This document shows positions 1 to 64,000 of a DNA stretch of 64,000 bases, piece after piece (the stretch's first letter is position 1; each line of letters begins with the position of its first letter). The notes under the pieces were generated by a model. It had not been told where the DNA came from. It was given only the letters and a program-made list of their open reading frames with translations, and made no database searches. A program made the translations under genes and the position numbers. Source of the DNA: Sediminibacterium sp. (GTDB lineage: Bacteria; Bacteroidota; Bacteroidia; Chitinophagales; Chitinophagaceae); assembly GCA_017537025.1 (NCBI GenBank), contig JAFWCB010000008.1, positions 1-64,000 on the forward strand. Direction: 5' to 3'.

Positions 1-1
1 A

Positions 2-271
2 ACAATAATATTTTGGAAGGACAAGGAAAGATTAAAATCTATTTTAGTCCTGACAACTCTTTTGTTAAGTATCGCAGGAACAGTCATAGCATTTAGAGGA
101 AACGTTCCAATTAATCAACAACTACAAAGCCTACAACCAGGTACAATACCAGTTAATTGGGAGCAAATTAGAAATGAATGGTTAGGTTACCATTTTTGGA
201 GAAACTTAACAGCTATAATTGGCTTTGTAAGTTTTATGTTGACATTTTTTATCACTTCTAAGAAAAAATAA
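2..271 (+). CDS. DUF1772 (anthrone oxygenase-like) membrane protein, C-terminal part
   Basis: The frame is open from the window edge, so the 5' end is missing; a TTG at 62 is internal and not the real start. The visible 89 residues hold one hydrophobic segment, a loop containing GNVPIN and a WEQIRNEW...HFWR stretch, then a second hydrophobic segment and a lysine-rich tail. The GNVP(I/L)N loop followed by W...W..H..R is characteristic of the DUF1772 family, whose members include fungal anthrone oxygenases. The bacterial role is unknown. The gene ends 14 bases before the first attC-like site and is the first, partial cassette of the array. Confidence 0.7.
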   Translation, partial: TIIFWKDKERLKSILVLTTLLLSIAGTVIAFRGNVPINQQLQSLQPGTIPVNWEQIRNEWLGYHFWRNLTAIIGFVSFMLTFFITSKKK

Positions 272-285
272 TTGAATACATAGAA

Positions 286-495
286 TTACTGCCACCAACA
301 TGGGGTTTGCTGCAAGTGTGGCTTGACGTTGTAAGCATCAGCAGCAAATTGTTACTCAGCTTCAGTACCGGCTTGACGGAATGCTATTTGGCTTTTGGTT
401 TTTAACTTGTACTTTTAGTTCATCAATCAGCAGCGGTTCCGGGCGGAGGGAATACTAATTCCACACCTGCAGCAAGCCCTGTTCGTTAGCTGTAA
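286..495 (+). repeat. attC-like site 1 (family B)
   Basis: The left arm (286-312, core TGCCACCAAC) and right arm (470-495, core GTTAGCTGTAA) pair as an imperfect inverted repeat: GGGGTTTGCTG on the left matches AGGGCTTGCTG when the right arm is reverse-complemented. The centre of about 155 bp resembles sites 6 and 7, sharing the CAGCGGTTC/CTCCGGGC and CTCAGCTTC pieces. It separates cassette 1 from the lipoprotein cassette. Confidence 0.7.
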
Positions 496-521
496 CAATA
501 TTTTAAATCAAGTATTATCAA

Positions 522-1052
522 ATGAAATTATCCACTTTTCTTTTTTGCCTAGTTACACTAATTGCTTGCACCAATCCACCAATTCCTGAGAACAAAATCT
601 CTATACAATCGGATCAAAAAATATTTGACTCACTTCTAAACAAATATATAAGAGACACCCTGTCACAACAATTCGAAAACCCTTCATCTTTTCAGTTCAT
701 AAGCTATAATAATGATACCATAAACGGCAGTAAATCAGACAAAAAAATGTTTGAGATGCTTTCTGAATCCAATAAAGTGATTGATTCTCAAAAAAAAGTA
801 TTTATTGCTGACTTAACAATGGACTCGATCCAAAAAATGACCTCAATCTCTCAGCTTGACAGCCAATTAGCGCAAAATTTAAATGACTTATTAGAATTAA
901 AGAAACATCCAACAAGACCTGATTCAATAATTCAAATAAATGTTACCGTAAATTTTAAGATTAAGGATAAGAAAGGAAAAGAAACATTTAACAATTCCGT
1001 ACTTATATATTATCCAAAATTCAAAACATTTTCAGAGATTATAGGAGAGTAG
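522..1052 (+). CDS. Putative lipoprotein of unknown function (cassette 2)
   Basis: The 176-residue product begins MKLSTFLFCLVTLIAC, a lipoprotein signal peptide with lipobox LIAC and predicted lipidation at Cys16. The rest is hydrophilic, rich in Asn, Ser, Lys and Asp, and has no recognisable motif. The last third has a beta-like pattern (IQINVTVNFKIKD). I do not recognise the family. It is a single-gene unit between attC-like sites 1 and 2. The cassette begins TTAGCTG and its own 3' core is CAGCTAAC, which are complementary. No promoter was evident, so expression may depend on upstream readthrough. Confidence 0.65.
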   Translation: MKLSTFLFCLVTLIACTNPPIPENKISIQSDQKIFDSLLNKYIRDTLSQQFENPSSFQFISYNNDTINGSKSDKKMFEMLSESNKVIDSQKKVFIADLTMDSIQKMTSISQLDSQLAQNLNDLLELKKHPTRPDSIIQINVTVNFKIKDKKGKETFNNSVLIYYPKFKTFSEIIGE

Positions 1053-1242
1053 AATTGTATGCAGCTAACATTGCACAGGCAAAAGTTGGGCTTTTGTACT
1101 TGGCCAATCAGCTGTTGTCCCGCCTTGGCGGGATGACCAATTTTCAGTAATTTGGCTTTAGTCCCGACGTGGCGGGATGGCCAAGCGGGCGACAGAATAT
1201 ATCCGTCCAACCTTCGCAAAGCCCTGACCGTTATGTGCAATT
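1053..1242 (+). repeat. attC-like site 2 (family A, two nested palindromes)
   Basis: Left core GCAGCTAAC (1061-1069) is followed by GGCAAAAGTTGGGC; the right arm CCAACCTTCGCAAAGCCC ends in core GTTATGTGC (about 1230-1238). Inside are two short palindromes of type GTCCCGCC..GGCGGGAT (1117-1137 and 1161-1178), with TCAGTAATTTGGCTTTAG between them. The same internal modules recur in sites 8, 9, 11 and 13. Minus-strand open frames here are by-products of the repeat. Confidence 0.75.
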
Positions 1243-1263
1243 ACCGAGACAATCTAACTGACA

Positions 1264-2067
1264 ATGGCAATATTTAATCCTGACTGGTCTTTTATAATTA
1301 ACTTTTTTGGAATTTTTCTTGCGATACTTCCCTTGATTCTTGGAATCAAACTTTCCTTTTCACGGGAGCTTGGACTAATTCATTGGAATAACTTCACCTC
1401 GCATGAAAAGATACCAGAAAGAAATGATATTGTTAAGCAGATACATAGAATCCAGCTAATTTTTCAAAACCACGGTAAAGAGGTCATTTATGAAAAAGAT
1501 ATAGTGACTCCTATAGAAATTGACTTAGGAGTTGTGGACTCAATTTCAAAGGTAACATTTGAGAGTAATTGCAAGTTCAATAGCGTAGATTTCAAAATTG
1601 TTGGCAGCAAGATTTTTTTTACTTTCAACTTTTTAGAATACAACAAGTACATAAAAACCCATTTCGATTACTTCTCGGATGAAAAAGTTGAAGCAAAAAT
1701 TAAAGGGAAAATTATAGGTGGGAACGAGCTGGATTATAAAATTGAAACAGATAATAGATGGGACTCATATTTCGTAGGAAAGAAGAATGCAGATGCAAAC
1801 TTTTTAGTATTCCCTTTCGTTACTGTCGGACTTTTTATAACTATTGGTTTTTTGTTTCTTAGAATGTTCAATATTAATCCAGACACGTTGCTTGAAATAA
1901 TTCAGAAGTTTAATAGGGATGCATTTCTATTGTTGTTCGTTGGATTAGTTTTGGCAGCCATTTGCATAGCCTTAGGAATACGCATTAAAAGACTGTTTAT
2001 TCCATTTGTTATATACGCCGAAAAAGAAAAGAACTGGTACTTGAAAAAAGAGTTTAAAAGCGCATAA
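1264..2067 (+). CDS. Membrane protein of unknown function (cassette 3)
   Basis: The 267-residue protein has an N-terminal hydrophobic segment (residues about 8-30), a central soluble region of about 140 residues with beta-rich character, and two C-terminal transmembrane segments (about 180-200 and 215-238), ending in a basic tail. I recognise no family motif. The stop codon lies inside the RYYYAAC core of the next site (CGCATAAC), the tight packing usual for cassette genes. The cassette begins TTATGTGC, and its own 3' core GCGCATAAC is nearly the exact complement, so it looks like one intact unit. Confidence 0.65.
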   Translation: MAIFNPDWSFIINFFGIFLAILPLILGIKLSFSRELGLIHWNNFTSHEKIPERNDIVKQIHRIQLIFQNHGKEVIYEKDIVTPIEIDLGVVDSISKVTFESNCKFNSVDFKIVGSKIFFTFNFLEYNKYIKTHFDYFSDEKVEAKIKGKIIGGNELDYKIETDNRWDSYFVGKKNADANFLVFPFVTVGLFITIGFLFLRMFNINPDTLLEIIQKFNRDAFLLLFVGLVLAAICIALGIRIKRLFIPFVIYAEKEKNWYLKKEFKSA

Positions 2068-2262
2068 CAGCGTTTTTCTGCTTTGCTGCCTGATGGAATA
2101 AACATCAACAACAGAACGCTAATCATCGGTATATTCGGCTGACACAACGCTGATGAATAAATGAATAAAACTTGTACATTAGTTTTTCATTAGGCTTCTG
2201 TTCCAGACTGACCGAACACAGAATTTCAGCACAGCAGAAAGCCAATGAACGTTAGCTGCACA
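2060..2262 (+). repeat. attC-like site 3
   Basis: Left arm GCGCATAACAGCG with TCTGCTTTGCTG pairs with the right arm CAGCACAGCAGAAAGCC...GTTAGCTGC, the right core lying near 2251-2259. The spacer of about 150 bp lacks the GTCCCGCC palindromes and resembles family B only loosely. It overlaps the 3' end of the preceding gene by 8 bp. Confidence 0.7.
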
Positions 2263-2288
2263 AATTTATTTTCTCAATTTTCGGAGTT

Positions 2289-2309
2289 TACTTACCTTTG
2301 GCGTAAGTA
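2289..2309 (+). promoter_or_regulatory. Promoter and operator of the higBA cassette
   Basis: TACTTAC and GTAAGTA form a perfect 7-bp inverted repeat with a 7-bp spacer. The spacer contains most of TACCTTTG (2293-2300), a full match to the Bacteroidota -7 consensus TAnnTTTG. It lies 16-36 bp upstream of the higB ATG. A dyad over a core promoter in front of a toxin-antitoxin pair is the expected place for HigA autorepression. No convincing -33 TTG was seen. Confidence 0.6.
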
Positions 2310-2324
2310 TCGAAAATTACAGGC

Positions 2325-2606
2325 ATGATTCTTTCATTCGGCTCTAAAGACACTCAGAAAATATGGGACGGCGAAAGAGTCAAAAAAATACCTAACGAGA
2401 TTCAGGAAATTGGTAGGCGCAAGCTCAGAATGCTGAACAACTCCCAAAATCTCACAGATTTGCAGATACCTCCATCCAATAAGCTGGAGAAACTAAAAGG
2501 AAATCTAAAAGACTTTTATTCAATCCGGATAAATAACCAATGGCGTATCATTTTCAAATGGGCGTCCGGTAACGCTTCCGATGTTGAAATCATAGATTAC
2601 CACTAA
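2325..2606 (+). CDS. higB: HigB-family toxin (RelE superfamily mRNA interferase)
   Basis: The 93-residue protein matches the HigB pattern: an N-terminal IQEIGRRKLRMLNN helix, the PPSNKLEKLKG motif before the beta-sheet core, and the YSIRINNQWRIIFKW signature of ribosome-dependent RelE-fold endoribonucleases. Such toxins cleave mRNA in the ribosomal A site and are neutralised by HigA. The gene is directly followed, after 10 bp, by the antitoxin gene in toxin-first order, as is usual for higBA. This cassette has its own promoter, unlike most others in the array. Length is normal for the family. Confidence 0.85.
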   Translation: MILSFGSKDTQKIWDGERVKKIPNEIQEIGRRKLRMLNNSQNLTDLQIPPSNKLEKLKGNLKDFYSIRINNQWRIIFKWASGNASDVEIIDYH

Positions 2607-2616
2607 ATGTTAACAA

Positions 2617-2916
2617 ATGAAACGGCTCAGAAATATCCATCCCGGCGAAATCTTACTGGAGGAGTTCCTTCTCCCACTTGGCATTTCCGCGTATAGGCTT
2701 TCCAAAGACACTGGTATTCCTCAGCCAAGGATTTCTGCTATCATTAAAGGCAATCGAAGAGTAACTGCGGATACTGCCTTACGGTTCTCCAAATATTTTG
2801 GTAACTCGGCTAAGTTCTGGCTGGGGTTACAAGACGACTTCGACATCGAGGAAGAAAATCAAGCACTCAAATCTGCTTTAGCTTCTATTCCTAGGTTCAG
2901 CATCTCAGCCGCATAA
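2617..2916 (+). CDS. higA: HigA-family antitoxin (XRE-type HTH)
   Basis: The 99-residue protein opens with RNIHPGEILLEEFLLPLGIS, the HigA/VapI signature, followed by a helix-turn-helix (residues about 22-60: SAYRLSKDTGIPQPRISAIIKG) and FSKYFGNSAKFWLGLQ, characteristic of this family. It should bind HigB and repress the operon through the dyad at 2289-2309. The stop codon sits in the left core of attC-like site 4 (CCGCATAAC). Both genes form one toxin-antitoxin cassette. Confidence 0.85.
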   Translation: MKRLRNIHPGEILLEEFLLPLGISAYRLSKDTGIPQPRISAIIKGNRRVTADTALRFSKYFGNSAKFWLGLQDDFDIEEENQALKSALASIPRFSISAA

Positions 2917-3096
2917 CATCGGCTTTGCAAAAGTTGGGCAACATGAAGTCGCCCATTGGGCTTTGGTAATTCTACTCATCTTTTGTAATTTGTCCGTGCC
3001 CGGACAAAAGGTATCCCGCAGAGCGAGACAGGCAGGTCAAGCAGGCTTTGGGATCTCACCCGCCCAACCTTCGCAAAGCCTGGGCCGTTGTGTGTG
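2909..3096 (+). repeat. attC-like site 4
   Basis: Left arm CCGCATAACATCGGCTTTGCAAAAGTTGGGC pairs closely with the right arm GCCCAACCTTCGCAAAGCC followed by core GTTGTGTG (3087-3094). The centre includes a separate palindromic piece around GTCCGTGCCCGGACAAA. This gap of about 260 bp before the next gene holds the site and nothing else recognisable. Confidence 0.75.
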
Positions 3097-3179
3097 ATGC
3101 AACCGAACATTTTAATAATTTAAAGTAAACGACAGAAAATACAGAAGAAGAACATTTAGATACTCCGACAAACATTCAA

Positions 3180-3995
3180 ATGGAAATTTTTCCTAACGAA
3201 CTCACCCCTTCTACTAACACAGAGACTATTACCCAAAATCAACAAACAGAAAATATGGAAGTACATAAACATCCACATCATGTAACGCATAAAAAGAAAT
3301 GGACAGAGTACCTGTTAGAATTCTTAATGCTATTTTTAGCTGTGTTTCTTGGTTTTTTTGCAGAAAATGTAAGAGAACACAAAGTTGAAAAGGAGCGGGA
3401 AAAACAATTTGTTACATCATTAATAAATGACTTACGATTAGATATGAACTGGCTGGATACAGTTAACAACTCTATAAAATTGAAAATACAGAATATTGAT
3501 TCAGCCCTTGAGTTATTGACTACTACAAAAAATAATGAAATGCCGGTTAAAGCTTACTTACAACTTCAAAGAGCACAGGTTCAAATTATGTTTTTCCCAA
3601 ACAATGGCACTATCACACAATTAAAAAGTTCAGGCGGTATGCGTCTTATCAGCAAAAGAGATGTAGTCGATTCGATTGAAGGTTATGACCGTCTAATGCG
3701 GAGATTAGAAGTCAGAAGAGATAGAAGCAATCAACTCAATGATGAATTTTCGGTAGCGTTAAATAAAGCTGCCATCGGCAAAGATTTATTTAGTTCACTC
3801 TATGATTCAGTTCTTTTCAAAAAACCGGTTATCAAACAAACCATAGGATTGAATACTCAATTTGCGAATGAGTTAATTAATACAAGCCTATCATTGCGAT
3901 TACGAGCCATTTCGGATACAAAAGCAAATTCTCAGACAAAGGAAGATGCGGGGCGTCTGATTCAGTTTATTAAAAAGGAATATCACCTCGAATAA
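3180..3995 (+). CDS. Single-pass membrane protein of unknown function (cassette 5)
   Basis: The product is 271 residues from the first ATG, or 246 from an ATG at 3255 giving MEVHKHPHHVTHKKKW. The second start fits better, because that His-rich segment leads straight into the only transmembrane segment (about 18-38 from it: EYLLEFLMLFLAVFLGFFAEN). A charged helix REHKVEKEREKQF and a long, mostly helical periplasmic or cytoplasmic region follow. I have the impression of a common but uncharacterised Bacteroidota family with this N terminus; no catalytic motif is visible. The stop lies beside a truncated attC-like site. Confidence 0.6.
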   Translation: MEIFPNELTPSTNTETITQNQQTENMEVHKHPHHVTHKKKWTEYLLEFLMLFLAVFLGFFAENVREHKVEKEREKQFVTSLINDLRLDMNWLDTVNNSIKLKIQNIDSALELLTTTKNNEMPVKAYLQLQRAQVQIMFFPNNGTITQLKSSGGMRLISKRDVVDSIEGYDRLMRRLEVRRDRSNQLNDEFSVALNKAAIGKDLFSSLYDSVLFKKPVIKQTIGLNTQFANELINTSLSLRLRAISDTKANSQTKEDAGRLIQFIKKEYHLE

Positions 3996-4038
3996 GCCTG
4001 CCTAAAGCCTGCGGCAAGCCGTTGAACATTAGCGGCAA
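3991..4038 (+). repeat. attC-like site 5, internally deleted
   Basis: Only about 48 bp remain between the stop of cassette 5 and the next unit. The right arm GGCAAGCC...CATTAGCGGC is clear and matches the right ends of sites 1 and 6. The left arm and centre are missing, and the core has A for G (ATTAGCG). Loss of one arm should stop this site folding, freezing cassettes 5 and 6 together. Confidence 0.5.
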
Positions 4039-4091
4039 GTATGGACTAACACAAACGTAACTCTAAATAACAAAATTCAAATATTTAAAGT

Positions 4092-4679
4092 ATGACAGAG
4101 AAATCATCAAGCGAATCACTAAATAAGTTAGAAACATTCAGACAAGCACAAACGGCTATGCGCAATGGTTATGCTAACGGTTCTATAGGTATAATCGTTT
4201 CAGGACTCATTTGGCTGACATCTGCAATTATTGCATATCAATATTCCGCCCCAAAAGCAATTTGGGTACTCTTCATTGGAGGAATGTTCATCTACCCTTT
4301 GAGTATGTTAATTAGTAAGTTAATTGGACTAGCTGGCACACATAATAAAGGGAATGAATTGGGAAACTTAGCTATGGAGGGAACGATATGGATGATTATG
4401 TGCATACCACTTGCTTTTGGACTTTCATTGCAACAAGTAGAATGGTTTTTTCAAGCTATGCTTTTAATTATTGGTGGAAGATATTTGACATTTAATACAA
4501 TCTATGGCAATAAGATTTATTGGGTGTTAGGTGCAATATTAGGGCTTTCAGCATACTTGTTATATAATTTTAAGGCTCAATCTTTTGAGACATTATTGAC
4601 AGGTTCGTTTATTGAAATCTCATTTGGACTTTTTATGTTTATCTCATTTCGTAGAGACAACAAAACAACTTTGAAATAA
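4092..4679 (+). CDS. Multi-pass membrane protein, DUF7010-like (cassette 6)
   Basis: The 195-residue protein has a charged N terminus (MTEKSSSESLNKLETFRQAQ) and about six hydrophobic segments (residues roughly 30-50, 58-76, 95-112, 116-130, 137-155, 165-185). The stretch MRNGYANGSIGIIVSGLIWL resembles the start of an uncharacterised small integral membrane family (DUF7010 from memory), but I am not certain. No active-site motif is visible. A site with a degraded core precedes it and a full attC-like site follows 11 bp after the stop. Confidence 0.6.
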   Translation: MTEKSSSESLNKLETFRQAQTAMRNGYANGSIGIIVSGLIWLTSAIIAYQYSAPKAIWVLFIGGMFIYPLSMLISKLIGLAGTHNKGNELGNLAMEGTIWMIMCIPLAFGLSLQQVEWFFQAMLLIIGGRYLTFNTIYGNKIYWVLGAILGLSAYLLYNFKAQSFETLLTGSFIEISFGLFMFISFRRDNKTTLK

Positions 4680-4689
4680 AGCGGTTTAC

Positions 4690-4911
4690 AAAAATACCTG
4701 CCACCAACATGGGGTTTTGCGCATACTGGGGCATACGAACAGCGTCTCTCATCTTTCCCAGCTCTAGGCAGCAGTGGTTCGGGCGGACACTTAATCTTCA
4801 ACTTTGGAATTAATTATTAACTTCAAATCATTAACCAGCTTTCGCAAGCCGGGGAAGACACAGCAGTAATTCCCAGTAGTGCAAAGCCCTAAAATGTTAG
4901 CGGTAATTTTA
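4690..4911 (+). repeat. attC-like site 6 (family B)
   Basis: Left arm AAAATACCTGCCACCAACAT with GGGGTTTTGC...ATACTGGG pairs with right arm CCCAGTAGTGCAAAGCCC followed by core GTTAGCGGTAATTTT. The left core TGCCACCAAC is identical to that of site 1. At about 220 bp it is the longest site in the array. Confidence 0.7.
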
Positions 4912-5005
4912 CTGACGGTCATTGTTAAAACAATTCCCGGCAAAAGAAGAGGGAAAATTAAAAAACAACTTCAAAATATCAAATCAATTAAACCAATTTT
5001 AATAA

Positions 5006-5851
5006 ATGAAAAAAGGCTTCATACTATATGCAATTCTTTTGCTTGTTCAGTCCTTCTGCCTTGCACAAGGTCAGTCTAAAAAGAGCACCGTTTATGGCAA
5101 TAACAATCGAAATGGCAAATATTTACCTGTCGGAAACATAAAATTGTATTATGAGATTTATGGGAAGGGCGAGCCTTTATTACTGATTCACGGCAATGGT
5201 GGCTCAATTAAAGATTTTAAGTATCAAATTCCTTATTTCTCGAAGTATTATAAAGTCATAGCGGTAGACAGCAGGGCTCAGGGCAAATCGGTTGATACAA
5301 GCGCTAGGCTTAACTACGAAATGATGGCAGATGATTTTAATGCCTTACTAACACATCTTAACATAGATTCGGCTAATGTGATTGGTTGGAGCGATGGAGG
5401 TATTAATGGCTTGTTACTTGCTATTCGTCACCCTGAAAAGGTAAAAAAATTAGCGATTACGGGAGCCAATTTAATACCTGATACGGCAGTATTAAATCCT
5501 GCCGCAGTAAAATTGACTACTGATGAACTTGTCAAACTAAGAACAGAAAAACAAACGCCTGAAACACGAAATACTATAAAACTGTTGCACATGATGGAAA
5601 TTGAGCCCAATATTCCATTAACGGATTTACAGAAAATCAAATGTCCGGTGTTGGTCATAGGCGGAGATTTTGACGCTATAAAGCCTTCGCACACTTTACA
5701 AATATTTGAAAATATTCCACGGGCAAACCTTTGGATTCTCCCAGCGTCCGGTCATGCTACTTTGCAGCGCTATAAAAATGAATTTAACCAAAAAGTGAGA
5801 CACTTTTTCACTCACTCGTATCTAAAACCAAAATGGAATGATTGGGATTAA
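5006..5851 (+). CDS. Secreted alpha/beta hydrolase (cassette 7)
   Basis: The 281-residue protein has a Sec signal peptide (MKKGFILYAILLLVQSFCLAQ) and an alpha/beta hydrolase fold. Visible are the oxyanion-hole motif LIHGNGG (60-66), the nucleophile elbow GWSDGG with Ser129, the acid in GGDFDAIKP (Asp223) and the catalytic His250 in PASGHAT. The substrate cannot be predicted. The ATG at 5006 is preferred because it begins the signal peptide. The cassette starts TTAGCGGT and its own 3' core is ACCGCTAAC, a perfect complement, marking a complete mobile unit. About 100 bp of AT-rich spacer lies between the stop and the site. Confidence 0.8.
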   Translation: MKKGFILYAILLLVQSFCLAQGQSKKSTVYGNNNRNGKYLPVGNIKLYYEIYGKGEPLLLIHGNGGSIKDFKYQIPYFSKYYKVIAVDSRAQGKSVDTSARLNYEMMADDFNALLTHLNIDSANVIGWSDGGINGLLLAIRHPEKVKKLAITGANLIPDTAVLNPAAVKLTTDELVKLRTEKQTPETRNTIKLLHMMEIEPNIPLTDLQKIKCPVLVIGGDFDAIKPSHTLQIFENIPRANLWILPASGHATLQRYKNEFNQKVRHFFTHSYLKPKWNDWD

Positions 5852-5950
5852 TAAAAAATTTGTACTTGATTGAATAAGAATAGGTCTGCGCTTATACTGT
5901 GATATTTTGACTACGGAAATGAGATAAGGAAAAAAGAACATGATAAAAAC

Positions 5951-6152
5951 GACCGCTAACACGGAGTTTGCTGCTATGCTGGCAGACGAATATATTCTCA
6001 GCTTCATATCGATATCAGCCCATATCCAGCCGACGGAATTCTATCAACTTTTGTTGTTATCTTCAATTTCAGGTTTTCAATTGGGCAGCGGCTCCGGGCT
6101 GGTATTATAAAAAATCAGCACAACAGTAAGCTCTGAACTTTGGTGGCAATTG
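5951..6152 (+). repeat. attC-like site 7 (family B)
   Basis: Left arm ACCGCTAACACGG with GTTTGCTGCTATGCTGG pairs with right arm CAGCACAACAGTAAGCTC...TTTGGTGGCA. The centre carries GAATATATTCTCAGCTTC and GGCAGCGGCTCCGGGC, modules shared with sites 1 and 13. The right core (TTTGGTGG) departs from GTTRRRY and is complementary to the TGCCACCAA cores of sites 1 and 6. Confidence 0.65.
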
Positions 6153-6159
6153 AAAATAT

Positions 6160-6720
6160 ATGAAAGAACGAAATTCTTTTGACGTAATTATTCGAAGAAA
6201 AATTCCCTATTTAACTTCCTTTCTTTTCTACTTATTAACGTTTTTCACAATTGTATTTCTTGTTCTTGGAATTGTATTTCTTCCTACCGAACATCAATCA
6301 GATGAAATGAAAGTAGCTTATTTCATTTTAGTCGTTCCGAATATTATCAAAGTAGCATTATTCATATCCGGAAGTGGTTTTTTAGTTCTATTAATACTTT
6401 ATACAATTGCTCGCCGTTACAATCCGGCGATCATCACTTTTCAAAGTGAAACAATCAAAATAATTGGGCAAAAAATAAATATCGAAATCCCTATAAATAC
6501 AATTTCAAAAGTTTACTGCATGGATTCGAAAAATCTTGAAGGTGAATCAAGGCAAAAAATGACAATTTATTTTGAACTCAAAAGCATTAAGGAAATTAGA
6601 GTCAGACTTAAAGATTATTCTCAGGTTGACCAATTTATGGAAGGACTCATGCAATATGAAGATCTGAATTTCAAGTTTTATGACTTTGATGTTAGTCCAA
6701 ATATCGAAGATGAAGAGTAA
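6160..6720 (+). CDS. Two-TM membrane protein of unknown function (cassette 8)
   Basis: The 186-residue protein has two transmembrane segments (about 17-40 and 62-84) joined by a short loop, followed by a soluble beta-rich domain (PAIITFQSETIKIIGQKINIEIPINTISKVYC...) and an acidic tail ending EDEE. A TM hairpin followed by a beta sandwich recalls bacterial PH-domain membrane proteins, but that is inference from shape only. The stop codon abuts the next attC-like site directly. The edges of this unit are not complementary, so it may be a chimera of two cassettes. Confidence 0.6.
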   Translation: MKERNSFDVIIRRKIPYLTSFLFYLLTFFTIVFLVLGIVFLPTEHQSDEMKVAYFILVVPNIIKVALFISGSGFLVLLILYTIARRYNPAIITFQSETIKIIGQKINIEIPINTISKVYCMDSKNLEGESRQKMTIYFELKSIKEIRVRLKDYSQVDQFMEGLMQYEDLNFKFYDFDVSPNIEDEE

Positions 6721-6858
6721 ATGTGGCTAACAGTGGCTTTGCAAAAGACGGCTTTTGCACTCAGCCCTCCAGCAGTTGTCCCGCCTTGGCTGGATGACCG
6801 AGCGAGCGACAGAATATATCCGTCCGACCTTCGCAAAGCCCTAGACGTTATGGGCTAT
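6721..6858 (+). repeat. attC-like site 8 (family A, shortest full site)
   Basis: Left arm TGGCTAACAG with GGCTTTGCAAAAGACGGC pairs with right arm CCGACCTTCGCAAAGCCC followed by core GTTATGGGC (6847-6855). At about 138 bp it is within the usual attC size range. One nested palindrome of the GTCCCGCC type lies at 6778-6798. An ORF that begins here with ATG is an artefact of the site. Confidence 0.8.
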
Positions 6859-6874
6859 GTATTATTAGGTTTCG

Positions 6875-6882
6875 TATCTTTG
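6875..6882 (+). promoter_or_regulatory. Candidate -7 promoter element of mntA-hepT
   Basis: TATCTTTG matches TAnnTTTG fully and ends only 4 bp before the mntA ATG. With normal -7 spacing, transcription would begin at or next to the start codon, giving a leaderless or nearly leaderless mRNA. No -33 TTG is apparent. Confidence 0.45.
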
Positions 6883-6886
6883 AAGT

Positions 6887-7180
6887 ATGACACAGTTAGA
6901 ATCCATAAAAAATTTACTGATTAGACTTAAACCAGAGCTAATAGAAAAGTATTCTATCAGCTCGATTGGTCTTTTTGGATCAGTTGTGCATAATGATTTT
7001 TCACCAACATCAAGCGACATTGATATTATTGTAGATTTTTCAAAGCCTATTGGAATAGAATTTATTGATTTGGCTGATTATCTTGAACAGAAGTTTAAAA
7101 GAAAAATCGATCTTGTTTCTAGAAACGGAATCAAGCAGAAATATTATCAAGCCATCGAATCAGATATCATTTATGTCTAA
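6887..7180 (+). CDS. mntA: MntA-type minimal nucleotidyltransferase antitoxin
   Basis: The 97-residue protein carries the minimal nucleotidyltransferase signature: GLFGS (Gly31-Ser32) followed by DID (Asp44, Asp46) and a beta strand ending in IIVDF. Proteins of this size paired with HEPN proteins are antitoxins of the type VII MntA-HepT system, which inactivate the toxin by AMPylating a tyrosine. The reading frame overlaps the hepT start by 8 bp, indicating translational coupling. The cassette begins TTATGGGCT and its own 3' core is AGCCCATAAC, a perfect complement. Confidence 0.85.
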   Translation: MTQLESIKNLLIRLKPELIEKYSISSIGLFGSVVHNDFSPTSSDIDIIVDFSKPIGIEFIDLADYLEQKFKRKIDLVSRNGIKQKYYQAIESDIIYV

Positions 7181-7508
7181 AAGATCCACAGACCTGCTAA
7201 TTGACGATATCCTTGATAGTGGACAAAAAATACTTGATTATACAGTTGGCTTCACTTTGGAGCAATTTTCAGCTGACTCAAAAACAGTAGATGCTGTAAT
7301 CAGAAATTTCGAAATTATAGGAGAAGCAGCGAACAGATTACCCGATGATTTTAAGGAGACACACTCAGATATCGACTGGCATAAAATACGAGGCTTTAGA
7401 AACAGAATAGTTCACGACTATTTCGGAATAGATTATTCTATTGTTTGGGTAATAAAGGAGACATTTCTTCCTAAAATGATTGAGCAGTTAATAAAACTTC
7501 AAGGCTAA
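7173..7508 (+). CDS. hepT: HepT-type HEPN ribonuclease toxin (DUF86)
   Basis: The 111-residue product from the ATG at 7173 has the HEPN catalytic motif RX4HXY as R76-NRIV-H81-D-Y83; Tyr83 would be the AMPylation site in the MntA-HepT mechanism. The preceding FEIIGEAANRLP is the conserved DUF86 helix. The frame is open further upstream (from 7065), but that part lies inside mntA and encodes no family sequence, so 7173 is the start. Order, overlap and size are as in known antitoxin-toxin pairs of this type. Confidence 0.87.
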   Translation: MSKRSTDLLIDDILDSGQKILDYTVGFTLEQFSADSKTVDAVIRNFEIIGEAANRLPDDFKETHSDIDWHKIRGFRNRIVHDYFGIDYSIVWVIKETFLPKMIEQLIKLQG

Positions 7509-7515
7509 CTTACAC

Positions 7516-7684
7516 AGCCCATAACAAAAAACTTTACGCAAGTTAGGCTTTCAGCAATGGCCCATCAGCTTTGCTGTTTCAATCAACTTCAGTAATTTGG
7601 CTTTAGTCCAGCCATGGCGGGATGGCCAAGCCAGCGACAGGAACAACTCCCCCGCCTTTCGCAAAGCCCAGAACGATGCAAGCC
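7516..7684 (+). repeat. attC-like site 9 (family A)
   Basis: Left core AGCCCATAAC (7516-7525) with TTTACGCAAGTTAGGC pairs with right arm CCGCCTTTCGCAAAGCCC and the divergent core CGATGCAAGCC. Internally it shares TTCAGTAATTTGGCTTTAG and one nested palindrome (7606-7627) with sites 2 and 11. Confidence 0.7.
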
Positions 7685-7710
7685 ATTTATAAAATTTAAT
7701 ATGACAAAAA

Positions 7711-8250
7711 ATGAAAAGACTCTTTATTGAAAATTTAAAGACAGCTGTTGTATTTTTCTTATTCATTTTTTTAAGTAGCACTATAATTACTTTTTTTATG
7801 TCGAAGAATCACCTATTAGACATTGTTAGTTCAAAATTGGAATTTGCAGCAGGATATACCTTCTTAGTAATATTATTTATGCTTTTTTATCAAATAATTC
7901 TAATAATGACAAGTAAAATTGATTTGAGAGACTATTCTATTTTTCCAAAACAACTCGTGTCATTTGTTGTAGACAAAACATTTAATGAAACGAAAGACAT
8001 AATTGAAAATATTTTACCAAATAAATTAAAATCAAATGGCTTTCAATATGACGATAAAAATAATCTTTTCAAGACAAAGACAGCAGCAAGCTTAATTTCT
8101 TGGGGTGAAAATATCGAAATAAAAGTGACAGAATTAGAAAATGCAAAAAGTCAAATATCAGTATTTAGTAAACCAGTATTAAGGACTACTTTAGTTGACT
8201 ACGGTAAAAGTAGTTTAAATATTCAAAAAATAAAGTTAGCACTTAACTAA
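7711..8250 (+). CDS. Membrane-anchored protein of unknown function (cassette 10)
   Basis: The 179-residue protein has two N-terminal hydrophobic segments (about 9-30 and 46-68), then a mixed, lysine-rich soluble domain with alternating beta strands (IEIKVTELENAKSQISVFSKP). I do not recognise a family. The ATG at 7711 directly precedes the first hydrophobic stretch; a nearby ATG at 7700 lies in another frame that closes quickly. The unit's 5' edge CGATGCAAGCC and its 3' core GGCCTGCAAC are nearly complementary, so it appears to be one cassette with a non-canonical core. Confidence 0.6.
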   Translation: MKRLFIENLKTAVVFFLFIFLSSTIITFFMSKNHLLDIVSSKLEFAAGYTFLVILFMLFYQIILIMTSKIDLRDYSIFPKQLVSFVVDKTFNETKDIIENILPNKLKSNGFQYDDKNNLFKTKTAASLISWGENIEIKVTELENAKSQISVFSKPVLRTTLVDYGKSSLNIQKIKLALN

Positions 8251-8251
8251 A

Positions 8252-8395
8252 ACGGCCTGCAACAAAGCATTTAAGCAAAGTCGGCGGACTGGAACGTAAT
8301 TGCTCATTTCTTATTCGCTATTAAACTTTTTCAATAACTTCAACAAAATATTTTCAGCTTCCGCCTCTGCTTAAATGCGAGAACGATAGTCACAA
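8252..8395 (+). repeat. attC-like site 10
   Basis: Left arm GGCCTGCAAC...GCATTTAAGCAAAGTCGGCGG matches the reverse complement of right arm CCGCCTCTGCTTAAATGCGAG. This is one of the best paired arms in the array. Both outer cores (CTGCAAC and CGATAGTC) depart from the consensus. Confidence 0.7.
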
Positions 8396-8409
8396 TTATA
8401 ACATATCAT

Positions 8410-8871
8410 ATGTATAAATTTATTTTGCTTCCGTTTACCATCTTTTTTTACTTTATAAGTCTTGCTCAAACGGACACAATCTATGCAGAATTACAAATTA
8501 AGTCTTTTTCCTATGAAGGAAAGGAAATCAAATTTGAAACTCCTAAAGTAGTAATCTTAAAAAAGATGGGATTTAGTGATATTGTGAGTTTAGGTAATGT
8601 AAATGAAAAAGAAATCGGAATAGGATCGGAAATTCTTAAAAGCTCATTCGGTAATGATTCAATATTTGTATTTGGCATAGCCTTTTTTCTTAGAGAAAAT
8701 GGGCATTGGAAAATTGGCAGTGTAATTCAGTATCAACAAAAGAATTTTATAAAAATTTCTGACTGGGCCCAAATAAATAATAAAAACTTTAGCTTGGCAG
8801 CTGCTTCATTAAATAAACATAATGGTGAATTTGAGATATCTTATCGGGAGCGATTTTATATTTTAAAATAA
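8410..8871 (+). CDS. Secreted protein of unknown function (cassette 11)
   Basis: The 153-residue protein begins with a Sec signal peptide (MYKFILLPFTIFFYFISLAQ, cleavage after LAQ). The mature part is beta-rich, with repeated charged strands (IYAELQIKSFSYEGKEIKFETPKVVIL and the C-terminal EFEISYRERFYIL), suggesting a small periplasmic or surface beta-sheet domain. I recognise no family. The stop is immediately followed by attC-like site 11. Confidence 0.6.
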   Translation: MYKFILLPFTIFFYFISLAQTDTIYAELQIKSFSYEGKEIKFETPKVVILKKMGFSDIVSLGNVNEKEIGIGSEILKSSFGNDSIFVFGIAFFLRENGHWKIGSVIQYQQKNFIKISDWAQINNKNFSLAAASLNKHNGEFEISYRERFYILK

Positions 8872-9033
8872 CTGCAGCTAATACCATCATTACAAAAGGC
8901 AGACTGTTGTCCCGACTTGGCGGGATGACCAAACTTCGGTAATTTGGCTTCAGTCCCGCTATAGCGGAATGGCAAAGCAAACAGTAGGAACTCTTTTGCT
9001 AACCTTAGCCAAGCCATAAACCGTTATATGCAA
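8872..9033 (+). repeat. attC-like site 11 (family A, two nested palindromes)
   Basis: The left arm contains GCAGCTAATAC and AAAAGGCA; the right arm CTAACCTTAGCCAAGCC ends in core GTTATATGC (9023-9031). Two nested palindromes (8909-8930 and 8953-8973) flank GGTAATTTGGCTTCAG, exactly as in site 2. The left arm is more decayed than the right. Confidence 0.65.
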
Positions 9034-9074
9034 CCCTTAATACATATTTATAATATTTTTTGAAATTAATTTAT

Positions 9075-9536
9075 ATGAAGCATCAAAGTATTCAAACAGT
9101 AGAAGATATCAAGAAGCATTATCAGCCAATTTATAATGTTAATGATAGGCACAAAGAAAAATTATCAACCCTTGATGGAATAGCTTTATGGATTACTGTG
9201 CATGTTGGCAGTATGGGATTTTTTATTATAATTTTTCTTTGGACTATTATTTGGTTGACCTGGAATACCCTTGCTCCAACTTCACTAAGATTCGACCCCT
9301 TTCCGGGCTTTGTACTATGGTTATTTATTTCCAATATGATTCAAATATTTCTTATGCCTCTAATTATGATTGGACAAAATTTACAAGCAAAACACTCCGA
9401 AATGAGAGCGGAACAAGATTTTTTAATAAATAAAAAAGCGGAAAACGAAATTGAAATGATCTTAAAACATTTAGAAAATCAAAACGAACTTATCCTTAAA
9501 ATTATTCACAAACTTGGAGATGCTGAGACTAAGTAA
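9075..9536 (+). CDS. DUF1003 family membrane protein (cassette 12, first gene)
   Basis: The 153-residue protein shows the DUF1003 pattern: a soluble N terminus, a first transmembrane segment with GSMGFFIIIFLWTIIWLTWN, the RFDPFPGFVLWLFISN loop, a second transmembrane segment, then SQN/GQN-type NLQAKHSEMRAEQDFLINKKAE and a coiled C-terminal helix. Family function is unknown. The ATG at 9075 is chosen; a TTG 15 bp upstream would add only a hydrophobic pentapeptide. It forms a two-gene cassette with the lipoprotein gene that follows after 12 bp. Confidence 0.8.
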   Translation: MKHQSIQTVEDIKKHYQPIYNVNDRHKEKLSTLDGIALWITVHVGSMGFFIIIFLWTIIWLTWNTLAPTSLRFDPFPGFVLWLFISNMIQIFLMPLIMIGQNLQAKHSEMRAEQDFLINKKAENEIEMILKHLENQNELILKIIHKLGDAETK

Positions 9537-9548
9537 TCTTTTAGTTAC

Positions 9549-10364
9549 ATGAAAACGCTAACTGCAATTTTTATCACTATCATACTTTTAGCGTGTACAG
9601 AAAAGCGAAATACAGCGTCTGCTCCCTTCCAAAGCGAGCCTGCTCCTAGTAATAAATTGGCAGACAGTTTGCCTGATTTTTCAACGATAAACTTTTTTGC
9701 AGTTTACAAATTGTCTCCAAAAACAATGGCTATTGTCATCCCTCTACACGACAAAGATGTAGCACCACCTACTATCTTCGATACATTGGTCAAACAGCTG
9801 AAATATCCCGAGCGTGGAAGCCTAATGCCAATTGGAAGCAGCTATGTTGATACTAGTGGATTGTACAAGATTTTGAAAGTTGACAGCCTTTCAGGAAGAG
9901 TAAAGCAGCATATTGCGTCTGTCTATTTTGTGTATGGTACCAAAGGTGTTGCGAAAGTTATTATAAGCGAAGTTCTGCTTGCCTTAGACGAATGTAAAAC
10001 AAACTTTATTGCCCTAACCATTTCATATTTCGATACCACTCATTATGGTATGCCGATACTTTGTTCAGATAAACCCCTTAAGATTGAATACAAGGGAAAT
10101 TATGCAGATGTGGAAAAACAAATAGTGCAGTTAGAAGGAGAGCAAAAAGGGGATTATGACTACTTACCTAAAATTCCAACAAAAGTTTTTGGACATGCTG
10201 GTTCTATGTTCTTCGCTTTCAGTGACGATTTTCTTTGGGAGAGAGCCGAGGGAGAGCAGAAATGCCTATTTCCTTCCCGGTACATTTTTAAGCAAGAAAA
10301 AAATGGACCTTTAAAGCGATACTGGGTAGAAAGCCTAGATTTGTTTGGCATTCCGTGCGACTAA
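9549..10364 (+). CDS. Putative lipoprotein of unknown function (cassette 12, second gene)
   Basis: The 271-residue product has a lipoprotein signal (MKTLTAIFITIILLAC, lipobox LLAC, Cys16). The mature region has no motif I recognise; it contains several aromatic, beta-type strands and a cysteine pair (residues near 150 and 170). The short 12 bp gap after the DUF1003 gene suggests co-transcription. Its stop codon sits inside the left core of a shortened attC-like site (GTGCGACTAAC). Confidence 0.65.
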   Translation: MKTLTAIFITIILLACTEKRNTASAPFQSEPAPSNKLADSLPDFSTINFFAVYKLSPKTMAIVIPLHDKDVAPPTIFDTLVKQLKYPERGSLMPIGSSYVDTSGLYKILKVDSLSGRVKQHIASVYFVYGTKGVAKVIISEVLLALDECKTNFIALTISYFDTTHYGMPILCSDKPLKIEYKGNYADVEKQIVQLEGEQKGDYDYLPKIPTKVFGHAGSMFFAFSDDFLWERAEGEQKCLFPSRYIFKQEKNGPLKRYWVESLDLFGIPCD

Positions 10365-10404
10365 CAATAGTGCCAGCCTTCGTAAAGCCCAGAACGTCGT
10401 GCAT
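10355..10404 (+). repeat. attC-like site 12, internally deleted
   Basis: The left core GTGCGACTAAC is followed almost at once by the right arm CCAGCCTTCGTAAAGCCC and core AACGTCGTGC. The centre and left arm are gone, leaving about 50 bp. As at site 5, this should link two cassettes permanently. Confidence 0.5.
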
Positions 10405-10435
10405 AGTGCCACAGGACACTTTAAATAACAAAGAA

Positions 10436-10945
10436 ATGAAAGAGTTAAAATTTATTATTGGACTACTAACACTTGTGACAATATTCGCTTGTAGTACCAA
10501 GACACAACCGAATGACAGTAAGTTCCATGGAATGTGGCGTCTAGATAAATTTGAAGCGTATGACAGTTCAAAAAAAGCATGGTCTGACGATACTATGAGA
10601 ATTGGTTGGAATGGATATATACTTTATGACGGACAAGGCCATATGGGCGTTCACTTAACACCCAAAGGGTATAAAGATTTTGACACCAATAAAAATATTG
10701 ACAGCTTAAATCGTGACGAACTAGTAGCCTTGACCAAGTTTTATAAATCAAACTTCGTTTATTTTTCAGACTACATCCTAACCGAAAGCACTGTTGAACA
10801 CAAACGACTTTCAGCAACTGAACCTCAGAATTGGGGAAAGTCATTGACACGTGATTTTGAATTTAAACAGGACACATTGGTTTTGACAGCTCATGAAATT
10901 ATGGCGGGAAGGAAAATAAGACTTCGTTGGATTAAATTGAAATGA
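10436..10945 (+). CDS. Lipocalin-like lipoprotein (cassette 13)
   Basis: From the ATG at 10436 the 169-residue product begins MKELKFIIGLLTLVTIFAC, a lipoprotein signal with Cys19. The open frame extends to 10355, but that part lies in the attC-like site. The mature domain has FHGMWRLDKFEAYD, then GYILYDGQGHMGVHL, the pattern of the lipocalin-like family (PF13924 type), ending with a strand KIRLRWIKL. Such proteins probably bind small hydrophobic ligands; the ligand is unknown. It is the last gene of the recognisable array. Confidence 0.7.
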   Translation: MKELKFIIGLLTLVTIFACSTKTQPNDSKFHGMWRLDKFEAYDSSKKAWSDDTMRIGWNGYILYDGQGHMGVHLTPKGYKDFDTNKNIDSLNRDELVALTKFYKSNFVYFSDYILTESTVEHKRLSATEPQNWGKSLTRDFEFKQDTLVLTAHEIMAGRKIRLRWIKLK

Positions 10946-10957
10946 GTGCTGTCTTAC

Positions 10958-11170
10958 GAATGCACTAAGCATAGCAACAACTTGTCGAAAGTTGGGCTAA
11001 CGAATATAGCCCATCAACTATAGCCCGCCATAGTGGGATGGCCAAGCCTGGGCGTTAGACAGAATTCTAATCTCCAGCAGATTATATTCTCAGCTTTTGT
11101 ACATAACTTCATCAACATATTTTCTACCGGCAGCGGTTGCAGGTAAACCTAATGCTAATTCCTAACCGCC
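10958..11170 (+). repeat. attC-like site 13 plus decayed second site (array end)
   Basis: The first part has left core TGCACTAAG, the arm GTCGAAAGTTGGGC, one palindrome (11021-11046) and a canonical right core GTTAGAC (11054-11060). The rest (about 11061-11170) repeats family B central pieces: ATTATATTCTCAGCTTTTG, ACATAACTTCATCAACATATTTTC and CGGCAGCGGTTGC, without clear arms. It therefore looks like a broken second site, with the array decaying toward its distal end. Confidence 0.6.
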
Positions 11171-11192
11171 CTTCATTAAAAACTCAAATTCC

Positions 11193-12467
11193 ATGCGTAA
11201 AATTTATGTAATAGTGAGTATCCTTTTTTCCCTGCAAACTTCTTTTTTAAATGCACAGATCAAAGTGATTCACTTTGGAAAATTAATAGATGGTAAGGGA
11301 AAACTCATACTTAACGCAGTAGTTATTGTAAACGGAGACCGAATTGTTAAGGTTGGTACAGAAAAAGAAATTGATATACCCCCCGCTGCAGAAACGATTG
11401 ATTTAAAAGCCTACACAGCAATACCTGGACTAATAGACGCTCACACCCACATGACTTATTATTGGGATAAAACACCGGGCACTAATCCATGGGGACAACT
11501 TGGAACATTAGGGTCATCAGTCACAGTTTTCCTTGCTCAGGAAAATGCGAGAAAAACACTTGAAACCGGAGTAACCACCGTGAGAGATCTGGGTTCATTT
11601 GATAATATGGACTTTGCCATGCGCAACTTAATAAACCGGGGTGCCATGGTAGGGCCGAGAATGTTTGTTGCCGGTAATGGATTACATGTCAGTAATTCTC
11701 CCTATAAAATTGGAACAATACCTGATCCCGGTCAATGCGATGGTGTTGCAGCAGTACAGCGTGTTGCAAGAGAGCAAATAGCAGCAAGCGCCGATTGGAT
11801 AAAAATGTATGGTTCAACAGGAAGCGATAAGGATGTTACAGGTTTTCAAACGTTTACCTATGAGGAAATGAAAGCTGCAGCCGATGTGGCTCATTATGCA
11901 GGTAAGCGTATTGCAATTCATTCTTATGGTCCGGATGGTGCTCGTGATGCTGTAAAAGCGGGAACGAATACAGTTGAGCATGCAATAGATATTGATGACG
12001 TAACCCTCGCTACAATGGCAAAGAATGGAATAATATATGTACCAACGGTAGAGCATAACAGGTATTATATAGCCCATAAAGATGAATATGGATATGACTC
12101 TATTATTGTAAACGGGTTAAACAGTTATATTAACAAGAACTTTGAAACCCTGAAAAGGGCGATAAAAGCAAATGTAAAAATTGCCATGGGCTCTGATGCA
12201 GTGTTTACAGGCTTTGGGGAGAATACAAATGAACTAAATTGGTTTGTAAAGGCAGGTATGACACCGTTGCAGGCATTACAGACTGCAACAATAAATGGCG
12301 CAGAAATGCTAGGACTTGAAAAAGAATTAGGGCAGCTTTCAGAAGGATATTTAGCCGATATAGTAGCAATAGAGGGTGATCCAGTAAAAGACATTACTGT
12401 GGTAATGAAAAATGTAAAGTGGGTTATGAAAGCCGGCAATGTAATGGTTAATAAAATAAATAAATAA
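11193..12467 (+). CDS. Secreted amidohydrolase (imidazolonepropionase/prolidase-like)
   Basis: The 424-residue protein has a signal peptide (cleavage near LNAQ, residue 22) and a complete amidohydrolase barrel. The metal-binding HxH is His84/His86 in DAHTH, the probable bridging carboxylated lysine is Lys204 in WIKMYGS, further ligands are His243 in AIHSYG and His263 in VEHAID, and the catalytic acid is Asp335 in MGSDAVF. This set matches the imidazolonepropionase-like and Xaa-Pro dipeptidase group, which acts on small N-acylated or dipeptide-like substrates. The adjacent esterase gene starts 14 bp downstream, suggesting one transcript. Confidence 0.85.
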   Translation: MRKIYVIVSILFSLQTSFLNAQIKVIHFGKLIDGKGKLILNAVVIVNGDRIVKVGTEKEIDIPPAAETIDLKAYTAIPGLIDAHTHMTYYWDKTPGTNPWGQLGTLGSSVTVFLAQENARKTLETGVTTVRDLGSFDNMDFAMRNLINRGAMVGPRMFVAGNGLHVSNSPYKIGTIPDPGQCDGVAAVQRVAREQIAASADWIKMYGSTGSDKDVTGFQTFTYEEMKAAADVAHYAGKRIAIHSYGPDGARDAVKAGTNTVEHAIDIDDVTLATMAKNGIIYVPTVEHNRYYIAHKDEYGYDSIIVNGLNSYINKNFETLKRAIKANVKIAMGSDAVFTGFGENTNELNWFVKAGMTPLQALQTATINGAEMLGLEKELGQLSEGYLADIVAIEGDPVKDITVVMKNVKWVMKAGNVMVNKINK

Positions 12468-12481
12468 TTTTATATAAACGC

Positions 12482-13513
12482 ATGAGAAAGTTTATATCTC
12501 TAATTACAATAGTAACGTTTTGTTCCATTGGTTATGGACAAAGCTTAAAAGGTAAAATTATAAAAGACTTTATAACTTCCTCTTTGCTTCATAATGAAGG
12601 GGGTGAAAATACGACTCGGAGACTAACCATCTATCTACCTCCCAAATATGATGAAACAAATGAAAGATATCCAGTTCTATATTATCTGCATGGTTTTACA
12701 ATGACAGATAGTTTAACTCAAGCAGAAGTAGATATTTTAGACTTAGCTATTAATTCCGGTAAAATACGGCCAATAATTTTTGTTGTTTCAAATCAAAATA
12801 CAAATTACGAAGGAAGCTTCTACTCTAATTCTACGTTAAATGGGAATTGGGCAGATTTTACGGCAAAAGCTGTTGTGGAGTATGTAGATAATAAATTTAG
12901 GACGATCTCTAACAGAAATAGTCGTGGGATATGTGGACACTCAATGGGCGGCTATGGTGCAATTAAATTGGCAATGCTTTTCCCTGACATATTTAGCAGT
13001 GTATATGCATTAAGCCCCGGTTTTCTTGCGTTGGTTAAAGAATTTGGTCCCAATAGCGAATCTTATAAACAATTAGCCTTAATAAAAAATAAAGAAGATT
13101 TAAAAAAACTGTACTTCCCAAAAGCCATTGTTGCTGTAGCAAGGGCTTGGTCACCCAATCTATCAAATCCACCATTTTATTGTGATGTTCCATTTAAATA
13201 TAAGGGAGATAGTTTAATCGTTGACAATGTAGTTCTCGATAAGTGGAACAAAAATTTACCGATCATGATGATTGACAATTATATAGAGAATATTAAAAAA
13301 TTGAAAGCGATAAAACTTGATTGGGGACGAAATGATGGAAGTAGATTCCCTGTTATGTGTATGATGTTTAGCCAAAAACTTGAAAATTTAGGGATTGAGC
13401 ATTTTGCTGAAGAATATATTGGAACTCACATGAACAAAATATGGACTATAGATGGCAGAGTGCTTAACAGCATGTTGCCATTTTTTAACACATACCTGAC
13501 ATTTAAAAATTAA
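12482..13513 (+). CDS. Secreted esterase (esterase D/PF00756 type)
   Basis: The 343-residue protein has a signal peptide ending at SIGYGQ (residue 20) and an esterase fold with YPVLYYLHGF (oxyanion region, 63-72) and the nucleophile elbow CGHSMGGYGA with Ser154. The C terminus has GTHMNKIW, whose His is the probable catalytic base. Members hydrolyse carboxylic esters such as feruloyl, acetyl or siderophore esters; the substrate is not predictable here. It lies directly after the amidohydrolase gene and probably shares its promoter. Confidence 0.8.
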   Translation: MRKFISLITIVTFCSIGYGQSLKGKIIKDFITSSLLHNEGGENTTRRLTIYLPPKYDETNERYPVLYYLHGFTMTDSLTQAEVDILDLAINSGKIRPIIFVVSNQNTNYEGSFYSNSTLNGNWADFTAKAVVEYVDNKFRTISNRNSRGICGHSMGGYGAIKLAMLFPDIFSSVYALSPGFLALVKEFGPNSESYKQLALIKNKEDLKKLYFPKAIVAVARAWSPNLSNPPFYCDVPFKYKGDSLIVDNVVLDKWNKNLPIMMIDNYIENIKKLKAIKLDWGRNDGSRFPVMCMMFSQKLENLGIEHFAEEYIGTHMNKIWTIDGRVLNSMLPFFNTYLTFKN

Positions 13514-13545
13514 ATTCTTAGACAAATAAATTTATGTCTATCTAA

Positions 13546-13581
13546 ACTGTAGCTTACAAGGGGTTTTATGCAAGTTGAGCT
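13546..13581 (+). repeat. Possible attC left-arm relic
   Basis: ACTGTAGCTTACAAGGGGTT followed by TTATGCAAGTTGAGCT resembles the left arms of sites 1 and 6 (ACTGCCACCAACATGGGGTT, TTGC...). No matching right arm is seen. The similarity is short, so this is tentative. Confidence 0.3.
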
Positions 13582-13622
13582 GACTAAATAAACCTGATCT
13601 ACGCCCATCTTTAAATTTGAAT

Positions 13623-14057
13623 ATGAAAAGAATACCACTGACCATTTATTGTTTTTTCCTATTTCACTGTTTAGTTGCCCAGACAGCTAATAAAGATATA
13701 GCGTTAATAAGGTCATTGAGGGCTGCTTCAAATGAAGCGATTGCCAATCATGATATCAATAAAATGGCTAGCTTCTGGCTCGATGATATGGTGTTAGTAA
13801 GAGGTAATTCAACTCATCTTACCGGTAAAGACACAATAGTTGCTGCGTGGAAAAAATTGTTCAGTGAAAATCCCAAAGTTCTTTATGTAAGAACACCCAC
13901 ACAAATAGTGATAAGTAAAAACGACACACTTGCATGGGAAACCGGTACTTGGAAAGCATTTAATTCATATAGCAAGGGTGGCCATTATAGTGCCATGTGG
14001 AAAAAGTCAAACAATACTTGGAAAATTCTGGCTGAATTATTTGTCTCTTTATTTTGA
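13623..14057 (+). CDS. Secreted DUF4440/SnoaL-like (NTF2-fold) protein
   Basis: From the ATG at 13623 the 144-residue protein has a signal peptide (MKRIPLTIYCFFLFHCLVAQ) and an NTF2-like domain: IRSLRAASNEAIANHDINKMASFWLDDMVLVRG, then GKDTIVAAWKKLF and the terminal GGHYSAMWKKSNNTWKILAE strands. This is the DUF4440/SgcJ pattern, a small cone-shaped fold used for ligand binding or isomerase chemistry; no activity can be assigned. A TTG two codons upstream is less likely to be the start. Confidence 0.75.
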   Translation: MKRIPLTIYCFFLFHCLVAQTANKDIALIRSLRAASNEAIANHDINKMASFWLDDMVLVRGNSTHLTGKDTIVAAWKKLFSENPKVLYVRTPTQIVISKNDTLAWETGTWKAFNSYSKGGHYSAMWKKSNNTWKILAELFVSLF

Positions 14058-14135
14058 AAAAGGAAAACTGCTTATATGAGTATTTAAAAAATGCGGTCAG
14101 TCTAAACCAAGTTATTCATCACTTAAAATAGTAGT

Positions 14136-14381
14136 ATGAACCCTAAAATGCTAATTACCACTGCAATCTCAGTGCTGATTATTTCATTAGTCTTCTGGGA
14201 CTATTTTCATGGTGGCGTGCCAAGCCATCATCTTCTTCAACGAAAAGATCTCCCGGCAATATCAAATTGGTGGGGAATTATTCTTTTACCAACACTTTCA
14301 TGGATTCTTCTAACTAAAACGGAAAAAAGACTTCAACCAAAATATGGAAAGAGATGGCTTATTAAAGCAATATTACCATGA
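14136..14381 (+). CDS. Small membrane protein, probably the N-terminal part of a longer family
   Basis: The 81-residue product has two hydrophobic segments (residues 5-24 and 46-60) separated by HGGVPSHHLLQRKDLPAISNWWG, and ends in a basic tail. The stop TGA overlaps the ATG of a 37-residue hydrophobic ORF (ATGA). Together they resemble the two ends of a longer Bacteroidota membrane protein whose middle has been lost, but that comparison is from memory. It may be a decayed gene or a genuine two-part protein. Confidence 0.45.
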   Translation: MNPKMLITTAISVLIISLVFWDYFHGGVPSHHLLQRKDLPAISNWWGIILLPTLSWILLTKTEKRLQPKYGKRWLIKAILP

Positions 14382-14491
14382 CGTATACATTTGGGGTATT
14401 TATACCAACCCTTTTTATACTCGTCTTCGGACTTTTGGGATTTGTTATATTTAGATTTGTTAGACCTATTTTCATTAGGAAGACTGTTTGA
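14378..14491 (+). CDS. 37-residue hydrophobic ORF, coupled by ATGA overlap
   Basis: The product begins MTYTFGVFIPTLFILVFGLL and ends with basic residues (VRPIFIRKTV), a single transmembrane helix with a positively charged C terminus. Its ATG overlaps the TGA of the preceding gene, which permits reinitiation. It reads like the C-terminal transmembrane segment of the same protein. Confidence 0.4.
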   Translation: MTYTFGVFIPTLFILVFGLLGFVIFRFVRPIFIRKTV

Positions 14492-14527
14492 ATCGAAGGA
14501 GCTGTCCTGAAAAATAAACTTTTTGAA

Positions 14528-15370
14528 ATGATTTGTAAACGCATTCAACCAGCAAAAGAAATCTCTGAGTTCATCAGAGAGTACCTACTCTTTCATGCTG
14601 TGTTTGATATGACGGCAAACATTCCTGCAAAATCATATCCCGTTAACCCGGAAGAGGGTATTATATTTTTGATTCGGGGAAGCTTGGTTGCAGAAAGTCC
14701 CGAATTAGGTACCATTCATAAAAGACCCAAAACTTTTGTTTTTGGAATTCCATCCAACCGGCAAAACTTAAGTATTTCGAATGAGTACATGATGGTGTGT
14801 GTACGTTTCCAGCCGGGAGCTTTGTTCAAGCTGTCAGGCATACCCATGACCGAACTGGTACATAACTATATTGATGCAGAATTGATCTTAGGGGGAGAAA
14901 TAAAAACCGTACATGAACAATTGGCAAATGCTTCAAATTATGAGAGCATGCCCCTTATTTTGGATAACTATTTTCAACGAAAAATACACAAACTCAAAAA
15001 AAATGAACAACCAATAGACAAAATTGGTAGCCTCATTTTAAAAAATCCGCAAGGTTTTAATTTGGAGAAAACTGCAGGTCAAGCCTGCTTGAGCCATCGG
15101 CAATTTGAGAAAAGATTTATTCGGCAAATTGGTATTCCGCCAAAACTATTTTCCAGAATATGCCGTTTTAATCAAGCGTATGAATTGAAAGAATATAGTC
15201 CCCACCTTAATTGGTTCACCATCGCGGTACAAACAGGGTATAGCGATTATCAACACCTTGTAAAAGATTTTAAACAATTTGCCGGCACACTACCAAACAC
15301 ATTCTTACAAGAATGCCAGAATAATCCTGAACGTGTATTGAACCTTTCAGCCGGTTTTATAGGGGTATAA
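14528..15370 (+). CDS. AraC-family transcriptional regulator
   Basis: The 280-residue protein has an N-terminal sensor half (residues 1-150; RIQPAKEISEFIREYLLFH, then a beta region with VRFQPGALFKLSGIP, a pattern common in Bacteroidota AraC regulators) and a C-terminal AraC DNA-binding domain (about 165-260) with LEKTAGQACLSHRQFEKRFIRQIGIPPKLFSRICRF and GYSDYQHLVKDFKQFAG. It directly precedes the cupin gene, which is the obvious candidate target. The effector is unknown. Confidence 0.85.
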   Translation: MICKRIQPAKEISEFIREYLLFHAVFDMTANIPAKSYPVNPEEGIIFLIRGSLVAESPELGTIHKRPKTFVFGIPSNRQNLSISNEYMMVCVRFQPGALFKLSGIPMTELVHNYIDAELILGGEIKTVHEQLANASNYESMPLILDNYFQRKIHKLKKNEQPIDKIGSLILKNPQGFNLEKTAGQACLSHRQFEKRFIRQIGIPPKLFSRICRFNQAYELKEYSPHLNWFTIAVQTGYSDYQHLVKDFKQFAGTLPNTFLQECQNNPERVLNLSAGFIGV

Positions 15371-15445
15371 AAAATGACGTTTTTTGACCACCAAACCTGA
15401 TTTTCATTGATTGAAATTTGTTATCACAACTAAACAAATGAACCA

Positions 15446-16003
15446 ATGAAAAGAAGAAAATTTATTACAACGTCTATGCTAAGTGTTCCCGCCTTAGCCT
15501 TAGGACAAACATCTCAACCCCCCAAAAAAAATCCCGGAAAGGGGTTAGTGGTAAAAGCGAACAAGAACAGGTTCAATGAAAAAACCAAACTCTTTGGCGC
15601 TAATCCCATTGATATTAAAGTATCCACAAAAGATACCGACGGGGCTTTTAGTATATCAGAATATATAGGTAATACCAAAGGAGGTCCGCCGCTGCATATC
15701 CATCTTCATCAAGATGAAGTATTTATTATTCTTGAAGGGGAGATTTTATTTCAATTAGGTGAAGAACAATTTCACTTGACTGCCGGCGATACCGTTTTTA
15801 TCCCTCGAAATGTTCCACATGCTCCCTGTCAGCTATCAGATAAAAGCCGATATTTCTACTTTTTTACACCATCCGGTACAATGGAGGATTTCTTTAGAGG
15901 ATTGGGCGAATTAAAAGTAGATAAACAGGCGACACCGGAACAAATGGCAAAACTCTTTGCAGACCATGATATGAAAATTGTTGGACCGCCTTTACAATTT
16001 TAA
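15446..16003 (+). CDS. Exported cupin-domain protein
   Basis: The 185-residue protein begins MKRRKFITTSMLSVPALALG, a Tat-like signal (RRKFI plus an AL-rich hydrophobic core). The cupin 2 domain has the metal motif PPLHIHLHQDEVFIILEGE (two His, then Glu) and the second motif VFIPRNVPHAPCQ with its His. This resembles quercetin-dioxygenase-like cupins, but the reaction is not predictable. It sits 75 bp downstream of the AraC regulator on the same strand. Confidence 0.78.
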   Translation: MKRRKFITTSMLSVPALALGQTSQPPKKNPGKGLVVKANKNRFNEKTKLFGANPIDIKVSTKDTDGAFSISEYIGNTKGGPPLHIHLHQDEVFIILEGEILFQLGEEQFHLTAGDTVFIPRNVPHAPCQLSDKSRYFYFFTPSGTMEDFFRGLGELKVDKQATPEQMAKLFADHDMKIVGPPLQF

Positions 16004-16019
16004 AATATTTAATTGAGTA

Positions 16020-16170
16020 TGAAAAAGGGGCTTGCAAGATTGGTTTAGCGTTATTGGTGCATACGATCTAATCCTCAAAAGTTATGATTCTAATAAACTT
16101 TTGTGCTAACTTCAACAAGTGTAGGATAAATACTGCTACATCGCCAATACATCTACATTAGCTGTAATAT
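16020..16170 (+). repeat. Probable attC relic in the 16.0-16.2 kb gap
   Basis: The gap of about 210 bp before the M14 peptidase gene contains GGGGCTTGCAAG, then CTTTTGTGCTAACTTCAACA resembling the site 13 piece CTTTTGTACATAACTTCATC, and ends with CATTAGCTGTAATAT, which closely matches the right edge of site 1 (CGTTAGCTGTAACAAT). Together these suggest an eroded attC-like site far outside the intact array. No other feature was seen here. Confidence 0.45.
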
Positions 16171-16212
16171 ATTGGTTATTTCCTTGTACTAATATCTTTT
16201 CTGATTAATTAA

Positions 16213-19020
16213 ATGAATGCCATGCGACCCACCAAACAACTGCAATTCGCCCTTTATTTATGCGCCATACTTTTTACGTTTACAAGCACAGGGCTGAACG
16301 CACAACAGGTAGACACAGCCTATAATCAAAAGATAAAAGAATACACAACCGATCCAAGGTTCCTTCCATCTTCTGTGCTAGATCTGGTGTATGATGCCCA
16401 AATTCCTTCTCCGAAAGCATTTTTTGGTACTATCATTGGCGCACCGGGAGTTATGCATCGTACAACGGAAATATATAGCTATTATAAAAAGCTTGCAGAA
16501 CTTTCAACATTAATTTCTATAAAGCAGGTTGGTACAACGGAAGAAGGACGTGCCATTAATATAGTAACGATCGGAAATGAAGATGCGATGAAACAACTGG
16601 ATCATTATAAAAACCAGTTAGCTCTTTTAGCAGATCCAAGAAAGGTTGGTGTTACAGATGTGAACCAAATCATCAAAACTGCAAAACCTGTTTTTTATTT
16701 AAACGGAGGGCTCCACTCCACAGAAATGGGTTCACCCGAAATGTTGATGGAACTGGCTTATCGACTTATCACAAGCAATACTGATGAGATCAGGAAAATA
16801 CGGGACAATATCATTGTTATTATAAACCCGGTTGCTGAGCCGGATGGACGCGACAAACAGGTTGACTGGTACTATCGCTATTCTAAAGCAAGAACAAATT
16901 TCGATGATGGCTATCGCTATTCACCACCTTATTGGGGTAAGTATATATTTCACGATAATAACCGCGATGGCATACAGGTATCACAACAACTTACAAAAGC
17001 TATTTTTAATATTTATTACGACTGGCATCCTACGGTAATGCTCGATCTGCATGAATCGGTGCCATTGATTTATATGTCAACAGGTACAGGGCCTTACAAC
17101 GAAACTATCGACCCTATAACAATAGGCGAATGGCAGGTTATGGCAAATCACGACATTACAGCCCTGGCAGCTCAAGGTTTGCCCGGCGCATTTACATGGG
17201 CGTTTTACGATGGATGGTATCCCGGGTACGGCATTTGGGTTGCCAATAACCATAACTCCATCGGGCGCTTTTATGAAACTTTTGGCAATGCCGGAGGCAA
17301 TACTTATTTGCGTGACCTTTCTGACATAAAATATGCAGGTGATGCAGTTACAAGCAGAGAATGGTACAGGCCGGATCCTGCTACGCAACAGGTTAACTGG
17401 TCATCACGCAATAATATTAATTATATGGAGGCAGGCGTGCTTGCTTCCCTTTCTTACACTGCGGATAATGGAAATATATTGTTACGTAATTTTTACCAGA
17501 AAGGGTTAAACAATATCAAAAAAGGAAAGCAGGAAAAGCCCGGGGCATTTGTTATCCCGGCTACGCAACGGGATCCTGCAATGGCTGCTTATCTCGTAAA
17601 CCAATTACGTAAGCAGAACATTGAAGTACACAGTGTTGATACGGGTAAAAATAAGGGTGATTATGTTGTATTGTTAGATCAGCCTTATCGGAACCTGGCA
17701 GTATCATTATTAACCAAACAAAACTTCTCAAAGGATGCAAAGTTTCCGCCTTATGATGATATAGCGTGGACACTTGGGTACTTATATGGTGTTGATGTAC
17801 GTGCTGATGATAGTGTGAAATATTCCAGAACGAATCTTACCATATTGAAGAATGATGTTAAGTATGAAGGGAAGATAACCGGTACCGGCGAAAATTATGT
17901 GCTGCATTACAAGGCTCAAAACACGTTGCTGCCGGCATTGTATTGGTTACAATCACAAAACAAAGATGCAAAAGCAACGATACTGGATACTAAAATTATT
18001 GTAGAGGGAACGAAAGATACTATAGCTGCGGGTTCAGTAGTATTCCGAAAACTTACACAACAACAAGCAACAAAACTTACAACTCAATTTGGGCTTGATC
18101 TGCAGGCAACGAAAACAATTCCTGTTTCAAAACAACATGAAGTACACTTACCGTCTGTTGCAATTTATCACACCTGGACGTACACGCAAGATGAAGGATG
18201 GGCAAGATATACTTTTGAGCAGGTTGGGATTCCTTATACCTCTATCCATAAAGATGATTTAAAAAAAGGGGGGTTAAGAAAAAGATTTGATGTTATACTT
18301 ATTCCACGTACCGGGGGAAGTGCAAGCGACTTTATTAATGAGATAGATAAAAAGTTCGGCCCAATGCCGTATACCAAAACGGCCGCATTTCCATCACATG
18401 GCTATCCGGATTCTACCAACGACATGACAGGTGGCCCAGGGTTTGACGGAATGGAACAGTTAAAACAATTTGTTCAAGCCGGTGGAGTAATTATCAGTTT
18501 AGATAACTCATCCCAGATATTAGCTAATGCCGGTATTGTAAGAGAACTACAGCCTTATGATGCCGCCGGACTCTTTCATCCGGGCTCTGTTGTTAACGTC
18601 AAAGCCCGCAACCTAGATAATGTAATATTATATGGATTTCCCGAAGTATTCCCCATCTTCAGAGGCAATGGTCCGCTTTTGCAGGTTCAAAAGTTTAACC
18701 GTAATATGATGGTGCTGCAGTATGGAACAAAGCTTTTGAAGGATGAGGAAAAATACACAGGACCGGTAATGGGCATGCCGGAAAAAAAAGAAATCCCTGC
18801 TGCTAAAGATATCATTAAAAAAGAAACACCTTATGTGCTTTCCGGTATGGTACGTAATGAACAGAATATCATTGGTCATGGTGCTATTTTCAATGTGCCT
18901 GTAGGGTTGGGCCGCGTGATCGCATTTACTTTTGATCCCTTACACCGTTATCTCAATCTGCATGATGCACCCTTGGTATGGAATGTTTTAATCAACTGGG
19001 ATTCTTTAAAAAATGAATAA
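16213..19020 (+). CDS. Secreted M14-family zinc carboxypeptidase with C-terminal GATase-like domain
   Basis: The 935-residue protein has a signal peptide (cleavage near LNAQ, residue 30; a second ATG at 16222 would also serve). The peptidase domain shows the zinc motif HSTE (His168, Glu171), an NPVAEPDGR segment, and the third ligand His280 in MLDLHES. The large C-terminal part (about 600-930) contains VILIPRTGG and GGVIISLDNSS, suggesting a glutamine-amidotransferase-like domain, as in several large Bacteroidota M14 proteins. It probably removes residues from peptides in the periplasm or outside the cell. It is much longer than classic carboxypeptidases. Confidence 0.85.
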   Translation: MNAMRPTKQLQFALYLCAILFTFTSTGLNAQQVDTAYNQKIKEYTTDPRFLPSSVLDLVYDAQIPSPKAFFGTIIGAPGVMHRTTEIYSYYKKLAELSTLISIKQVGTTEEGRAINIVTIGNEDAMKQLDHYKNQLALLADPRKVGVTDVNQIIKTAKPVFYLNGGLHSTEMGSPEMLMELAYRLITSNTDEIRKIRDNIIVIINPVAEPDGRDKQVDWYYRYSKARTNFDDGYRYSPPYWGKYIFHDNNRDGIQVSQQLTKAIFNIYYDWHPTVMLDLHESVPLIYMSTGTGPYNETIDPITIGEWQVMANHDITALAAQGLPGAFTWAFYDGWYPGYGIWVANNHNSIGRFYETFGNAGGNTYLRDLSDIKYAGDAVTSREWYRPDPATQQVNWSSRNNINYMEAGVLASLSYTADNGNILLRNFYQKGLNNIKKGKQEKPGAFVIPATQRDPAMAAYLVNQLRKQNIEVHSVDTGKNKGDYVVLLDQPYRNLAVSLLTKQNFSKDAKFPPYDDIAWTLGYLYGVDVRADDSVKYSRTNLTILKNDVKYEGKITGTGENYVLHYKAQNTLLPALYWLQSQNKDAKATILDTKIIVEGTKDTIAAGSVVFRKLTQQQATKLTTQFGLDLQATKTIPVSKQHEVHLPSVAIYHTWTYTQDEGWARYTFEQVGIPYTSIHKDDLKKGGLRKRFDVILIPRTGGSASDFINEIDKKFGPMPYTKTAAFPSHGYPDSTNDMTGGPGFDGMEQLKQFVQAGGVIISLDNSSQILANAGIVRELQPYDAAGLFHPGSVVNVKARNLDNVILYGFPEVFPIFRGNGPLLQVQKFNRNMMVLQYGTKLLKDEEKYTGPVMGMPEKKEIPAAKDIIKKETPYVLSGMVRNEQNIIGHGAIFNVPVGLGRVIAFTFDPLHRYLNLHDAPLVWNVLINWDSLKNE

Positions 19021-19111
19021 AGCTGTATAAAAACTTTAAAGTTATGCGCCATGTTTTGAGCAGCAGCATTAACTTCAAAAAGGCGTACAAAGGCATTCTA
19101 AATTATATAAA

Positions 19112-20119
19112 ATGAAGGCTCTTTATTTTTTTGTGATTTGTTTTTCTCTTTTCTCCTGTAAGGGAAAAAAAAGAGTATCTACAGACACATCATCAGTAAC
19201 TAACTATATTTTAGATACCACTTGGAATAGCAATAGTAACTTGAATATTGTTAGCCAGCCAACAGGCATCGGTATTGATACTAGCAACCATATCTTTGTT
19301 TTTCAAAGAACTGGACGTAAATGGACTACCCCTTTTCCAGATACTGTTATATCACAAAACACAATTTTTGAATTTGATAATGAAACTGGAAAAGTCATTA
19401 ATTCGTGGGGTGCAAACTATTTCATAATGCCTCATGGTTTAACAGTTGATAAAGACAATAATGTTTGGGTAACAGATGTAGGTCTACATCAAATTTTTAA
19501 GTTTAACCATGATGGAAAATTATTGATGACATTAGGAATAGCTAAAGTGCCGGGCAATGACTCTCTTCATTTTAACCTCCCAACCGACATTGCCATAGCA
19601 AGCGATGGTTCATTTTATGTAAGCGATGGCTATGGGAATAGTAGAGTTGTTAAGTTTTCTTCCACAGGTAAATTCATCAAGACCTGGGGCGCTTATGGAA
19701 AAATGAAAGGAGAATTTATTATTCCTCATGGCATAGCAATTGATAAAAATGATATTATTTATGTAGCGGATAGACAAAATAATCGAGTTCAATTATTCGA
19801 CACCACTGGTAAATTTCTAAAAGAGTTGAAAAATGATGAGCAAGTGGAACAGCTTCCATCAGTGGCTATAGATTTTAATAATAAGCTCTATGCAATTGAC
19901 TACGACCCAAGGAAAAAGGCTGATAGCACAGTGAACGGTTCAACTTTTTTTGAATTTGACTCATCGCAAAAAACAACTGCTCATTATGGAGTAACAGCCA
20001 CAACTAAAAGGACTTCTTGTTGGTTACACGATATAGCGATCGATAATAAAGGAAATGTGTATGTTGGTGATATTATTGGATTAAAAGTTCTAAAGATTAA
20101 ACCTATATCAAAAAAATGA
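19112..20119 (+). CDS. NHL-repeat lipoprotein, peptidyl-alpha-hydroxyglycine lyase-like
   Basis: The 335-residue lipoprotein (MKALYFFVICFSLFSC, Cys16) folds as a beta-propeller of NHL repeats: PTGIGIDTSNHIFVFQRTGRKW, MPHGLTVDKDNNVWVTDVG, LPTDIAIASDGSFYVSDGYGNSRV, IPHGIAIDKNDIIYVADRQNNRV. The first blade with FQRTGR and the PHG motifs resemble the lyase half of peptide-amidating enzymes. Activity on peptides is plausible next to the M14 peptidase and the amidase, but is inference. Confidence 0.75.
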   Translation: MKALYFFVICFSLFSCKGKKRVSTDTSSVTNYILDTTWNSNSNLNIVSQPTGIGIDTSNHIFVFQRTGRKWTTPFPDTVISQNTIFEFDNETGKVINSWGANYFIMPHGLTVDKDNNVWVTDVGLHQIFKFNHDGKLLMTLGIAKVPGNDSLHFNLPTDIAIASDGSFYVSDGYGNSRVVKFSSTGKFIKTWGAYGKMKGEFIIPHGIAIDKNDIIYVADRQNNRVQLFDTTGKFLKELKNDEQVEQLPSVAIDFNNKLYAIDYDPRKKADSTVNGSTFFEFDSSQKTTAHYGVTATTKRTSCWLHDIAIDNKGNVYVGDIIGLKVLKIKPISKK

Positions 20120-20241
20120 TAAAGTAATATCTTGATAGCTCAAACTGCCGCTTATATTGAACGGATAAAGCAGGTTTTTGTACTTGGACTATAGGTTGTT
20201 ACACTTGGGTGGGTAATGTTCAAACTATATAATTTCTATTT

Positions 20242-21933
20242 ATGCAAAATATAGCTACACGGTTAAAAACTATTTTTTGTTTTTCTTCTTTTCTGGTACT
20301 GTCGTACACCGGTCTTGCACAACATGTTTCGGTAAACGATATTATGACTACTGAAAAAATGGTTGATCTGCATTTTACCAATGCCCAAAGGGATTCCATG
20401 GTGAACCAACTGAACGCCAATCTGCAATTATATCGTTACCTGCATGGTTTCAATTTACCCAATAGTGTTCCCCTTCCAAACTGGTTCGATCCTGTATTGC
20501 CTGCAATGACATTTAATACCAAACAACAGTCCATTAGCTGGAATATTCCTGCAGACGTTGCAATGCCTGCCGATACAAACCGGTTGGCGTTTTATACTAT
20601 CGCGCAGTTATCGTCATTACTCAGGCATCATAAAATTACTTCCGTTCAGTTAAGCCGTTTTTTTATAAACCGCTTAAAAAAATATGGTGACACTTTGCAT
20701 TGTGTTATCAGTCTTACTGAACAAATAGCCATGGAGCAGGCGAAACGGGCCGACGAAAACTTTGCAAAGGGCATCTTTAAAAGTCCGTTGCAGGGTATAC
20801 CTTATGGACTTAAAGATCTGTTTGCCGTAAAGGGTACCCGAACCACCTATGGTACGCCTCCTTTTAAAGACCAGGTGATTGATGAAGATGCATTCGTGTA
20901 CCAGAAACTGGATAAGGCCGGTGCGGTACTCATCGCAAAATTATCTATGGGAGAGCTTGCCATGGATGATATATGGTTTGGCGGGCAAACTAAAAATCCC
21001 TGGAACTTGAACGAAGGCTCGAACGGATCATCTGCGGGTTCGGCATCTGCAACCGTAGCAGGATTGTTACCTTTTGCCATTGGTACAGAAACCTATGGCT
21101 CAATTGTAGCGCCTTCTGCCGTATGTGGAGCAACCGGTTTACGGCCAACCTTTGGTAGTGTTTCCCGAACAGGCGGTATGAACCTAGCCTGGACCTCCGA
21201 TCGTATAGGACCAATTTGCCGCGACGCAGAAGACGCCGCAATGGTATTTGCATATACACATGGTAGTGATCTATATGACCGTGCCTCACGAACAATGCCT
21301 TTTAATTATACCGGCAATGTTGATCTTAAAAACATAAAAGTAGCGTATGCAAAAAACTACATTGATACCTTGCCCGGTAACAGTGCAGAGAAAGCCGTCA
21401 TTAAAACTTTGCAGGATGCAGGTGTAGAGGTTAAAGCTATCGATTTCCCATCTAACTTACATACAAACGATCTGCTGACAACCATTTGGGCTGCTGAATC
21501 AGCCGCCGCTTTTGACCATCTCACCAGATCGGGTAAGGATAGTGAAATGGTACAGCAATGGCAAAGCCGCTATCCTAACCAATTTAGGAGTGCACGGTTT
21601 ATTCCGGCAGTAGAATATCTTACTGTTTGCCGCTTGCGTTACATGGTTATGCAATATGCTTTCCCGTTATTGAGCAAGTATGATATTATTATTGTGCCCA
21701 GCATGGCGGATGAGCCTATGGCACTAACCTGCCTCACCGGCAATCCATGTATTACATTACCTGCGGGTTTGGCTGCCATCGGTAGTGCCCCGCCCAGCAT
21801 TACTTTTATAGGAGGTAAATTATATAGTGAGGCTACAATTGCTGCTTTCGCCAAATGGTTTCAGCAGCGCACCCATTATGAGCAGCAGCATCCGCCTATG
21901 TTTACAAATTCATCGAATACTATTTCCAAATAA
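20242..21933 (+). CDS. Secreted amidase (amidase signature family)
   Basis: The 563-residue protein has a signal peptide (cleavage near TGLAQ, residue 27) and a full amidase-signature domain. The catalytic lysine is Lys191 in GIPYGLKD, the cis-Ser lies in GSNGSSAGSA (258-267), and the nucleophile is Ser287 in GTETYGSIVAPS. Family members hydrolyse amide bonds with a Ser-Ser-Lys triad; a secreted version next to peptidase-like genes may act on peptide amides or aryl amides. The N-terminal 110 residues are an extra region of unknown role. Confidence 0.85.
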   Translation: MQNIATRLKTIFCFSSFLVLSYTGLAQHVSVNDIMTTEKMVDLHFTNAQRDSMVNQLNANLQLYRYLHGFNLPNSVPLPNWFDPVLPAMTFNTKQQSISWNIPADVAMPADTNRLAFYTIAQLSSLLRHHKITSVQLSRFFINRLKKYGDTLHCVISLTEQIAMEQAKRADENFAKGIFKSPLQGIPYGLKDLFAVKGTRTTYGTPPFKDQVIDEDAFVYQKLDKAGAVLIAKLSMGELAMDDIWFGGQTKNPWNLNEGSNGSSAGSASATVAGLLPFAIGTETYGSIVAPSAVCGATGLRPTFGSVSRTGGMNLAWTSDRIGPICRDAEDAAMVFAYTHGSDLYDRASRTMPFNYTGNVDLKNIKVAYAKNYIDTLPGNSAEKAVIKTLQDAGVEVKAIDFPSNLHTNDLLTTIWAAESAAAFDHLTRSGKDSEMVQQWQSRYPNQFRSARFIPAVEYLTVCRLRYMVMQYAFPLLSKYDIIIVPSMADEPMALTCLTGNPCITLPAGLAAIGSAPPSITFIGGKLYSEATIAAFAKWFQQRTHYEQQHPPMFTNSSNTISK

Positions 21934-21953
21934 CAACCCCTAATAGTAAGACA

Positions 21954-22391
21954 ATGAAAGTTGACATTATTGAAATAGACCTAAGGTTAAACATTTATGG
22001 ATTTTCCGGAGTTGCTATTAACAAAGACTATAAAGAAACAGCCTTCCGACTAATGGACAGGATGTGGCAGACAGTAAAAGCAAATAACTTAAAAAATAAA
22101 GGAATCAATATTTGGATCTATGAACCAAATGACAAAGTGTTTGCGGGTGTTGAGCTTTATGACTCTCCTAAGCAAGGCACGGCACTAGAGCACAAAATAG
22201 TTGATCTGCCAAAATATGCCTATCATAAGCACGTTGGGCCATACAGCTTATTAAAAGAAGCAGGACAAAATATGAGAGCAGAACTTAAGGCAAAAGGCTT
22301 CGATACAATTTTGCCTTATATTGAGATCTATGGACATTGGACAAATGACGAAACAAAGTTGGAGACAGAACTATTGATGTCCCTAAAATAA
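21954..22391 (+). CDS. GyrI-like effector-binding protein
   Basis: The 145-residue protein shows a standalone GyrI-like small-molecule-binding domain: an N-terminal strand, the helix ETAFRLMDRMWQTVKANNL, the NIWIYEPNDKVFAGVEL strand pair and PKYAYHKHVGPYSLLKEAGQNM, a characteristic signature of this fold. It lacks a DNA-binding domain, so it may sequester or hydrolyse toxic compounds rather than regulate. It lies 20 bp after the amidase gene, possibly in the same transcript. Confidence 0.75.
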   Translation: MKVDIIEIDLRLNIYGFSGVAINKDYKETAFRLMDRMWQTVKANNLKNKGINIWIYEPNDKVFAGVELYDSPKQGTALEHKIVDLPKYAYHKHVGPYSLLKEAGQNMRAELKAKGFDTILPYIEIYGHWTNDETKLETELLMSLK

Positions 22392-22423
22392 ATTTATGCA
22401 GACAAGGAATTTTCACAACCATC

Positions 22424-22978
22424 CTATCTAATCAACCAGCGACCTAAAATTTTTGATATTAACGGCAAAATCACAAATGTCATCAGGCTTACCATTACAA
22501 TAACACCCAACAAATTTTTCAAAAGACCTGGTAAATGTAACAAACTAAAAAATTGTTGAAGCACAGGTACAAGGCTATTGAGCAAAATAAAAATGACACA
22601 AACAGTTATTACAACCATTTTACTTCTTTTGGGCAGTTTCACTGACGGAAACATAAATTCCAAAACTGTCAATTGAGTTTTTTGCTTTATTTCTTCAATA
22701 AATCTTTCACCCTTTTTTGTCTGGTTCATTCTTTCTTCTGAATTTTCCCAACGTTCAAGGGATTCCTTATTACTGAAAATAAACAGGTTAAGTAATTCTC
22801 TTTCTGCTTCTGCCGAAATGCAAATATTTTTTTCAATAAATCCATCAAAATGACTTGCAACAGATGCCGTTTCACGCATCCATTGCAAACATTCATCTTT
22901 AAAAGCTTCTTTGTATTTGATTTTTAAAATCGTGGTTATTGGCTGGTTATCTTGTATCACAACATTAAAATTTGACAC
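22424..22978 (-). CDS. ABM-domain (antibiotic biosynthesis monooxygenase-like) membrane protein
   Basis: The 184-residue protein has an N-terminal ABM-type ferredoxin-like domain (residues 1-110: ITTILKIKYKEAFKDECLQWMRE, then NLFIFSNKESLERWENSEER) and two C-terminal transmembrane segments (about 122-142 and 153-173). This is the layout of membrane-anchored ABM proteins; the substrate is unknown. It overlaps the upstream lipocalin-like gene by 14 bp, so the two form a coupled operon divergent from the HxlR gene. Confidence 0.75.
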   Translation of the reverse strand: MSNFNVVIQDNQPITTILKIKYKEAFKDECLQWMRETASVASHFDGFIEKNICISAEAERELLNLFIFSNKESLERWENSEERMNQTKKGERFIEEIKQKTQLTVLEFMFPSVKLPKRSKMVVITVCVIFILLNSLVPVLQQFFSLLHLPGLLKNLLGVIVMVSLMTFVILPLISKILGRWLIR

Positions 22979-23516
22979 TAAATGCGGAAACTTTTTTTAA
23001 TGGTACTTGCAAAGATGTAGCTCTCTTTGCAGCCTCATCAGGTGCAGAACCATCCGCAGGGCGTTCGCCGTAATACAATAAATCGCCATCTACTTTTGTC
23101 AAATCATATTCTTTGTATTCGCCAATTACCATTCCCATAATTCCTTGTCCGGCTTTGCTTACTTCCTGGCGCACATTCGCTTCCCAAGTTTCTAGATAAT
23201 CGGCAGGCATACCATTCAGCATATCTACCATTGCTTGAGAATGAGGAGTAACTGCAATTTTCGTAAACTCAAAATCAGTTTCCGTTGCTCCTTTTACACT
23301 ATCTGAAGGTTGTAAAAATTGATAAGGTCCAATTACTTCTACTGTAATATTTTTATCGGTGTAATTTCCATCGGTATAAAAAACCAAAATCCCGTGTGCT
23401 TCGGTTTCGGTGTTATGAAAATATCGGCGTAAAAAGTATTTTCCACCCCATGGATTTGGGCGAACTTCGTTTCCAACACTTTCCCAGTAACCGGCAATTG
23501 ATGTTTCTTTTGACAT
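22965..23516 (-). CDS. Lipocalin-like cytoplasmic protein
   Basis: The 183-residue protein begins SIAGYWESVGNEVRPNPWGG and contains HGILVFYTDGNYTDKNI, the first-strand and YT-DG signature of lipocalin-like domains. There is no signal peptide. The C terminus is beta-rich and includes LYYGERPADG. The ligand is unknown. It is the first gene of a two-gene operon whose promoter region is shared with the divergent HxlR regulator, which suggests induction by a redox or electrophile signal, as is common for HxlR targets. Confidence 0.6.
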   Translation of the reverse strand: MSKETSIAGYWESVGNEVRPNPWGGKYFLRRYFHNTETEAHGILVFYTDGNYTDKNITVEVIGPYQFLQPSDSVKGATETDFEFTKIAVTPHSQAMVDMLNGMPADYLETWEANVRQEVSKAGQGIMGMVIGEYKEYDLTKVDGDLLYYGERPADGSAPDEAAKRATSLQVPLKKVSAFSVKF

Positions 23517-23558
23517 TTTATTTTATTTTTTGTGATTACAAAGTCAAAACTAAACAAC

Positions 23559-23581
23559 AATAGTTACCTTTAGAAACTATT
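23559..23581. promoter_or_regulatory. Palindromic operator between hxlR-type gene and lipocalin-ABM operon
   Basis: AATAGTTAC and GAAACTATT form 9-bp arms with one mismatch around a CTTTA centre. The dyad is centred in the divergent intergenic region of about 108 bp. HxlR dimers bind such dyads and usually repress the divergent gene, so this is the natural operator. Confidence 0.5.
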
Positions 23582-23624
23582 ACCATTTTTGCGGCAAAAA
23601 AGTGGTTACACAAACGTAACAGTA

Positions 23625-23966
23625 ATGAAAAATTCAAGGATATTTGAAAACCCGACTGACTGCCCGGTAGTGCATACTATGAGTATAATTGGCGGCAGAT
23701 GGAAGCCCATTATACTATATTGTTTAATGGGTGGAAAATTACGGTTTGGGAAACTGGCATTATTTATCCCAACTATTTCAAGAAAAATACTGACCGAGCA
23801 ATTGAAAGAATTAGAAAACTACGGGCTTATAAAACGGGAAGAATTTAATGAACTGCCACCAAAAGTAGAATATAGTTTGACAGAACTTGGCAAAAGTTTA
23901 ATTCCTGTTATAAATGCGATGTGTGCTTGGGGACAAAAAGAAGGCCGAGCAATTGCGACCAGATAA
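23625..23966 (+). CDS. HxlR-family transcriptional regulator
   Basis: From the ATG at 23625 the 113-residue protein matches the HxlR winged-helix family: NPTDCPVVHTMSIIGGRWKPIILYCLMGG with the conserved Cys near the N terminus, then FGKLALFIPTISRKILTEQLKELENYGLIKREEFNELPPKVEYSLTELGKSL. Such regulators respond to aldehydes, quinones or hypochlorite through the cysteine. The longer open frame to 23589 adds nothing conserved. It is divergent to the lipocalin-ABM operon, its likely target. Confidence 0.88.
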   Translation: MKNSRIFENPTDCPVVHTMSIIGGRWKPIILYCLMGGKLRFGKLALFIPTISRKILTEQLKELENYGLIKREEFNELPPKVEYSLTELGKSLIPVINAMCAWGQKEGRAIATR

Positions 23967-24001
23967 ACTGCCTACAATTTTGGGGTTGCAGCAGTGCTGG
24001 C
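23966..24001 (+). repeat. Possible attC left-arm relic after hxlR-type gene
   Basis: AACTGCCTACAATTTTGGGG followed by TTGCAGCAGTGCTGGC aligns with the left arm of site 1 (ACTGCCACCAACATGGGG, TTTGCTGCAAGTGTGGC). As in true cassettes, it begins at the stop codon of the preceding gene. A clear right arm was not found before the next gene at 24085. Confidence 0.45.
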
Positions 24002-24084
24002 AGGCAGGCATGAATGCGGGTACTGTAGTAAGCGCCAAAACGGTAGCTATTAGTAAACCGGCCTTTATAAATTAACTTCGCATA

Positions 24085-24660
24085 ATGTTTGATAAACTAT
24101 ACAACGTAATTTCCAAAACAACTTATCTTGACCAAAAGGATAAGGATTTATGTTCCACTTTTTTTGAGCCGGTTACTTTTAAACGTAACGATATTATTGA
24201 AGTAGAAAATAAAATACCTCAAAACCTGTATTTTATAAATGAGGGTTATTTGCGATTGTTTTATTACGATGATAATGGTGATGAAATTACCACACAACTT
24301 TCCTCGCCTGAAAGTTTTATCACTTCCTTCTTAAGTTATATCAATCAAAAAAAAGCAACAGACAATTTAGAGTGCATTACAGACTGCGATTTATTAAGAA
24401 TCTCAAGACCAAAAATGTTGGAATTAATTGCCGCGAGTGAGACTTTCAAAAATTTCAGCTTGATTATATTTCAGGAAGCAATAACAACAACCCAAAGCAG
24501 AGCTAATGACCTGGCAACACTAACAGCCGAAATAAAATATAAAAAACTATTAAACGAACAGCCTCAACTTATCCAAAATATACCCCTTCAATACATTGCT
24601 TCTTATTTGGGAATAAAACCACAAAGTTTATCGAGAATACGAAACTTACTGAATAAGTAA
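24085..24660 (+). CDS. Crp/Fnr-family regulator 1
   Basis: The 191-residue protein has an N-terminal cyclic-nucleotide-binding-like beta roll (FKRNDIIEVENKIPQNLYFINEGYLRLFYYDDNGDEITTQL) and a C-terminal short HTH (PLQYIASYLGIKPQSLSRIRNLL). The arginine and glutamate of the cAMP phosphate-binding cassette are not evident, so it may respond to another ligand, as many Bacteroidota Crp homologues may. The next gene (sterol-desaturase family) begins 58 bp downstream on the same strand and is its probable partner. Confidence 0.82.
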   Translation: MFDKLYNVISKTTYLDQKDKDLCSTFFEPVTFKRNDIIEVENKIPQNLYFINEGYLRLFYYDDNGDEITTQLSSPESFITSFLSYINQKKATDNLECITDCDLLRISRPKMLELIAASETFKNFSLIIFQEAITTTQSRANDLATLTAEIKYKKLLNEQPQLIQNIPLQYIASYLGIKPQSLSRIRNLLNK

Positions 24661-24718
24661 CAAATGTGAAGTGGAGTTGAATTTGTACAGCACAGTTTTG
24701 TATTCTAAAAAATACAAA

Positions 24719-25489
24719 ATGAAAGAGTTGTTTCAAACAATCGTCCAGAATTTCCCAAAGGGGTTAATTAAAGCCATACTATTTAATGGCGGTATTATAT
24801 CGCTTAGCTATTACTTTATTTGGATTAAATATAAGGAACGCTTTAAAAAGTTTCGTATTCAATTAAAAGAAAGAGTAAATGATAAGCAAATAAAAAGAGA
24901 AATAGAAAATTCACTACTTACAGCTACTGTTGGTATTCTGGTAAGCAGCATCGTTTTGTTTTTCTACTCAAAAGGAAGTACGAAGCTTTATATAAATTTT
25001 GCAGACCATCCTTTTTTTAGCGTTGCAGGTTTCTTCATTATTCTGTTTGTAGATGATACCTGGTTCTATTGGACACATCGTCTGTTGCACCATCCTAAAA
25101 TTTTTAATTTAATACATGTAGAACATCATAAAAGTACCGATACCAATCCTTTCACTACTATGTCTTTTCATGTTTTAGAACCAACCTTGCTATCGCTTTG
25201 GATATTTCCGGTTGCCTTCTTTATACCCACTTATATCCCAATATTAGGGTTGGCTCAAGTATATGGTTTATTGAATAATATAAAGGCACATTTAGGCTAT
25301 GAATTTTACCCGGGTTGGTGGAACAGAACCTGGCTCCGGTACCTTACAACGAGTACCCACCATAATATGCACCACAGCAAGTTTAAGGGTAATTATGCGG
25401 TTCATTTTACCATTTGGGATAAGCTTATGGGAACAGAATTTAATAATTACGAAGCTGAATTTGATAATATAAAGCAAAGAGTTCAATAA
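24719..25489 (+). CDS. Sterol desaturase/fatty acid hydroxylase family membrane enzyme
   Basis: From the ATG at 24719 the 256-residue protein has several transmembrane segments and the three histidine clusters of the di-iron hydroxylase superfamily: HRLLHH, HVEHHK and HHNMHH, plus the NPF signature between them (TDTNPFTTMSFH). Members hydroxylate or desaturate lipids in the membrane using oxygen. The substrate is unknown; a lipid or carotenoid is plausible. The upstream open frame to 24671 lacks conserved sequence. Confidence 0.85.
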   Translation: MKELFQTIVQNFPKGLIKAILFNGGIISLSYYFIWIKYKERFKKFRIQLKERVNDKQIKREIENSLLTATVGILVSSIVLFFYSKGSTKLYINFADHPFFSVAGFFIILFVDDTWFYWTHRLLHHPKIFNLIHVEHHKSTDTNPFTTMSFHVLEPTLLSLWIFPVAFFIPTYIPILGLAQVYGLLNNIKAHLGYEFYPGWWNRTWLRYLTTSTHHNMHHSKFKGNYAVHFTIWDKLMGTEFNNYEAEFDNIKQRVQ

Positions 25490-25557
25490 ACGAGGGTATT
25501 AAAATAGGCACTAATAAAATTATTCAACAAGACCGATAGCTTGCAAATCCTCTTATC

Positions 25558-25582
25558 AACAGAATATATTCTCAACTTTCGG
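25558..25582 (+). repeat. Possible attC central-module relic
   Basis: AGAATATATTCTCAACTTTC closely resembles the GAATATATTCTCAGCTTC piece of site 7 and the ATTATATTCTCAGCTTTT piece of site 13. No arms were found. The surrounding 178 bp between the desaturase and isochorismatase genes hold nothing else recognisable. Confidence 0.35.
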
Positions 25583-25667
25583 TATATTTAGTAGGTAACG
25601 GTAAGCCATACAGATGCTGCAACACCTTATACGATCACTTTGTAGAAAAATTTAAATAAAAAATAAA

Positions 25668-26237
25668 ATGAGTATTTCAAAATCGGACAGACCCGCACTA
25701 ATTTTAGTCGACATTCAAAAAGGGTTTGACAATATAGAATATTGGGGCGGACAAAGAAACAATTTAGATGCAGAAAATAAGGCAGGTGAACTTTTGAAAC
25801 TTTGGCGAGAAAACGATCTTCCAATTTTTCATATTAAACATTGTTCTTCTATACCAACTTCTTTATTAAATGAATCGCATCAAGGAAATGAATTCAAAGA
25901 CATCGTAAAACCAACTGACGATGAACCAATTGTCAAAAAAAATGTCAATAGCGCATTTATCGGGACAGACTTAAAAGAGCAACTCGACAACCGGAAAATA
26001 ACCAAACTTGTAATTGTGGGCTTAACAACAGACCATTGTATTTCTACTACAACCAGAATGGCGGGAAACTTCGGTTTTGATACTTATTTGGTATCTGACG
26101 CAACTGCTACATTTAATAAAAAAGGACTTGACGGGCAAAATTTCCCCGCTGAATTAATTCATGAAACAGCTTTAGCTAGTTTGAACGGAGAGTTCGCTAC
26201 TGTTGTAACAACTGACTTTATAAAACAGCATATATAA
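25668..26237 (+). CDS. Isochorismatase-family cysteine hydrolase
   Basis: The 189-residue protein shows the family triad: Asp15 in LILVDIQKGF, a lysine in EPIVKKNVNSAF (Lys90 or Lys91), and Cys124 in VIVGLTTDHCISTTTRM. The cysteine places it with amidase-like cysteine hydrolases (nicotinamidase/carbamoylsarcosine type) rather than true isochorismatases. The LVSDATATF strand is also conserved. Substrate is unknown. A TCACTTTG element at about 25634-25641, one mismatch from TAnnTTTG, could be its promoter. Confidence 0.82.
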   Translation: MSISKSDRPALILVDIQKGFDNIEYWGGQRNNLDAENKAGELLKLWRENDLPIFHIKHCSSIPTSLLNESHQGNEFKDIVKPTDDEPIVKKNVNSAFIGTDLKEQLDNRKITKLVIVGLTTDHCISTTTRMAGNFGFDTYLVSDATATFNKKGLDGQNFPAELIHETALASLNGEFATVVTTDFIKQHI

Positions 26238-26244
26238 AAAATTT

Positions 26245-26270
26245 TCGCATATAACTTCAACAACGTATTT
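26245..26270 (+). repeat. Possible attC central-module relic
   Basis: CGCATATAACTTCAACAACG with TATTT resembles the site 13 piece GTACATAACTTCATCAACAT with ATTTTC. It follows the isochorismatase gene by 8 bp. Short and tentative. Confidence 0.3.
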
Positions 26271-26362
26271 AATTAGATCTTTATTGGTCAGATGGCTGAC
26301 GCTTGTATTTATATGATACAGTAACATTAATCTTTACTAAACGTATAACAAGAAAGACCAAA

Positions 26363-27517
26363 ATGGCACAACGCAAATATTTTGTTGACTGGGTAAGGGT
26401 ATTAGCATTTTTCTCTTTAATTTTTTTTCATTGTGCGATGCCCTTTGTAACTTTTGGATGGGAAATTAAAAATAAAGAACAATCTATTGGTTTAACCCGC
26501 CTTATCTGGTGGTTACATCAATGGAGGCTTCCGTTGCTATTCTTTGTTGCCGGCGTGGGCATCCATTATTCACTTGTAAAAAGGTCGGTTTTTGCATTCG
26601 CAGGCGAAAGGATTGTAAGGTTGTTCATTCCTTTATTATTTGCCATGTTTTTTACAATACCGTTTCAGGTATATTTTGAGTGGCTGCAAAAAGGGAGGAT
26701 AACCGGATCTTATTTTAATTTTTATCCGCAGGTGTGGCGTATGATACCTTACCCCGAAGGAGCGCTTACATGGAGCCACATGTGGTTTGTTGTTTATCTG
26801 TTTGTTTTCTGTATAGTACTGATTCCCGTATTTTCACTTTTTAAAATCAGAGTACTGCAAACTTTTAAAAGTTTTTTAGCCGATAAATTATCAGGAGGGC
26901 TTATAACACCTTTATTGTTCCTACCACTCGCATTTTATTATTTTACTTTATTTATTAAATATCCTGAACAGCAAAGCCTTTTGGATGATTGGTTTTTGTT
27001 TATTTTTTCAATAACGCTGATGTTTTATGGCTACTTGCTGGGTGGTTCAGAAAAATTCTGGAACACTTGTGAAAGATATAAGTATCACTATTTAATCACG
27101 TCGGTTCTTTGTATAATAATTTTATTTTATAATTTTTGGTGGAGTTTCAATTTACCTAAACAAAATGATTTAATGCTTTATTTGTATGGAACCTTGAATT
27201 CAATTCATATTTGGCTACTCATATTGGCTGCACTTGGTTTTGCTAAAAAATATCTTAATTTCAGTAATCGCTTTTTGCAATTTACAAATCAGGCGGTTTA
27301 TCCCTTTTACATTTTGCATCAGACAATAATTGTTACATTAGGTTTCTATATTGTTCAGTTACCTATTCCTATCTTTTTAAAACTACTTATTTTACTGGCT
27401 GTTACATTCATAGCGGTTTTTGCTATTTATAGATTTATTATTAAGCCTTTCATTATAACAAGAATTTTATACGGCTTAAAACCGAGAGAAAAGAATAATA
27501 GCCCATCATCTGAGTAA
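26363..27517 (+). CDS. Acyltransferase family 3 membrane protein
   Basis: From the ATG at 26363 the 384-residue protein begins MAQRKYFVDWVRVLAFFSLIFFH, the hallmark of acyltransferase-3 (OafA/OpgC type) proteins: a conserved D..R and a membrane His. About ten transmembrane segments follow, with RLPLLFFVAGVG and YPFYILHQTIIV, both typical. Such enzymes move acyl groups, usually acetyl or succinyl, onto cell-surface glycans. The acceptor is unknown. It stands alone in its interval. Confidence 0.8.
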   Translation: MAQRKYFVDWVRVLAFFSLIFFHCAMPFVTFGWEIKNKEQSIGLTRLIWWLHQWRLPLLFFVAGVGIHYSLVKRSVFAFAGERIVRLFIPLLFAMFFTIPFQVYFEWLQKGRITGSYFNFYPQVWRMIPYPEGALTWSHMWFVVYLFVFCIVLIPVFSLFKIRVLQTFKSFLADKLSGGLITPLLFLPLAFYYFTLFIKYPEQQSLLDDWFLFIFSITLMFYGYLLGGSEKFWNTCERYKYHYLITSVLCIIILFYNFWWSFNLPKQNDLMLYLYGTLNSIHIWLLILAALGFAKKYLNFSNRFLQFTNQAVYPFYILHQTIIVTLGFYIVQLPIPIFLKLLILLAVTFIAVFAIYRFIIKPFIITRILYGLKPREKNNSPSSE

Positions 27518-27684
27518 TTTTATTGGACAAACAACAAAAACTTTACCTTAGACATAGGATTGATCCAAAAAAATGATTGCCTGAAAAAGAAATCACTACT
27601 GATGACTTGCAGCAAAAAGTAGCTTGCGCTATCACATCAACGATATTAGTAAGCTTAAAGTGGCAGTCTCTTAAATAAATCGAT

Positions 27685-28266
27685 ATGGCAACAGACAATT
27701 TAAGAAAAAGGCTTTCAAAAAATTCTGATCTTACAACCAAAGAAATAAATTTGGTAACTGGTTATTTTACTGAGCAGTCTATCCCTAAAAAAACAGTTAT
27801 TTTAAAGGCCGGCGAAATTGCCCAAAAAGCATACTACATTAACAAGGGCTGCATGCGAGTTTTTTATGTAAAAGAAGACGTAGAAATTTCAGCCTACTTT
27901 TTTACAGAAGACATGTTCACGAATGCTTGCGAAAGCTTTATCGGGCAAAAACCCAGCAGACATTTTATTGAGGCTGCTGAAGACAGTGAAGTTTTATCTA
28001 TTTCCTATAATAAGCTGGAAGAATTATACACAAAACTTCCAAAAGCAAATGCCTTTTTTCGAAAAATGATGGAAGAGCGTTTTGAAGCAATTCACAATTC
28101 TTTTACTGCACAAATTCTTGAAACACCTGAAGAACGCTATTCTAATTTACAGAAAAATAACCCTTCTCTGATAAACCGCATCCCCCAGCATCAAATAGCT
28201 ACTTATCTTGGAATAACGCCTATATCTTTAAGCAGAATAAGAAGCAGACTGAAAAAAAAGCCATAA
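27685..28266 (+). CDS. Crp/Fnr-family regulator 2
   Basis: The 193-residue protein has the beta-roll (IPKKTVILKAGEIAQKAYYINKGCMRVFYVKEDVEISAYFFTEDMF) and C-terminal HTH (IPQHQIATYLGITPISLSRIRSRLKKK). A single Cys occurs in the NKGCMR turn, which is common in this group. It is followed 79 bp downstream by an operon of a beta-barrel, a beta-propeller and a SnoaL-like gene on the same strand, its likely target. Confidence 0.83.
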   Translation: MATDNLRKRLSKNSDLTTKEINLVTGYFTEQSIPKKTVILKAGEIAQKAYYINKGCMRVFYVKEDVEISAYFFTEDMFTNACESFIGQKPSRHFIEAAEDSEVLSISYNKLEELYTKLPKANAFFRKMMEERFEAIHNSFTAQILETPEERYSNLQKNNPSLINRIPQHQIATYLGITPISLSRIRSRLKKKP

Positions 28267-28345
28267 CCTCAATTTCTTATCTTTTGTTAATGAAAACTAT
28301 CGGCATTACCACCTTTATTTGTAGTATGCTATTATAGTTTAATGA

Positions 28346-29128
28346 ATGAAAGTTATTGTTAGGATATACTTCTCAAAATTATTACAAGTATATTGTAGCA
28401 TACTGTTATTCGGGTTTACTGCATTTTCTCAAAACCCGGCTAAAGATACGATCAATTTCAAAGGCTCTGTTGCTGCTACGGGTATCGTACAAACGGGAGA
28501 TGAAAACAGAACCGTATTTTCACTTTTATCAGTACTAAAGATTAGTACGCAAAAATATCAGATCGAGCCATTAACAAGCATTGCTTATAGTACCAAGCCG
28601 GGTAAACAGGTAGAAGGAGAGTATTTAGAGAATATTATTTTTAGGTATCATCAAAACAAAGCCATTTACCCCGCCATTGGAACTGCTTTTGAGCAAAGTT
28701 TTTTGAGAAAAATAAATTTCCGTTATACGCTATCGGCTGCAGTAGTTTTTAATTTACTGAAGAAAGAAAATCAAATTTTAAAGTTTGCTTTAGGCTATAG
28801 CCACGAAAATACAAATTATGAGAATGGTGCTTTTGTTCCATCAATTGATGGAATAAATCCTTACAGTAAAAACGAAGAACAACTTTATGTAAGAATTAAA
28901 GGCGAACACACCATTGAAAAATTTAAAATAAGCTACGATATTTTTTATCAAGCCCCCTTTGAAAAGTTAACCGACAAAAGGTGGCTTATCATAGGAAATG
29001 TAGACTACTCGATTGCAAAACATTTAGCAATAAGGGCAAGTGCTGTGAATAGCTATGAGAATTTTGTTGCCACAAATGTTTCAAAAGATAATTTTAGACT
29101 CACATACGGTTTAAATATTCAATTTTAA
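28346..29128 (+). CDS. DUF481-like outer-membrane beta-barrel protein
   Basis: The 260-residue protein has a signal peptide (to AFSQ, about residue 29) and alternating amphipathic strands ending in the aromatic terminus NIQF typical of outer-membrane barrels. The segment GSVAATGIVQTGDENRTVFSLLSVLKIS and paired strands resemble DUF481/YdiY-type barrels. Transport role unknown. The next gene begins 12 bp downstream. Confidence 0.65.
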   Translation: MKVIVRIYFSKLLQVYCSILLFGFTAFSQNPAKDTINFKGSVAATGIVQTGDENRTVFSLLSVLKISTQKYQIEPLTSIAYSTKPGKQVEGEYLENIIFRYHQNKAIYPAIGTAFEQSFLRKINFRYTLSAAVVFNLLKKENQILKFALGYSHENTNYENGAFVPSIDGINPYSKNEEQLYVRIKGEHTIEKFKISYDIFYQAPFEKLTDKRWLIIGNVDYSIAKHLAIRASAVNSYENFVATNVSKDNFRLTYGLNIQF

Positions 29129-29140
29129 AAAATAAATAAA

Positions 29141-30082
29141 ATGAAAAAGTCAATTTTAATTTCTTCTTTTCTGTTGAGCTTAACAGCTACAATTTTTGGT
29201 CAGGGATTACCACCAATTTATGACAACACACCCAAAGAAATTCAGCCTACAAAAAACTTTGCACACTATCCCAAAAATACTTGGTTAGAAAACATTGTTA
29301 AAGGCAATGATGGTAATTTTTATATAACAAACTATCCGGTAGGTGTAATTCTTAAAGTATCTAAAAGTGGGAATACAGAAAACTATGCACAGGTTAAAGG
29401 GAAAATTGCCGGTATAGCCAAATATGGAGCAAACCAATTTTTAGTAACCGGTTGGGATACTACGAGTAAGCCATCCATTTTTATAGTTGATAATAAGAAA
29501 AATACATCTGTATTCACCTCCATTGATGGAGGTATGTTTCCGAATGGTATCATTGAGTTTGGAAAAAACGGATACTTGATTGCAGATTCTTATGCAGGAT
29601 GTATTTGGCTTTTAAATAAGCAAGATAAATCAATAAAAGTATGGTTAAAAAATGATTTGCTGGCGCGCATTGATGAAAAAAGCCCATTGCCCGGGGCTAA
29701 TGGATTAAAGGTTTATAACAATAATCTTTATATATCAAATACAGGCAAAGGAGTGATTGTAAAAGTACCAATTGTGAATAACGAAGCGGGTACACCCGAA
29801 GTATATGTGTCAGGTGCTTCGGTAGATGATTTTGCTTTTGATGAAAACGGAAATATATATGGTGCCACTAATGTTTTTAACAGAGTAATTAAGATAAGTC
29901 CGGATAAAAAAATTACTGTTGTTGCAGAACTTTCTAATGGAGCGGCAGGGGCAACATCTGTTGTAGTTGAAAAGAGCAAAGAAGGTAAAACTATTTTGTA
30001 TGTACCCACTTGTGGGGGTATGGGAGTACCACCTGCTACCGGAATCGAAGAAGCAAAAATATTAGAAATCAAAATCAAATGA
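29141..30082 (+). CDS. Secreted SMP-30/gluconolactonase-like beta-propeller
   Basis: The 313-residue protein has a signal peptide (MKKSILISSFLLSLTATIFG) and a six-bladed propeller with LENIVKGNDGNFYITNYPVG, MFPNGIIEFGKNGYLIADSYAGCIW, GANGLKVYNNNLYISNTGKG and VDDFAFDENGNIYGATN. This pattern is that of SMP-30/gluconolactonase-like lactonases, which bind a divalent metal. It overlaps the SnoaL-like gene by ATGA, so the two are translationally coupled. Confidence 0.75.
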   Translation: MKKSILISSFLLSLTATIFGQGLPPIYDNTPKEIQPTKNFAHYPKNTWLENIVKGNDGNFYITNYPVGVILKVSKSGNTENYAQVKGKIAGIAKYGANQFLVTGWDTTSKPSIFIVDNKKNTSVFTSIDGGMFPNGIIEFGKNGYLIADSYAGCIWLLNKQDKSIKVWLKNDLLARIDEKSPLPGANGLKVYNNNLYISNTGKGVIVKVPIVNNEAGTPEVYVSGASVDDFAFDENGNIYGATNVFNRVIKISPDKKITVVAELSNGAAGATSVVVEKSKEGKTILYVPTCGGMGVPPATGIEEAKILEIKIK

Positions 30083-30474
30083 AAGATCAGACCGAATATA
30101 ACAAGCAGTTTATTATAAATCATTTTGAAGAGTTCGTGAATAAGAAAAATGTTGCCGTTGCGTTTCAAAATATGACAACCGATTTTCTTGACCACGATGA
30201 AGCCGGTGGTATTGCCATAGGTCCGCAGGCTGCCGTTACTATGATGGAGGGAGTCCATAAATATATACCCGACATAACTGTAAGCATTGAAGATATCATA
30301 GCTGAGGGGGATAAGGTAATGGTTAGAAATATTTGGACAGGAACAACCCTAGAAGGAAAGAAAATTCAGTTTAGGGGTTTTGTATTATGGCGATTAGCGG
30401 ATGGGAAAATTGCAGAGCGGTGGGCTACACTAACACCGCCTTATCAGCGAACAAGCGAAAAAGAGGAATGGTAA
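30079..30474 (+). CDS. SnoaL-like polyketide cyclase/ester cyclase-family protein
   Basis: From the ATG at 30079, whose A-T-G overlaps the stop of the propeller gene, the 131-residue protein has the SnoaL pattern: HFEEFVNKKNVAVAFQNMTTDFLDHD, MMEGVHKYIPDITVSIEDIIAEGDKVMVRNIWTGT and FRGFVLWRLADGKIAERWA. It is cytoplasmic and of NTF2 fold. The reaction is unknown. The open frame to 30010 is shadow sequence inside the upstream gene. Confidence 0.8.
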   Translation: MKDQTEYNKQFIINHFEEFVNKKNVAVAFQNMTTDFLDHDEAGGIAIGPQAAVTMMEGVHKYIPDITVSIEDIIAEGDKVMVRNIWTGTTLEGKKIQFRGFVLWRLADGKIAERWATLTPPYQRTSEKEEW

Positions 30475-30497
30475 TGTATTTAATCTTTGCCCCACTT

Positions 30498-30524
30498 GGG
30501 CAAGCGCTGTTGGTTAGTGGTATG
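30498..30524 (+). repeat. Probable attC right-arm relic
   Basis: GGGCAAGCGCTGTTGGTTAG followed by TGGTATG closely matches the right arm of site 1 (AGCAAGCCCTGTTCGTTAG, CTGTAAC). It includes a GTTAGTG core close to GTTRRRY. It lies in the 100 bp gap between the SnoaL-like gene and the next membrane-protein gene. Confidence 0.45.
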
Positions 30525-30574
30525 TATTGACAAGCAACTACTTTAACCTAATTTTATTGGTAAAATCAACAGAC

Positions 30575-31000
30575 ATGCAAAAGATTACCTCAAAACTTCT
30601 GCTTAGAATTGCAGCAATTATCATGTTACTTCATGCCATCGGACATACTTTGGCTATTGTAACATGGCGCAAACCTAACGGTAAGATTCCTTTTGACATT
30701 GTTCAGAAAATGCAAGACACCCATTTTTCGTTTCAAGGAAAAGATTCGACTATGGCATCTTTCTTTTCCGGACATGGCTATGCAGGAGCAATTTTTCTTC
30801 TGCTTATTGTTTCCATCTTATGGACAATTTCAAATTGGCAGGAAAATAGAGCTACAAAAATCCTCTGGCTTGTTGGAGTTGCTATTGTATTGTTAGCAGT
30901 TGATGAACTATTATTCTTTTTCCCTATGGCAATGGTTTTCAGTCTGCTTGCAGCAGCCTTAGTATTTATTTCTATTTTTAAAATAAATAAAGTGTCCTAA
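30575..31000 (+). CDS. Four-TM membrane protein of unknown function
   Basis: From the ATG at 30575 the 141-residue protein has four hydrophobic segments (about 7-27, 64-82, 93-112, 114-134). The first contains MLLHAIGHTLAIVTWRKPNG, and the soluble loop contains DIVQKMQDTHFSF. I recall a similar uncharacterised family with this LHAIGHT motif but cannot name it with confidence. It precedes a Crp/Fnr regulator gene by 24 bp. Confidence 0.6.
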   Translation: MQKITSKLLLRIAAIIMLLHAIGHTLAIVTWRKPNGKIPFDIVQKMQDTHFSFQGKDSTMASFFSGHGYAGAIFLLLIVSILWTISNWQENRATKILWLVGVAIVLLAVDELLFFFPMAMVFSLLAAALVFISIFKINKVS

Positions 31001-31024
31001 TAAGGAGCTAAAACACTACTTGTA

Positions 31025-31594
31025 ATGACAGAACTTGAAAAATATATAGAAACATTTTTTGGAGTAGGTATTGATGACTTATCTAGAATTAGTTCTTTCT
31101 TTAAACCAGTGACCCTTAAAAAAGGGGACTACTTTTTAAAAACAGGAAGATATTGCGATAGACTTGGGTTTATGCAAGCAGGAATTATAAGAGAGTTTGT
31201 TTTTGTGGAAGATAAAGAAATTACTAAATGGATTTCAACAAAAGGCTATTTTGTTGTGGACTTGGCAAGTTTCGTTTTTCAACAAAAAGCACGTTGGAAT
31301 ATTCAGGCATTGACAGATTGTGAGCTTTATGTAATTGATACTAAAGACTATCAAAAAATTGGAGAAGTAGTTTCAGGGTGGTCTTCATTGGAAAAACTTT
31401 TTATTGCAAAATGCTTTACAATTTTAGAAGATAGAATTCTACAACATCTTTCCATGTCTGCAGAAGAACGGTACAATCAACTTTTCAATTTTAATAAAGA
31501 GCTGTTTAATCAGGTGCCACTGCAATACTTAGCTTCTATGCTCGGAATAGCACCTGAAACCCTAAGTAGATTAAGGAAGAAAGCCAGTTTATAA
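31025..31594 (+). CDS. Crp/Fnr-family regulator 3
   Basis: The 189-residue protein has the sensor roll (LKKGDYFLKTGRYCDRLGFMQAGIIREFVFVEDKEITKWIS) and HTH (VPLQYLASMLGIAPETLSRLRKK). It lies between a four-TM protein gene and an SRPBCC gene in the same direction, with gaps of 24 and about 75 bp. It is the third Crp/Fnr gene within 7.5 kb. Confidence 0.83.
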   Translation: MTELEKYIETFFGVGIDDLSRISSFFKPVTLKKGDYFLKTGRYCDRLGFMQAGIIREFVFVEDKEITKWISTKGYFVVDLASFVFQQKARWNIQALTDCELYVIDTKDYQKIGEVVSGWSSLEKLFIAKCFTILEDRILQHLSMSAEERYNQLFNFNKELFNQVPLQYLASMLGIAPETLSRLRKKASL

Positions 31595-31669
31595 ACTTCT
31601 TGATTTTTGTCAAGCGAAGGCTTTGCTTTTGAATTGATTTTTGCATTGTTAATTAAACAAAGAAATGCA

Positions 31670-32182
31670 ATGCTTACAAAATCAATCTTCTTAATCGCAA
31701 TGGGCTTTGTGGTGTCCGCAAGTTCATCTGCACAAAACAATTTAAAAATGAAAAGTATCAACAACAATGCACCGGTAAAATGCAGCAAAACAATCACTAT
31801 CAATGCTAATAGTGAAAAAGTATGGTCAATTATGACCAATATAGACAAATGGGCAACTTGGCAGGCGGAAATTAAAAACCCCAAATTAAATGGCGAATTG
31901 AAACCGGAAACAACTTTCGACTGGAAAACGGGAGGAGCGAAAATTCATTCAACTTTACATACAGTTGAACCATATAGACAATTTGGGTGGACTGGAAAAA
32001 CTTTTGGTATTTTTGCAATACACAACTGGAGATTAACAGAAATTAATGGACAGACAACAGTTTCCGTTGATGAAAGCATGGAAGGTTTTTTCGCTAAACT
32101 TCTAAAAAAGTCATTTAATAAGAACCTGGAAAAAGGTATGCAGACTTGGCTCGACTTGCTAAAAAAAGAGTGCGAAAAATAA
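31670..32182 (+). CDS. Secreted SRPBCC (polyketide cyclase/START-like) protein
   Basis: From the ATG at 31670 the 170-residue protein has a signal peptide (MLTKSIFLIAMGFVVSASSSAQ) and an SRPBCC domain: CSKTITINANSEKVWSIMTNIDKWATWQAEIKNPKLNG and the terminal EGFFAKLLKKSFNKNLEKGMQTWLDLLKK helix. The fold binds hydrophobic ligands. A secreted SRPBCC protein is somewhat unusual. The following 177 bp to the kdp regulator hold no feature I can identify. Confidence 0.75.
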   Translation: MLTKSIFLIAMGFVVSASSSAQNNLKMKSINNNAPVKCSKTITINANSEKVWSIMTNIDKWATWQAEIKNPKLNGELKPETTFDWKTGGAKIHSTLHTVEPYRQFGWTGKTFGIFAIHNWRLTEINGQTTVSVDESMEGFFAKLLKKSFNKNLEKGMQTWLDLLKKECEK

Positions 32183-32359
32183 AATATAGTGCTCCAAAAC
32201 TTGGTTTACATTGTAAAAAGAAGATGCGGTGGAATCGAATATAACTGTAATCAAGCACATCGATCCCTGAATGATATGACGCCACTTTTCGCTATTCATT
32301 GCACTGCTAATTATAGGAAAAGACTGGACATAGCATTAGAATAGAAAACTCAGTAAAAG

Positions 32360-33709
32360 ATGATATCCAAAGTATTAGTAATAGATGATGAAGAAAAGTT
32401 GAGAACCCTACTGACAAGAATTATCAGCTTAGAGGGTTTTGAAGTCCTGCAAGCTAGCGACTGCAAGTCTGCATTAAAAAAAATGAGCCAAAACGAAATT
32501 GATATAGTGCTTAGTGATGTTAAATTACCTGATGGGAATGGAGTTGATTTAGCAAAGATGCTAAAAGAAAAATATTCAACTACTGAAATTATATTACTTA
32601 CTGCTTATGCCAATATTCCGGATAGTGTACAAGCTATTAAAAATGGCGCATTTGACTATATTACCAAAGGGGATGACAATAATAAAATAATCCCATTACT
32701 CTATAAAGCTGCCGAAAAAGTATTACTCGCAAAACGAGTTTTGCAGTTAGAAAAACAGCTAGGAAATAAACATTCTTTTGAAAACATAATCGGAAAGTCA
32801 AAAATTATAAAGGCAGCTATTGAAGAGGCAAAAAAAGTTTCCCAAACAGAAGCAACTGTTTTGCTCATAGGCGAAACAGGAACAGGTAAAGAGGTATTTG
32901 CACAGGCCATTCATAATGCAAGCCCACGAAGTAAACATAATTTTATTGCTGTAAACTGTTCTGCATTTAGCAAAGAATTGTTAGAAAATGAATTGTTCGG
33001 ACATAAAGCGGGTGCTTTTACAGGTGCTATAAGAGACAGTAAAGGAATTTTCGAAGAAGCCAATAATGGCTCTGTTTTCTTAGATGAAATAGGCGAAATG
33101 CCACTAGAACTGCAAGCAAAGCTGCTCAGGGTTTTGGAAACAGGTGAATTTCTAAAAGTTGGCGACAGTAAGCAAACTAAAGTTAATGTTCGCATTATTG
33201 CAGCCACTAACAGAGATTTACAAAAAGAAATTGAACTAGGAAATTTCCGTGAAGATTTATTTTATCGCATTGCCGTTTTTCAAATTGCTTTACCTGCATT
33301 AAGAACGCGGATTATTGATATAGAAGAGTTGGCAACACATTTTCTACTAATGTTTGCAAATAAAACAAATAAAAAAATTACGAGTATCTCAAAATCATAT
33401 CTAGAAGCATTGAAGCAGCATATATGGAAAGGAAATATCCGGGAATTAAAAAATGTAATTGAACGAAGTGTAATTCTTACAGATAGTGCAGAATTAGAAA
33501 CAGATAGTTTGCCAACAGAATTTCAAAAATGTAATCCCAATGATGTAAAAGAAAAAACATTATCTGCATTTGATCTCGCAAGCGCTGAAAAAATCCACAT
33601 TCAAAAGGTAATGAATTACACCAATGGCAATAAAACTGAAACGGCAAAGTTGCTGAATATTGCACTGACTACCTTATATCGAAAATTGGATGAATACCAA
33701 ATAAAGTGA
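32360..33709 (+). CDS. Sigma-54-dependent response regulator (NtrC type) of the kdp locus
   Basis: The 449-residue protein has a receiver domain (residues 1-120, phospho-acceptor Asp53 in IVLSDVKLPDG), an AAA+ sigma-54 activator domain (about 140-375) with Walker A GETGTGKE and the sigma-54 contact loop GAFTGA, and a C-terminal Fis-type HTH (NKTETAKLLNIALTTLYRKLDEY). It should activate a sigma-54 promoter for the kdp genes downstream, replacing the OmpR-type KdpE of proteobacteria. A terminator follows it, so the kdp genes are a separate transcript. Confidence 0.88.
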   Translation: MISKVLVIDDEEKLRTLLTRIISLEGFEVLQASDCKSALKKMSQNEIDIVLSDVKLPDGNGVDLAKMLKEKYSTTEIILLTAYANIPDSVQAIKNGAFDYITKGDDNNKIIPLLYKAAEKVLLAKRVLQLEKQLGNKHSFENIIGKSKIIKAAIEEAKKVSQTEATVLLIGETGTGKEVFAQAIHNASPRSKHNFIAVNCSAFSKELLENELFGHKAGAFTGAIRDSKGIFEEANNGSVFLDEIGEMPLELQAKLLRVLETGEFLKVGDSKQTKVNVRIIAATNRDLQKEIELGNFREDLFYRIAVFQIALPALRTRIIDIEELATHFLLMFANKTNKKITSISKSYLEALKQHIWKGNIRELKNVIERSVILTDSAELETDSLPTEFQKCNPNDVKEKTLSAFDLASAEKIHIQKVMNYTNGNKTETAKLLNIALTTLYRKLDEYQIK

Positions 33710-33732
33710 CCCTTTCAAAACGATAGTATATA

Positions 33733-33757
33733 CCCTTTCAAAACGAAAGGGTTTTTT
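33733..33757 (+). terminator. Rho-independent terminator after the response regulator gene
   Basis: CCCTTTC and GAAAGGG form a perfect 7-bp stem with AAAAC loop, followed by six T. Part of the left arm belongs to a 15-bp direct repeat (ACCCTTTCAAAACGA at 33709-33723 and 33732-33746), so the site may also be a protein-binding site. Confidence 0.8.
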
Positions 33758-33826
33758 AGTTTCTTTTTCTTTTCAAAAAGATAAAACCCCAATATATCAG
33801 TGATTTTCAGCCCATACAAATCCGGA

Positions 33827-33842
33827 TGGAATAGAGATTGAT
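33827..33842 (+). promoter_or_regulatory. Candidate sigma-54 promoter of the kdp operon
   Basis: TGGAATAGAGATTGAT has the -24/-12 spacing of TGG-N8-TTGC, but the last base of the -12 GC is A. It lies 33 bp before the first micro-ORF and 50-100 bp downstream of the direct repeats that could serve as activator sites. The upstream regulator has a sigma-54 GAFTGA loop, which makes such a promoter expected. Confidence 0.35.
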
Positions 33843-33875
33843 TATTTCTAGCCACATTAAATTAATTAGTCGATT

Positions 33876-33959
33876 ATGCTCACAGCCATTTTAGTCCTTG
33901 CAGGTATTTTGGGTTTTGCCCTCTTTTTTTCATCCATTAAATTTTTTGAAAAAATATGA
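33876..33959 (+). CDS. 27-residue membrane micro-ORF at the head of the kdp operon
   Basis: The product MLTAILVLAGILGFALFFSS (then IKFFEKI) is a single transmembrane helix with a basic/aromatic end. Its stop TGA overlaps the ATG of kdpF (ATGA), arguing for real, coupled translation. It resembles a second KdpF-like peptide rather than known KdpF. Function unknown. Confidence 0.6.
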   Translation: MLTAILVLAGILGFALFFSSIKFFEKI

Positions 33960-34033
33960 CAGTATTATTCTTTATTGCAATCGGGGTATTTAGCTATATG
34001 TGCTATGTACTCATTAAGCCCGAAAAATTCTAA
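33956..34033 (+). CDS. kdpF: KdpF, small subunit of the Kdp potassium pump
   Basis: The 25-residue peptide MTVLFFIAIGVFSYMCYVLI (then KPEKF) matches the KdpF pattern: one transmembrane helix followed by the conserved KPEKF end. KdpF is a lipid-like stabiliser of the KdpABC complex in the inner membrane. It is translationally coupled to the micro-ORF before it and ends 2 bp before the next micro-ORF. Confidence 0.85.
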   Translation: MTVLFFIAIGVFSYMCYVLIKPEKF

Positions 34034-34035
34034 AA

Positions 34036-34146
34036 ATGAAACGGGAAAAAGTAAAAGAAGCGGTGGCAATTATCTATCTCATCTTATTCGTATTGGCATT
34101 GCTGTCTATCGTTTACTTTAAACTAAAAACCTTTCTTAAATTTTAA
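34036..34146 (+). CDS. 36-residue membrane micro-ORF between kdpF and kdpA
   Basis: The product MKREKVKEAVAIIYLILFVL (then ALLSIVYFKLKTFLKF) has a charged N terminus and one transmembrane helix with a basic C terminus. It lies 2 bp after kdpF and 12 bp before kdpA on the same strand. Such spacing supports a real gene; the role could be assembly or regulation of the pump. I do not recognise a family. Confidence 0.6.
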   Translation: MKREKVKEAVAIIYLILFVLALLSIVYFKLKTFLKF

Positions 34147-34158
34147 TACACAGTAAGT

Positions 34159-35859
34159 ATGAACACAGAAATTCTTGGAGTCATACTGATGTATGCAATG
34201 GTGGTTGTGCTTGCCATACCGCTTGGGCGATACATTGGCAAAGTATTCATTAATGAAAAAACCTGGTTAGATAAAATTCTTAACCCCGTTGATAAACTAT
34301 TTTATAAGCTAAGTGGTATCAATCCTGATAACGAAATGAATTGGAAGCAACATCTTGTTGCATTGCTTACCCTTAACCTTGTTTGGTTTTTGTTCGGAAT
34401 GTTTGTATTGATGAATATGACTTGGCTTCCATTCAACCCCGACAATAACCCGTCAATGAGTCCGGATCTTGCTTTTAATACAAGTATAAGTTTTATCTGT
34501 AACACCAATTTGCAACACTATTCAGGGGAAACAGGGATCTCATATTTAGGGCAATTGGTATTAATACTATTTCAATTTATTAGTGCAGGCACTGGTATAG
34601 CCATAACAGCAGTTGTATTTTTTGCCATGAAAGAAAAGACAACTCATAAACTAGGGAACTTCTACTTCCTTTTTGTCCGCTCCTGTACCAGAATTTTATT
34701 CCCTATTTCTTTAATAGTCGCAATATTGTTAGTTTTTAATGGTACGCCTATGACTTTTGAAGGTAAAGACATGATCACAAACTTGCAAGGCGATACTGTA
34801 CGTGTAAGTCGGGGACCCGTTGCCGCTTTTGTTGCTATCAAGCACTTGGGTACAAATGGTGGTGGTTTTTTTGGTGCTAATTCAGCACACCCGTTAGAAA
34901 ACCCTAATTACTTTACCAACGCCATAGAAATTATTACACAAATGCTCATTCCCATTGCAATGGTTTTTGCATTGGGTTATGTACTGAAAAGAAGAAAGTT
35001 AGCTTGGGTAATATTCGGTGTAATGACGATCGGTTTTCTGATGTTACTTATACCTACACTAGTTACTGAAATGAAAGGTAATCCTACTATCACAAAAATG
35101 GGCATTTCCCAAACAATGGGCAGTATGGAAGGTAAGGAGGTAAGGTTTGGTACAGCAGCTTCTGCATATTGGAGTATTGCCACTACAGTAATTTCAACAG
35201 GAAGCATCAATTCCATGCATGATAGTTATATGCCCATTAGCGGTATGAACCAAATGCTTGGAATGATGGTAAACTGCTTTTATGGCGGTGTGGGTGTCGG
35301 CTTCTTAAACTTTTACATCTTCATCATTTTGGCAGTATTCATAAGTGGCTTAATGGTGGGAAGGACACCGGAATTTTTGGGTAAAAAAATTGAAGCCAAA
35401 GAAATGAAAATTGCTATGATCATAGCCTTATTGCACCCATTATTAATTCTTGTATCAACTGCAATTTCAAGTTATTTGTATGCACATAACCCAACCTTAT
35501 ACGCCGGGTGGTTAAACAATCCCGGTTATCATGGTTACAGTGAAATGCTTTATGAATTTACATCATCAAGTGCCAATAATGGTAGTGGGTTTGAAGGATT
35601 AGGCGATAACACACTATTTTGGAATATTAGCTGTGGTATCGTAATGATATTGGCGAGATATCTACCTATTATCGGACCTGTAGCCATTGCAGGTATTTTA
35701 GCCAATAAAAAGTATATCCCTGAAAGTGCAGGCACTTTAAAAACGGATACCGCCACTTTTGGTTTAATGGTATTTGCAGTAATTGCGATTTTGGCAGCTC
35801 TAGCTTTCTTTCCTGCGCTTACCCTTGGTCCAATAGCAGAATTTTTTTCTATAAAATAA
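34159..35859 (+). CDS. kdpA: KdpA, potassium-transporting ATPase channel subunit
   Basis: The 566-residue protein is full length for KdpA (about 557) with ten or more transmembrane segments and four selectivity-filter-like loops: SFICNTNLQHYSGE, AIKHLGTNGGGFFGANSAHP, a GMMVNCFYGGVGVG loop and SSSANNGSGFEGL. These loops form the potassium filter of the SKT superfamily. It binds potassium on the outside and works with KdpB, the ATPase. It lies 6 bp before kdpB. Confidence 0.95.
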   Translation: MNTEILGVILMYAMVVVLAIPLGRYIGKVFINEKTWLDKILNPVDKLFYKLSGINPDNEMNWKQHLVALLTLNLVWFLFGMFVLMNMTWLPFNPDNNPSMSPDLAFNTSISFICNTNLQHYSGETGISYLGQLVLILFQFISAGTGIAITAVVFFAMKEKTTHKLGNFYFLFVRSCTRILFPISLIVAILLVFNGTPMTFEGKDMITNLQGDTVRVSRGPVAAFVAIKHLGTNGGGFFGANSAHPLENPNYFTNAIEIITQMLIPIAMVFALGYVLKRRKLAWVIFGVMTIGFLMLLIPTLVTEMKGNPTITKMGISQTMGSMEGKEVRFGTAASAYWSIATTVISTGSINSMHDSYMPISGMNQMLGMMVNCFYGGVGVGFLNFYIFIILAVFISGLMVGRTPEFLGKKIEAKEMKIAMIIALLHPLLILVSTAISSYLYAHNPTLYAGWLNNPGYHGYSEMLYEFTSSSANNGSGFEGLGDNTLFWNISCGIVMILARYLPIIGPVAIAGILANKKYIPESAGTLKTDTATFGLMVFAVIAILAALAFFPALTLGPIAEFFSIK

Positions 35860-35865
35860 TATAAA

Positions 35866-37908
35866 ATGTCTAACAATAATAAATCTACTTTATTTAAAAA
35901 AGAATTGCTTAGCGAAGCTATAAAACAGTCTTTCGTGAAGCTGAATCCTAAAACAATGTTTCGTAATCCGGTAATGTTTACTGTTGAAATCGGCACTATT
36001 GTTATGCTTTGCGTTTGTATTTGGATTTTAGCTGGTGAAAAATCGCAAGGTAGTTTTACATATAATTTTACCATATTTCTTGTTTTATTACTCACTTTAT
36101 TATTTGCAAATTTTGCTGAAGCTATCGCAGAAGCAAGAGGAAAAGCACAAGCGGATAGCTTAAGAAAAACCAGAGAAGAAACTCCTGCAAAGAAGGTTTC
36201 ATCTCTAGGTAAAATTTACTCAGATGAAGTGCAAATCATCCCTTCATCACAACTGAAAAAAGGCGATTTATTTTTCTGCGAAGCAGGTGATATCATTCCA
36301 ATGGATGGTGAAATTGTAGAGGGCTTAGCAACAATAGATGAAAGTGCTATAACCGGAGAATCTGCACCAGTTATTCGGGAGGCCGGTGGAGATAAAAGCT
36401 CTGTAACCGGCGGTACAAAAGTGCTATCCGATAGAATAACTGTACAAGTAAACACCGAACAAGGCGAGAGCTTTTTGGATAAGATGATTGCATTGGTAGA
36501 AGGTGCAAGCCGTCAAAAAACACCAAATGAGATTGCATTAACAATTTTATTGGCTGGCTTTACTCTCGTATTTATTATCGTAACTGTTACGCTCAAACCC
36601 TTTGCAGATTATGCTAATACACCTATTACCATTGCTGCATTTATATCACTATTTGTTTGTTTAATTCCAACAACAATTGGAGGCTTACTATCTGCGATCG
36701 GTATTGCAGGAATGGATAGAGCATTACGGGCAAACGTAATTACAAAAAGTGGTAAGGCTGTTGAAACTGCCGGAGATATTGATGTATTATTATTAGATAA
36801 AACCGGCACAATTACAATTGGGAATCGTAAAGCAACCCATTTATATCCTGCAAATGGTGTTAATGAAAATCATTTTATCAAGTGTGTTGTATTAGCCTCC
36901 ATGTCAGATGAAACACCTGAAGGAAAATCTATTATTGAATTGGCTCGAATTAATCCTTTGAGCTATCAAGTGTCCAATCTAAAATTTATAAACTTCACAG
37001 CAGAAACCCGCAGTTCAGGGGTTGATTTTGAAAACACAAGGATCCGAAAAGGAGCTTCGGATGCTATCAAGGCACTTTGCGAAAAAGCCGGAAATATAGT
37101 ACCTCAGGAAATAGCCGAAAGGGTTACCCAAATTTCAAGTAATGGTGGTACGCCATTAGTGGTTGCAGAAAACGAGCAAGTACTTGGAGTGATTGAATTA
37201 CAAGACATCATTAAGACAGGTATTAAGGAGCGTTTTGAACGGTTAAGAAAAATGGGAATTAAAACGGTAATGGTTACCGGTGATAATCCTCTAACAGCTA
37301 AGTTTATTGCTGAAAAAGCAGGTGTAGATGATTTTATTGCAGAGGCAAAACCTGAGGATAAAATGAATTACATAAAAAGAGAACAAAGTGAGGGGAGATT
37401 AGTTGCCATGATGGGTGATGGAACAAACGATGCACCTGCACTGGCACAGGCAGACGTGGGTGTTGCGATGAACAGTGGAACACAGGCTGCAAAAGAAGCC
37501 GGGAATATGGTAGATCTTGATAATGATCCAACCAAGTTGATCGAAATTGTTGAAATCGGCAAGCAATTACTCATGACAAGAGGTACACTCACAACTTTTT
37601 CAATAGCTAATGATGTTGCAAAATATTTTGCTATCATACCTGCTTTATTCATAGTTGCAATCCCTTCTTTACAGGCATTAAATATTATGAAATTGCACAG
37701 TCCGGAAACAGCTATTTTATCGGCCGTAATTTTTAATGCAATCATTATCCCTATTCTAATTCCATTAGCATTAAAAGGGGTATCGTACAGACCAATCGGT
37801 GCTGCAGCATTACTTCGCAGAAACCTTTTGGTGTATGGTTTAGGTGGTATTCTCGCTCCTTTTATTGGTATAAAATTGATTGATTTACTGGTTGCAGTTT
37901 TCTTATAA
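35866..37908 (+). CDS. kdpB: KdpB, potassium-transporting P-type ATPase
   Basis: The 680-residue protein has the TGES actuator motif (163-166), the phosphorylation site Asp311 in [10 protein letters not shown], the nucleotide-binding region with KGASD and the hinge [10 protein letters not shown] and [12 protein letters not shown]. In KdpFABC this subunit hydrolyses ATP and moves the potassium received from KdpA. The TGES serine is an inhibitory phosphorylation site in E. coli and is kept here. Length and order are standard. Confidence 0.95.
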
Positions 37909-37937
37909 TATTTTTTCAACACTCAATTAATAACAAA

Positions 37938-38498
37938 ATGAAATCGGATATTATTCCTGCTATAAGACTTACCATCGTTTGTTTGATATTTTTTGCAGGT
38001 ATTTATACAATAGTTATTCTAGGTTTTGCTCAGTTAGCACCTAATAAAGGGAAAGGGCAAATTATTACGCAAAATGGTAAAACTTACTACGCGAATGTTG
38101 GGCAGTCTTTTACTAACGACAAATATTTTTATTCACGCCCATCGGCGGTAGCATATAATGCAGCCGGTTCCGGTGGCAGTAACAAAGGGCCTACTAACCC
38201 TGATTATTTAAAGGATATACAATCAAGAATTGATACATTCTTGGTGCATAATCCCGATATAAAAAAATCAGATATCCCGGCTGATATTGTAACAGCCAGT
38301 GGCAGTGGATTGGATCCTGATATTTCAGTTGAAGCTGCAAAAGTTCAGGTTAAAAGAATAGCAAAAATCAGAAATATACAGGAAGATGATTTGCAAAAAC
38401 TCATTGATCAACAAACAGAAAAACCTTTAGCAGGTTTATTGGGAACTAAAAAAGTAAATGTATTAAGACTCAATTTAGCATTGGATAATATTAAATAA
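37938..38498 (+). CDS. kdpC: KdpC, potassium-transporting ATPase C subunit
   Basis: The 186-residue protein has one N-terminal transmembrane segment (about 8-30) and the KdpC periplasmic domain: GQSFTNDKYFYSRPSAV with the SRPS motif, SGSGLDPDISVEAAKVQVKRIAKIR and LNLALD at the C terminus. KdpC is thought to stabilise ATP binding by KdpB. It is the last pump subunit and is followed after 9 bp by the porin. Confidence 0.93.
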   Translation: MKSDIIPAIRLTIVCLIFFAGIYTIVILGFAQLAPNKGKGQIITQNGKTYYANVGQSFTNDKYFYSRPSAVAYNAAGSGGSNKGPTNPDYLKDIQSRIDTFLVHNPDIKKSDIPADIVTASGSGLDPDISVEAAKVQVKRIAKIRNIQEDDLQKLIDQQTEKPLAGLLGTKKVNVLRLNLALDNIK

Positions 38499-38507
38499 AT
38501 ACAAAAA

Positions 38508-39881
38508 ATGAAAAGGAATATACTAACAACCGTATCGCTTTTTTTAATTTTAAGCTTGGCTAACGCACAAAAAGATACCACAACTGTCGTAGAAAAAATA
38601 CCTTTCGATGGGATTGACCAGACCTGGCAAAACGGAAGTGATAGAAGAGAATACTCTGTATTCAAGGATATGAAATTTTTTACACCCAGCATTTTAATGG
38701 ACGTAAATTATACTCACTCTTTCAATAATCCTAATGATAATACAGTAGTAGGTTCTACAGCTTTGGCACGTAATAATGAAGTGCAATTATCTGCACTTCA
38801 TTTTGGGGGTGACTTTTTCTATAAAAATGCAAGGGCAAGGGTAATGACACAGTTTGGTACACGTTCAATTGTTGTACCTCGAAATGACTACAGCCCTTAC
38901 CGTGGCCAATATGAACTTGCAAATGTTTACCGCTATTTAAGTGAAGCTTATGCCGGCTATCACATTAATAAGTGGTATGGGATTAATATTGATGCAGGAA
39001 TGTTTATGAGTTATATTGGTTTAAACTCGTATTATCAACCGGAAAATTGGGAGTATCAGGCTTCGTATACTTCAGACAATACACCCTGGTTTTTTAATGG
39101 CGTGCGTATTCAGATTTTTCCAACTAAAAATATCAAGATCGAACCTTGGATCATTAACGGATGGCAAAGCTATGGTAAGTTTAATAAAATGCCGGGTATT
39201 GGCTTCAACTTTACATATATGTCATCTAACAGTAATGTAAAATTACTGACCAATAACTATTACGGCACGGACGCAGCCGGTATTCCCGATAGAATAAGAT
39301 TTCACTCAGACAACAGTTTCTTGTTAAGATATTATAATAAACCAACCGCTAAAGGAATCAGTAAAATGGCTTTTTCTTTAACCGGTGATCTTGGTTTTGA
39401 AAAAGGAGGTGGTGTAAATGGATTTAAAGATGATGATGTCAAAGGCCCTGCACAATACTTTGCAAGTGCCATGTTTTACAATAGAATTTGGTTCAATAAA
39501 AATACGATGGCTTGGACAATTGGTGGTGGATTAATGAATAATCCCGGAAGATATTTAGTGCTTTATCCAACAGGTCAGGCAAGCCCACTTCCTAACCCTA
39601 CTAATCCTACACAAACCGAAGGTGCTTTCCCTTTCAGTGCTAATCCGGGCGACCAATTTCATGGCTGGGATGCCTCAACCAATTTTGATTATATGCCAAA
39701 TCAAAGTATAACATTCCGTTTCGAATATGTGCACAGAGAATCAAGTGTTGGATACTTTGCAGGTGCCGGTGGCGTAACTTCACAAACAGGTTACACCACT
39801 TCAGTATTGGATCCAAACTGGAGACCCGATTTAGTAAAATCTGAAAGCCGAATAATATTCGCAATATTATTTCGGTTGTAA
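38508..39881 (+). CDS. Outer-membrane porin of the kdp operon
   Basis: The 457-residue protein has a signal peptide (to LANAQ, residue 20) and a beta-barrel rich in aromatic-girdled strands, ending in ESRIIFAILFRL, a typical C-terminal strand. It lies within the operon (9 bp after kdpC, 42 bp before kdpD), so it probably lets potassium reach the pump across the outer membrane at low concentration. Its family is a large Bacteroidota porin group; the ion preference is inference from context. Confidence 0.75.
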   Translation: MKRNILTTVSLFLILSLANAQKDTTTVVEKIPFDGIDQTWQNGSDRREYSVFKDMKFFTPSILMDVNYTHSFNNPNDNTVVGSTALARNNEVQLSALHFGGDFFYKNARARVMTQFGTRSIVVPRNDYSPYRGQYELANVYRYLSEAYAGYHINKWYGINIDAGMFMSYIGLNSYYQPENWEYQASYTSDNTPWFFNGVRIQIFPTKNIKIEPWIINGWQSYGKFNKMPGIGFNFTYMSSNSNVKLLTNNYYGTDAAGIPDRIRFHSDNSFLLRYYNKPTAKGISKMAFSLTGDLGFEKGGGVNGFKDDDVKGPAQYFASAMFYNRIWFNKNTMAWTIGGGLMNNPGRYLVLYPTGQASPLPNPTNPTQTEGAFPFSANPGDQFHGWDASTNFDYMPNQSITFRFEYVHRESSVGYFAGAGGVTSQTGYTTSVLDPNWRPDLVKSESRIIFAILFRL

Positions 39882-39923
39882 AATTATATAGCGAATTTTT
39901 GAATAATAGGCAAAGTATATTCA

Positions 39924-41048
39924 ATGAGCAACAAAGAAAATAGTGTACAACATTTTCTTGACTTGATAAAAAAATCGAGGCGTGGAAAGTTTAAAATTTA
40001 CATTGGTATGAGTGCCGGTGTAGGAAAAACGTACCGAATGTTGCAGGAAGTACAAGCTCTTTTGAAAAATGGGATTGATGTAAAAATTGGATATATAGAA
40101 ACGCATAACCGAAAAGAAACACAAGCTTTATTGGAAGGCCTTCCGGTAATACCTCGCAGAAAACTATTTTATAAAGGGAAAGAATTAGAAGAATTAGATG
40201 TTCAGGCTGTCATAAGCCTTAGGCCAGAAGTAGTAGTTATAGATGAGTTAGCACATACCAATATTGAAGGGAGTGCTAATGCCAAAAGATGGCAGGATGT
40301 TATTGAAATTTTAGATGCAGGGATCAATGTGATCAGTGCGGTTAATATTCAACATATAGAGAGCTTAAATGAAGAAATTAAAGCAATAACCAATGTTGAA
40401 GTAAAAGAAAGAATACCCGATAGTGTAATTGCACAAGCAGATGAAGTGGTTAATATTGATTTAACTGCTGATGAACTTATTGCCCGTTTAAAAGAAGGTA
40501 AAATTTACGAGGCAGAAAAAATTGAGTCTGCTCTCAAGAATTTTTTTCAGCCCTCAAATATTTTACAGCTTAGGGAACTTGCACTAAAAGAGGTTGCATC
40601 GCAAGTGGAAAGAAAAGTAGAAACAGAGGTTACAAAAGTACACGCTATTAAACATGAACGTTTTTTAGCTTGTATAAGTAGCAATGATAAAACCGCTAAA
40701 AACGTTATAAGAAAAACAGCTCGGTTAGCAAACTATTATAACAGTAAATGGTATGTGTTATATGTACAAACACCTAAAGAAAGTGCAGACAAAATTGCAT
40801 TGGATAAGCAAAGATACTTGATAAACAATTTTAAATTGGCAACCGAATTGGGTGCAGAAATTATTAAAGTAGAAAATGTAAAAGTTGCAAAGGCAATTAT
40901 TGAACAGGCTGAAGAAAGGAGTATAACAACGATCTGCATCGGGAAACCACATATAAGGTTAGTGAAAATAATCTTAGCTACTAATATTTTTAATGAATTA
41001 TTAAAAAAATTATCAGCAAGTAATATTGATCTCATAATACTAAGTTAA
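39924..41048 (+). CDS. kdpD: KdpD N-terminal sensor module without kinase domain
   Basis: The 374-residue protein aligns with the N-terminal half of KdpD: IYIGMSAGVGKTYRML (Walker A, 25-40), VVIDELAHTN (Walker B), GSANAKRWQDV, and a universal-stress-like domain (about 240-374). It stops there; the transmembrane, GAF, HisKA and HATPase parts are absent. The stop codon overlaps by one base the start of a separate histidine kinase gene, which presumably does the kinase work. This half of KdpD is known to sense c-di-AMP in other bacteria. Confidence 0.88.
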   Translation: MSNKENSVQHFLDLIKKSRRGKFKIYIGMSAGVGKTYRMLQEVQALLKNGIDVKIGYIETHNRKETQALLEGLPVIPRRKLFYKGKELEELDVQAVISLRPEVVVIDELAHTNIEGSANAKRWQDVIEILDAGINVISAVNIQHIESLNEEIKAITNVEVKERIPDSVIAQADEVVNIDLTADELIARLKEGKIYEAEKIESALKNFFQPSNILQLRELALKEVASQVERKVETEVTKVHAIKHERFLACISSNDKTAKNVIRKTARLANYYNSKWYVLYVQTPKESADKIALDKQRYLINNFKLATELGAEIIKVENVKVAKAIIEQAEERSITTICIGKPHIRLVKIILATNIFNELLKKLSASNIDLIILS

Positions 41049-42784
41049 TGACAATTAAAGTAAAATTAAATCTCGGCATAGGGCTCCTGTTTATACTGAT
41101 AACCTTGCTTACAGTGATAAGCAACTTTTATATCAATAAACTTTCAGGTGATACGAAAGAGATTTTAGTGGCCAACTATAACACACTTGATTATTCAAGA
41201 GAGATGCTAATTTCATTAAACGAGGGGTCGATCAGTGATGCTGACATGAAGCATTTTCAGGATAATTTAAATAAACAACAACACAATGTTACCGAAATTG
41301 GTGAACAGGAATTGACAGATAAACTTACAGCTGATTTTGCACAATTAAAGCGGAATAGAAATGATAGTGCCATAATTAAGAAAATCAGAACAGATATTAC
41401 GGATATTATATGGGTAAATATGCAAGCTATTCAACGCAAAAATGCGATAGCACAAAGTACTGTAGACGATGCATCAATTTGGATAATCATTACCGGCACA
41501 TTTTGTTTCTTAATAGCCCTTACACTTTTATTTAATTTGCCAAGTAATATAGCCAACCCCATTCAAGAACTAACGCACAGTTTTAAAGAAGTTGCTGCTC
41601 AAAATTATTCACAACGCGTACATTTTCACAAACACAATGAATTTGGCGAATTAGCTTCCACTTTTAATACTATGGCAGAGAAATTGGGGGAATATAAAAA
41701 TAGCAATCTTGAAAAAATAACCATCGAAAAAAAACGTATTGAAACACTTATTAATAATCTAAAGGACCCTGTTATTGGGTTAGATGAAAATAGGCGAATC
41801 CTTTTTATGAACGATGTTGCTATAAAAGTAGCTGGATTAAAAAGTAAGGATGAAGTCATTGGGCAATTAGTACAAGATATAGCAGTAAAGAACGATTTGG
41901 TTCGCTCGCTTATACAAGACCTATTTACATCTGAAGCAACCCTAACCGATAATAAAATGCTGATAAAGATATATGCAGATAATAGGGAAAGCTATTTTGA
42001 AAAAGAGATTATTCCAATTAAAATTACACCTACTGGAGAAAAGGAAGAAAAGCTAATTGGCAATGTAATTTTACTTCAAAATATTACGCCATACAAAGAA
42101 CTGGATTTTGCAAAAACTAATTTTATTGCAACCGTATCGCATGAATTAAAGACCCCAATATCTTCTATACAAATGAGCTTACAACTTTTAGAAAATAAAA
42201 GAGTTGGTGTTATCAATTCAGAACAAAAAAAGTTGATCGAAAGTATAAAAGAAGATACCGGTAGGCTATTAAAAATAACAAGTGAGTTGTTAAATATGAC
42301 ACAGGTAGAGAGCGGGAATATTGAACTTTCTATAACCCCCGTTAACCCCAAAGATATTTTGGATTTTGCAGTACATACTACTAAAATGCTGGCAGAGCAA
42401 AAACAAATTAAATTTAATATTAATTGTGACGACAATTTGCCTCAAATACTAGTTGATAAAGAAAAAACTAGCTGGGTATTAATTAACCTTATTTCAAATG
42501 CAATTCGGTATTCTTATGATAACTCCATAATTTTTTTAAATATTACAAAAGATAAAAATGTGGTAAAAATTTCAGTAAAAGATACCGGGCAGGGCATTTC
42601 ATCTCAGTATATTTCAAAAATATTCAATCGCTATTTTAGAGTGCCGGGAACAAAAAAAGAAGGCACAGGGTTAGGGTTAGCAATCAGCAAGGAATTTATT
42701 GAAGCACAAGATGGACAAATAAGCGTAGAAAGCGAATTAGGTGCAGGTACTATTTTTACGCTTACATTAAAAACTTTCGCCTAG
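41048..42784 (+). CDS. Histidine kinase of the kdp locus
   Basis: The 578-residue protein has a transmembrane segment (8-28), a periplasmic domain, a second transmembrane segment (about 142-162), a HAMP domain (165-220), a PAS domain (about 230-350), HisKA with His365 in ATVSHELKTP, and HATPase with LINLISNAIRYSYDN and DTGQGIS. It starts at the last base of kdpD (TAATG), so it is translationally coupled. Its natural partner is the sigma-54 response regulator at 32360. Confidence 0.88.
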   Translation: MTIKVKLNLGIGLLFILITLLTVISNFYINKLSGDTKEILVANYNTLDYSREMLISLNEGSISDADMKHFQDNLNKQQHNVTEIGEQELTDKLTADFAQLKRNRNDSAIIKKIRTDITDIIWVNMQAIQRKNAIAQSTVDDASIWIIITGTFCFLIALTLLFNLPSNIANPIQELTHSFKEVAAQNYSQRVHFHKHNEFGELASTFNTMAEKLGEYKNSNLEKITIEKKRIETLINNLKDPVIGLDENRRILFMNDVAIKVAGLKSKDEVIGQLVQDIAVKNDLVRSLIQDLFTSEATLTDNKMLIKIYADNRESYFEKEIIPIKITPTGEKEEKLIGNVILLQNITPYKELDFAKTNFIATVSHELKTPISSIQMSLQLLENKRVGVINSEQKKLIESIKEDTGRLLKITSELLNMTQVESGNIELSITPVNPKDILDFAVHTTKMLAEQKQIKFNINCDDNLPQILVDKEKTSWVLINLISNAIRYSYDNSIIFLNITKDKNVVKISVKDTGQGISSQYISKIFNRYFRVPGTKKEGTGLGLAISKEFIEAQDGQISVESELGAGTIFTLTLKTFA

Positions 42785-42918
42785 TGTTGGTTTTCTTCGG
42801 CTATAAAGCGTATTTTATAAGCACCCAAGCTATATTACATTGTTAAATTCCACCTTTGTTAAAATAAGGAACCGTTGTATTTCATATATTCAACTACTGA
42901 AGAGAAATAACAGTAGTT

Positions 42919-44286
42919 ATGAAAAGAAAGGATTTTATTAAACAGACAATGCTGGGAGGAACAGCAGCTCTTATTCTCCCTCCCTTTTTAACGGGTTGCA
43001 GTAAAGACGACCCAACAAATAGTATAACTACTGATAAAAAAATTATAGTTATTGGCGGAGGGATCGCAGGGCTTTCCGCAGCTAAAAAATTTAAAGATAG
43101 AGGCATTCAAATAACTTTATTGGAATCTCAAAGCAAAATAGGCGGAAGATTAAGAACGAATAACTCCTTAGGGTTTGCCTTTGATGAAGGGGCTAGTTGG
43201 ATACACGGGCCGAATGGAAATCCAATAACATCTTTAGCCTCAAGTGCAGGTGCAAACACCTTTTTAACGGATGACAATAGTCTTAATGTGTTTGATAGTA
43301 ATGGCGCACCATATGCTAATACTATTTTGGATAGTAATTATAATGCATACAAATCATCTTTAAATACAGTTAGAACAAATGGAAATATTAATCAAAGTTT
43401 TCAAACTGTTTTTAATAATCAGTTTCCAAACAAAATAAATGATAGGCTTTGGAAATACATGCTTTCTGCTTACTTGGAATTTGATACCGGAGCTGATATA
43501 TCAGATCTTTCATCTAATCAATTTGATGATGACGATAATTTTAGTGGAGCGGATGTTATAATAACAAATGGCTACGATAAAGTAGCTCAATATTTGGCTC
43601 AAGGAATTAATATCTTATTGAATGAGAAAGTTTCCGCTATAGATTATTCGGGGGCAAAAGTTACAGTTACAACAAGCACTACAACCTATCAGGCAGACTA
43701 TGTTTTAGTTACAGTTCCGCTGGGTGTTTTAAAAAACAATATCATAAATTTTACCCCGGCACTGCCTAATGATAAATTGCAAGCAATTAGCAAACTAAAA
43801 ATGAGTTCTGTTAATAAATTCCTCTTGACATTCCCGTCTATTTTTTGGGATAATACACTACAATACATCGGATATACACCGGAAACAAAAGGGAAGTTTA
43901 ATTATTTTATGAATATGAATAAGTTTGTTCAGCAAAATGCTTTAATGACTTTTGCTTTTGGAAATTATAGCGCATTAACAGAAACATTGTCTGACGCCCA
44001 GGTTACAACCGAAATAATGTCACATCTAAAGTCAATTTACGGCAACAGTATTCCTAATCCAACATCATTTTTGAGGACAAAATGGGGAGTTAATCCACAT
44101 ACATTCGGTTCTTATTCTTTTGCAACAACGGGAACAACCACTACAGATTTCGATACACTTTCAAATTCGGTTAATAGCAAACTTTTCTTTGGTGGAGAGC
44201 ATACGAATAGGCAATATCGGGGAACAGTGCACGGGGCTTATCTTAGCGGGCAAAGGGAAGCTGATAAGATTATTTCCCTACTTTAA
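42919..44286 (+). CDS. Flavin-containing amine oxidase, lipoprotein or Tat-exported
   Basis: The 455-residue protein begins MKRKDFIKQTMLGGTAALIL and ends its signal at LTGC (lipobox), so it is probably exported. The FAD-binding motif IIVIGGGIAGLSAAKKFKDRG, the ESQSKIGGRLRT dinucleotide loop and the C-terminal FFGGEHTNRQYRGTVHGAYLSGQREADKI are those of the monoamine oxidase/polyamine oxidase family. It oxidises an amine using FAD; substrate unknown. A CACCTTTG element near 42857, one mismatch from TAnnTTTG, could drive it. Confidence 0.88.
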   Translation: MKRKDFIKQTMLGGTAALILPPFLTGCSKDDPTNSITTDKKIIVIGGGIAGLSAAKKFKDRGIQITLLESQSKIGGRLRTNNSLGFAFDEGASWIHGPNGNPITSLASSAGANTFLTDDNSLNVFDSNGAPYANTILDSNYNAYKSSLNTVRTNGNINQSFQTVFNNQFPNKINDRLWKYMLSAYLEFDTGADISDLSSNQFDDDDNFSGADVIITNGYDKVAQYLAQGINILLNEKVSAIDYSGAKVTVTTSTTTYQADYVLVTVPLGVLKNNIINFTPALPNDKLQAISKLKMSSVNKFLLTFPSIFWDNTLQYIGYTPETKGKFNYFMNMNKFVQQNALMTFAFGNYSALTETLSDAQVTTEIMSHLKSIYGNSIPNPTSFLRTKWGVNPHTFGSYSFATTGTTTTDFDTLSNSVNSKLFFGGEHTNRQYRGTVHGAYLSGQREADKIISLL

Positions 44287-44404
44287 GGGCGTATCGGTAG
44301 GAAAGTTTACAAGTTTATTGACCCCCTAATTCGTGTACAGAAAAATTATCCATCTATTCAAGGCATTTATCCATTTTTTAGGCACTTATGTCATTGCACT
44401 TTTG

Positions 44405-44421
44405 TGTCGTCAATAACGACA
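44405..44421. promoter_or_regulatory. Inverted repeat upstream of the AhpD-like gene
   Basis: TGTCGT and ACGACA are perfect 6-bp arms with a CAATA spacer, 18 bp before the ATG at 44439 and immediately after a CACTTTTG promoter-like element. It could be an operator or an RNA hairpin in the 5' leader. Confidence 0.35.
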
Positions 44422-44438
44422 TAGAAAAAACAAAAAAA

Positions 44439-44972
44439 ATGGCAAACTTTTCGGTTCCAAGCAGAGGAGATGTATCTGCAAATAATCAGGAGATCTTTGA
44501 TAATCTCAATAAGGCTTTGGGAATGGTTCCCAATCTATATGCTGTAATGGCATTATCTGATACAGCATTGGGCAATTACCTTGCTTTTCAAAATGCCAAA
44601 ACTACTTTTTCAAACAAAGAAAAACAGGCGGTTAATTTGGTGGTTAGTCAGGTAAATGAATGTTTGTATTGCCAATCGGCACACACCGTATTAGGTAAAT
44701 TAAATGGTTTGACAGAAGCACAGACCATTGAAATTAGAAAGGGCAGTGCCTCTTTTGACAAAAGGTTAGATGTATTGGTTACATTAGCAAAAGAAATAAC
44801 TGCCAATAAGGGATTCGCTTCAACGGAAGCTATAGATGCTTTTATTAACGCAGGTTATACAAAAGGTCAGGTAATTGAGTTAGTATTTTTAGTAGCCGAA
44901 AAAACAGCTATGAACTATGTTCACGCAATTACTAAAGTAGAAATTGACTTTCCGGTAGCGCAGGCCATTTGA
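44439..44972 (+). CDS. Carboxymuconolactone decarboxylase/AhpD-like protein
   Basis: From the ATG at 44439 the 177-residue protein has the AhpD signature: CLYCQSAH with Cys75, Cys78 and His82 in an all-helical fold. Such proteins reduce peroxides or act as alkylhydroperoxidase-like thiol relays. The gene leads a set with a DUF1348 gene and an AraC regulator. The open frame upstream of 44439 lacks family sequence and overlaps a promoter-like region. Confidence 0.82.
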   Translation: MANFSVPSRGDVSANNQEIFDNLNKALGMVPNLYAVMALSDTALGNYLAFQNAKTTFSNKEKQAVNLVVSQVNECLYCQSAHTVLGKLNGLTEAQTIEIRKGSASFDKRLDVLVTLAKEITANKGFASTEAIDAFINAGYTKGQVIELVFLVAEKTAMNYVHAITKVEIDFPVAQAI

Positions 44973-44981
44973 TAATTAATA

Positions 44982-45013
44982 AGAGGCTGCTTATATTCAT
45001 TTAAGCAGCCTCC
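44982..45013 (+). terminator. Strong hairpin between AhpD-like and DUF1348 genes
   Basis: AGAGGCTGCTT and AAGCAGCCTCC form a stem of about 10 bp around a TATATTCATTT loop; flanking TTAATAAG and CTTAATAA extend it. There is no T run afterwards, so it may be a weak terminator or mRNA-stability element that lowers expression of the downstream genes. Confidence 0.5.
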
Positions 45014-45026
45014 TTAATAAAAAACT

Positions 45027-45440
45027 ATGGAAAATAGAAAATTACCCCTCCCGCCCTTTACCTTAGAAACTGCTTTGCAAAAGGTACAAATGGCAGAAGA
45101 TGCCTGGAATACCAAGGATCCTGGAAAAGTTAGTTTAGCTTATACTATTGATACTGAGTGGAGAAACAGAACTGAGTTCATTATTGGAAGAGAAGAGGTA
45201 AAGCAATTTCTTAATCGAAAATGGGAAAAAGAGTTAGGCTATAAATTGAAAAAAGAGCTTTGGGGTTTTAGAGAAAATAGAATGGCTGTAAGATTCGAAT
45301 ATGAATGGCATAACCACGAAGGGCAATGGTTCAGAAGCTATGGAAATGAGTTGTGGGAGTTTGATGAAAATGGATTAATGCGAAAAAGATTTGCAAGCAT
45401 TAATGATTTACCTATTAAGGAAGAAGAAAGAAAATTGTAA
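45027..45440 (+). CDS. DUF1348 (NTF2-like) protein
   Basis: The 137-residue protein matches DUF1348: [40 protein letters not shown], then [48 protein letters not shown] and a short tail. The fold is NTF2-like and cytoplasmic. The gene's stop overlaps the ATG of the AraC regulator by one base, so they are coupled. Function unknown. Confidence 0.85.
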
Positions 45441-46333
45441 TGAATACGCAAAATACATTAACGCTGGTTAATCCACAAAACGGGAACCTTGCTTTCAAGA
45501 TTTTATCCTTCGAAAGCAATGATTTTTTTGATCATATTCAGCGAAACAATTACTATTCACTGATTTGGATTCAACAAGGCGAAGGCAAATTGAAAGCCGA
45601 TTTTTCAACATATCAATATGCCAGCAATAACTTATTAGCCTTTTCACCCTATCAACCCTTTATGCTCATTCCCGAAACCGACTTGCGTGGAATAGCGGTG
45701 CAATTTCATCCAGACTTTTTTTGTATTCATAAACATCAGCAGGAAGTGGCTTGTAATGGGGTTTTATTTAATAATATTTATCAACCACCAATAGTAGCTT
45801 TAGATGAGAAAACCAGGCCTACTTTGCAAATGTTGATTCAGCAAATGCAAACTGAAATGCAAAATACTGCACTAGCGCAATATGAATTATTGATTTCTTA
45901 CCTTAAAATATTTCTCATTACAACATCGAGGCTAAAAACAGATCAATATTCAGAAGCCAAAAAAGATACATCTCATTTACAAGAGCCCTTTGTATTACAA
46001 TCACTCAAAGAAGCTATCGAAAAAAATTATAGAGAAAAACATACAGCAAGTGATTATGCTTCGATATTGAGTATAACACCAAAAGCCTTGGCAAAGATTA
46101 CAAAAACACACCTTAATAAAACGCTCACATCTCTTATATCGGAAAGAATAATTATTGAAGCCAAACGTGAACTGTATTTAACCAATAAGCCCGTAAAGCA
46201 AATTGCCTATGAATTAGGCTATGATGACGAGTATTACTTTAGCCGATTTTTTAAAACGAATACGGATGTGTCACCACAAATTTACCGCAATACAGTTGGT
46301 TTCGACAGGCTATCTTCTTTGACTGTGAATTAG
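45440..46333 (+). CDS. AraC-family regulator
   Basis: The 297-residue protein has a cupin-like sensor domain (residues 15-160: NYYSLIWIQQGEGKLKADF, NNLLAFSPYQPFML) and a C-terminal AraC HTH (about 190-285: HTASDYASILSITPKALAKITKTHLNKTLTSLISERIIIEAKREL, then GYDDEYYFSRFFKTNTDVSPQIYR). It is translationally coupled to the DUF1348 gene by TAATG overlap. It likely controls its own operon and perhaps the SDR gene downstream. Confidence 0.87.
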   Translation: MNTQNTLTLVNPQNGNLAFKILSFESNDFFDHIQRNNYYSLIWIQQGEGKLKADFSTYQYASNNLLAFSPYQPFMLIPETDLRGIAVQFHPDFFCIHKHQQEVACNGVLFNNIYQPPIVALDEKTRPTLQMLIQQMQTEMQNTALAQYELLISYLKIFLITTSRLKTDQYSEAKKDTSHLQEPFVLQSLKEAIEKNYREKHTASDYASILSITPKALAKITKTHLNKTLTSLISERIIIEAKRELYLTNKPVKQIAYELGYDDEYYFSRFFKTNTDVSPQIYRNTVGFDRLSSLTVN

Positions 46334-46474
46334 CAAAAACAGCTTATAACAAAGATATAGCAAAAGTATAGCTAACGGTAGTACAATCAAAGGCAGTTAA
46401 GGGATAAGAATGCTATCTGCTGAACTACAGTAAATTTATTGTAACTTTTCAACAAAATAATTTTCTGATTATTT

Positions 46475-47311
46475 ATGATACAAAAAATTTGGTTTATAAC
46501 AGGTATATCAAGTGGTTTGGGCAAAGCGCTTGCTGAAACAGTAATTGAAAATGGCGACTTTGTAATAGGTACATTTCGTAATCAAACACAGTCGGATGCT
46601 TTTAATAATCGGTATAAAGACAAAGCATTTGCATTGACTTTAGATATTACAGATCCACATGAAATTAAAGATGCTGTTAAGCTCGTTTCAGACAAATTTG
46701 GTAAAGTTGATATGCTCGTAAACAATGCCGGTTTTGGTTTAGCAGGTGCTATTGAAGAAGCTAGCATAGCCGAAGTAAGAGAAATTTTTGAGGCAAACTT
46801 TTTTGGCACTTTGCAACTTACACAAGCATTCTTACCATTATTCAGGAAACAAAAAAGTGGACACATTATTCAAATATCTTCTCACGGCGGCTTTAAGGCA
46901 TTTCCGGGTTTCGGTATTTATAATGCCAGTAAATTCGCTTTAGAAGGGTTCAGCGAAGCGTTGGCAGTAGAAGTTGCACCGCTAGGCATAAAATTAACTA
47001 TTGTAGAACCCGGACCTTTCAGAACAAACTTTGCCGGTAGTTCTTTTAAACAAGCTAAAGTAATTATTGACGACTATAGCACATCAGCCGGGGCATTTAG
47101 AGAGAGAATGAAGCAAGTAGACGGTAAACAAGAAGGCGATCCAATAAAAGCAGCACGGGCTATTATTGACATTACTAAACTGGATACACCACCATTGCGA
47201 CTGCCATTAGGGAAAATTGCAATCGTTTCATTAACTGCTAAATTAGAAAGCGTACAAAATGATATGGATAACTTTAGAGATGTTGCTGAAAACGCAGTAT
47301 TCGATAAATAG
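46475..47311 (+). CDS. Short-chain dehydrogenase/reductase
   Basis: The 278-residue protein is a classical SDR: nucleotide motif TGISSGLGKALAE (8-20), NNAGFG, the catalytic Ser in IQISSHGG and YxxxK in YNASKFALEG. The C terminus (PGPFRTNFAGSSF) is like that of other oxidoreductases of this type. Cofactor and substrate are uncertain. It is followed 13 bp later by a DUF1801-like gene. Confidence 0.88.
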   Translation: MIQKIWFITGISSGLGKALAETVIENGDFVIGTFRNQTQSDAFNNRYKDKAFALTLDITDPHEIKDAVKLVSDKFGKVDMLVNNAGFGLAGAIEEASIAEVREIFEANFFGTLQLTQAFLPLFRKQKSGHIIQISSHGGFKAFPGFGIYNASKFALEGFSEALAVEVAPLGIKLTIVEPGPFRTNFAGSSFKQAKVIIDDYSTSAGAFRERMKQVDGKQEGDPIKAARAIIDITKLDTPPLRLPLGKIAIVSLTAKLESVQNDMDNFRDVAENAVFDK

Positions 47312-47324
47312 AGTAATTATATAA

Positions 47325-47756
47325 ATGGACCCAACAGTTGTACAATATATTGCAAAACAGTCTTTAGACAGACATCGTTTGCTGACCGATATTCATTCAA
47401 TAATTGTTCAGCAAGACAAAACCGTTAGCCCCACAGTTGAACCTATGATGGGAAAAGAAATGATTGTTTATAAAGCAAAAGGATTCATAAAATATGGACT
47501 AGCGAGTGTGAAAAATTATATGTCATTACATATTATGCCGATTTATGGCTCAACAGTATTATTTACAAAATATAAATCTCTTTTGCACAAAGCGAATTTC
47601 CAAAAAGGGTGTATTAATTTTTCGAAGGCAGATGATATGCCTTTAGATATAGTAAAAGAATTACTTATCGACAGTTCCAAAATTGACTTGTTGAAAATCC
47701 GCGAAAATTATTTAATGGGGAAAAAATCGAAAGGGAAAGCAAAAACTAGCACTTAA
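47325..47756 (+). CDS. DUF1801-like protein
   Basis: The 143-residue protein contains SIIVQQDKTVSPTVEPMMGKEMIVYKAKGFIKYGLASVKNYMSLHIMPIYG and a helix IVKELLIDSSKID before a lysine-rich tail (KKSKGKAKTST), consistent with the DUF1801/YdhG frataxin-like fold. The function is unknown; iron or nucleic-acid roles have been suggested for the family. It is probably co-transcribed with the SDR gene. Confidence 0.65.
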   Translation: MDPTVVQYIAKQSLDRHRLLTDIHSIIVQQDKTVSPTVEPMMGKEMIVYKAKGFIKYGLASVKNYMSLHIMPIYGSTVLFTKYKSLLHKANFQKGCINFSKADDMPLDIVKELLIDSSKIDLLKIRENYLMGKKSKGKAKTST

Positions 47757-47796
47757 GTTTTATACTTATAGATTCGAGAAAGGAATCCCTAATTAA

Positions 47797-48057
47797 TTAT
47801 TTCCCAGTTAACATCAGCACAATCAATATTAGCATAATCAAAAGGTGTACAATCAGCCATATTTTTTGATAAGTGGGTCTTTTCTGAAAGGGTCTTGAGG
47901 GATTGAAAGGGTCAAATATCAACGCTAAGCCCCAAAAAATACTTGCTTGTGAAAAGTCTTTTAAAACCAAGAACACAATACCAGTAGCTAGGAAGGCGAT
48001 GTATCCCAACTTATTTAACTTATAAGAATTTGTTTTAATTTTTACTTCCTTTTCCAT
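47797..48057 (-). CDS. Two-TM small membrane protein
   Basis: The 86-residue protein is encoded opposite to its neighbours. It has a charged N terminus, a hydrophobic segment (about 17-46), the loop FDPFNPSRPFQKRPTYQKIW and a second segment (about 66-84). No family is recognised. Its gap to the pseudogene and the two-component system to the right (48058-48243) contains a small hairpin (GGGTAT/ATACCC) and nothing else I can identify. Confidence 0.6.
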   Translation of the reverse strand: MEKEVKIKTNSYKLNKLGYIAFLATGIVFLVLKDFSQASIFWGLALIFDPFNPSRPFQKRPTYQKIWLIVHLLIMLILIVLMLTGK

Positions 48058-48243
48058 TTTTGTTTTGATTTATTGGTAGCTGTAAGCCACATAATATTAC
48101 AGGTACTGAATATTCAAAACTCAGGAATTACGAATCTTGCTATGTAGGGGTATGAAAATATATACCCGGAAGCTACTTATGAAACTTTTGTTTAGCTTTA
48201 TTATGGATTATTTTAAAACAGTATACTTACTAAAAATATAAAT

Positions 48244-48440
48244 ATGAGACCAATCACTATTCAGAAAATAGTACAAGAAGAAGTAACTTCATGGAATAGT
48301 GGAGATGCTCAACGACCCAAAATATTGTTTCACTAAAATTTCCCAACCCTGATGTTGCGGTTGTAGAAACCATTACTTGGGTATCTAACTTACCAAAAGA
48401 TGCACCTGTTAAAGGAATATCAACACCGGAACCTCGATAA
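48244..48440 (+). pseudogene. Decayed DUF4440/SgcJ-like gene fragment
   Basis: The first frame from an ATG gives MRPITIQKIVQEEVTSWNSG (then DAQ), the start of a DUF4440-type protein. A second frame from 48315 to the stop at 48440 gives NIVSLKFPNPDVAVVETITW and NLPKDAPVKG, the C-terminal half. The frames differ and the centre (about 50 residues) is missing, so it looks like an internal deletion plus frameshift. It is immediately upstream of the response regulator gene. Confidence 0.6.
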
Positions 48441-48473
48441 ATTGCTGCTTTAATCTTTTGCTTTTTGCTGAAA

Positions 48474-49166
48474 ATGAAAATTCTCCTCATAGAAGACGAT
48501 ACCCGAATAGCTGAACTTATTAAACGCAGTTTAGAAGAACAGGGGTTTGTTATCACGGTTGCTTTCGACGGCTATTTGGGAAAGAAACTTGCCGTTACAC
48601 ATGATTTTGACCTTATCATCACAGACATCATACTCCCTAAAATAAACGGTATTGATTTGTGTAAAGAACTACGTGCCTTAAAACCCGACCTGCCCATATT
48701 GATACTTACGGCATTAGGAACAACAGACGATAAGGTGGAAGGTTTTGATGCGGGTGCAGATGATTACCTGGTAAAGCCGTTCGAATTGCGTGAATTACAT
48801 GTTCGTATTCGTGCACTGCTTAAGCGAAAGAATAAGAAACAATCAGGTCAGGTTTTTGTGTTAAAATACGCCGACCTGGAACTAAACCTACATACTAAAA
48901 TCTTTAAGCGAAAAGGCCAAGAAATATCGTTAACACCAAAGGAAATGAAATTGCTGGAATACATGATGCAAAACCCCGAACGAGTATTAAGTCGTACCGA
49001 ACTTGCTGAAAAAGTTTGGGAAACCACTTTTGATACCGGTACCAATTTCATAGATGTTTACATCAATTACCTGCGCAACAAAATAGACAAGGGTTTTTCC
49101 GGCAAACTTATCCATACACGGTCGGGGCAGGGTTTTATTTTAAAACAGGAAGCACATGCAGATTAG
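48474..49166 (+). CDS. OmpR/CusR-type response regulator
   Basis: From the ATG at 48474 the 230-residue protein has a receiver domain (Asp51 in DLIITDIILPKING, with PFELRELHVRIRALLKR as the linker) and an OmpR winged helix (about 128-226: EISLTPKEMKLLEYMMQNPERVLSRTELAEKVW, then VDVYINYLRNKID). It overlaps the kinase gene by 11 bp. The upstream open frame extends only to 48465. The mgtC-mgtA genes are the nearest plausible targets. Confidence 0.9.
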   Translation: MKILLIEDDTRIAELIKRSLEEQGFVITVAFDGYLGKKLAVTHDFDLIITDIILPKINGIDLCKELRALKPDLPILILTALGTTDDKVEGFDAGADDYLVKPFELRELHVRIRALLKRKNKKQSGQVFVLKYADLELNLHTKIFKRKGQEISLTPKEMKLLEYMMQNPERVLSRTELAEKVWETTFDTGTNFIDVYINYLRNKIDKGFSGKLIHTRSGQGFILKQEAHAD

Positions 49167-50529
49167 AACAAGACTAACCATATTGTTTACTGTAATTGTG
49201 GCTGCACTCTTCGCTCTTTTTGCCTCCGTCATTTACTTTTCTTCTGCTGAAACAAGAGAAGAAGAGTATTATAAACGACTGGTACAGCAGGCAACGATAA
49301 AAGCAAATCTGCTGTTTAATTCAAATATTCAGCCTTCAGTGCTACAATTGATTTATAGAAATGCACCTAATATTTTATATCAGGAAGAAGTGGCGATCTA
49401 TGATACCGGCTTCCAGTTGTTGTACCATGATGCAGTTGATGTGGATAAGGTAAAAGAAACCCATGGCATGATAGACAGCATTTTAAAACTTGGCGAAATC
49501 CGGTTTTCACAAAATAAAATGCAGGTAGTTGGCTTTGAGTACCGAATAAATAATAGGAAATATGCAATTACCGCAGCCGCTATTGATGCTTATGGTTTTA
49601 ATAAACTCGTGCAACTGCGAAATACCTTGATCGTCTTATTCGTTGTATCCATCATCCTTATTTTTTTAGCAGGTCGTTTTCTTTCGGTACAATCATTAAA
49701 GCCTGTAGCAGTACTGATAGATAAGGTAAAACGTATCACTGCGGCTAACCTTGATATACGCGTAAATGAAGGTAATAGAAAAGATGAAATCGCAGCACTC
49801 GCCATTACTTTTAATCAAATGCTAGACCGATTGGAAGCGTCGTTTGATGCACAGAAAGCATTTGTATCCAACATCTCTCATGAACTGCGAACGCCACTTA
49901 CCGCAATGCTCACAGAATTACAACTAACAGCGGCAAAACCAAGAACGGTACAGGAATATCAGGAAGCTATACACCATATTACCAATGATACAAAAAGATT
50001 GGTTAGGCTAAGTAATAGCCTGCTCGACTTTGCCAAAGCAAGTTATGATCCGCAAGAAATATCCTTTAAGGAAATCAGGATGGATGAAGTGTTGATGGAT
50101 GCAAGAGCAGATCTGCTGCATTCGCAAACAGATTATAAAATAACTATCAACTTTGATGATGATAGCTTTAGTAATGAATATTTTTTGCATCTACATGCGA
50201 ATGCTTACCTGTTGAAAGTAGCGTTCATAAACCTAATGGAAAATGCCTGCAAATATTCAGATGATAAAATTTGCAATGTTTTTATCAAACCAAATGCACA
50301 AGAAATAGAACTGCAGTTCTCAGACAAAGGTATCGGCATCTCTCCTGATGAAATGGAACAAATCTTCAAGCCGTTTTACCGCGGCGGAAATAAACAATTT
50401 GCAGAAGGCAATGGCATAGGGCTCTCCCTTACTCAAAAAATAATTCATTTACACAAAGGAAATATTGCTGTTCAATCAGAAATAGGAAAGGGCAGCACTT
50501 TTATCGTCAAGTTGCCAAAAGATAAATAA
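49156..50529 (+). CDS. Sensor histidine kinase, partner of the upstream regulator
   Basis: The 457-residue protein has a transmembrane segment (8-28), a periplasmic domain of about 130 residues, a second transmembrane segment (155-175), HAMP, HisKA with His242 in FVSNISHELRTPLTA, and HATPase with LMENACKYSDDKICN and DKGIGIS. The topology is like CusS or PhoQ. The signal is unknown; the following magnesium-transport genes suggest magnesium or envelope stress. Confidence 0.88.
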   Translation: MQIRTRLTILFTVIVAALFALFASVIYFSSAETREEEYYKRLVQQATIKANLLFNSNIQPSVLQLIYRNAPNILYQEEVAIYDTGFQLLYHDAVDVDKVKETHGMIDSILKLGEIRFSQNKMQVVGFEYRINNRKYAITAAAIDAYGFNKLVQLRNTLIVLFVVSIILIFLAGRFLSVQSLKPVAVLIDKVKRITAANLDIRVNEGNRKDEIAALAITFNQMLDRLEASFDAQKAFVSNISHELRTPLTAMLTELQLTAAKPRTVQEYQEAIHHITNDTKRLVRLSNSLLDFAKASYDPQEISFKEIRMDEVLMDARADLLHSQTDYKITINFDDDSFSNEYFLHLHANAYLLKVAFINLMENACKYSDDKICNVFIKPNAQEIELQFSDKGIGISPDEMEQIFKPFYRGGNKQFAEGNGIGLSLTQKIIHLHKGNIAVQSEIGKGSTFIVKLPKDK

Positions 50530-50570
50530 CGACTCTAATAATTTTCTAATAAAATTCTGTTGCTTCTCTA

Positions 50571-50602
50571 ACAGCCTCTGAAATGGGGCTGTGCTACTTT
50601 TG
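50571..50602 (+). promoter_or_regulatory. Promoter region of the mgtC-mgtA operon, with dyad
   Basis: TACTTTTG (50595-50602) matches TAnnTTTG. Directly upstream, ACAGCCTC and GGGGCTGT pair around TGAAAT (50571-50592), a dyad where a regulator could bind or a weak terminator for the kinase gene. Transcription would start near 50608, leaving a leader of about 130 nt before mgtC. Confidence 0.45.
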
Positions 50603-50739
50603 CCTCGCAATAGAAAAAAATTGCTCAGTTAATCACCGTTATTAATGGACACCTATTCGAACCGATTCATTTATTCACTATCCACACAGTAGCCGGCTGC
50701 CTTTGGCAACGCCTATTTGTAGGATCAAAGCCAAAAGTT

Positions 50740-51459
50740 ATGCCAATAATAACACTTACCATTGATCAATTTATTTTTCGCCTCTTACTTGCATTCGGTT
50801 TGGGTGCTGCTATTGGTATAGAAAGGCAATGGAGGCAGAAGAGCGCCGGCTTACGAACCAATACATTGGTAAGTATTGGTGCCGCCCAATTTGTTTTATT
50901 GTCGTTTACTATCGGAGGAGATGCTACAGGTCGTATTGCTTCTTATATTATCAGCGGCATCGGCTTTCTTGGGGCAGGCGTAATTATGAAAGACGGTAAA
51001 TCCGTTCAGGGATTAAATACCGCCGCTACTATCTGGTGTTCCGCTGCTGTGGGTTGCTTGGCCGGCATGGGCTTAACAATGCAAGCTGTGATCGCTTGTA
51101 TTACAATCATCTTTACACACCTGTTGCTTCGCCCTATTGGCTTGAAATTGAGCAAGTTGCCTTTTGTTAAATCAGAAACTGCACAAACGGATTACGTAAT
51201 TACCTGCAAATGCCGCGAAACAGTTGAAAATCACATAAGGGTACTACTCATGGAATTTATAGGGAATGATGAAAGATTGTTATTACGGTCGCTTGTTAGC
51301 TCCGACAACGGGGACCCCAGAATAGCAATTATTACTGCCGATGTCAGAAGTGTATCGCCGCAGGAAGCACTAATGGAAAAAATTTCAGGACGATTAACAA
51401 TAGAAAAAGATGTGACAAGTGTTAGTTGGGAAGTGGTGGGAGAACAAACAGATATTTAA
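50740..51459 (+). CDS. mgtC: MgtC-family protein
   Basis: The 239-residue protein has the MgtC/SapB core: LLAFGLGAAIGIERQWRQKSAGLRTNTLVSIGAAQFVLLSF and the IISGIGFLGAGVIMKDG motif, with four or five transmembrane helices, then a C-terminal ACT-like regulatory domain (about 150-235). MgtC supports growth at low magnesium and inhibits F-type ATPase in Salmonella. A 62-residue membrane protein gene follows after 5 bp and then mgtA. Confidence 0.88.
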   Translation: MPIITLTIDQFIFRLLLAFGLGAAIGIERQWRQKSAGLRTNTLVSIGAAQFVLLSFTIGGDATGRIASYIISGIGFLGAGVIMKDGKSVQGLNTAATIWCSAAVGCLAGMGLTMQAVIACITIIFTHLLLRPIGLKLSKLPFVKSETAQTDYVITCKCRETVENHIRVLLMEFIGNDERLLLRSLVSSDNGDPRIAIITADVRSVSPQEALMEKISGRLTIEKDVTSVSWEVVGEQTDI

Positions 51460-51464
51460 ACAAT

Positions 51465-51653
51465 ATGAAGAATTTAATTCAGTGGCTTAACGCCTATATT
51501 ATCATCATCATAGCTGTATGGCTAGTTGATTTGAATGTGGTGTGGTATAAACACCCTTCCAACAATATTCCGATACTGCGTTACACTATTATCGGAATGT
51601 CAACTATGCTTTTTGTAGTATTGATTTCATTATTTATATCAAGAAAAAAATAG
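51465..51653 (+). CDS. 62-residue two-TM protein between mgtC and mgtA
   Basis: From the ATG at 51465 the product MKNLIQWLNAYIIIIIAVWL (then VDLNVVWYKHPSN) has a first helix, a short polar loop and a second helix (about 39-58), ending KK. It is 5 bp after mgtC and 6 bp before mgtA, so it is co-translated. In enterobacteria the tiny proteins MgtS and MgtR regulate MgtA and MgtC; a similar role here is only a hypothesis. Confidence 0.6.
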   Translation: MKNLIQWLNAYIIIIIAVWLVDLNVVWYKHPSNNIPILRYTIIGMSTMLFVVLISLFISRKK

Positions 51654-51659
51654 AACAAT

Positions 51660-54368
51660 ATGCTTTCTACAGTTACGCAAAATATAAAATCCAAACTCTC
51701 CATTGGCAATGGCAATGGTAATGGGTTGAACGAAGAAGCCGTAAAGAAGCTGCGTAATATAAGCCGCAGTGATGAGCAATTATATTTCGAAATGCTTGAT
51801 AGTAGTTTAGAAGGCATTACGGAAGCACAGGTACACGAAAGATTGAAAGAATATGGATTGAATGAAATTCAACATGAAAAAGCACCTTCTTGGTTTAATC
51901 AACTTTTCCATGCATTTATTACTCCTTTTACGGGTATTCTTGTTGCCATAGCCCTTATATCGCTCATCACTGATGTGATCATAGCAAACCCGGAGAACAG
52001 AGATTACAAAACCGTAATACTAGTAAGTATTATGGTGCTCATCAGCTCTTTTCTTCGCTTCTTTCAAGAGTACCGAAGCAACCGGGCAGCAGAGCAGTTA
52101 AAGAGTATGGTAAAAACTACAGCCACTGTTATCAGGAAAGATCAGGGAAAGTTTGAAACCGATATTTTATCCTTAGCCCCCGGCGATATGGTGCAACTTT
52201 CAGCAGGCGATATGATACCAGCCGACTGCCGTATTGTTCAATCTAAAGATTTATTCGTTAGTCAGGCAATGCTAACAGGGGAAGCACTACCAGTCGAGAA
52301 ACGCCCTTTCACCGTTCGTGATGCCAATGACCTGTCACCACTAGAGTTGGATAATATTTGTTTTATGGGTACCAATGTGGTAAGTGGAACCGCTACGGCT
52401 ATCATTGTAAATACGGGTGATCAAACTTATTTTGGTTCACTTAGCCAGGCAATCGTTGGTAATCGCTCCGAAACAAGTTTTGATAAAGGGGTAAAGAAAG
52501 TGAGCTACCTGCTCATTCGATTTATGCTGGTAATGGTGCCGCTCATCTTTGTTATCAATGGATTGGTAAAAGGCGATTGGCTCGAAGCTTTACTCTTTGC
52601 TATTGCTGTAGCTGTGGGCTTAACACCTGAAATGTTGCCGATGATTGTTACAGCTAACCTTGCCAAAGGTGCAGTAAATATGAGTAAACGTAAAGTAATT
52701 GTAAAACGATTGAATGCAATTCAAAATATTGGTGCCATGGATATTTTTTGTACTGATAAAACCGGTACACTTACGCTGGATAAAATTGTACTGACCCGAC
52801 ACCTGAATATGTATGGAGAAGACGATGAAGAAGTATTGAAATGGGCCTACCTGAACAGCTATCATCAAACTGGGCTAAAAAATTTGCTCGATGTAGCGGT
52901 GCTTGAGCACGTAGAAGTACATGATTATCTTAAAGTGGAAGAGTACTATGCGAAAGTAGATGAAATACCCTTCGACTTTCAACGTAGAAGAATGTCTGTT
53001 GTGCTCAAGAAGCGAAATGGCAAGCATTTGTTGATTTGTAAAGGGGCGGTAGAAGAAATGCTGGACTTATGTAATCATGCTTTTGACCCGGGCGAAGATC
53101 ATACGTTACACATTGAAAGTGATAAAGTGGTACCAATAGATGCAGCCATGCATAAAGTAGTACTGAACACAGCCAAAAGATTGAATGAGGAAGGGTTGAG
53201 GGTCTTATTGGTTGCTATTAAAGAATTTGATGATCGTGCCCTTACTTATTCCGTTGATGACGAAAAAGACATGATTCTTACAGGCTTTATTGGTTTTTTA
53301 GATCCTGCAAAACCATCAGCAAAATCTTCGATTGAGGCATTACGTGAACTTGGCGTAAGTATAAAAGTACTTACAGGTGATAATGAAATTGTAACGCGTA
53401 AAATTTGTAAAGATGTTGGCATTCCATTAAATAAAATTTTGCTTGGTGGAGATGTAGAACGAATGAGTGATGAGGAACTAATGGTACACATTAATGATGT
53501 TTCTATTCTTGCTAAGTTAAGTCCGGTGCAAAAACAGCGTATAGTAAAAGTATTACAACAAAAGGGGCATACCGTTGGCTTTATGGGCGATGGCATCAAT
53601 GATGCGGCAGCTTTGCGTCAGGCAGACGTAGGCATTAGCGTAGACACTGCTGTGGATATTGCTAAAGAAAGTGCTGATATTATTTTGTTGGAGAAAGATT
53701 TAATGGTGCTTCGTAAAGGGGTGATCTATGGTAGAAGAACATTCGGCAATATTATTAAGTATATCAAAATGACGGCAAGCAGCAACTTCGGTAACATGTT
53801 TAGTATGCTGGGGGCAAGTGCTTTTCTACCGTTCCTTCCAATGCTTCCCGTTCAATTACTCACGCAAAATCTGCTGTATGATGTTTCTCAGATTTCTATT
53901 CCGTGGGACAGGATGGATGAAGAATTTTTGAAGAAGCCCAAAAAGTGGGATGCGTCAGGCATACAGCGTTTCATGATATGCATCGGACCCATCAGCTCCA
54001 TATTTGACTATGCCACATTTATCTTAATGTTCTTTTTCTTTAAAGCAAATTCACCTGAACAACAATCATTGTTTCAAAGCGGATGGTTTATAGAAGGATT
54101 ACTTTCGCAAACACTAATAGTGCATATGATTCGAACACGCAAAATACCATTTATTCAAAGCTGGGCAGCAGCTCCTGTAGTAGCTTTAACATCCACTATT
54201 ATGTTGATCGGTATTGCCATTCCTTTTACACCACTTGCAAAGGCACTGAACATGCAACGGCTGCCATTCATTTATTTCCCATGGCTGATTGGGATACTAC
54301 TTTGCTATTGTGTGCTTACACAATTAGTGAAGAACTGGTATATCCGCAAGTTTAATCAGTGGCTGTAA
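51660..54368 (+). CDS. mgtA: MgtA, magnesium-importing P-type ATPase
   Basis: The 902-residue protein is a P3B-type ATPase: TGEA in the actuator domain (207-210), phospho-acceptor Asp366 in CTDKTGTLT, the hinge LTGDNEIVTR and GFMGDGINDAAALRQADVGISVD, with ten transmembrane segments. It imports magnesium using ATP. An unusual short repeat GNGNGNG (about residues 16-22) occurs near the N terminus. Length is normal for MgtA. Confidence 0.93.
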   Translation: MLSTVTQNIKSKLSIGNGNGNGLNEEAVKKLRNISRSDEQLYFEMLDSSLEGITEAQVHERLKEYGLNEIQHEKAPSWFNQLFHAFITPFTGILVAIALISLITDVIIANPENRDYKTVILVSIMVLISSFLRFFQEYRSNRAAEQLKSMVKTTATVIRKDQGKFETDILSLAPGDMVQLSAGDMIPADCRIVQSKDLFVSQAMLTGEALPVEKRPFTVRDANDLSPLELDNICFMGTNVVSGTATAIIVNTGDQTYFGSLSQAIVGNRSETSFDKGVKKVSYLLIRFMLVMVPLIFVINGLVKGDWLEALLFAIAVAVGLTPEMLPMIVTANLAKGAVNMSKRKVIVKRLNAIQNIGAMDIFCTDKTGTLTLDKIVLTRHLNMYGEDDEEVLKWAYLNSYHQTGLKNLLDVAVLEHVEVHDYLKVEEYYAKVDEIPFDFQRRRMSVVLKKRNGKHLLICKGAVEEMLDLCNHAFDPGEDHTLHIESDKVVPIDAAMHKVVLNTAKRLNEEGLRVLLVAIKEFDDRALTYSVDDEKDMILTGFIGFLDPAKPSAKSSIEALRELGVSIKVLTGDNEIVTRKICKDVGIPLNKILLGGDVERMSDEELMVHINDVSILAKLSPVQKQRIVKVLQQKGHTVGFMGDGINDAAALRQADVGISVDTAVDIAKESADIILLEKDLMVLRKGVIYGRRTFGNIIKYIKMTASSNFGNMFSMLGASAFLPFLPMLPVQLLTQNLLYDVSQISIPWDRMDEEFLKKPKKWDASGIQRFMICIGPISSIFDYATFILMFFFFKANSPEQQSLFQSGWFIEGLLSQTLIVHMIRTRKIPFIQSWAAAPVVALTSTIMLIGIAIPFTPLAKALNMQRLPFIYFPWLIGILLCYCVLTQLVKNWYIRKFNQWL

Positions 54369-54398
54369 TAATCTGTTAACTAACTAAAATAATTTACG

Positions 54399-55736
54399 AT
54401 GAAAAAAACTTTCATTGCAATAGGACTATTATTACTTGTTCAAATAACAGATGCTCAGGATACAACAAAAAAAACAAGTAAGTGGACAAATCATTTTCAA
54501 CTAACGGTGATCGGTCAAAAGCATGCAGGATTCAAAGCACCATACAGTGGAACTAATAGCTTGGCCGATACTGTTGAGCCAACCGCAACAAGCCTTACAT
54601 CTACTTTGTTTTTAGGAAGAAAATTGTGGAAAGGTGCAGCATTCTATTTCAACCCTGAAGTATCTGGCGGAAATGGATTGAGCTTTGCTACAGGTGTGGC
54701 AGGCGCCTTAAATGGAGAAACATACCGTATTGGAGAAGTAAGACCAAGAGCGTTTGTAGCAAGGGCTTATTTGGAGCAGCATATTCCACTTAAGAATACG
54801 AAATATGAATTTGTAGAAGACAACGTTAACCAAGTAGCAAGTTATATACCCGTGAATAGAATTACTATCAGTGCGGGTAAGTTTTCGATAGCCGATTTTT
54901 TTGATAATAATAGCTATAGTAAAGACCCTCGGTTACAGTTCTTCAATTGGAGCTTATGGGCAAACGGCGCTTGGGACTATCCTGCCAATACCCGTGGTTA
55001 TACTTTCGGATTAGTAGCTGAATTGATCAAGCCAATATGGAGCTTACGTTTTTCATCAGTAGCCGTGCCAAGTATTGCCAACTATCATTTTATGGAATAC
55101 CGTTTTGATGGAGCACATTCAGAAACACTGGAATTTGAACGTAAATTTTCAATCAACAGAAAGCCAAGTGCAATAAGATTGATTATAAGCAGAACACATT
55201 CGCAGGCTCCATCTTATACTGATGGAATAAAAGCAATTGCTACTGGTAATAAGTTTTTATTAGATGTGGTACAAGGATTAGAAGAGCATAAGCAATATGG
55301 TGGACATAAGTATGCTTTTGGTATCAACCTAGAGCAACAACTTACATCCGACATGGGAATTTTTAGCCGTATTGGCTGGAATGACGGGAAGTACGCAACA
55401 TGGGCATTTACAGAAATTGACCACACAATCAATGTAGGTATTACAACGAAAGGAACAAAATGGAAAAGAACTGATGATTTTTTTGGAATAGCAGGGGTAC
55501 TTAATGGCATCTCAAATGATCATCATACTTTCTTAAAAGCAGGAGGCTATGGCTTTATCATCGGTGATGGCAGTCTAACCTATGGCAACGAAGGAATCAT
55601 AGAAACGTTTTACAATGCAAAGTTTAATAAATTCCTATGGGTAACACTTGATTACCAATTTATTATTAATCCCGCTTATAACAAAGACCGTGGGCCTGTT
55701 CATGTTTTCGGCATTCGGGGTCATGTGGAGTTTTGA
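54399..55736 (+). CDS. OprB-type carbohydrate porin of the mgt operon
   Basis: The 445-residue protein has a signal peptide (to TDAQ, residue 20) and a beta-barrel with FQLTVIGQKHAGFKAPYSGTNSL, IPVNRITISAGKFSIADFFDNNSYSKDPR and TRGYTFGLVAELIKP, the layout of OprB porins, ending in the aromatic strand RGHVEF. It lies 30 bp after mgtA on the same strand, so it is probably part of the operon. The role may be outer-membrane entry for magnesium or sugar-complexed ions; the first is inferred from context. Confidence 0.78.
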   Translation: MKKTFIAIGLLLLVQITDAQDTTKKTSKWTNHFQLTVIGQKHAGFKAPYSGTNSLADTVEPTATSLTSTLFLGRKLWKGAAFYFNPEVSGGNGLSFATGVAGALNGETYRIGEVRPRAFVARAYLEQHIPLKNTKYEFVEDNVNQVASYIPVNRITISAGKFSIADFFDNNSYSKDPRLQFFNWSLWANGAWDYPANTRGYTFGLVAELIKPIWSLRFSSVAVPSIANYHFMEYRFDGAHSETLEFERKFSINRKPSAIRLIISRTHSQAPSYTDGIKAIATGNKFLLDVVQGLEEHKQYGGHKYAFGINLEQQLTSDMGIFSRIGWNDGKYATWAFTEIDHTINVGITTKGTKWKRTDDFFGIAGVLNGISNDHHTFLKAGGYGFIIGDGSLTYGNEGIIETFYNAKFNKFLWVTLDYQFIINPAYNKDRGPVHVFGIRGHVEF

Positions 55737-56232
55737 AATCAGCAATAAGCAAAATATCGCTTTTTTTGATACACCTAAATTCGATAGACTTAGTATTTTA
55801 TAATTCTCAACTTTGGAGAGTTGCAAATATGAGAAATAAGCTGAAATATACTGAGCTCGATAATCACGGATTAGCAACAAGTCTGATAACCGGTCTTCAG
55901 AAAGTTGGAAAATTTACATTTATATCAACTTTATCCAGTCTTTATTATAGAGATTTGGCAATTTTGAACATATAAAAAATTATTCTCCTGCTACACATAT
56001 AATAGATATATTCATTGTAACTGTTACTAAAACTTAAGTGAGTTCGTTTTTCGCAGAATCGGGTATGGCGCTATCAGGAATTTTTATCGGGTGGTACAAC
56101 CAATAGTGGTATCAAACAAGAAATATTTCTTTTTCAATAAACCAATATGACCAAAGAAAGATAAGTTGGAGAAACAGTATTGAAGATAACAAATTGACTA
56201 AATTTGAATTTGACAAATAATAAAACAATAAA
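55737..56232. other. Gene-poor stretch of about 500 bp
   Basis: No convincing gene was seen. A plus-strand frame (55733-55975) overlaps the porin stop and has a poor, unfamiliar sequence. The stretch contains CAACT/AGTTG arms around TTGGAG near 55809-55824 and a TAAATTTG element (56199-56206) that could drive the YciI-like gene 27 bp downstream. Confidence 0.4.
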
Positions 56233-56493
56233 ATGAAAGCAGTTGTAATTGGCGAATCATCAGGAGCCACTATGGAAACTATCATGAATGTTTATCCTAG
56301 GCATAAGGTAGTGGTAGATAAATATATCGAAAAAGGGGAAGTTATCGGTATCGGACCTTTTAGCGATAGGGGTAATATGGCAATTTTTAAAACTCGAGAA
56401 GCAGCTGAAGCATTCGTTCAAGAAGACCCCTTTATTTTAGAGGGATTAGTAAAATCTTTTGTAATAAAAGACTGGAATGATTCGATGCTATAA
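56233..56493 (+). CDS. YciI-like protein
   Basis: The 86-residue protein has the small YciI ferredoxin-like fold: TIMNVYPRHKVVVDKYIEKGEVIGIGPFSDRGNMAIFKTREAAEAFVQEDPFILEGLVKSFVIKDWND. The EDPF segment is the typical D-P motif of the family. The activity is unknown. A TAAATTTG promoter-like element ends 26 bp before the start codon. Confidence 0.8.
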   Translation: MKAVVIGESSGATMETIMNVYPRHKVVVDKYIEKGEVIGIGPFSDRGNMAIFKTREAAEAFVQEDPFILEGLVKSFVIKDWNDSML

Positions 56494-56527
56494 TTAATTA
56501 AATAATTCAATTTGTAGTACACCCAAA

Positions 56528-57253
56528 ATGTTCAGACACCAAGGTAAGACACGTACTTTAAGCCATAACTTAAAAATTGCCTCATTACTATCCTTTGTTG
56601 CAGGGCTGGTAAATGTTGCAGGTTTTTTAGCGGTTCAACGTTTGACAACTAATGTGACAGGGCATTTTGCTTTTTTTGTAGACGAGGTTTTTAAACTTAA
56701 TTTTTGGCAAGCATTTGTTTATTTTCTCTATCTATTTTTCTTTTTCCTTGGTTCTTTTATCTCTAACTTTCTCATCGAAATCATATCAAGAAAAAACGAT
56801 CATTATATTTATGTGGTTCCTGCTTCAATAGAATGTTTTATTTTATTCATGATTGGTTTTTTTGGGAAAGACCTAGTAACAGAAAATCCAAATATTATTG
56901 CGTTCAGTTTGCTTTTTGCCATGGGTTTACAAAACTCTTTGGTAACAACTATTTCAAGTGCTAGTGTTAGAACAACCCATTTAACAGGGCTTTTTACGGA
57001 TCTTGGTATCGAGCTCTCACAATTATTCTTTTATAAATCAAAAGAACAAAAGCATAGACTTCTATCTTCCATAAAACTTCGATTGACGATTATTAATTTT
57101 TTCTTTATTGGCGGTATTATTGGAGGAGTTCTATACTCACAAGTTGAACTTCAATCCTTACTATTCTCAGCAGTTGTATTAGTTTTAGGTTTAGTGTATG
57201 ATTACTTAAAATTTAAGCTGATATTGCTGAAAAGGAGATTTAAAAAAGTTTAA
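56528..57253 (+). CDS. DUF1275 (YoaK-type) membrane protein
   Basis: The 241-residue protein has about six transmembrane segments and the N-terminal signature LSFVAGLVNVAGFLAVQRLTTNVTGHFAFF of DUF1275, plus MGLQNSLVTTISSASVRTTHLTGLFTDLGIEL, which is also conserved. The function of the family is not known. It starts 34 bp after the YciI-like gene. Confidence 0.85.
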   Translation: MFRHQGKTRTLSHNLKIASLLSFVAGLVNVAGFLAVQRLTTNVTGHFAFFVDEVFKLNFWQAFVYFLYLFFFFLGSFISNFLIEIISRKNDHYIYVVPASIECFILFMIGFFGKDLVTENPNIIAFSLLFAMGLQNSLVTTISSASVRTTHLTGLFTDLGIELSQLFFYKSKEQKHRLLSSIKLRLTIINFFFIGGIIGGVLYSQVELQSLLFSAVVLVLGLVYDYLKFKLILLKRRFKKV

Positions 57254-57310
57254 TAATAGCTGTATAAAAAACGGGTTCAGTTTAAGTATCTACGGAAAAC
57301 TATTAAAAGG

Positions 57311-57318
57311 TAATTTTG
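57311..57318 (+). promoter_or_regulatory. Candidate -7 promoter element of the RibD-like gene
   Basis: TAATTTTG is a full match to TAnnTTTG and ends 16 bp before the ATG at 57335. No TTG was found at -33. Confidence 0.45.
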
Positions 57319-57334
57319 ATATAAAATAGAAAAT

Positions 57335-57955
57335 ATGAGCCAGATTATCCTTGACTGTGGAATATCTCTGGATGGCTTTTTCGCAGGCAACAACAGAGGC
57401 CCGAGCAACCCGATGGGGGGAGTTTCCGGGGAAATTCACAATTGGATGTTTAAACAAAAAGCATTTTGGAAGCACCTGCATATGGATGGTGGCGAAGAAG
57501 ACGGTGCTGATGGTAAACTAATCGAAGATGTATTTGCAAGAACGGGCGCATATATCATGGGGAAAAGAATGTTTGAGGAAGGAGAAGCTGTTTGGCCTGA
57601 AGATTTATTTAAAGCAGATGTATATGTACTAACACACGAAAAAAGAGAGCCTTGGGTTCAAAAAGGAACCACAACTTTTTATTTCATCAATGATGGGATA
57701 CAAAGTGCATTAGAAAAAGCAAGAGAATCTGCGAAAGGGATGGATATAAGAATACAAGGAGGTGCAAATACGATTCAACAATTTCTAAATGCCGGTCTTA
57801 TTGATGAGTTAACTATCCATATTTCGCCCGTATTTTTAGGAACCGGTATCCGGCTCTTTGACGGTATCAATAAAGACAATTATAATATTCAAATCGAGGA
57901 GGTTATACCTTCCCATCTTACTACTCATTTGAGGTATAAGCTTACTAAGAAATAA
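57335..57955 (+). CDS. Dihydrofolate reductase-family protein (RibD C-terminal type)
   Basis: The 206-residue protein has the RibD-C/DHFR-like pattern: LDCGISLDGFFAGNNRG, TGAYIMGKRMFEEGEAVW, YVLTHEKREPWVQKGTTTFYFIND, IRIQGGANTIQQFLNAGLIDELTIHISPVFLGTGIRLF. This large group of NADPH-binding proteins is not confined to riboflavin synthesis; a Crp/Fnr regulator follows 24 bp downstream. Substrate unknown. Confidence 0.82.
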   Translation: MSQIILDCGISLDGFFAGNNRGPSNPMGGVSGEIHNWMFKQKAFWKHLHMDGGEEDGADGKLIEDVFARTGAYIMGKRMFEEGEAVWPEDLFKADVYVLTHEKREPWVQKGTTTFYFINDGIQSALEKARESAKGMDIRIQGGANTIQQFLNAGLIDELTIHISPVFLGTGIRLFDGINKDNYNIQIEEVIPSHLTTHLRYKLTKK

Positions 57956-57979
57956 GAATAATCATCGTAATATTAAATT

Positions 57980-58549
57980 ATGTACGAGAAATTAGAGCAA
58001 TACTTCAAAAGCAGAACAATCATCGATCAACCAACACTTGACCATATAGTTGGTCATTTTACCCTGATCAAAACGAAAAGAAATGAACTGTTGCTCAAGC
58101 AGGGGGATATCTGCAAACATTACTATTTTGTTAATAAAGGCTGTTTAAGGCTTTTCACGATTAACAAAGAAGGCGTTGAAACAACAAGATACTTTGCCTT
58201 TGAAGGGGCTTTTGGCACGGCACTCCCAAGTCTTATTACTCAAACTCCAGCTTTTGAGTTTGTGCAAACAATAGAAAAATCCGAGCTGCTGAGAATTTCA
58301 AGAGATAGCTTTTTTAACTTGGTAGATACGGTTCCGCAGTTCGCAAGAGTGTACAGACAAATTTTAGAACTAGGCTTTATTACTGCACAGAAGCGTATTT
58401 ATGGCTTTCAAGGTTTTGATGCTATTGAGAAAGTTAAATGGGTAATGAACTATCAGCCTGATTTTCTGTTAAGGGTTTCAAATAAAATGGCAGCCTCTTA
58501 CTTAGGTATAACACCTTCTACATTAAGTAGGATCAAATCAAAATTATAG
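57980..58549 (+). CDS. Crp/Fnr-family regulator 4
   Basis: The 189-residue protein has the sensor beta-roll (IKTKRNELLLKQGDICKHYYFVNKGCLRLFTINKEGVETTRYFAF) and HTH (VSNKMAASYLGITPSTLSRIKSKL). It shares the NKGC turn with regulator 2. The 24 bp gap from the RibD-like gene suggests the two are linked. The next gene is 123 bp away. Confidence 0.83.
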   Translation: MYEKLEQYFKSRTIIDQPTLDHIVGHFTLIKTKRNELLLKQGDICKHYYFVNKGCLRLFTINKEGVETTRYFAFEGAFGTALPSLITQTPAFEFVQTIEKSELLRISRDSFFNLVDTVPQFARVYRQILELGFITAQKRIYGFQGFDAIEKVKWVMNYQPDFLLRVSNKMAASYLGITPSTLSRIKSKL

Positions 58550-58672
58550 CATGAGTATAATACACTACGGTTTTGACGCACCGGGAATCATGTTTACAAG
58601 TAAAAAACAGTAAACCTTATTTTACAACAGCTTATGCATTAATGTGGATAGTTGAAGTAACGAAAAATTAAT

Positions 58673-59074
58673 ATGAATATTTGCCCGAAATGTGAAAGAG
58701 AACTTCGCAACCCCAACCAATGGCATTACTGTGCAAAAGTAAATATCATTGACCTTTTTAAAGAAAAAGACCCGGAACTAGAGTATGTATTCGATCGGTT
58801 ACTATCTGAAATTACTGAATGGGAAAATGTAGCAGTAAGTACCACTAAAAACTGTATCGTATTTGTTCATGGCAAAACATTTCTGATAATAAAGCCCATG
58901 AAAACTCAATTAGATTTAAAGTTCTACAGCGAAAAAGAGCAAGTAGAATTCCCAATTATCAAAAGTGTACTTTGGAATAGTAAATTTGAAAATCATATTC
59001 GGATTGCAAAGTTGGAAGAACTGAATACAAGAATCTATAACTTAATAAAAAAATCATATGAAATTAGCAAATAA
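58673..59074 (+). CDS. DUF5655-like protein with N-terminal zinc motif
   Basis: The 133-residue protein begins MNICPKCERELRNPNQWHYC, a Cys-x2-Cys...His-x-Cys zinc-ribbon-like start, followed by a DUF5655-type domain (VFVHGKTFLIIKPMKTQLDLKFYSEKE...IRIAKLEELNTRIYNLIKKSYE). Function unknown. It overlaps the next SDR gene by 17 bp, so they are co-translated. Confidence 0.75.
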   Translation: MNICPKCERELRNPNQWHYCAKVNIIDLFKEKDPELEYVFDRLLSEITEWENVAVSTTKNCIVFVHGKTFLIIKPMKTQLDLKFYSEKEQVEFPIIKSVLWNSKFENHIRIAKLEELNTRIYNLIKKSYEISK

Positions 59075-59780
59075 CAAAATCCTAATAACGGGAGGAGCAA
59101 GTGGAATTGGTTTGGGTCTTACTGAAAGGTTCTTGCTCGAGAATAATACGGTTATTATATGTGGTAGAAGAGAAGATATATTACAAGAAGCTGTGAATAA
59201 ATTTCCTCAAGTTATTGCTCGTCAGTGTGACCTATCAATTGAAGCAGAACGGGTTGATCTATACAATTGGGTTGCTGAAAACCATAAAGACTTGAACGTA
59301 TTAGTTAATAATGCAGGTATCCAAAATTGGATGCATATTGCAGAGGAAAATTTTTATCAAAAAGCTGTAAATGAAGTTACTACTAATGTATTAGCTCCTA
59401 TACATCTGGCAAATCTTTTCATCAATTTATCATCATTAGATACCATTATCAATGTAACCTCCGGTTTGTCTTTTTTGCCATTTGCAAAAGTGCCGGTTTA
59501 CGCAGCAACAAAAGCTTTTTTTCATTCTTTTACTGTTTCATTGAGATATATGTTGAAAGAAAGAAATATTGAGGTTATTGAGATGATACCACCTGCTTTG
59601 AATACAGACTTAGGTGGTATAGGTTTACACGATGGGCAACCACCGGTTAGTGCTTTTGTAGAAGCTGTATTTAATCAATTAAAAGAAGGTAAAACCGAGC
59701 TAACATTTGGATTTAGTGAAATAACCGCAAATGCAAATCCAGAAGCCATCCGTGAAATGTTCAATAAAATGAATCCTTAA
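59058..59780 (+). CDS. Short-chain dehydrogenase (DltE-like)
   Basis: The 240-residue protein has the SDR motifs: ITGGASGIGLGLTERF, VLVNNAGIQNW, INVTSGLSFLPFAKVPVYAATKAFFHSF (with Ser, Tyr and Lys). The sequence after the catalytic region (IPPALNTDLGG) is like DltE-type oxidoreductases. The gene overlaps the DUF5655-like gene and is followed by a long hairpin. Confidence 0.87.
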   Translation: MKLANNKILITGGASGIGLGLTERFLLENNTVIICGRREDILQEAVNKFPQVIARQCDLSIEAERVDLYNWVAENHKDLNVLVNNAGIQNWMHIAEENFYQKAVNEVTTNVLAPIHLANLFINLSSLDTIINVTSGLSFLPFAKVPVYAATKAFFHSFTVSLRYMLKERNIEVIEMIPPALNTDLGGIGLHDGQPPVSAFVEAVFNQLKEGKTELTFGFSEITANANPEAIREMFNKMNP

Positions 59781-59784
59781 GAAC

Positions 59785-59820
59785 TTTTAAAAACGTTGAC
59801 TTAGGGCAACATTTTTAAAA
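59785..59820 (+). terminator. Hairpin terminator after the SDR gene
   Basis: TTTTAAAAACGTTG and CAACATTTTTAAAA form 14-bp arms with one mismatch around ACTTAGGG. The A/T-rich base of the stem supplies its own T tract (TTTTT), so it can act as an intrinsic terminator in both directions. Confidence 0.6.
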
Positions 59821-59863
59821 AATCGTTCCGCCATTTTTGCGATTCAAAAATAAATTAAAAACT

Positions 59864-60253
59864 ATGGCAATTTCATTACATACAGTTGGCATAACTGTAA
59901 AAAACTTAGGGAAATCACTTTCCTTTTATCGTACCCTTGGGCTTCCCATTCCTGAGGGTCAAGACAACGAACACCATGTAGAGTTTACATCGGAGGAAGG
60001 CTATAGTATTGGCTTCATTCCGGAAAGTACCATGTTACATGCAAATCCAAATTGGCAAGCACCAACAGGCGATAACAGAATCAGCTTGCAATTTGCCTGT
60101 GCTTCTCCTACTGAGGTTGATGATACTTACAATAGACTTATATCGGCGGGATATCAATCTTTTAAAGAACCTTGGGATGCGTTTTGGGGACAGCGCTTCG
60201 CCCAGGTAATAGACCCCGATGGAAATAATGTTGCTTTTTTTGCACATCTATAA
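59864..60253 (+). CDS. VOC-family (glyoxalase/dioxygenase-like) protein
   Basis: From the ATG at 59864 the 129-residue protein has the VOC fold: ISLHTVGITVKNLGKSLSFYRTLGLPIPEGQDNEHHVEF, then FAQVIDPDGNNVAFFAHL. The paired beta-alpha-beta-beta-beta units bind metal; His in the LHTVGI strand is a likely ligand. Possible roles are glyoxalase-like or drug-resistance-like; none can be assigned. The longer open frame upstream has no family sequence. Confidence 0.82.
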   Translation: MAISLHTVGITVKNLGKSLSFYRTLGLPIPEGQDNEHHVEFTSEEGYSIGFIPESTMLHANPNWQAPTGDNRISLQFACASPTEVDDTYNRLISAGYQSFKEPWDAFWGQRFAQVIDPDGNNVAFFAHL

Positions 60254-60339
60254 ATTAATAACACGATCGTAGCTAGTAGAAGTATTATGCACATCCTCTA
60301 ATATTAGAGATAAACAATATCTTTATTCCAAATTGTTTA

Positions 60340-61164
60340 ATGAAAAATTTTTTACACATGAGGAATAAATTCGTATGGTCACTTAGCCTTCTATTAGTAG
60401 CGATTGGGTTACTATCTTTTGTTTATCAAAAAAATCAACAGCCTGGAGAAACACAAAAAAAAGAGTTTTATCAAGTTACTATCTATAGATATACTCGTCC
60501 ACAACAAGAGGTATTACTAGATAACTACCTGCAAAATGCATTGATACCGGCATTACATCGCTTGGGTATTAAAAATATCGGCATTTTTAAAGACATCGCA
60601 AATGACACTACTGAACAGAAAAAATTATATGTAATTATCCCAGCCACATCGGTAGAAAAATTTTACACCATAACAGAAAAACTTTCAGCCGATAAAGAAT
60701 ATCAGCAAGCTGGTGCAACATATATAAACGCACCAGTTACTGCCTCTCCTTATAATCGCCTGGAAACAATCTTGTTGAAATCATTTAAATTAGCTCCAAC
60801 ACTAAAACTCCCCTCTCTATCAGGTCCTCGTAAAGATAGGGTATACGAATTACGTAGCTATGAAAGTGCTACTGAAAAAATATTTCAAAATAAAGTGCAT
60901 ATGTTTAATGAGGGTGATGAAATTGGGCTATTCGAGAGATTAAACTTTAATGCTATTTTCTACACTGAAGTAATTGCCGGTAGCAAAATGCCCAATTTAA
61001 TGTACATGACAAGCTTTGAAAATATGCAGCAACGAAATGAACACTGGAAGAAATTTTCAGACGATCCATACTGGAAAAAATTATCTTCTATGCCGGAGTA
61101 CCAACAAAACGTTTCACATATCGACATTAATTTTTTGCGGCCTACAGAGTATTCAGACTATTAA
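60340..61164 (+). CDS. Secreted NIPSNAP-family protein
   Basis: The 274-residue protein (an ATG at 60358 is an alternative, giving MRNKFVWSLSLLLVAIGLLS) has a membrane-targeting N terminus, then a first NIPSNAP-like half (QVTIYRYTRPQQEVLLDNYLQNALIPALHRLGIKNIGIF) and a classic C-terminal NIPSNAP domain (YELRSYESATEKIFQNKVHMFNEGDEIGLFERL...MTSFENMQQRNEHWKKFSDDPYWKKL). The function of the family in bacteria is unknown. Confidence 0.78.
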   Translation: MKNFLHMRNKFVWSLSLLLVAIGLLSFVYQKNQQPGETQKKEFYQVTIYRYTRPQQEVLLDNYLQNALIPALHRLGIKNIGIFKDIANDTTEQKKLYVIIPATSVEKFYTITEKLSADKEYQQAGATYINAPVTASPYNRLETILLKSFKLAPTLKLPSLSGPRKDRVYELRSYESATEKIFQNKVHMFNEGDEIGLFERLNFNAIFYTEVIAGSKMPNLMYMTSFENMQQRNEHWKKFSDDPYWKKLSSMPEYQQNVSHIDINFLRPTEYSDY

Positions 61165-61204
61165 TAACTAGCTAAGTATAATCAAACAACAATAATCTTC
61201 GGTT

Positions 61205-62146
61205 ATGAAACAAACAATATTAGGAGCAGGTGGAGCCATCGGTATTGAATTGGCAAAAGCATTACCCGCTTATACTTCTGATATCAGACTTGTTGGTCGA
61301 AACCCCAAAAAAGTCAATGCTGATGATGAATTGTTTAAAGCCGATTTATCAAACCGCGACCAAGTAATAAAAGCAGTTGAAGGCAGTGAAGTTGTTTACC
61401 TGATGGTTGGGTTTGATTACAATACAAAACTATGGCAACAAATGTGGCCTCCACTTATACAAAATGTTATTGACGCTTGTTTACAGCATAATGCTAAACT
61501 TGTATTTTTCGATAATGTTTATGCAATAGGCGGAGATAATGTAAAGCATATCACTGAAAATTCACCCATTAGCCCCACCAGTAAAAAGGGGGAAGTGAGA
61601 GCCGAGGTTAATAAACTCATTCTTAACAGTGTTGAAAAAGGAAAACTAAACGCTATAATTGCCCGTTCCGCCGATTTTTTTGGTGCCGTAAAAGAGAAGA
61701 GTTTATTAATGAATATGGTTTATGATAATTTGGTGAAAGGGAAAAAAGCCCAATGGTTTTGTAATGCTAAAGTAGTTCATAGCACAAGTTATACGCCCGA
61801 CTTAGGGAGGGGTACCGCAATGCTTGGAAACACAAGTGAAGCGTACAATCAAATATGGAATTTGCCAACCGACCCTCAACAAATCACCGGGGAAGAATGG
61901 ATCGATTTATTTGCGAATGAAATGCAGAAAAGCAATAAATATCAAGTACTACCCGGTTGGGGAATGAAAGCACTGGGGCTATTTATTCCTATATTAAACG
62001 AAATGTATGAAATGCGTTATCAGTACGACAGGGATTATTATTTCGATAGCGCTAAATTTAATAGCCATTTTAGTTATACACCTACAACAAACGCAGATGC
62101 GGTAAAACAAACCGTTGCTGTATTGAAAATGAATAGTGGCGTATAA
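61205..62146 (+). CDS. NAD-dependent epimerase/dehydratase-like protein
   Basis: The 313-residue protein has a Rossmann start, TILGAGGAIGIELAKALPAYTSDIRLVGRNP, followed by VVYLMVGFDYNTKLWQQMWPPLIQNVIDACLQHNAKLVFFDNVYAIGG, the pattern of extended SDRs. The catalytic YxxxK is not obvious, so it may be an atypical reductase or a non-catalytic NAD(P)-binding protein. It is not clearly in an operon with hemA, which begins 150 bp downstream. Confidence 0.75.
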   Translation: MKQTILGAGGAIGIELAKALPAYTSDIRLVGRNPKKVNADDELFKADLSNRDQVIKAVEGSEVVYLMVGFDYNTKLWQQMWPPLIQNVIDACLQHNAKLVFFDNVYAIGGDNVKHITENSPISPTSKKGEVRAEVNKLILNSVEKGKLNAIIARSADFFGAVKEKSLLMNMVYDNLVKGKKAQWFCNAKVVHSTSYTPDLGRGTAMLGNTSEAYNQIWNLPTDPQQITGEEWIDLFANEMQKSNKYQVLPGWGMKALGLFIPILNEMYEMRYQYDRDYYFDSAKFNSHFSYTPTTNADAVKQTVAVLKMNSGV

Positions 62147-62263
62147 GGAATAAGATTTGCTTGGTAACCGAGCCTCAAAACGCAATCTGAGCAAGGCTAA
62201 AGCGACTTTTGTCATATTATTGCCACATTTTCATTTCCGGGCTTTCCATCTTGCCTTTGTCAA

Positions 62264-62271
62264 TAAATTTG
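62264..62271 (+). promoter_or_regulatory. Candidate -7 promoter element of hemA
   Basis: TAAATTTG matches TAnnTTTG fully and ends 24 bp before the hemA ATG, giving a short leader. A TTG at 62251 is too close to be a normal -33 element. Confidence 0.5.
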
Positions 62272-62295
62272 CAGTGAAAATACACACCTGCGTAG

Positions 62296-63354
62296 ATGGA
62301 GAAATTAGAACAGGGTTTGGTAGTAGTTGGGGTAAATTATCGAAAAACATCGCTTGAAATAAGAAGCAAGTTTGCATTTACAACCGAGTTACTGAAAAGC
62401 GTTTATCAAGAGCAAACGAGCCAGGATAACCGAAACTTTTTCATTCTGTCTACTTGCAATCGCACCGAAATTTATGGGGTGAATATACCTCCAACCAAAT
62501 ATTTCGAAATACTCAAAAAATACACTACGGCTTCGGATGAAGATATTAAGACATTTACTTTTGTAAAGCAGGGCAATGAAGCCATGAATCATTTGTTCCG
62601 TGTTTCTTCTGGCTTAGATTCACAAATACTAGGTGATTACGAAATTATTGGGCAGCTAAAAAATGCATTTTCTTTAGCAAAGACATGCGGCTGCGCAGAT
62701 GGTTATTTAGAAAAATTGGTGAATAGTGCATTACAAGCATCTCGCCAGGTTCGGAACCGAACATCTATTTCGGATGGCACAACTTCTGTTTCATATGCTG
62801 TGATTCAGCAATTGAGGCAATTCTTTGGTGATACCGAATCCCAAAATGTTTGTTTATTGGGTATGGGTAAGTTTGGTGAGCTTACATTAAAAAATTTAAA
62901 ACACTATCTACCCCAGCACAATTTGATAGTGTTAAACAGAAACGAACTTCGTTCAAAAGAGATTTCTGACAACTATAATGTTTCTTACGATTCCATTGAA
63001 AATATTGATCGTGTCATCAGAAATGCTGATATACTAGTTGTTGCCACAAGTGCCGATCACCCCCTCATTACCAAAGAACAGATTGAAAATTCGAGTGTAA
63101 AAGTTGTTTTTGATTTATCCGTACCATCGAATGTGAGTGCCGATGCAAAGTTGTTGGATGGGGTTACATTTTTTGATATTGACTCTCTTTCGGTGATAGT
63201 CAATGAAACTATGGCTAAACGCACAAACCAAGTTCCTTTAGCACTTACAATTATTGACGAACATATAGCGATATTCAGACAATGGGAAACAAGAAGATTG
63301 CTATATACTTCACCCGTTGAACCGAAAGTGCTTCCCAACATTGTTTTTAATTAA
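62296..63354 (+). CDS. hemA: Glutamyl-tRNA reductase
   Basis: The 352-residue protein catalyses the first step of C5 tetrapyrrole synthesis, reduction of glutamyl-tRNA to glutamate-1-semialdehyde. The catalytic Cys54 lies in ILSTCNRTEIYG; the conserved SGLDSQILGDYEIIGQLKNAF, the NADPH fold LLGMGKFGELTLKNL and VFDLSVPSNV follow. It is shorter than the E. coli enzyme (418 residues), lacking much of the C-terminal dimerisation helix, a known variation in Bacteroidota. hemC begins 5 bp after the stop. Confidence 0.93.
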   Translation: MEKLEQGLVVVGVNYRKTSLEIRSKFAFTTELLKSVYQEQTSQDNRNFFILSTCNRTEIYGVNIPPTKYFEILKKYTTASDEDIKTFTFVKQGNEAMNHLFRVSSGLDSQILGDYEIIGQLKNAFSLAKTCGCADGYLEKLVNSALQASRQVRNRTSISDGTTSVSYAVIQQLRQFFGDTESQNVCLLGMGKFGELTLKNLKHYLPQHNLIVLNRNELRSKEISDNYNVSYDSIENIDRVIRNADILVVATSADHPLITKEQIENSSVKVVFDLSVPSNVSADAKLLDGVTFFDIDSLSVIVNETMAKRTNQVPLALTIIDEHIAIFRQWETRRLLYTSPVEPKVLPNIVFN

Positions 63355-63359
63355 GAAAA

Positions 63360-64000
63360 GTGAGTAGAACCATTCGTATAGCAACTCGCGGCAGTGCATT
63401 GGCTTTGTGGCAGGCGAACGCAGTTAAAACTGCGCTGGAAGCGAGGGGGAATAACTGCGAGATCATTCCAATCAAAAGCAGCGGTGATATAAATCTCACT
63501 CAGCCTATCTATACCATGGGGATTTCCGGAGTTTTTACAAAAGAGTTGGATATTTCGTTATTGAATAACGAAACGGATATTGCTGTTCATTCGCTAAAAG
63601 ATGTACCTACCCAACTTGCGGAAGGTTTAGAACTTGTATCGGTATTACCAAGAGGATCATATCAAGATGTAGCGCTTATTAAAAATAAAGCTATTCTAGA
63701 AAATTCCGGCATACCTGCTAATATTGCCAGCAGCAGCTTAAGAAGAAGGGCACAATGGCTGGCAAAATACCCACATCATACAGTACAAGATATCCGCGGT
63801 AATGTGCAAACGCGTCTTCGAAAATTTCAAGAAACGCAGCAAATAGATGCCGTAATTTTTGCAAAAGCAGGATTAGAAAGATTAAACCTATTACCGGAAG
63901 ATGCGATGGTTTTAGATTGGATGCTTCCTTCTCCTGCCCAGGGAATTGTGGGAATTGTTTGTCGCGATAACAACGAGTCAATCAAAAGAATATGTAGCGA
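63360..64000 (+). CDS. hemC: Hydroxymethylbilane synthase, N-terminal part (runs off the window)
   Basis: The gene starts with GTG 5 bp after hemA and continues past the window end, giving 213 visible residues. It begins VSRTIRIATRGSALALWQAN and contains KSSGDINLTQPIYTMGISGVFTKELD, the catalytic-Asp motif HSLKDVPT, SSLRRRAQW and DIRGNVQTRL, all standard for HemC. The enzyme joins four porphobilinogen units on a dipyrromethane cofactor. The cofactor-binding Cys lies beyond the window. Coupling to hemA fits the shared pathway. Confidence 0.93.
   Translation, partial: MSRTIRIATRGSALALWQANAVKTALEARGNNCEIIPIKSSGDINLTQPIYTMGISGVFTKELDISLLNNETDIAVHSLKDVPTQLAEGLELVSVLPRGSYQDVALIKNKAILENSGIPANIASSSLRRRAQWLAKYPHHTVQDIRGNVQTRLRKFQETQQIDAVIFAKAGLERLNLLPEDAMVLDWMLPSPAQGIVGIVCRDNNESIKRICS

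What the first reader, a model, noticed from the sequence alone, without database searches (positions are those of the whole stretch)
1..11170. Integron-like cassette array in a Bacteroidota chromosome without an integrase in view
Thirteen same-strand units each end in an inverted-repeat site with RYYYAAC- and GTTRRRY-like cores, and the stop codons of several genes lie inside the left core. This is seen directly. Knowledge of integrons makes attC arrays the best explanation. Such arrays are far less described in Bacteroidota than in Vibrio or Xanthomonas, and nearly all products here are uncharacterised.
Basis: partly seen in the sequence, partly recalled or inferred. Interest (0 to 1): 0.9.

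Follow-up and report, generated by a model that had tools for sequence, protein, structure and literature searches.

The report
Integrons of Bacteroidia with unusual integrase
The stretch is a row of movable gene cassettes of the integron type, and its relatives suggest that many bacteria of this class move such cassettes with an enzyme that lacks the part used to define integron enzymes.

Summary
The array is real. A covariance model built without sites from this genome or its sister genome finds 10 of the 13 claimed sites. Each cassette's end pairs with its own start: 107 of 117 adjacent pairs in related genomes match at 9 or more of 10 positions. That marks units that were once circular. 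No such integrase was found in the held genome. Of 80 relatives of a sister genome's recombinase, 44 have attC sites in their flank (32 of them two or more) and 27 are cut off by a contig end. Close relatives with the same integrase part within a few bases of the predicted insertion point GTT. The recombinases form their own clade and lack about 40 residues, the IntI-defining insertion. In 345 genomes of the class, canonical IntI occurs in 1, attC sites in 155, this family in 169. Cassette ends carry a split arm (10 bp, mismatch, 4 bp) not seen in canonical arrays. Verdict: a partly decayed piece of a widespread integron lineage for which I found no description. Enzyme activity is inferred.

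The parts
2..271 (+). 3' part of the first cassette's gene (Anthrone_oxy-like); the start of this cassette is at the ends of contigs C21 and C25
   Evidence: Pfam PF08592 E 1.5e-6; window and contig C29 starts share 141 nt, C21 and C25 ends share 141 nt; start/end pairing 14 of 15
291..493 (+). attC site A
   Evidence: R3 E 2.1e-30
522..1052 (+). cassette gene, no Pfam match
1061..1238 (+). attC site B
   Evidence: R3 E 6.9e-8
1264..2067 (+). cassette gene, no Pfam match; stop codon inside R'' of site C
2060..2259 (+). attC site C
   Evidence: R3 E 4e-24
2325..2916 (+). HigB-like toxin and HTH antitoxin pair, one cassette; stop inside R'' of site D; relative cassette in G011 (77% over 709 columns)
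   Evidence: Pfam PF05015, PF01381; blastn
2909..3095 (+). attC site D
   Evidence: R3 E 6.9e-14
3180..3995 (+). cassette gene, weak DUF6090 match (below its cut-off)
3990..4040 (+). attC remnant E (left part missing)
   Evidence: by eye only; no model hit
4092..4679 (+). cassette gene, DUF7010
4700..4904 (+). attC site F
   Evidence: R3 E 1.4e-12
5006..5851 (+). cassette gene, alpha/beta hydrolase
5952..6147 (+). attC site G
   Evidence: R3 E 1.6e-23
6160..6720 (+). cassette gene, no Pfam match
6723..6855 (+). attC site H
   Evidence: R3 E 2.9e-9
6887..7508 (+). nucleotidyltransferase and HepT-like pair, one cassette; about 90% identical cassette twice in G017, homology stopping with the cassette and part of its site
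   Evidence: Pfam PF01909, PF01934; blastn
7517..7683 (+). attC site I
   Evidence: R3 E 4.9e-4
7711..8250 (+). cassette gene, no Pfam match
8255..8393 (+). attC site J
   Evidence: R3 E 1.6e-9
8410..8871 (+). cassette gene, no Pfam match
8874..9031 (+). attC site K, degenerate
   Evidence: R1 only, which was trained on it; not found by R3 at E<=1
9060..10364 (+). DUF1003 gene and a gene with no Pfam match
10357..10405 (+). attC remnant L
   Evidence: by eye only; no model hit
10436..10945 (+). lipocalin-like cassette gene
10982..11179 (+). attC site M, partial; last site of the array
   Evidence: R1 E 6.7e-4; R3 11051-11162 E 1.5e-4

Best explanation
Window 1-11179 is the 3' end of an integron cassette array. 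Each unit is one gene or operon plus an attC site. In relatives a tyrosine recombinase gene lies beside the array, mostly just upstream on the same strand, and an attI site follows it. The proposed mechanism: the enzyme excises a unit by recombining the folded bottom strands of two attC sites, which gives a circle, and inserts circles at attI (weakly conserved, read by eye as TTGCGTATATTTAnGT|GTT), cutting at the G|TT of GTTRRRY. The enzyme belongs to a clade that lacks the IntI-specific insertion and has an extra N-terminal domain. Its sites carry a longer outer arm than canonical attC: 10 bp, a mismatch that is usually A.C on the top strand and so T.G on the bottom strand, then 4 bp. In this genome no such enzyme was found and the window's pairings are partly lost, so the window array is probably stranded or acted on in trans. 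Shown by sequence: sites, pairing, synteny in relatives, breakpoints near attI. Inferred: catalysis, strand use, role of the N-terminal domain.
For: Sites: R3 unbiased hits. Pairing of the two ends of a cassette: 338 matches against 183 +/- 9 in 2000 shuffles, 51 pairs; 1105 against 548 +/- 17 in 500 shuffles, 117 pairs in 31 loci. Association: 80 loci chosen by integrase alone, with attC hits (R2, E<=0.001): downstream on the same strand 37, upstream on the other strand 7, cut by a contig end 27, none 8, other 1; 32 of the 44 have two or more hits (counted). Contig ends within 300 bp downstream 21 of 80, upstream 0 of 80. First-cassette start matching the first attC's end at 9/10 or better in 31 of 36 loci, median 161 bp after the stop; 23 of 36 beat every control query. 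L117 and L118 (identical integrase rows) are identical from just before the integrase stop through GTTAGC, then unrelated; L145/L155 part after GTT. Insertion missing: 57-61 residues between KGxKDR and HxLRH in 78 of 79 ORFs (one lacks the motif), against 100 in 20 of 20 IntIs. Own clade of 77, support 100/100. Survey of 345 genomes: enzyme and attC 110, enzyme only 59, attC only 45, neither 131; Fisher p 1e-13. Bottom strand folds better in 81 of 107 rebuilt sites.
Against: No recombination was assayed. No such integrase was found in this genome (94.74% complete), and the place syntenic to the G017 integrase holds hydrogenase-like genes (by eye) instead. 45 of 155 attC-positive genomes show no enzyme and 59 of 169 enzyme-positive genomes show no attC at the thresholds used; some of the latter may be other related recombinases. 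Twelve of the 44 linked loci have a single attC hit. Three loci with enough flank have none (L108, L158, L163). In the attI search 13 of 36 loci do not beat the best control query, and three of the 31 good starts (L111, L176, L182) follow what looks like an attC right arm, not the motif. The motif reaches only about 1 bit at its best position. The window's own pairing is weak and a strict chain finder sees no chain there. The 27 cut-off loci are untestable.
Confidence: 0.85

Rival explanations
1. Canonical integron array whose IntI gene was lost or lies elsewhere (ordinary CALIN), with no new enzyme involved.
For: Sites look like classical attC; CALINs are common (PMC9024848, passages). Integrons are listed for the phylum in general (PMC8618304 and PMC9668308, passages).
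Against: Canonical IntI in 1 of 345 genomes of the class, and that one has no R2 site at E<=1e-4; attC sites in 155 of 345. Another recombinase lies beside attC sites in 44 of 80 loci. The outer arm differs from that of canonical arrays of the same phylum.
Confidence: 0.07
2. The host Xer recombinases, or a recombinase supplied in trans by plasmids, move the cassettes; the neighbouring gene is a passenger.
For: G000 has only two PF00589 proteins, which I take for its Xer pair, yet has arrays. A plasmid of Chryseobacterium carries a related recombinase with two sites.
Against: The recombinase gene sits next to the first cassette, mostly in one orientation (37 of 44), in many genera. Host Xer proteins would not explain this.
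Confidence: 0.06
3. The repeats are not recombination sites but transcription terminators or REP-like repeats that happen to follow genes.
For: They lie between same-strand genes and fold.
Against: Cassette-end pairing, breakpoints near GTT, shared cassettes whose homology stops with the unit.
Confidence: 0.02

Closest known systems
Integrons with IntI (class 1 and sedentary chromosomal integrons, TIGR02249)
   Same: attC with RYYYAAC/GTTRRRY cores, cassettes in one orientation, attI-like site beside the integrase gene, cassette boundaries at GTT, bottom strand folds better, C-terminal SPLD tail
   Different: Integrase lacks about 40 residues between KGxKDR and HxLRH and scores below the TIGR02249 cut-off; extra N-terminal domain in the model; gene mostly in the same orientation as the cassettes; outer arm split 10 + 4 bp instead of about 11-12 continuous bp
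CALIN (attC clusters without integrase, PMC9024848)
   Same: The window fits the definition: at least two attC sites, no integrase
   Different: In relatives the clusters do have an integrase, of a kind that an IntI search is not expected to report
Integron-like subgroup of tyrosine recombinases (PMC8138268) and NCBIfam NF040815 'site-specific tyrosine recombinase/integron integrase'
   Same: The clade probably falls in this broad group; [quoted passage not shown] NF040815 is the best NCBIfam hit of the G017 protein, below its cut-off (199 of 220 bits)
   Different: No cassette array or attI was linked to insertion-less members in the passages seen; I did not place the clade in that paper's tree
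Homology-independent cassette uptake in Riemerella anatipestifer (PMC13148043, section 11 read)
   Same: Gene plus 27 bp 5' and 140 bp 3' sequence integrates without homology; the 3' part folds like attC; a bacterium of the same class (recalled)
   Different: The enzyme is not identified there; I did not examine that genome

Membership tests
Integron (canonical) | Array of attC sites bounding cassettes | tested here: met
   weaker in the window itself
Integron (canonical) | attI beside the integrase gene | tested here: met
   In relatives: cassette start near the integrase stop in 31 of 36 loci, of which three follow an attC-like arm instead. In this genome attI-like motifs occur without an integrase
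Integron (canonical) | IntI integrase with the IntI-specific additional domain | tested here: not met
   Missing in 78 of 78 measurable ORFs; below the TIGR02249 cut-off; none found in G000
Integron (canonical) | Cassettes gained or lost by site-specific recombination at G|TT | tested here: met
   Breakpoints in L117/L118 and L145/L155; sequence evidence only
Integron (canonical) | Recombination of single-stranded bottom-strand attC by the integrase | not testable with these tools
   Only folding preference was computed
CALIN | Two or more attC sites without integrase nearby | tested here: met
   the held genome has two PF00589 proteins, on other contigs
CALIN | Detected by the IntegronFinder attC model | not testable with these tools
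   That model could not be run; Rfam gave no gathering hit

The most novel reading that the evidence does not exclude
The class Bacteroidia has its own integron lineage, present in up to about half of its genomes. Its integrase lacks the domain held to be essential for integron recombination, carries another N-terminal domain instead, and reads a split attC arm (10 bp, mismatch, 4 bp) that singles out the bottom strand. It would also be the missing enzyme behind homology-free cassette uptake in Riemerella.
Probability: 0.75. Interest if true: 0.92.

Novelty: new variant of a known kind. Interest (0 to 1): 0.88.

Why it matters
Integrons are commonly defined and searched for by IntI. If this reading holds, a whole class of common bacteria runs integrons with an enzyme that such searches miss, so its cassette pool and gene flow are uncounted. 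The enzyme offers a natural test of how folded single-strand sites can be recombined without the IntI insertion. It gives a testable answer to an open question in Riemerella, where cassettes integrate without homology by an unknown mechanism.

Tried and rejected
RNAalifold on the first 10 sites gave no structure, so the arms were paired by hand and checked (71.7% of cells paired against 65.0 in shuffles, reached in 0 of 500). Rfam gave no gathering hit in the window. The NF011946 and TIGR02249 searches at loose thresholds ring in every genome tried, the 14 controls included; only strict thresholds or cut-offs are used. A tet(X3) plasmid with a related recombinase upstream shows no R2 site at E<=1, so a cassette origin of that unit is not claimed. 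A first chain finder counted both strands and had background (4 chance pairs in 30 kb); a stricter one replaced it. The window site 16030-16165 has no matching cassette start. One first-attC distance (6817 bp, L121) is an artefact of my listing order; the nearest site there is 14012.
Full report
1. What is in the window. Positions 1-11179 hold same-strand genes separated by sites of about 130-205 bp with cores near RYYYAAC and GTTRRRY. Ten sites gave an alignment and model R1. R1 finds 28 sites at E<=0.1 in the genome: 11 in the window, 10 on contig C25, 4 on C29, and one each on C22, C6 and C23:658696. To avoid circularity, R3 was built from 130 sites of 25 named loci without this genome or G017. 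It finds 10 of the 13 window sites at E<=0.001, misses site K, and gives one weak extra hit at 16030.

2. The cargo is of a kind usual in integrons (recalled): a HigB/HTH pair, a nucleotidyltransferase/HepT pair, a lipocalin-like protein, an alpha/beta hydrolase, DUF1003, DUF7010 and several genes with no Pfam match. The nucleotidyltransferase/HepT cassette occurs twice in the one-contig genome G017 (same genus) at about 90% identity; homology stops with the cassette and part of its site.

3. The pairing test. If cassettes were circles, the sequence after GTT at the start of a cassette must pair with the sequence before AAC at its end, although the two lie far apart, and the two halves of one site need not pair. 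In the window alone the effect is modest (p=0.018). In 51 adjacent pairs of G000, G017 and G011 it is strong (z 16.5; 65 of 75 model hits kept, 3 partial hits and 7 opposite-strand shadows dropped). In 117 pairs from 31 loci (174 model hits, none dropped) it is stronger still (z 33.5; 107 of 117 match at 9 or more of 10). The window's pairings are weaker than those of G017 or contig C25, which suggests decay.

4. Where the integrase is. G000 has two PF00589 proteins, which I take for its Xer pair; they stand apart in the tree. G017 has a third recombinase, 384 aa, just before its roughly 60-kb array of 24 sites; its first cassette starts about 130 bp after the stop and pairs 10 of 10 with the first site's end. 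One scan of named genomes for relatives of such enzymes gave 80 loci, the best 80 of 151. attC hits were then sought with R2, whose training search included 29 of these loci; R1, trained on the window alone, gives much the same picture. Hits lie downstream on the same strand in 37, upstream on the other strand in 7, elsewhere in 1, nowhere in 8; 27 are cut by a contig end within 1.5 kb. Thirty-two of the 44 have two or more hits. Five of the 8 without have under 1.1 kb upstream, the side where sister rows carry sites. Hosts with hits include Sediminibacterium, Ferruginibacter, Agriterribacter, Ilyomonas, Pollutibacter, Parafilimonas, Mucilaginibacter, Flavobacterium, Mesoflavibacter, Wocania, Raineya and Chryseobacterium.

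5. attI. In 31 of 36 loci a start of the first cassette is found at 9/10 or better, median 161 bp after the integrase stop. Against control queries from the other loci, 23 of 36 beat every one. Three of the 31 (L111, L176, L182) follow what looks like an attC right arm. The bases before GTT share a weak motif, at most about 1 bit per position in the ungapped count. Two pairs of relatives give natural experiments. L117 and L118 have identical integrase rows in the tree and 96% identity over 5.8 kb; they are identical from just before the integrase stop to ...TTATTGTTAGC and then unrelated. L145 and L155 part after GTT.

6. The enzyme. Between KGxKDR and HxLRH it has 57-61 residues in 78 of 79 ORFs (one lacks the motif; the 80th locus, L114, has no intact frame), against exactly 100 in IntI1 and 19 other IntIs. 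Seventy-seven such proteins form one clade (100/100), apart from 20 IntIs (100/100); long branches make deeper joins unsure. The AlphaFold2 model (mean pLDDT 85, pTM 0.57, 18 sequences) shows an extra N-terminal alpha/beta domain. Pfam does not name that domain above cut-off in 4 proteins tried (DUF5710 at E 0.013 and 0.12). Foldseek puts XerA 5hxy and IntI 2a3v first. PMC8138268 calls the IntI insertion essential for integron function (passage).

7. How common. In 345 genomes of the class: canonical IntI 1, attC 155, the new family (A8, E<=1e-70) 169, both of the last two 110. In 395 genomes of the phylum, TIGR02249 at E<=1e-60 is found in 107, all but one labelled outside the class. The R2 surveys used stricter filters and scored 6-7 candidates per genome, so site counts there are lower bounds.

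8. A new site feature. With a model-free chain finder (chains of 3 or more cassettes), canonical arrays (34 cassettes in 4 of 14 loci) pair continuously: 0.94, 0.76, 0.50 at positions 10-12, then background. New-type arrays (87 cassettes in 11 of 11 loci) give 0.75, 0.17, 0.77, 0.77, 0.74, 0.67, 0.18 at positions 10-16; G017 (19 cassettes, 3 of 4 loci) agrees. Six stretches without arrays (82 kb, two with a lone site) give no chain, and neither does the window. On the gene strand, position 11 is A at the start in 104 of 108 pairs with 8/10 or better, and A.C in 76 of 108, the reverse in 0. On the bottom strand A.C becomes a T.G wobble, and the bottom strand of the rebuilt site folds better in 81 of 107.

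9. The left edge. The window starts at a contig end. C21 end and C25 start share 141 bases, and C23 start (the window) and C29 start share 141 bases. The start on C21 and C25 pairs with the end of the window's first cassette at 14 of 15 positions, the one mismatch being position 11; among eight other window ends only site F also reaches 10 of 10 (12 of 15). So a duplicated cassette most likely broke the assembly, and the left neighbour is C21 or C25. Both show attI-like motifs and no integrase; at the C25 head the motif's GTT pairs 10 of 10 with the first site's end. The place syntenic to the G017 integrase (dehydrogenase, tRNA-Met) holds what reads as hydrogenase genes.

10. In print. Integrons are listed for the phylum in general (PMC8618304, PMC9668308, passages). 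IntegronFinder 2.0 reports only In0 earlier and then a complete integron in Salinibacter for Bacteroidetes (PMC9024848, passages). A survey required the additional domain to call intI (PMC2426708, passages). I found no description of this lineage in ten searches of open-licence full texts; most listed papers were seen as listings only, and subscription papers and preprints are not held. PMC13148043 (section 11 read) reports cassette-like integration in Riemerella by an unknown mechanism. PMC6598227 (passages) held nothing on this.

Noticed in passing
window 16030-16165: Weak attC-like hit after a cupin-like gene, beyond the claimed array; no matching cassette start.
   Followed up: partly
G000 C21:264459, C25:125, C25:16627, C23:657793: Copies of an attI-like motif (about TGCGTATATTTAAGT|GTTG) beside cassettes or lone sites without any integrase, one next to tRNA-Ala; they look like secondary insertion sites.
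   Followed up: partly
L187 (Acinetobacter indicus plasmid NZ_CP045132.1): A recombinase related to the wider group lies 190 bp upstream of tet(X3), same strand; no R2 attC site there.
   Followed up: partly
L191, L192 (Myroides and Tenacibaculum plasmids): Related recombinases directly followed by IS91-family transposase genes; the Myroides stretch also holds two attC-like sites on the other strand.
   Followed up: no
L190 (Chryseobacterium plasmid NZ_CP041688.1): A related recombinase with two attC sites downstream on the same strand, on a plasmid.
   Followed up: partly
L161 (Treponema MAG WQWD01): A member of the integrase clade with one attC-like site in a record labelled Treponema: transfer or binning error.
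   Followed up: no
L092 (G026:C12): A 536-residue relative whose N-terminal region seems to repeat the W..WY stretch (by eye).
   Followed up: no
phylum sample: Canonical IntI is common in other classes of the phylum (106 of the 107 positive genomes are labelled outside the class).
   Followed up: partly
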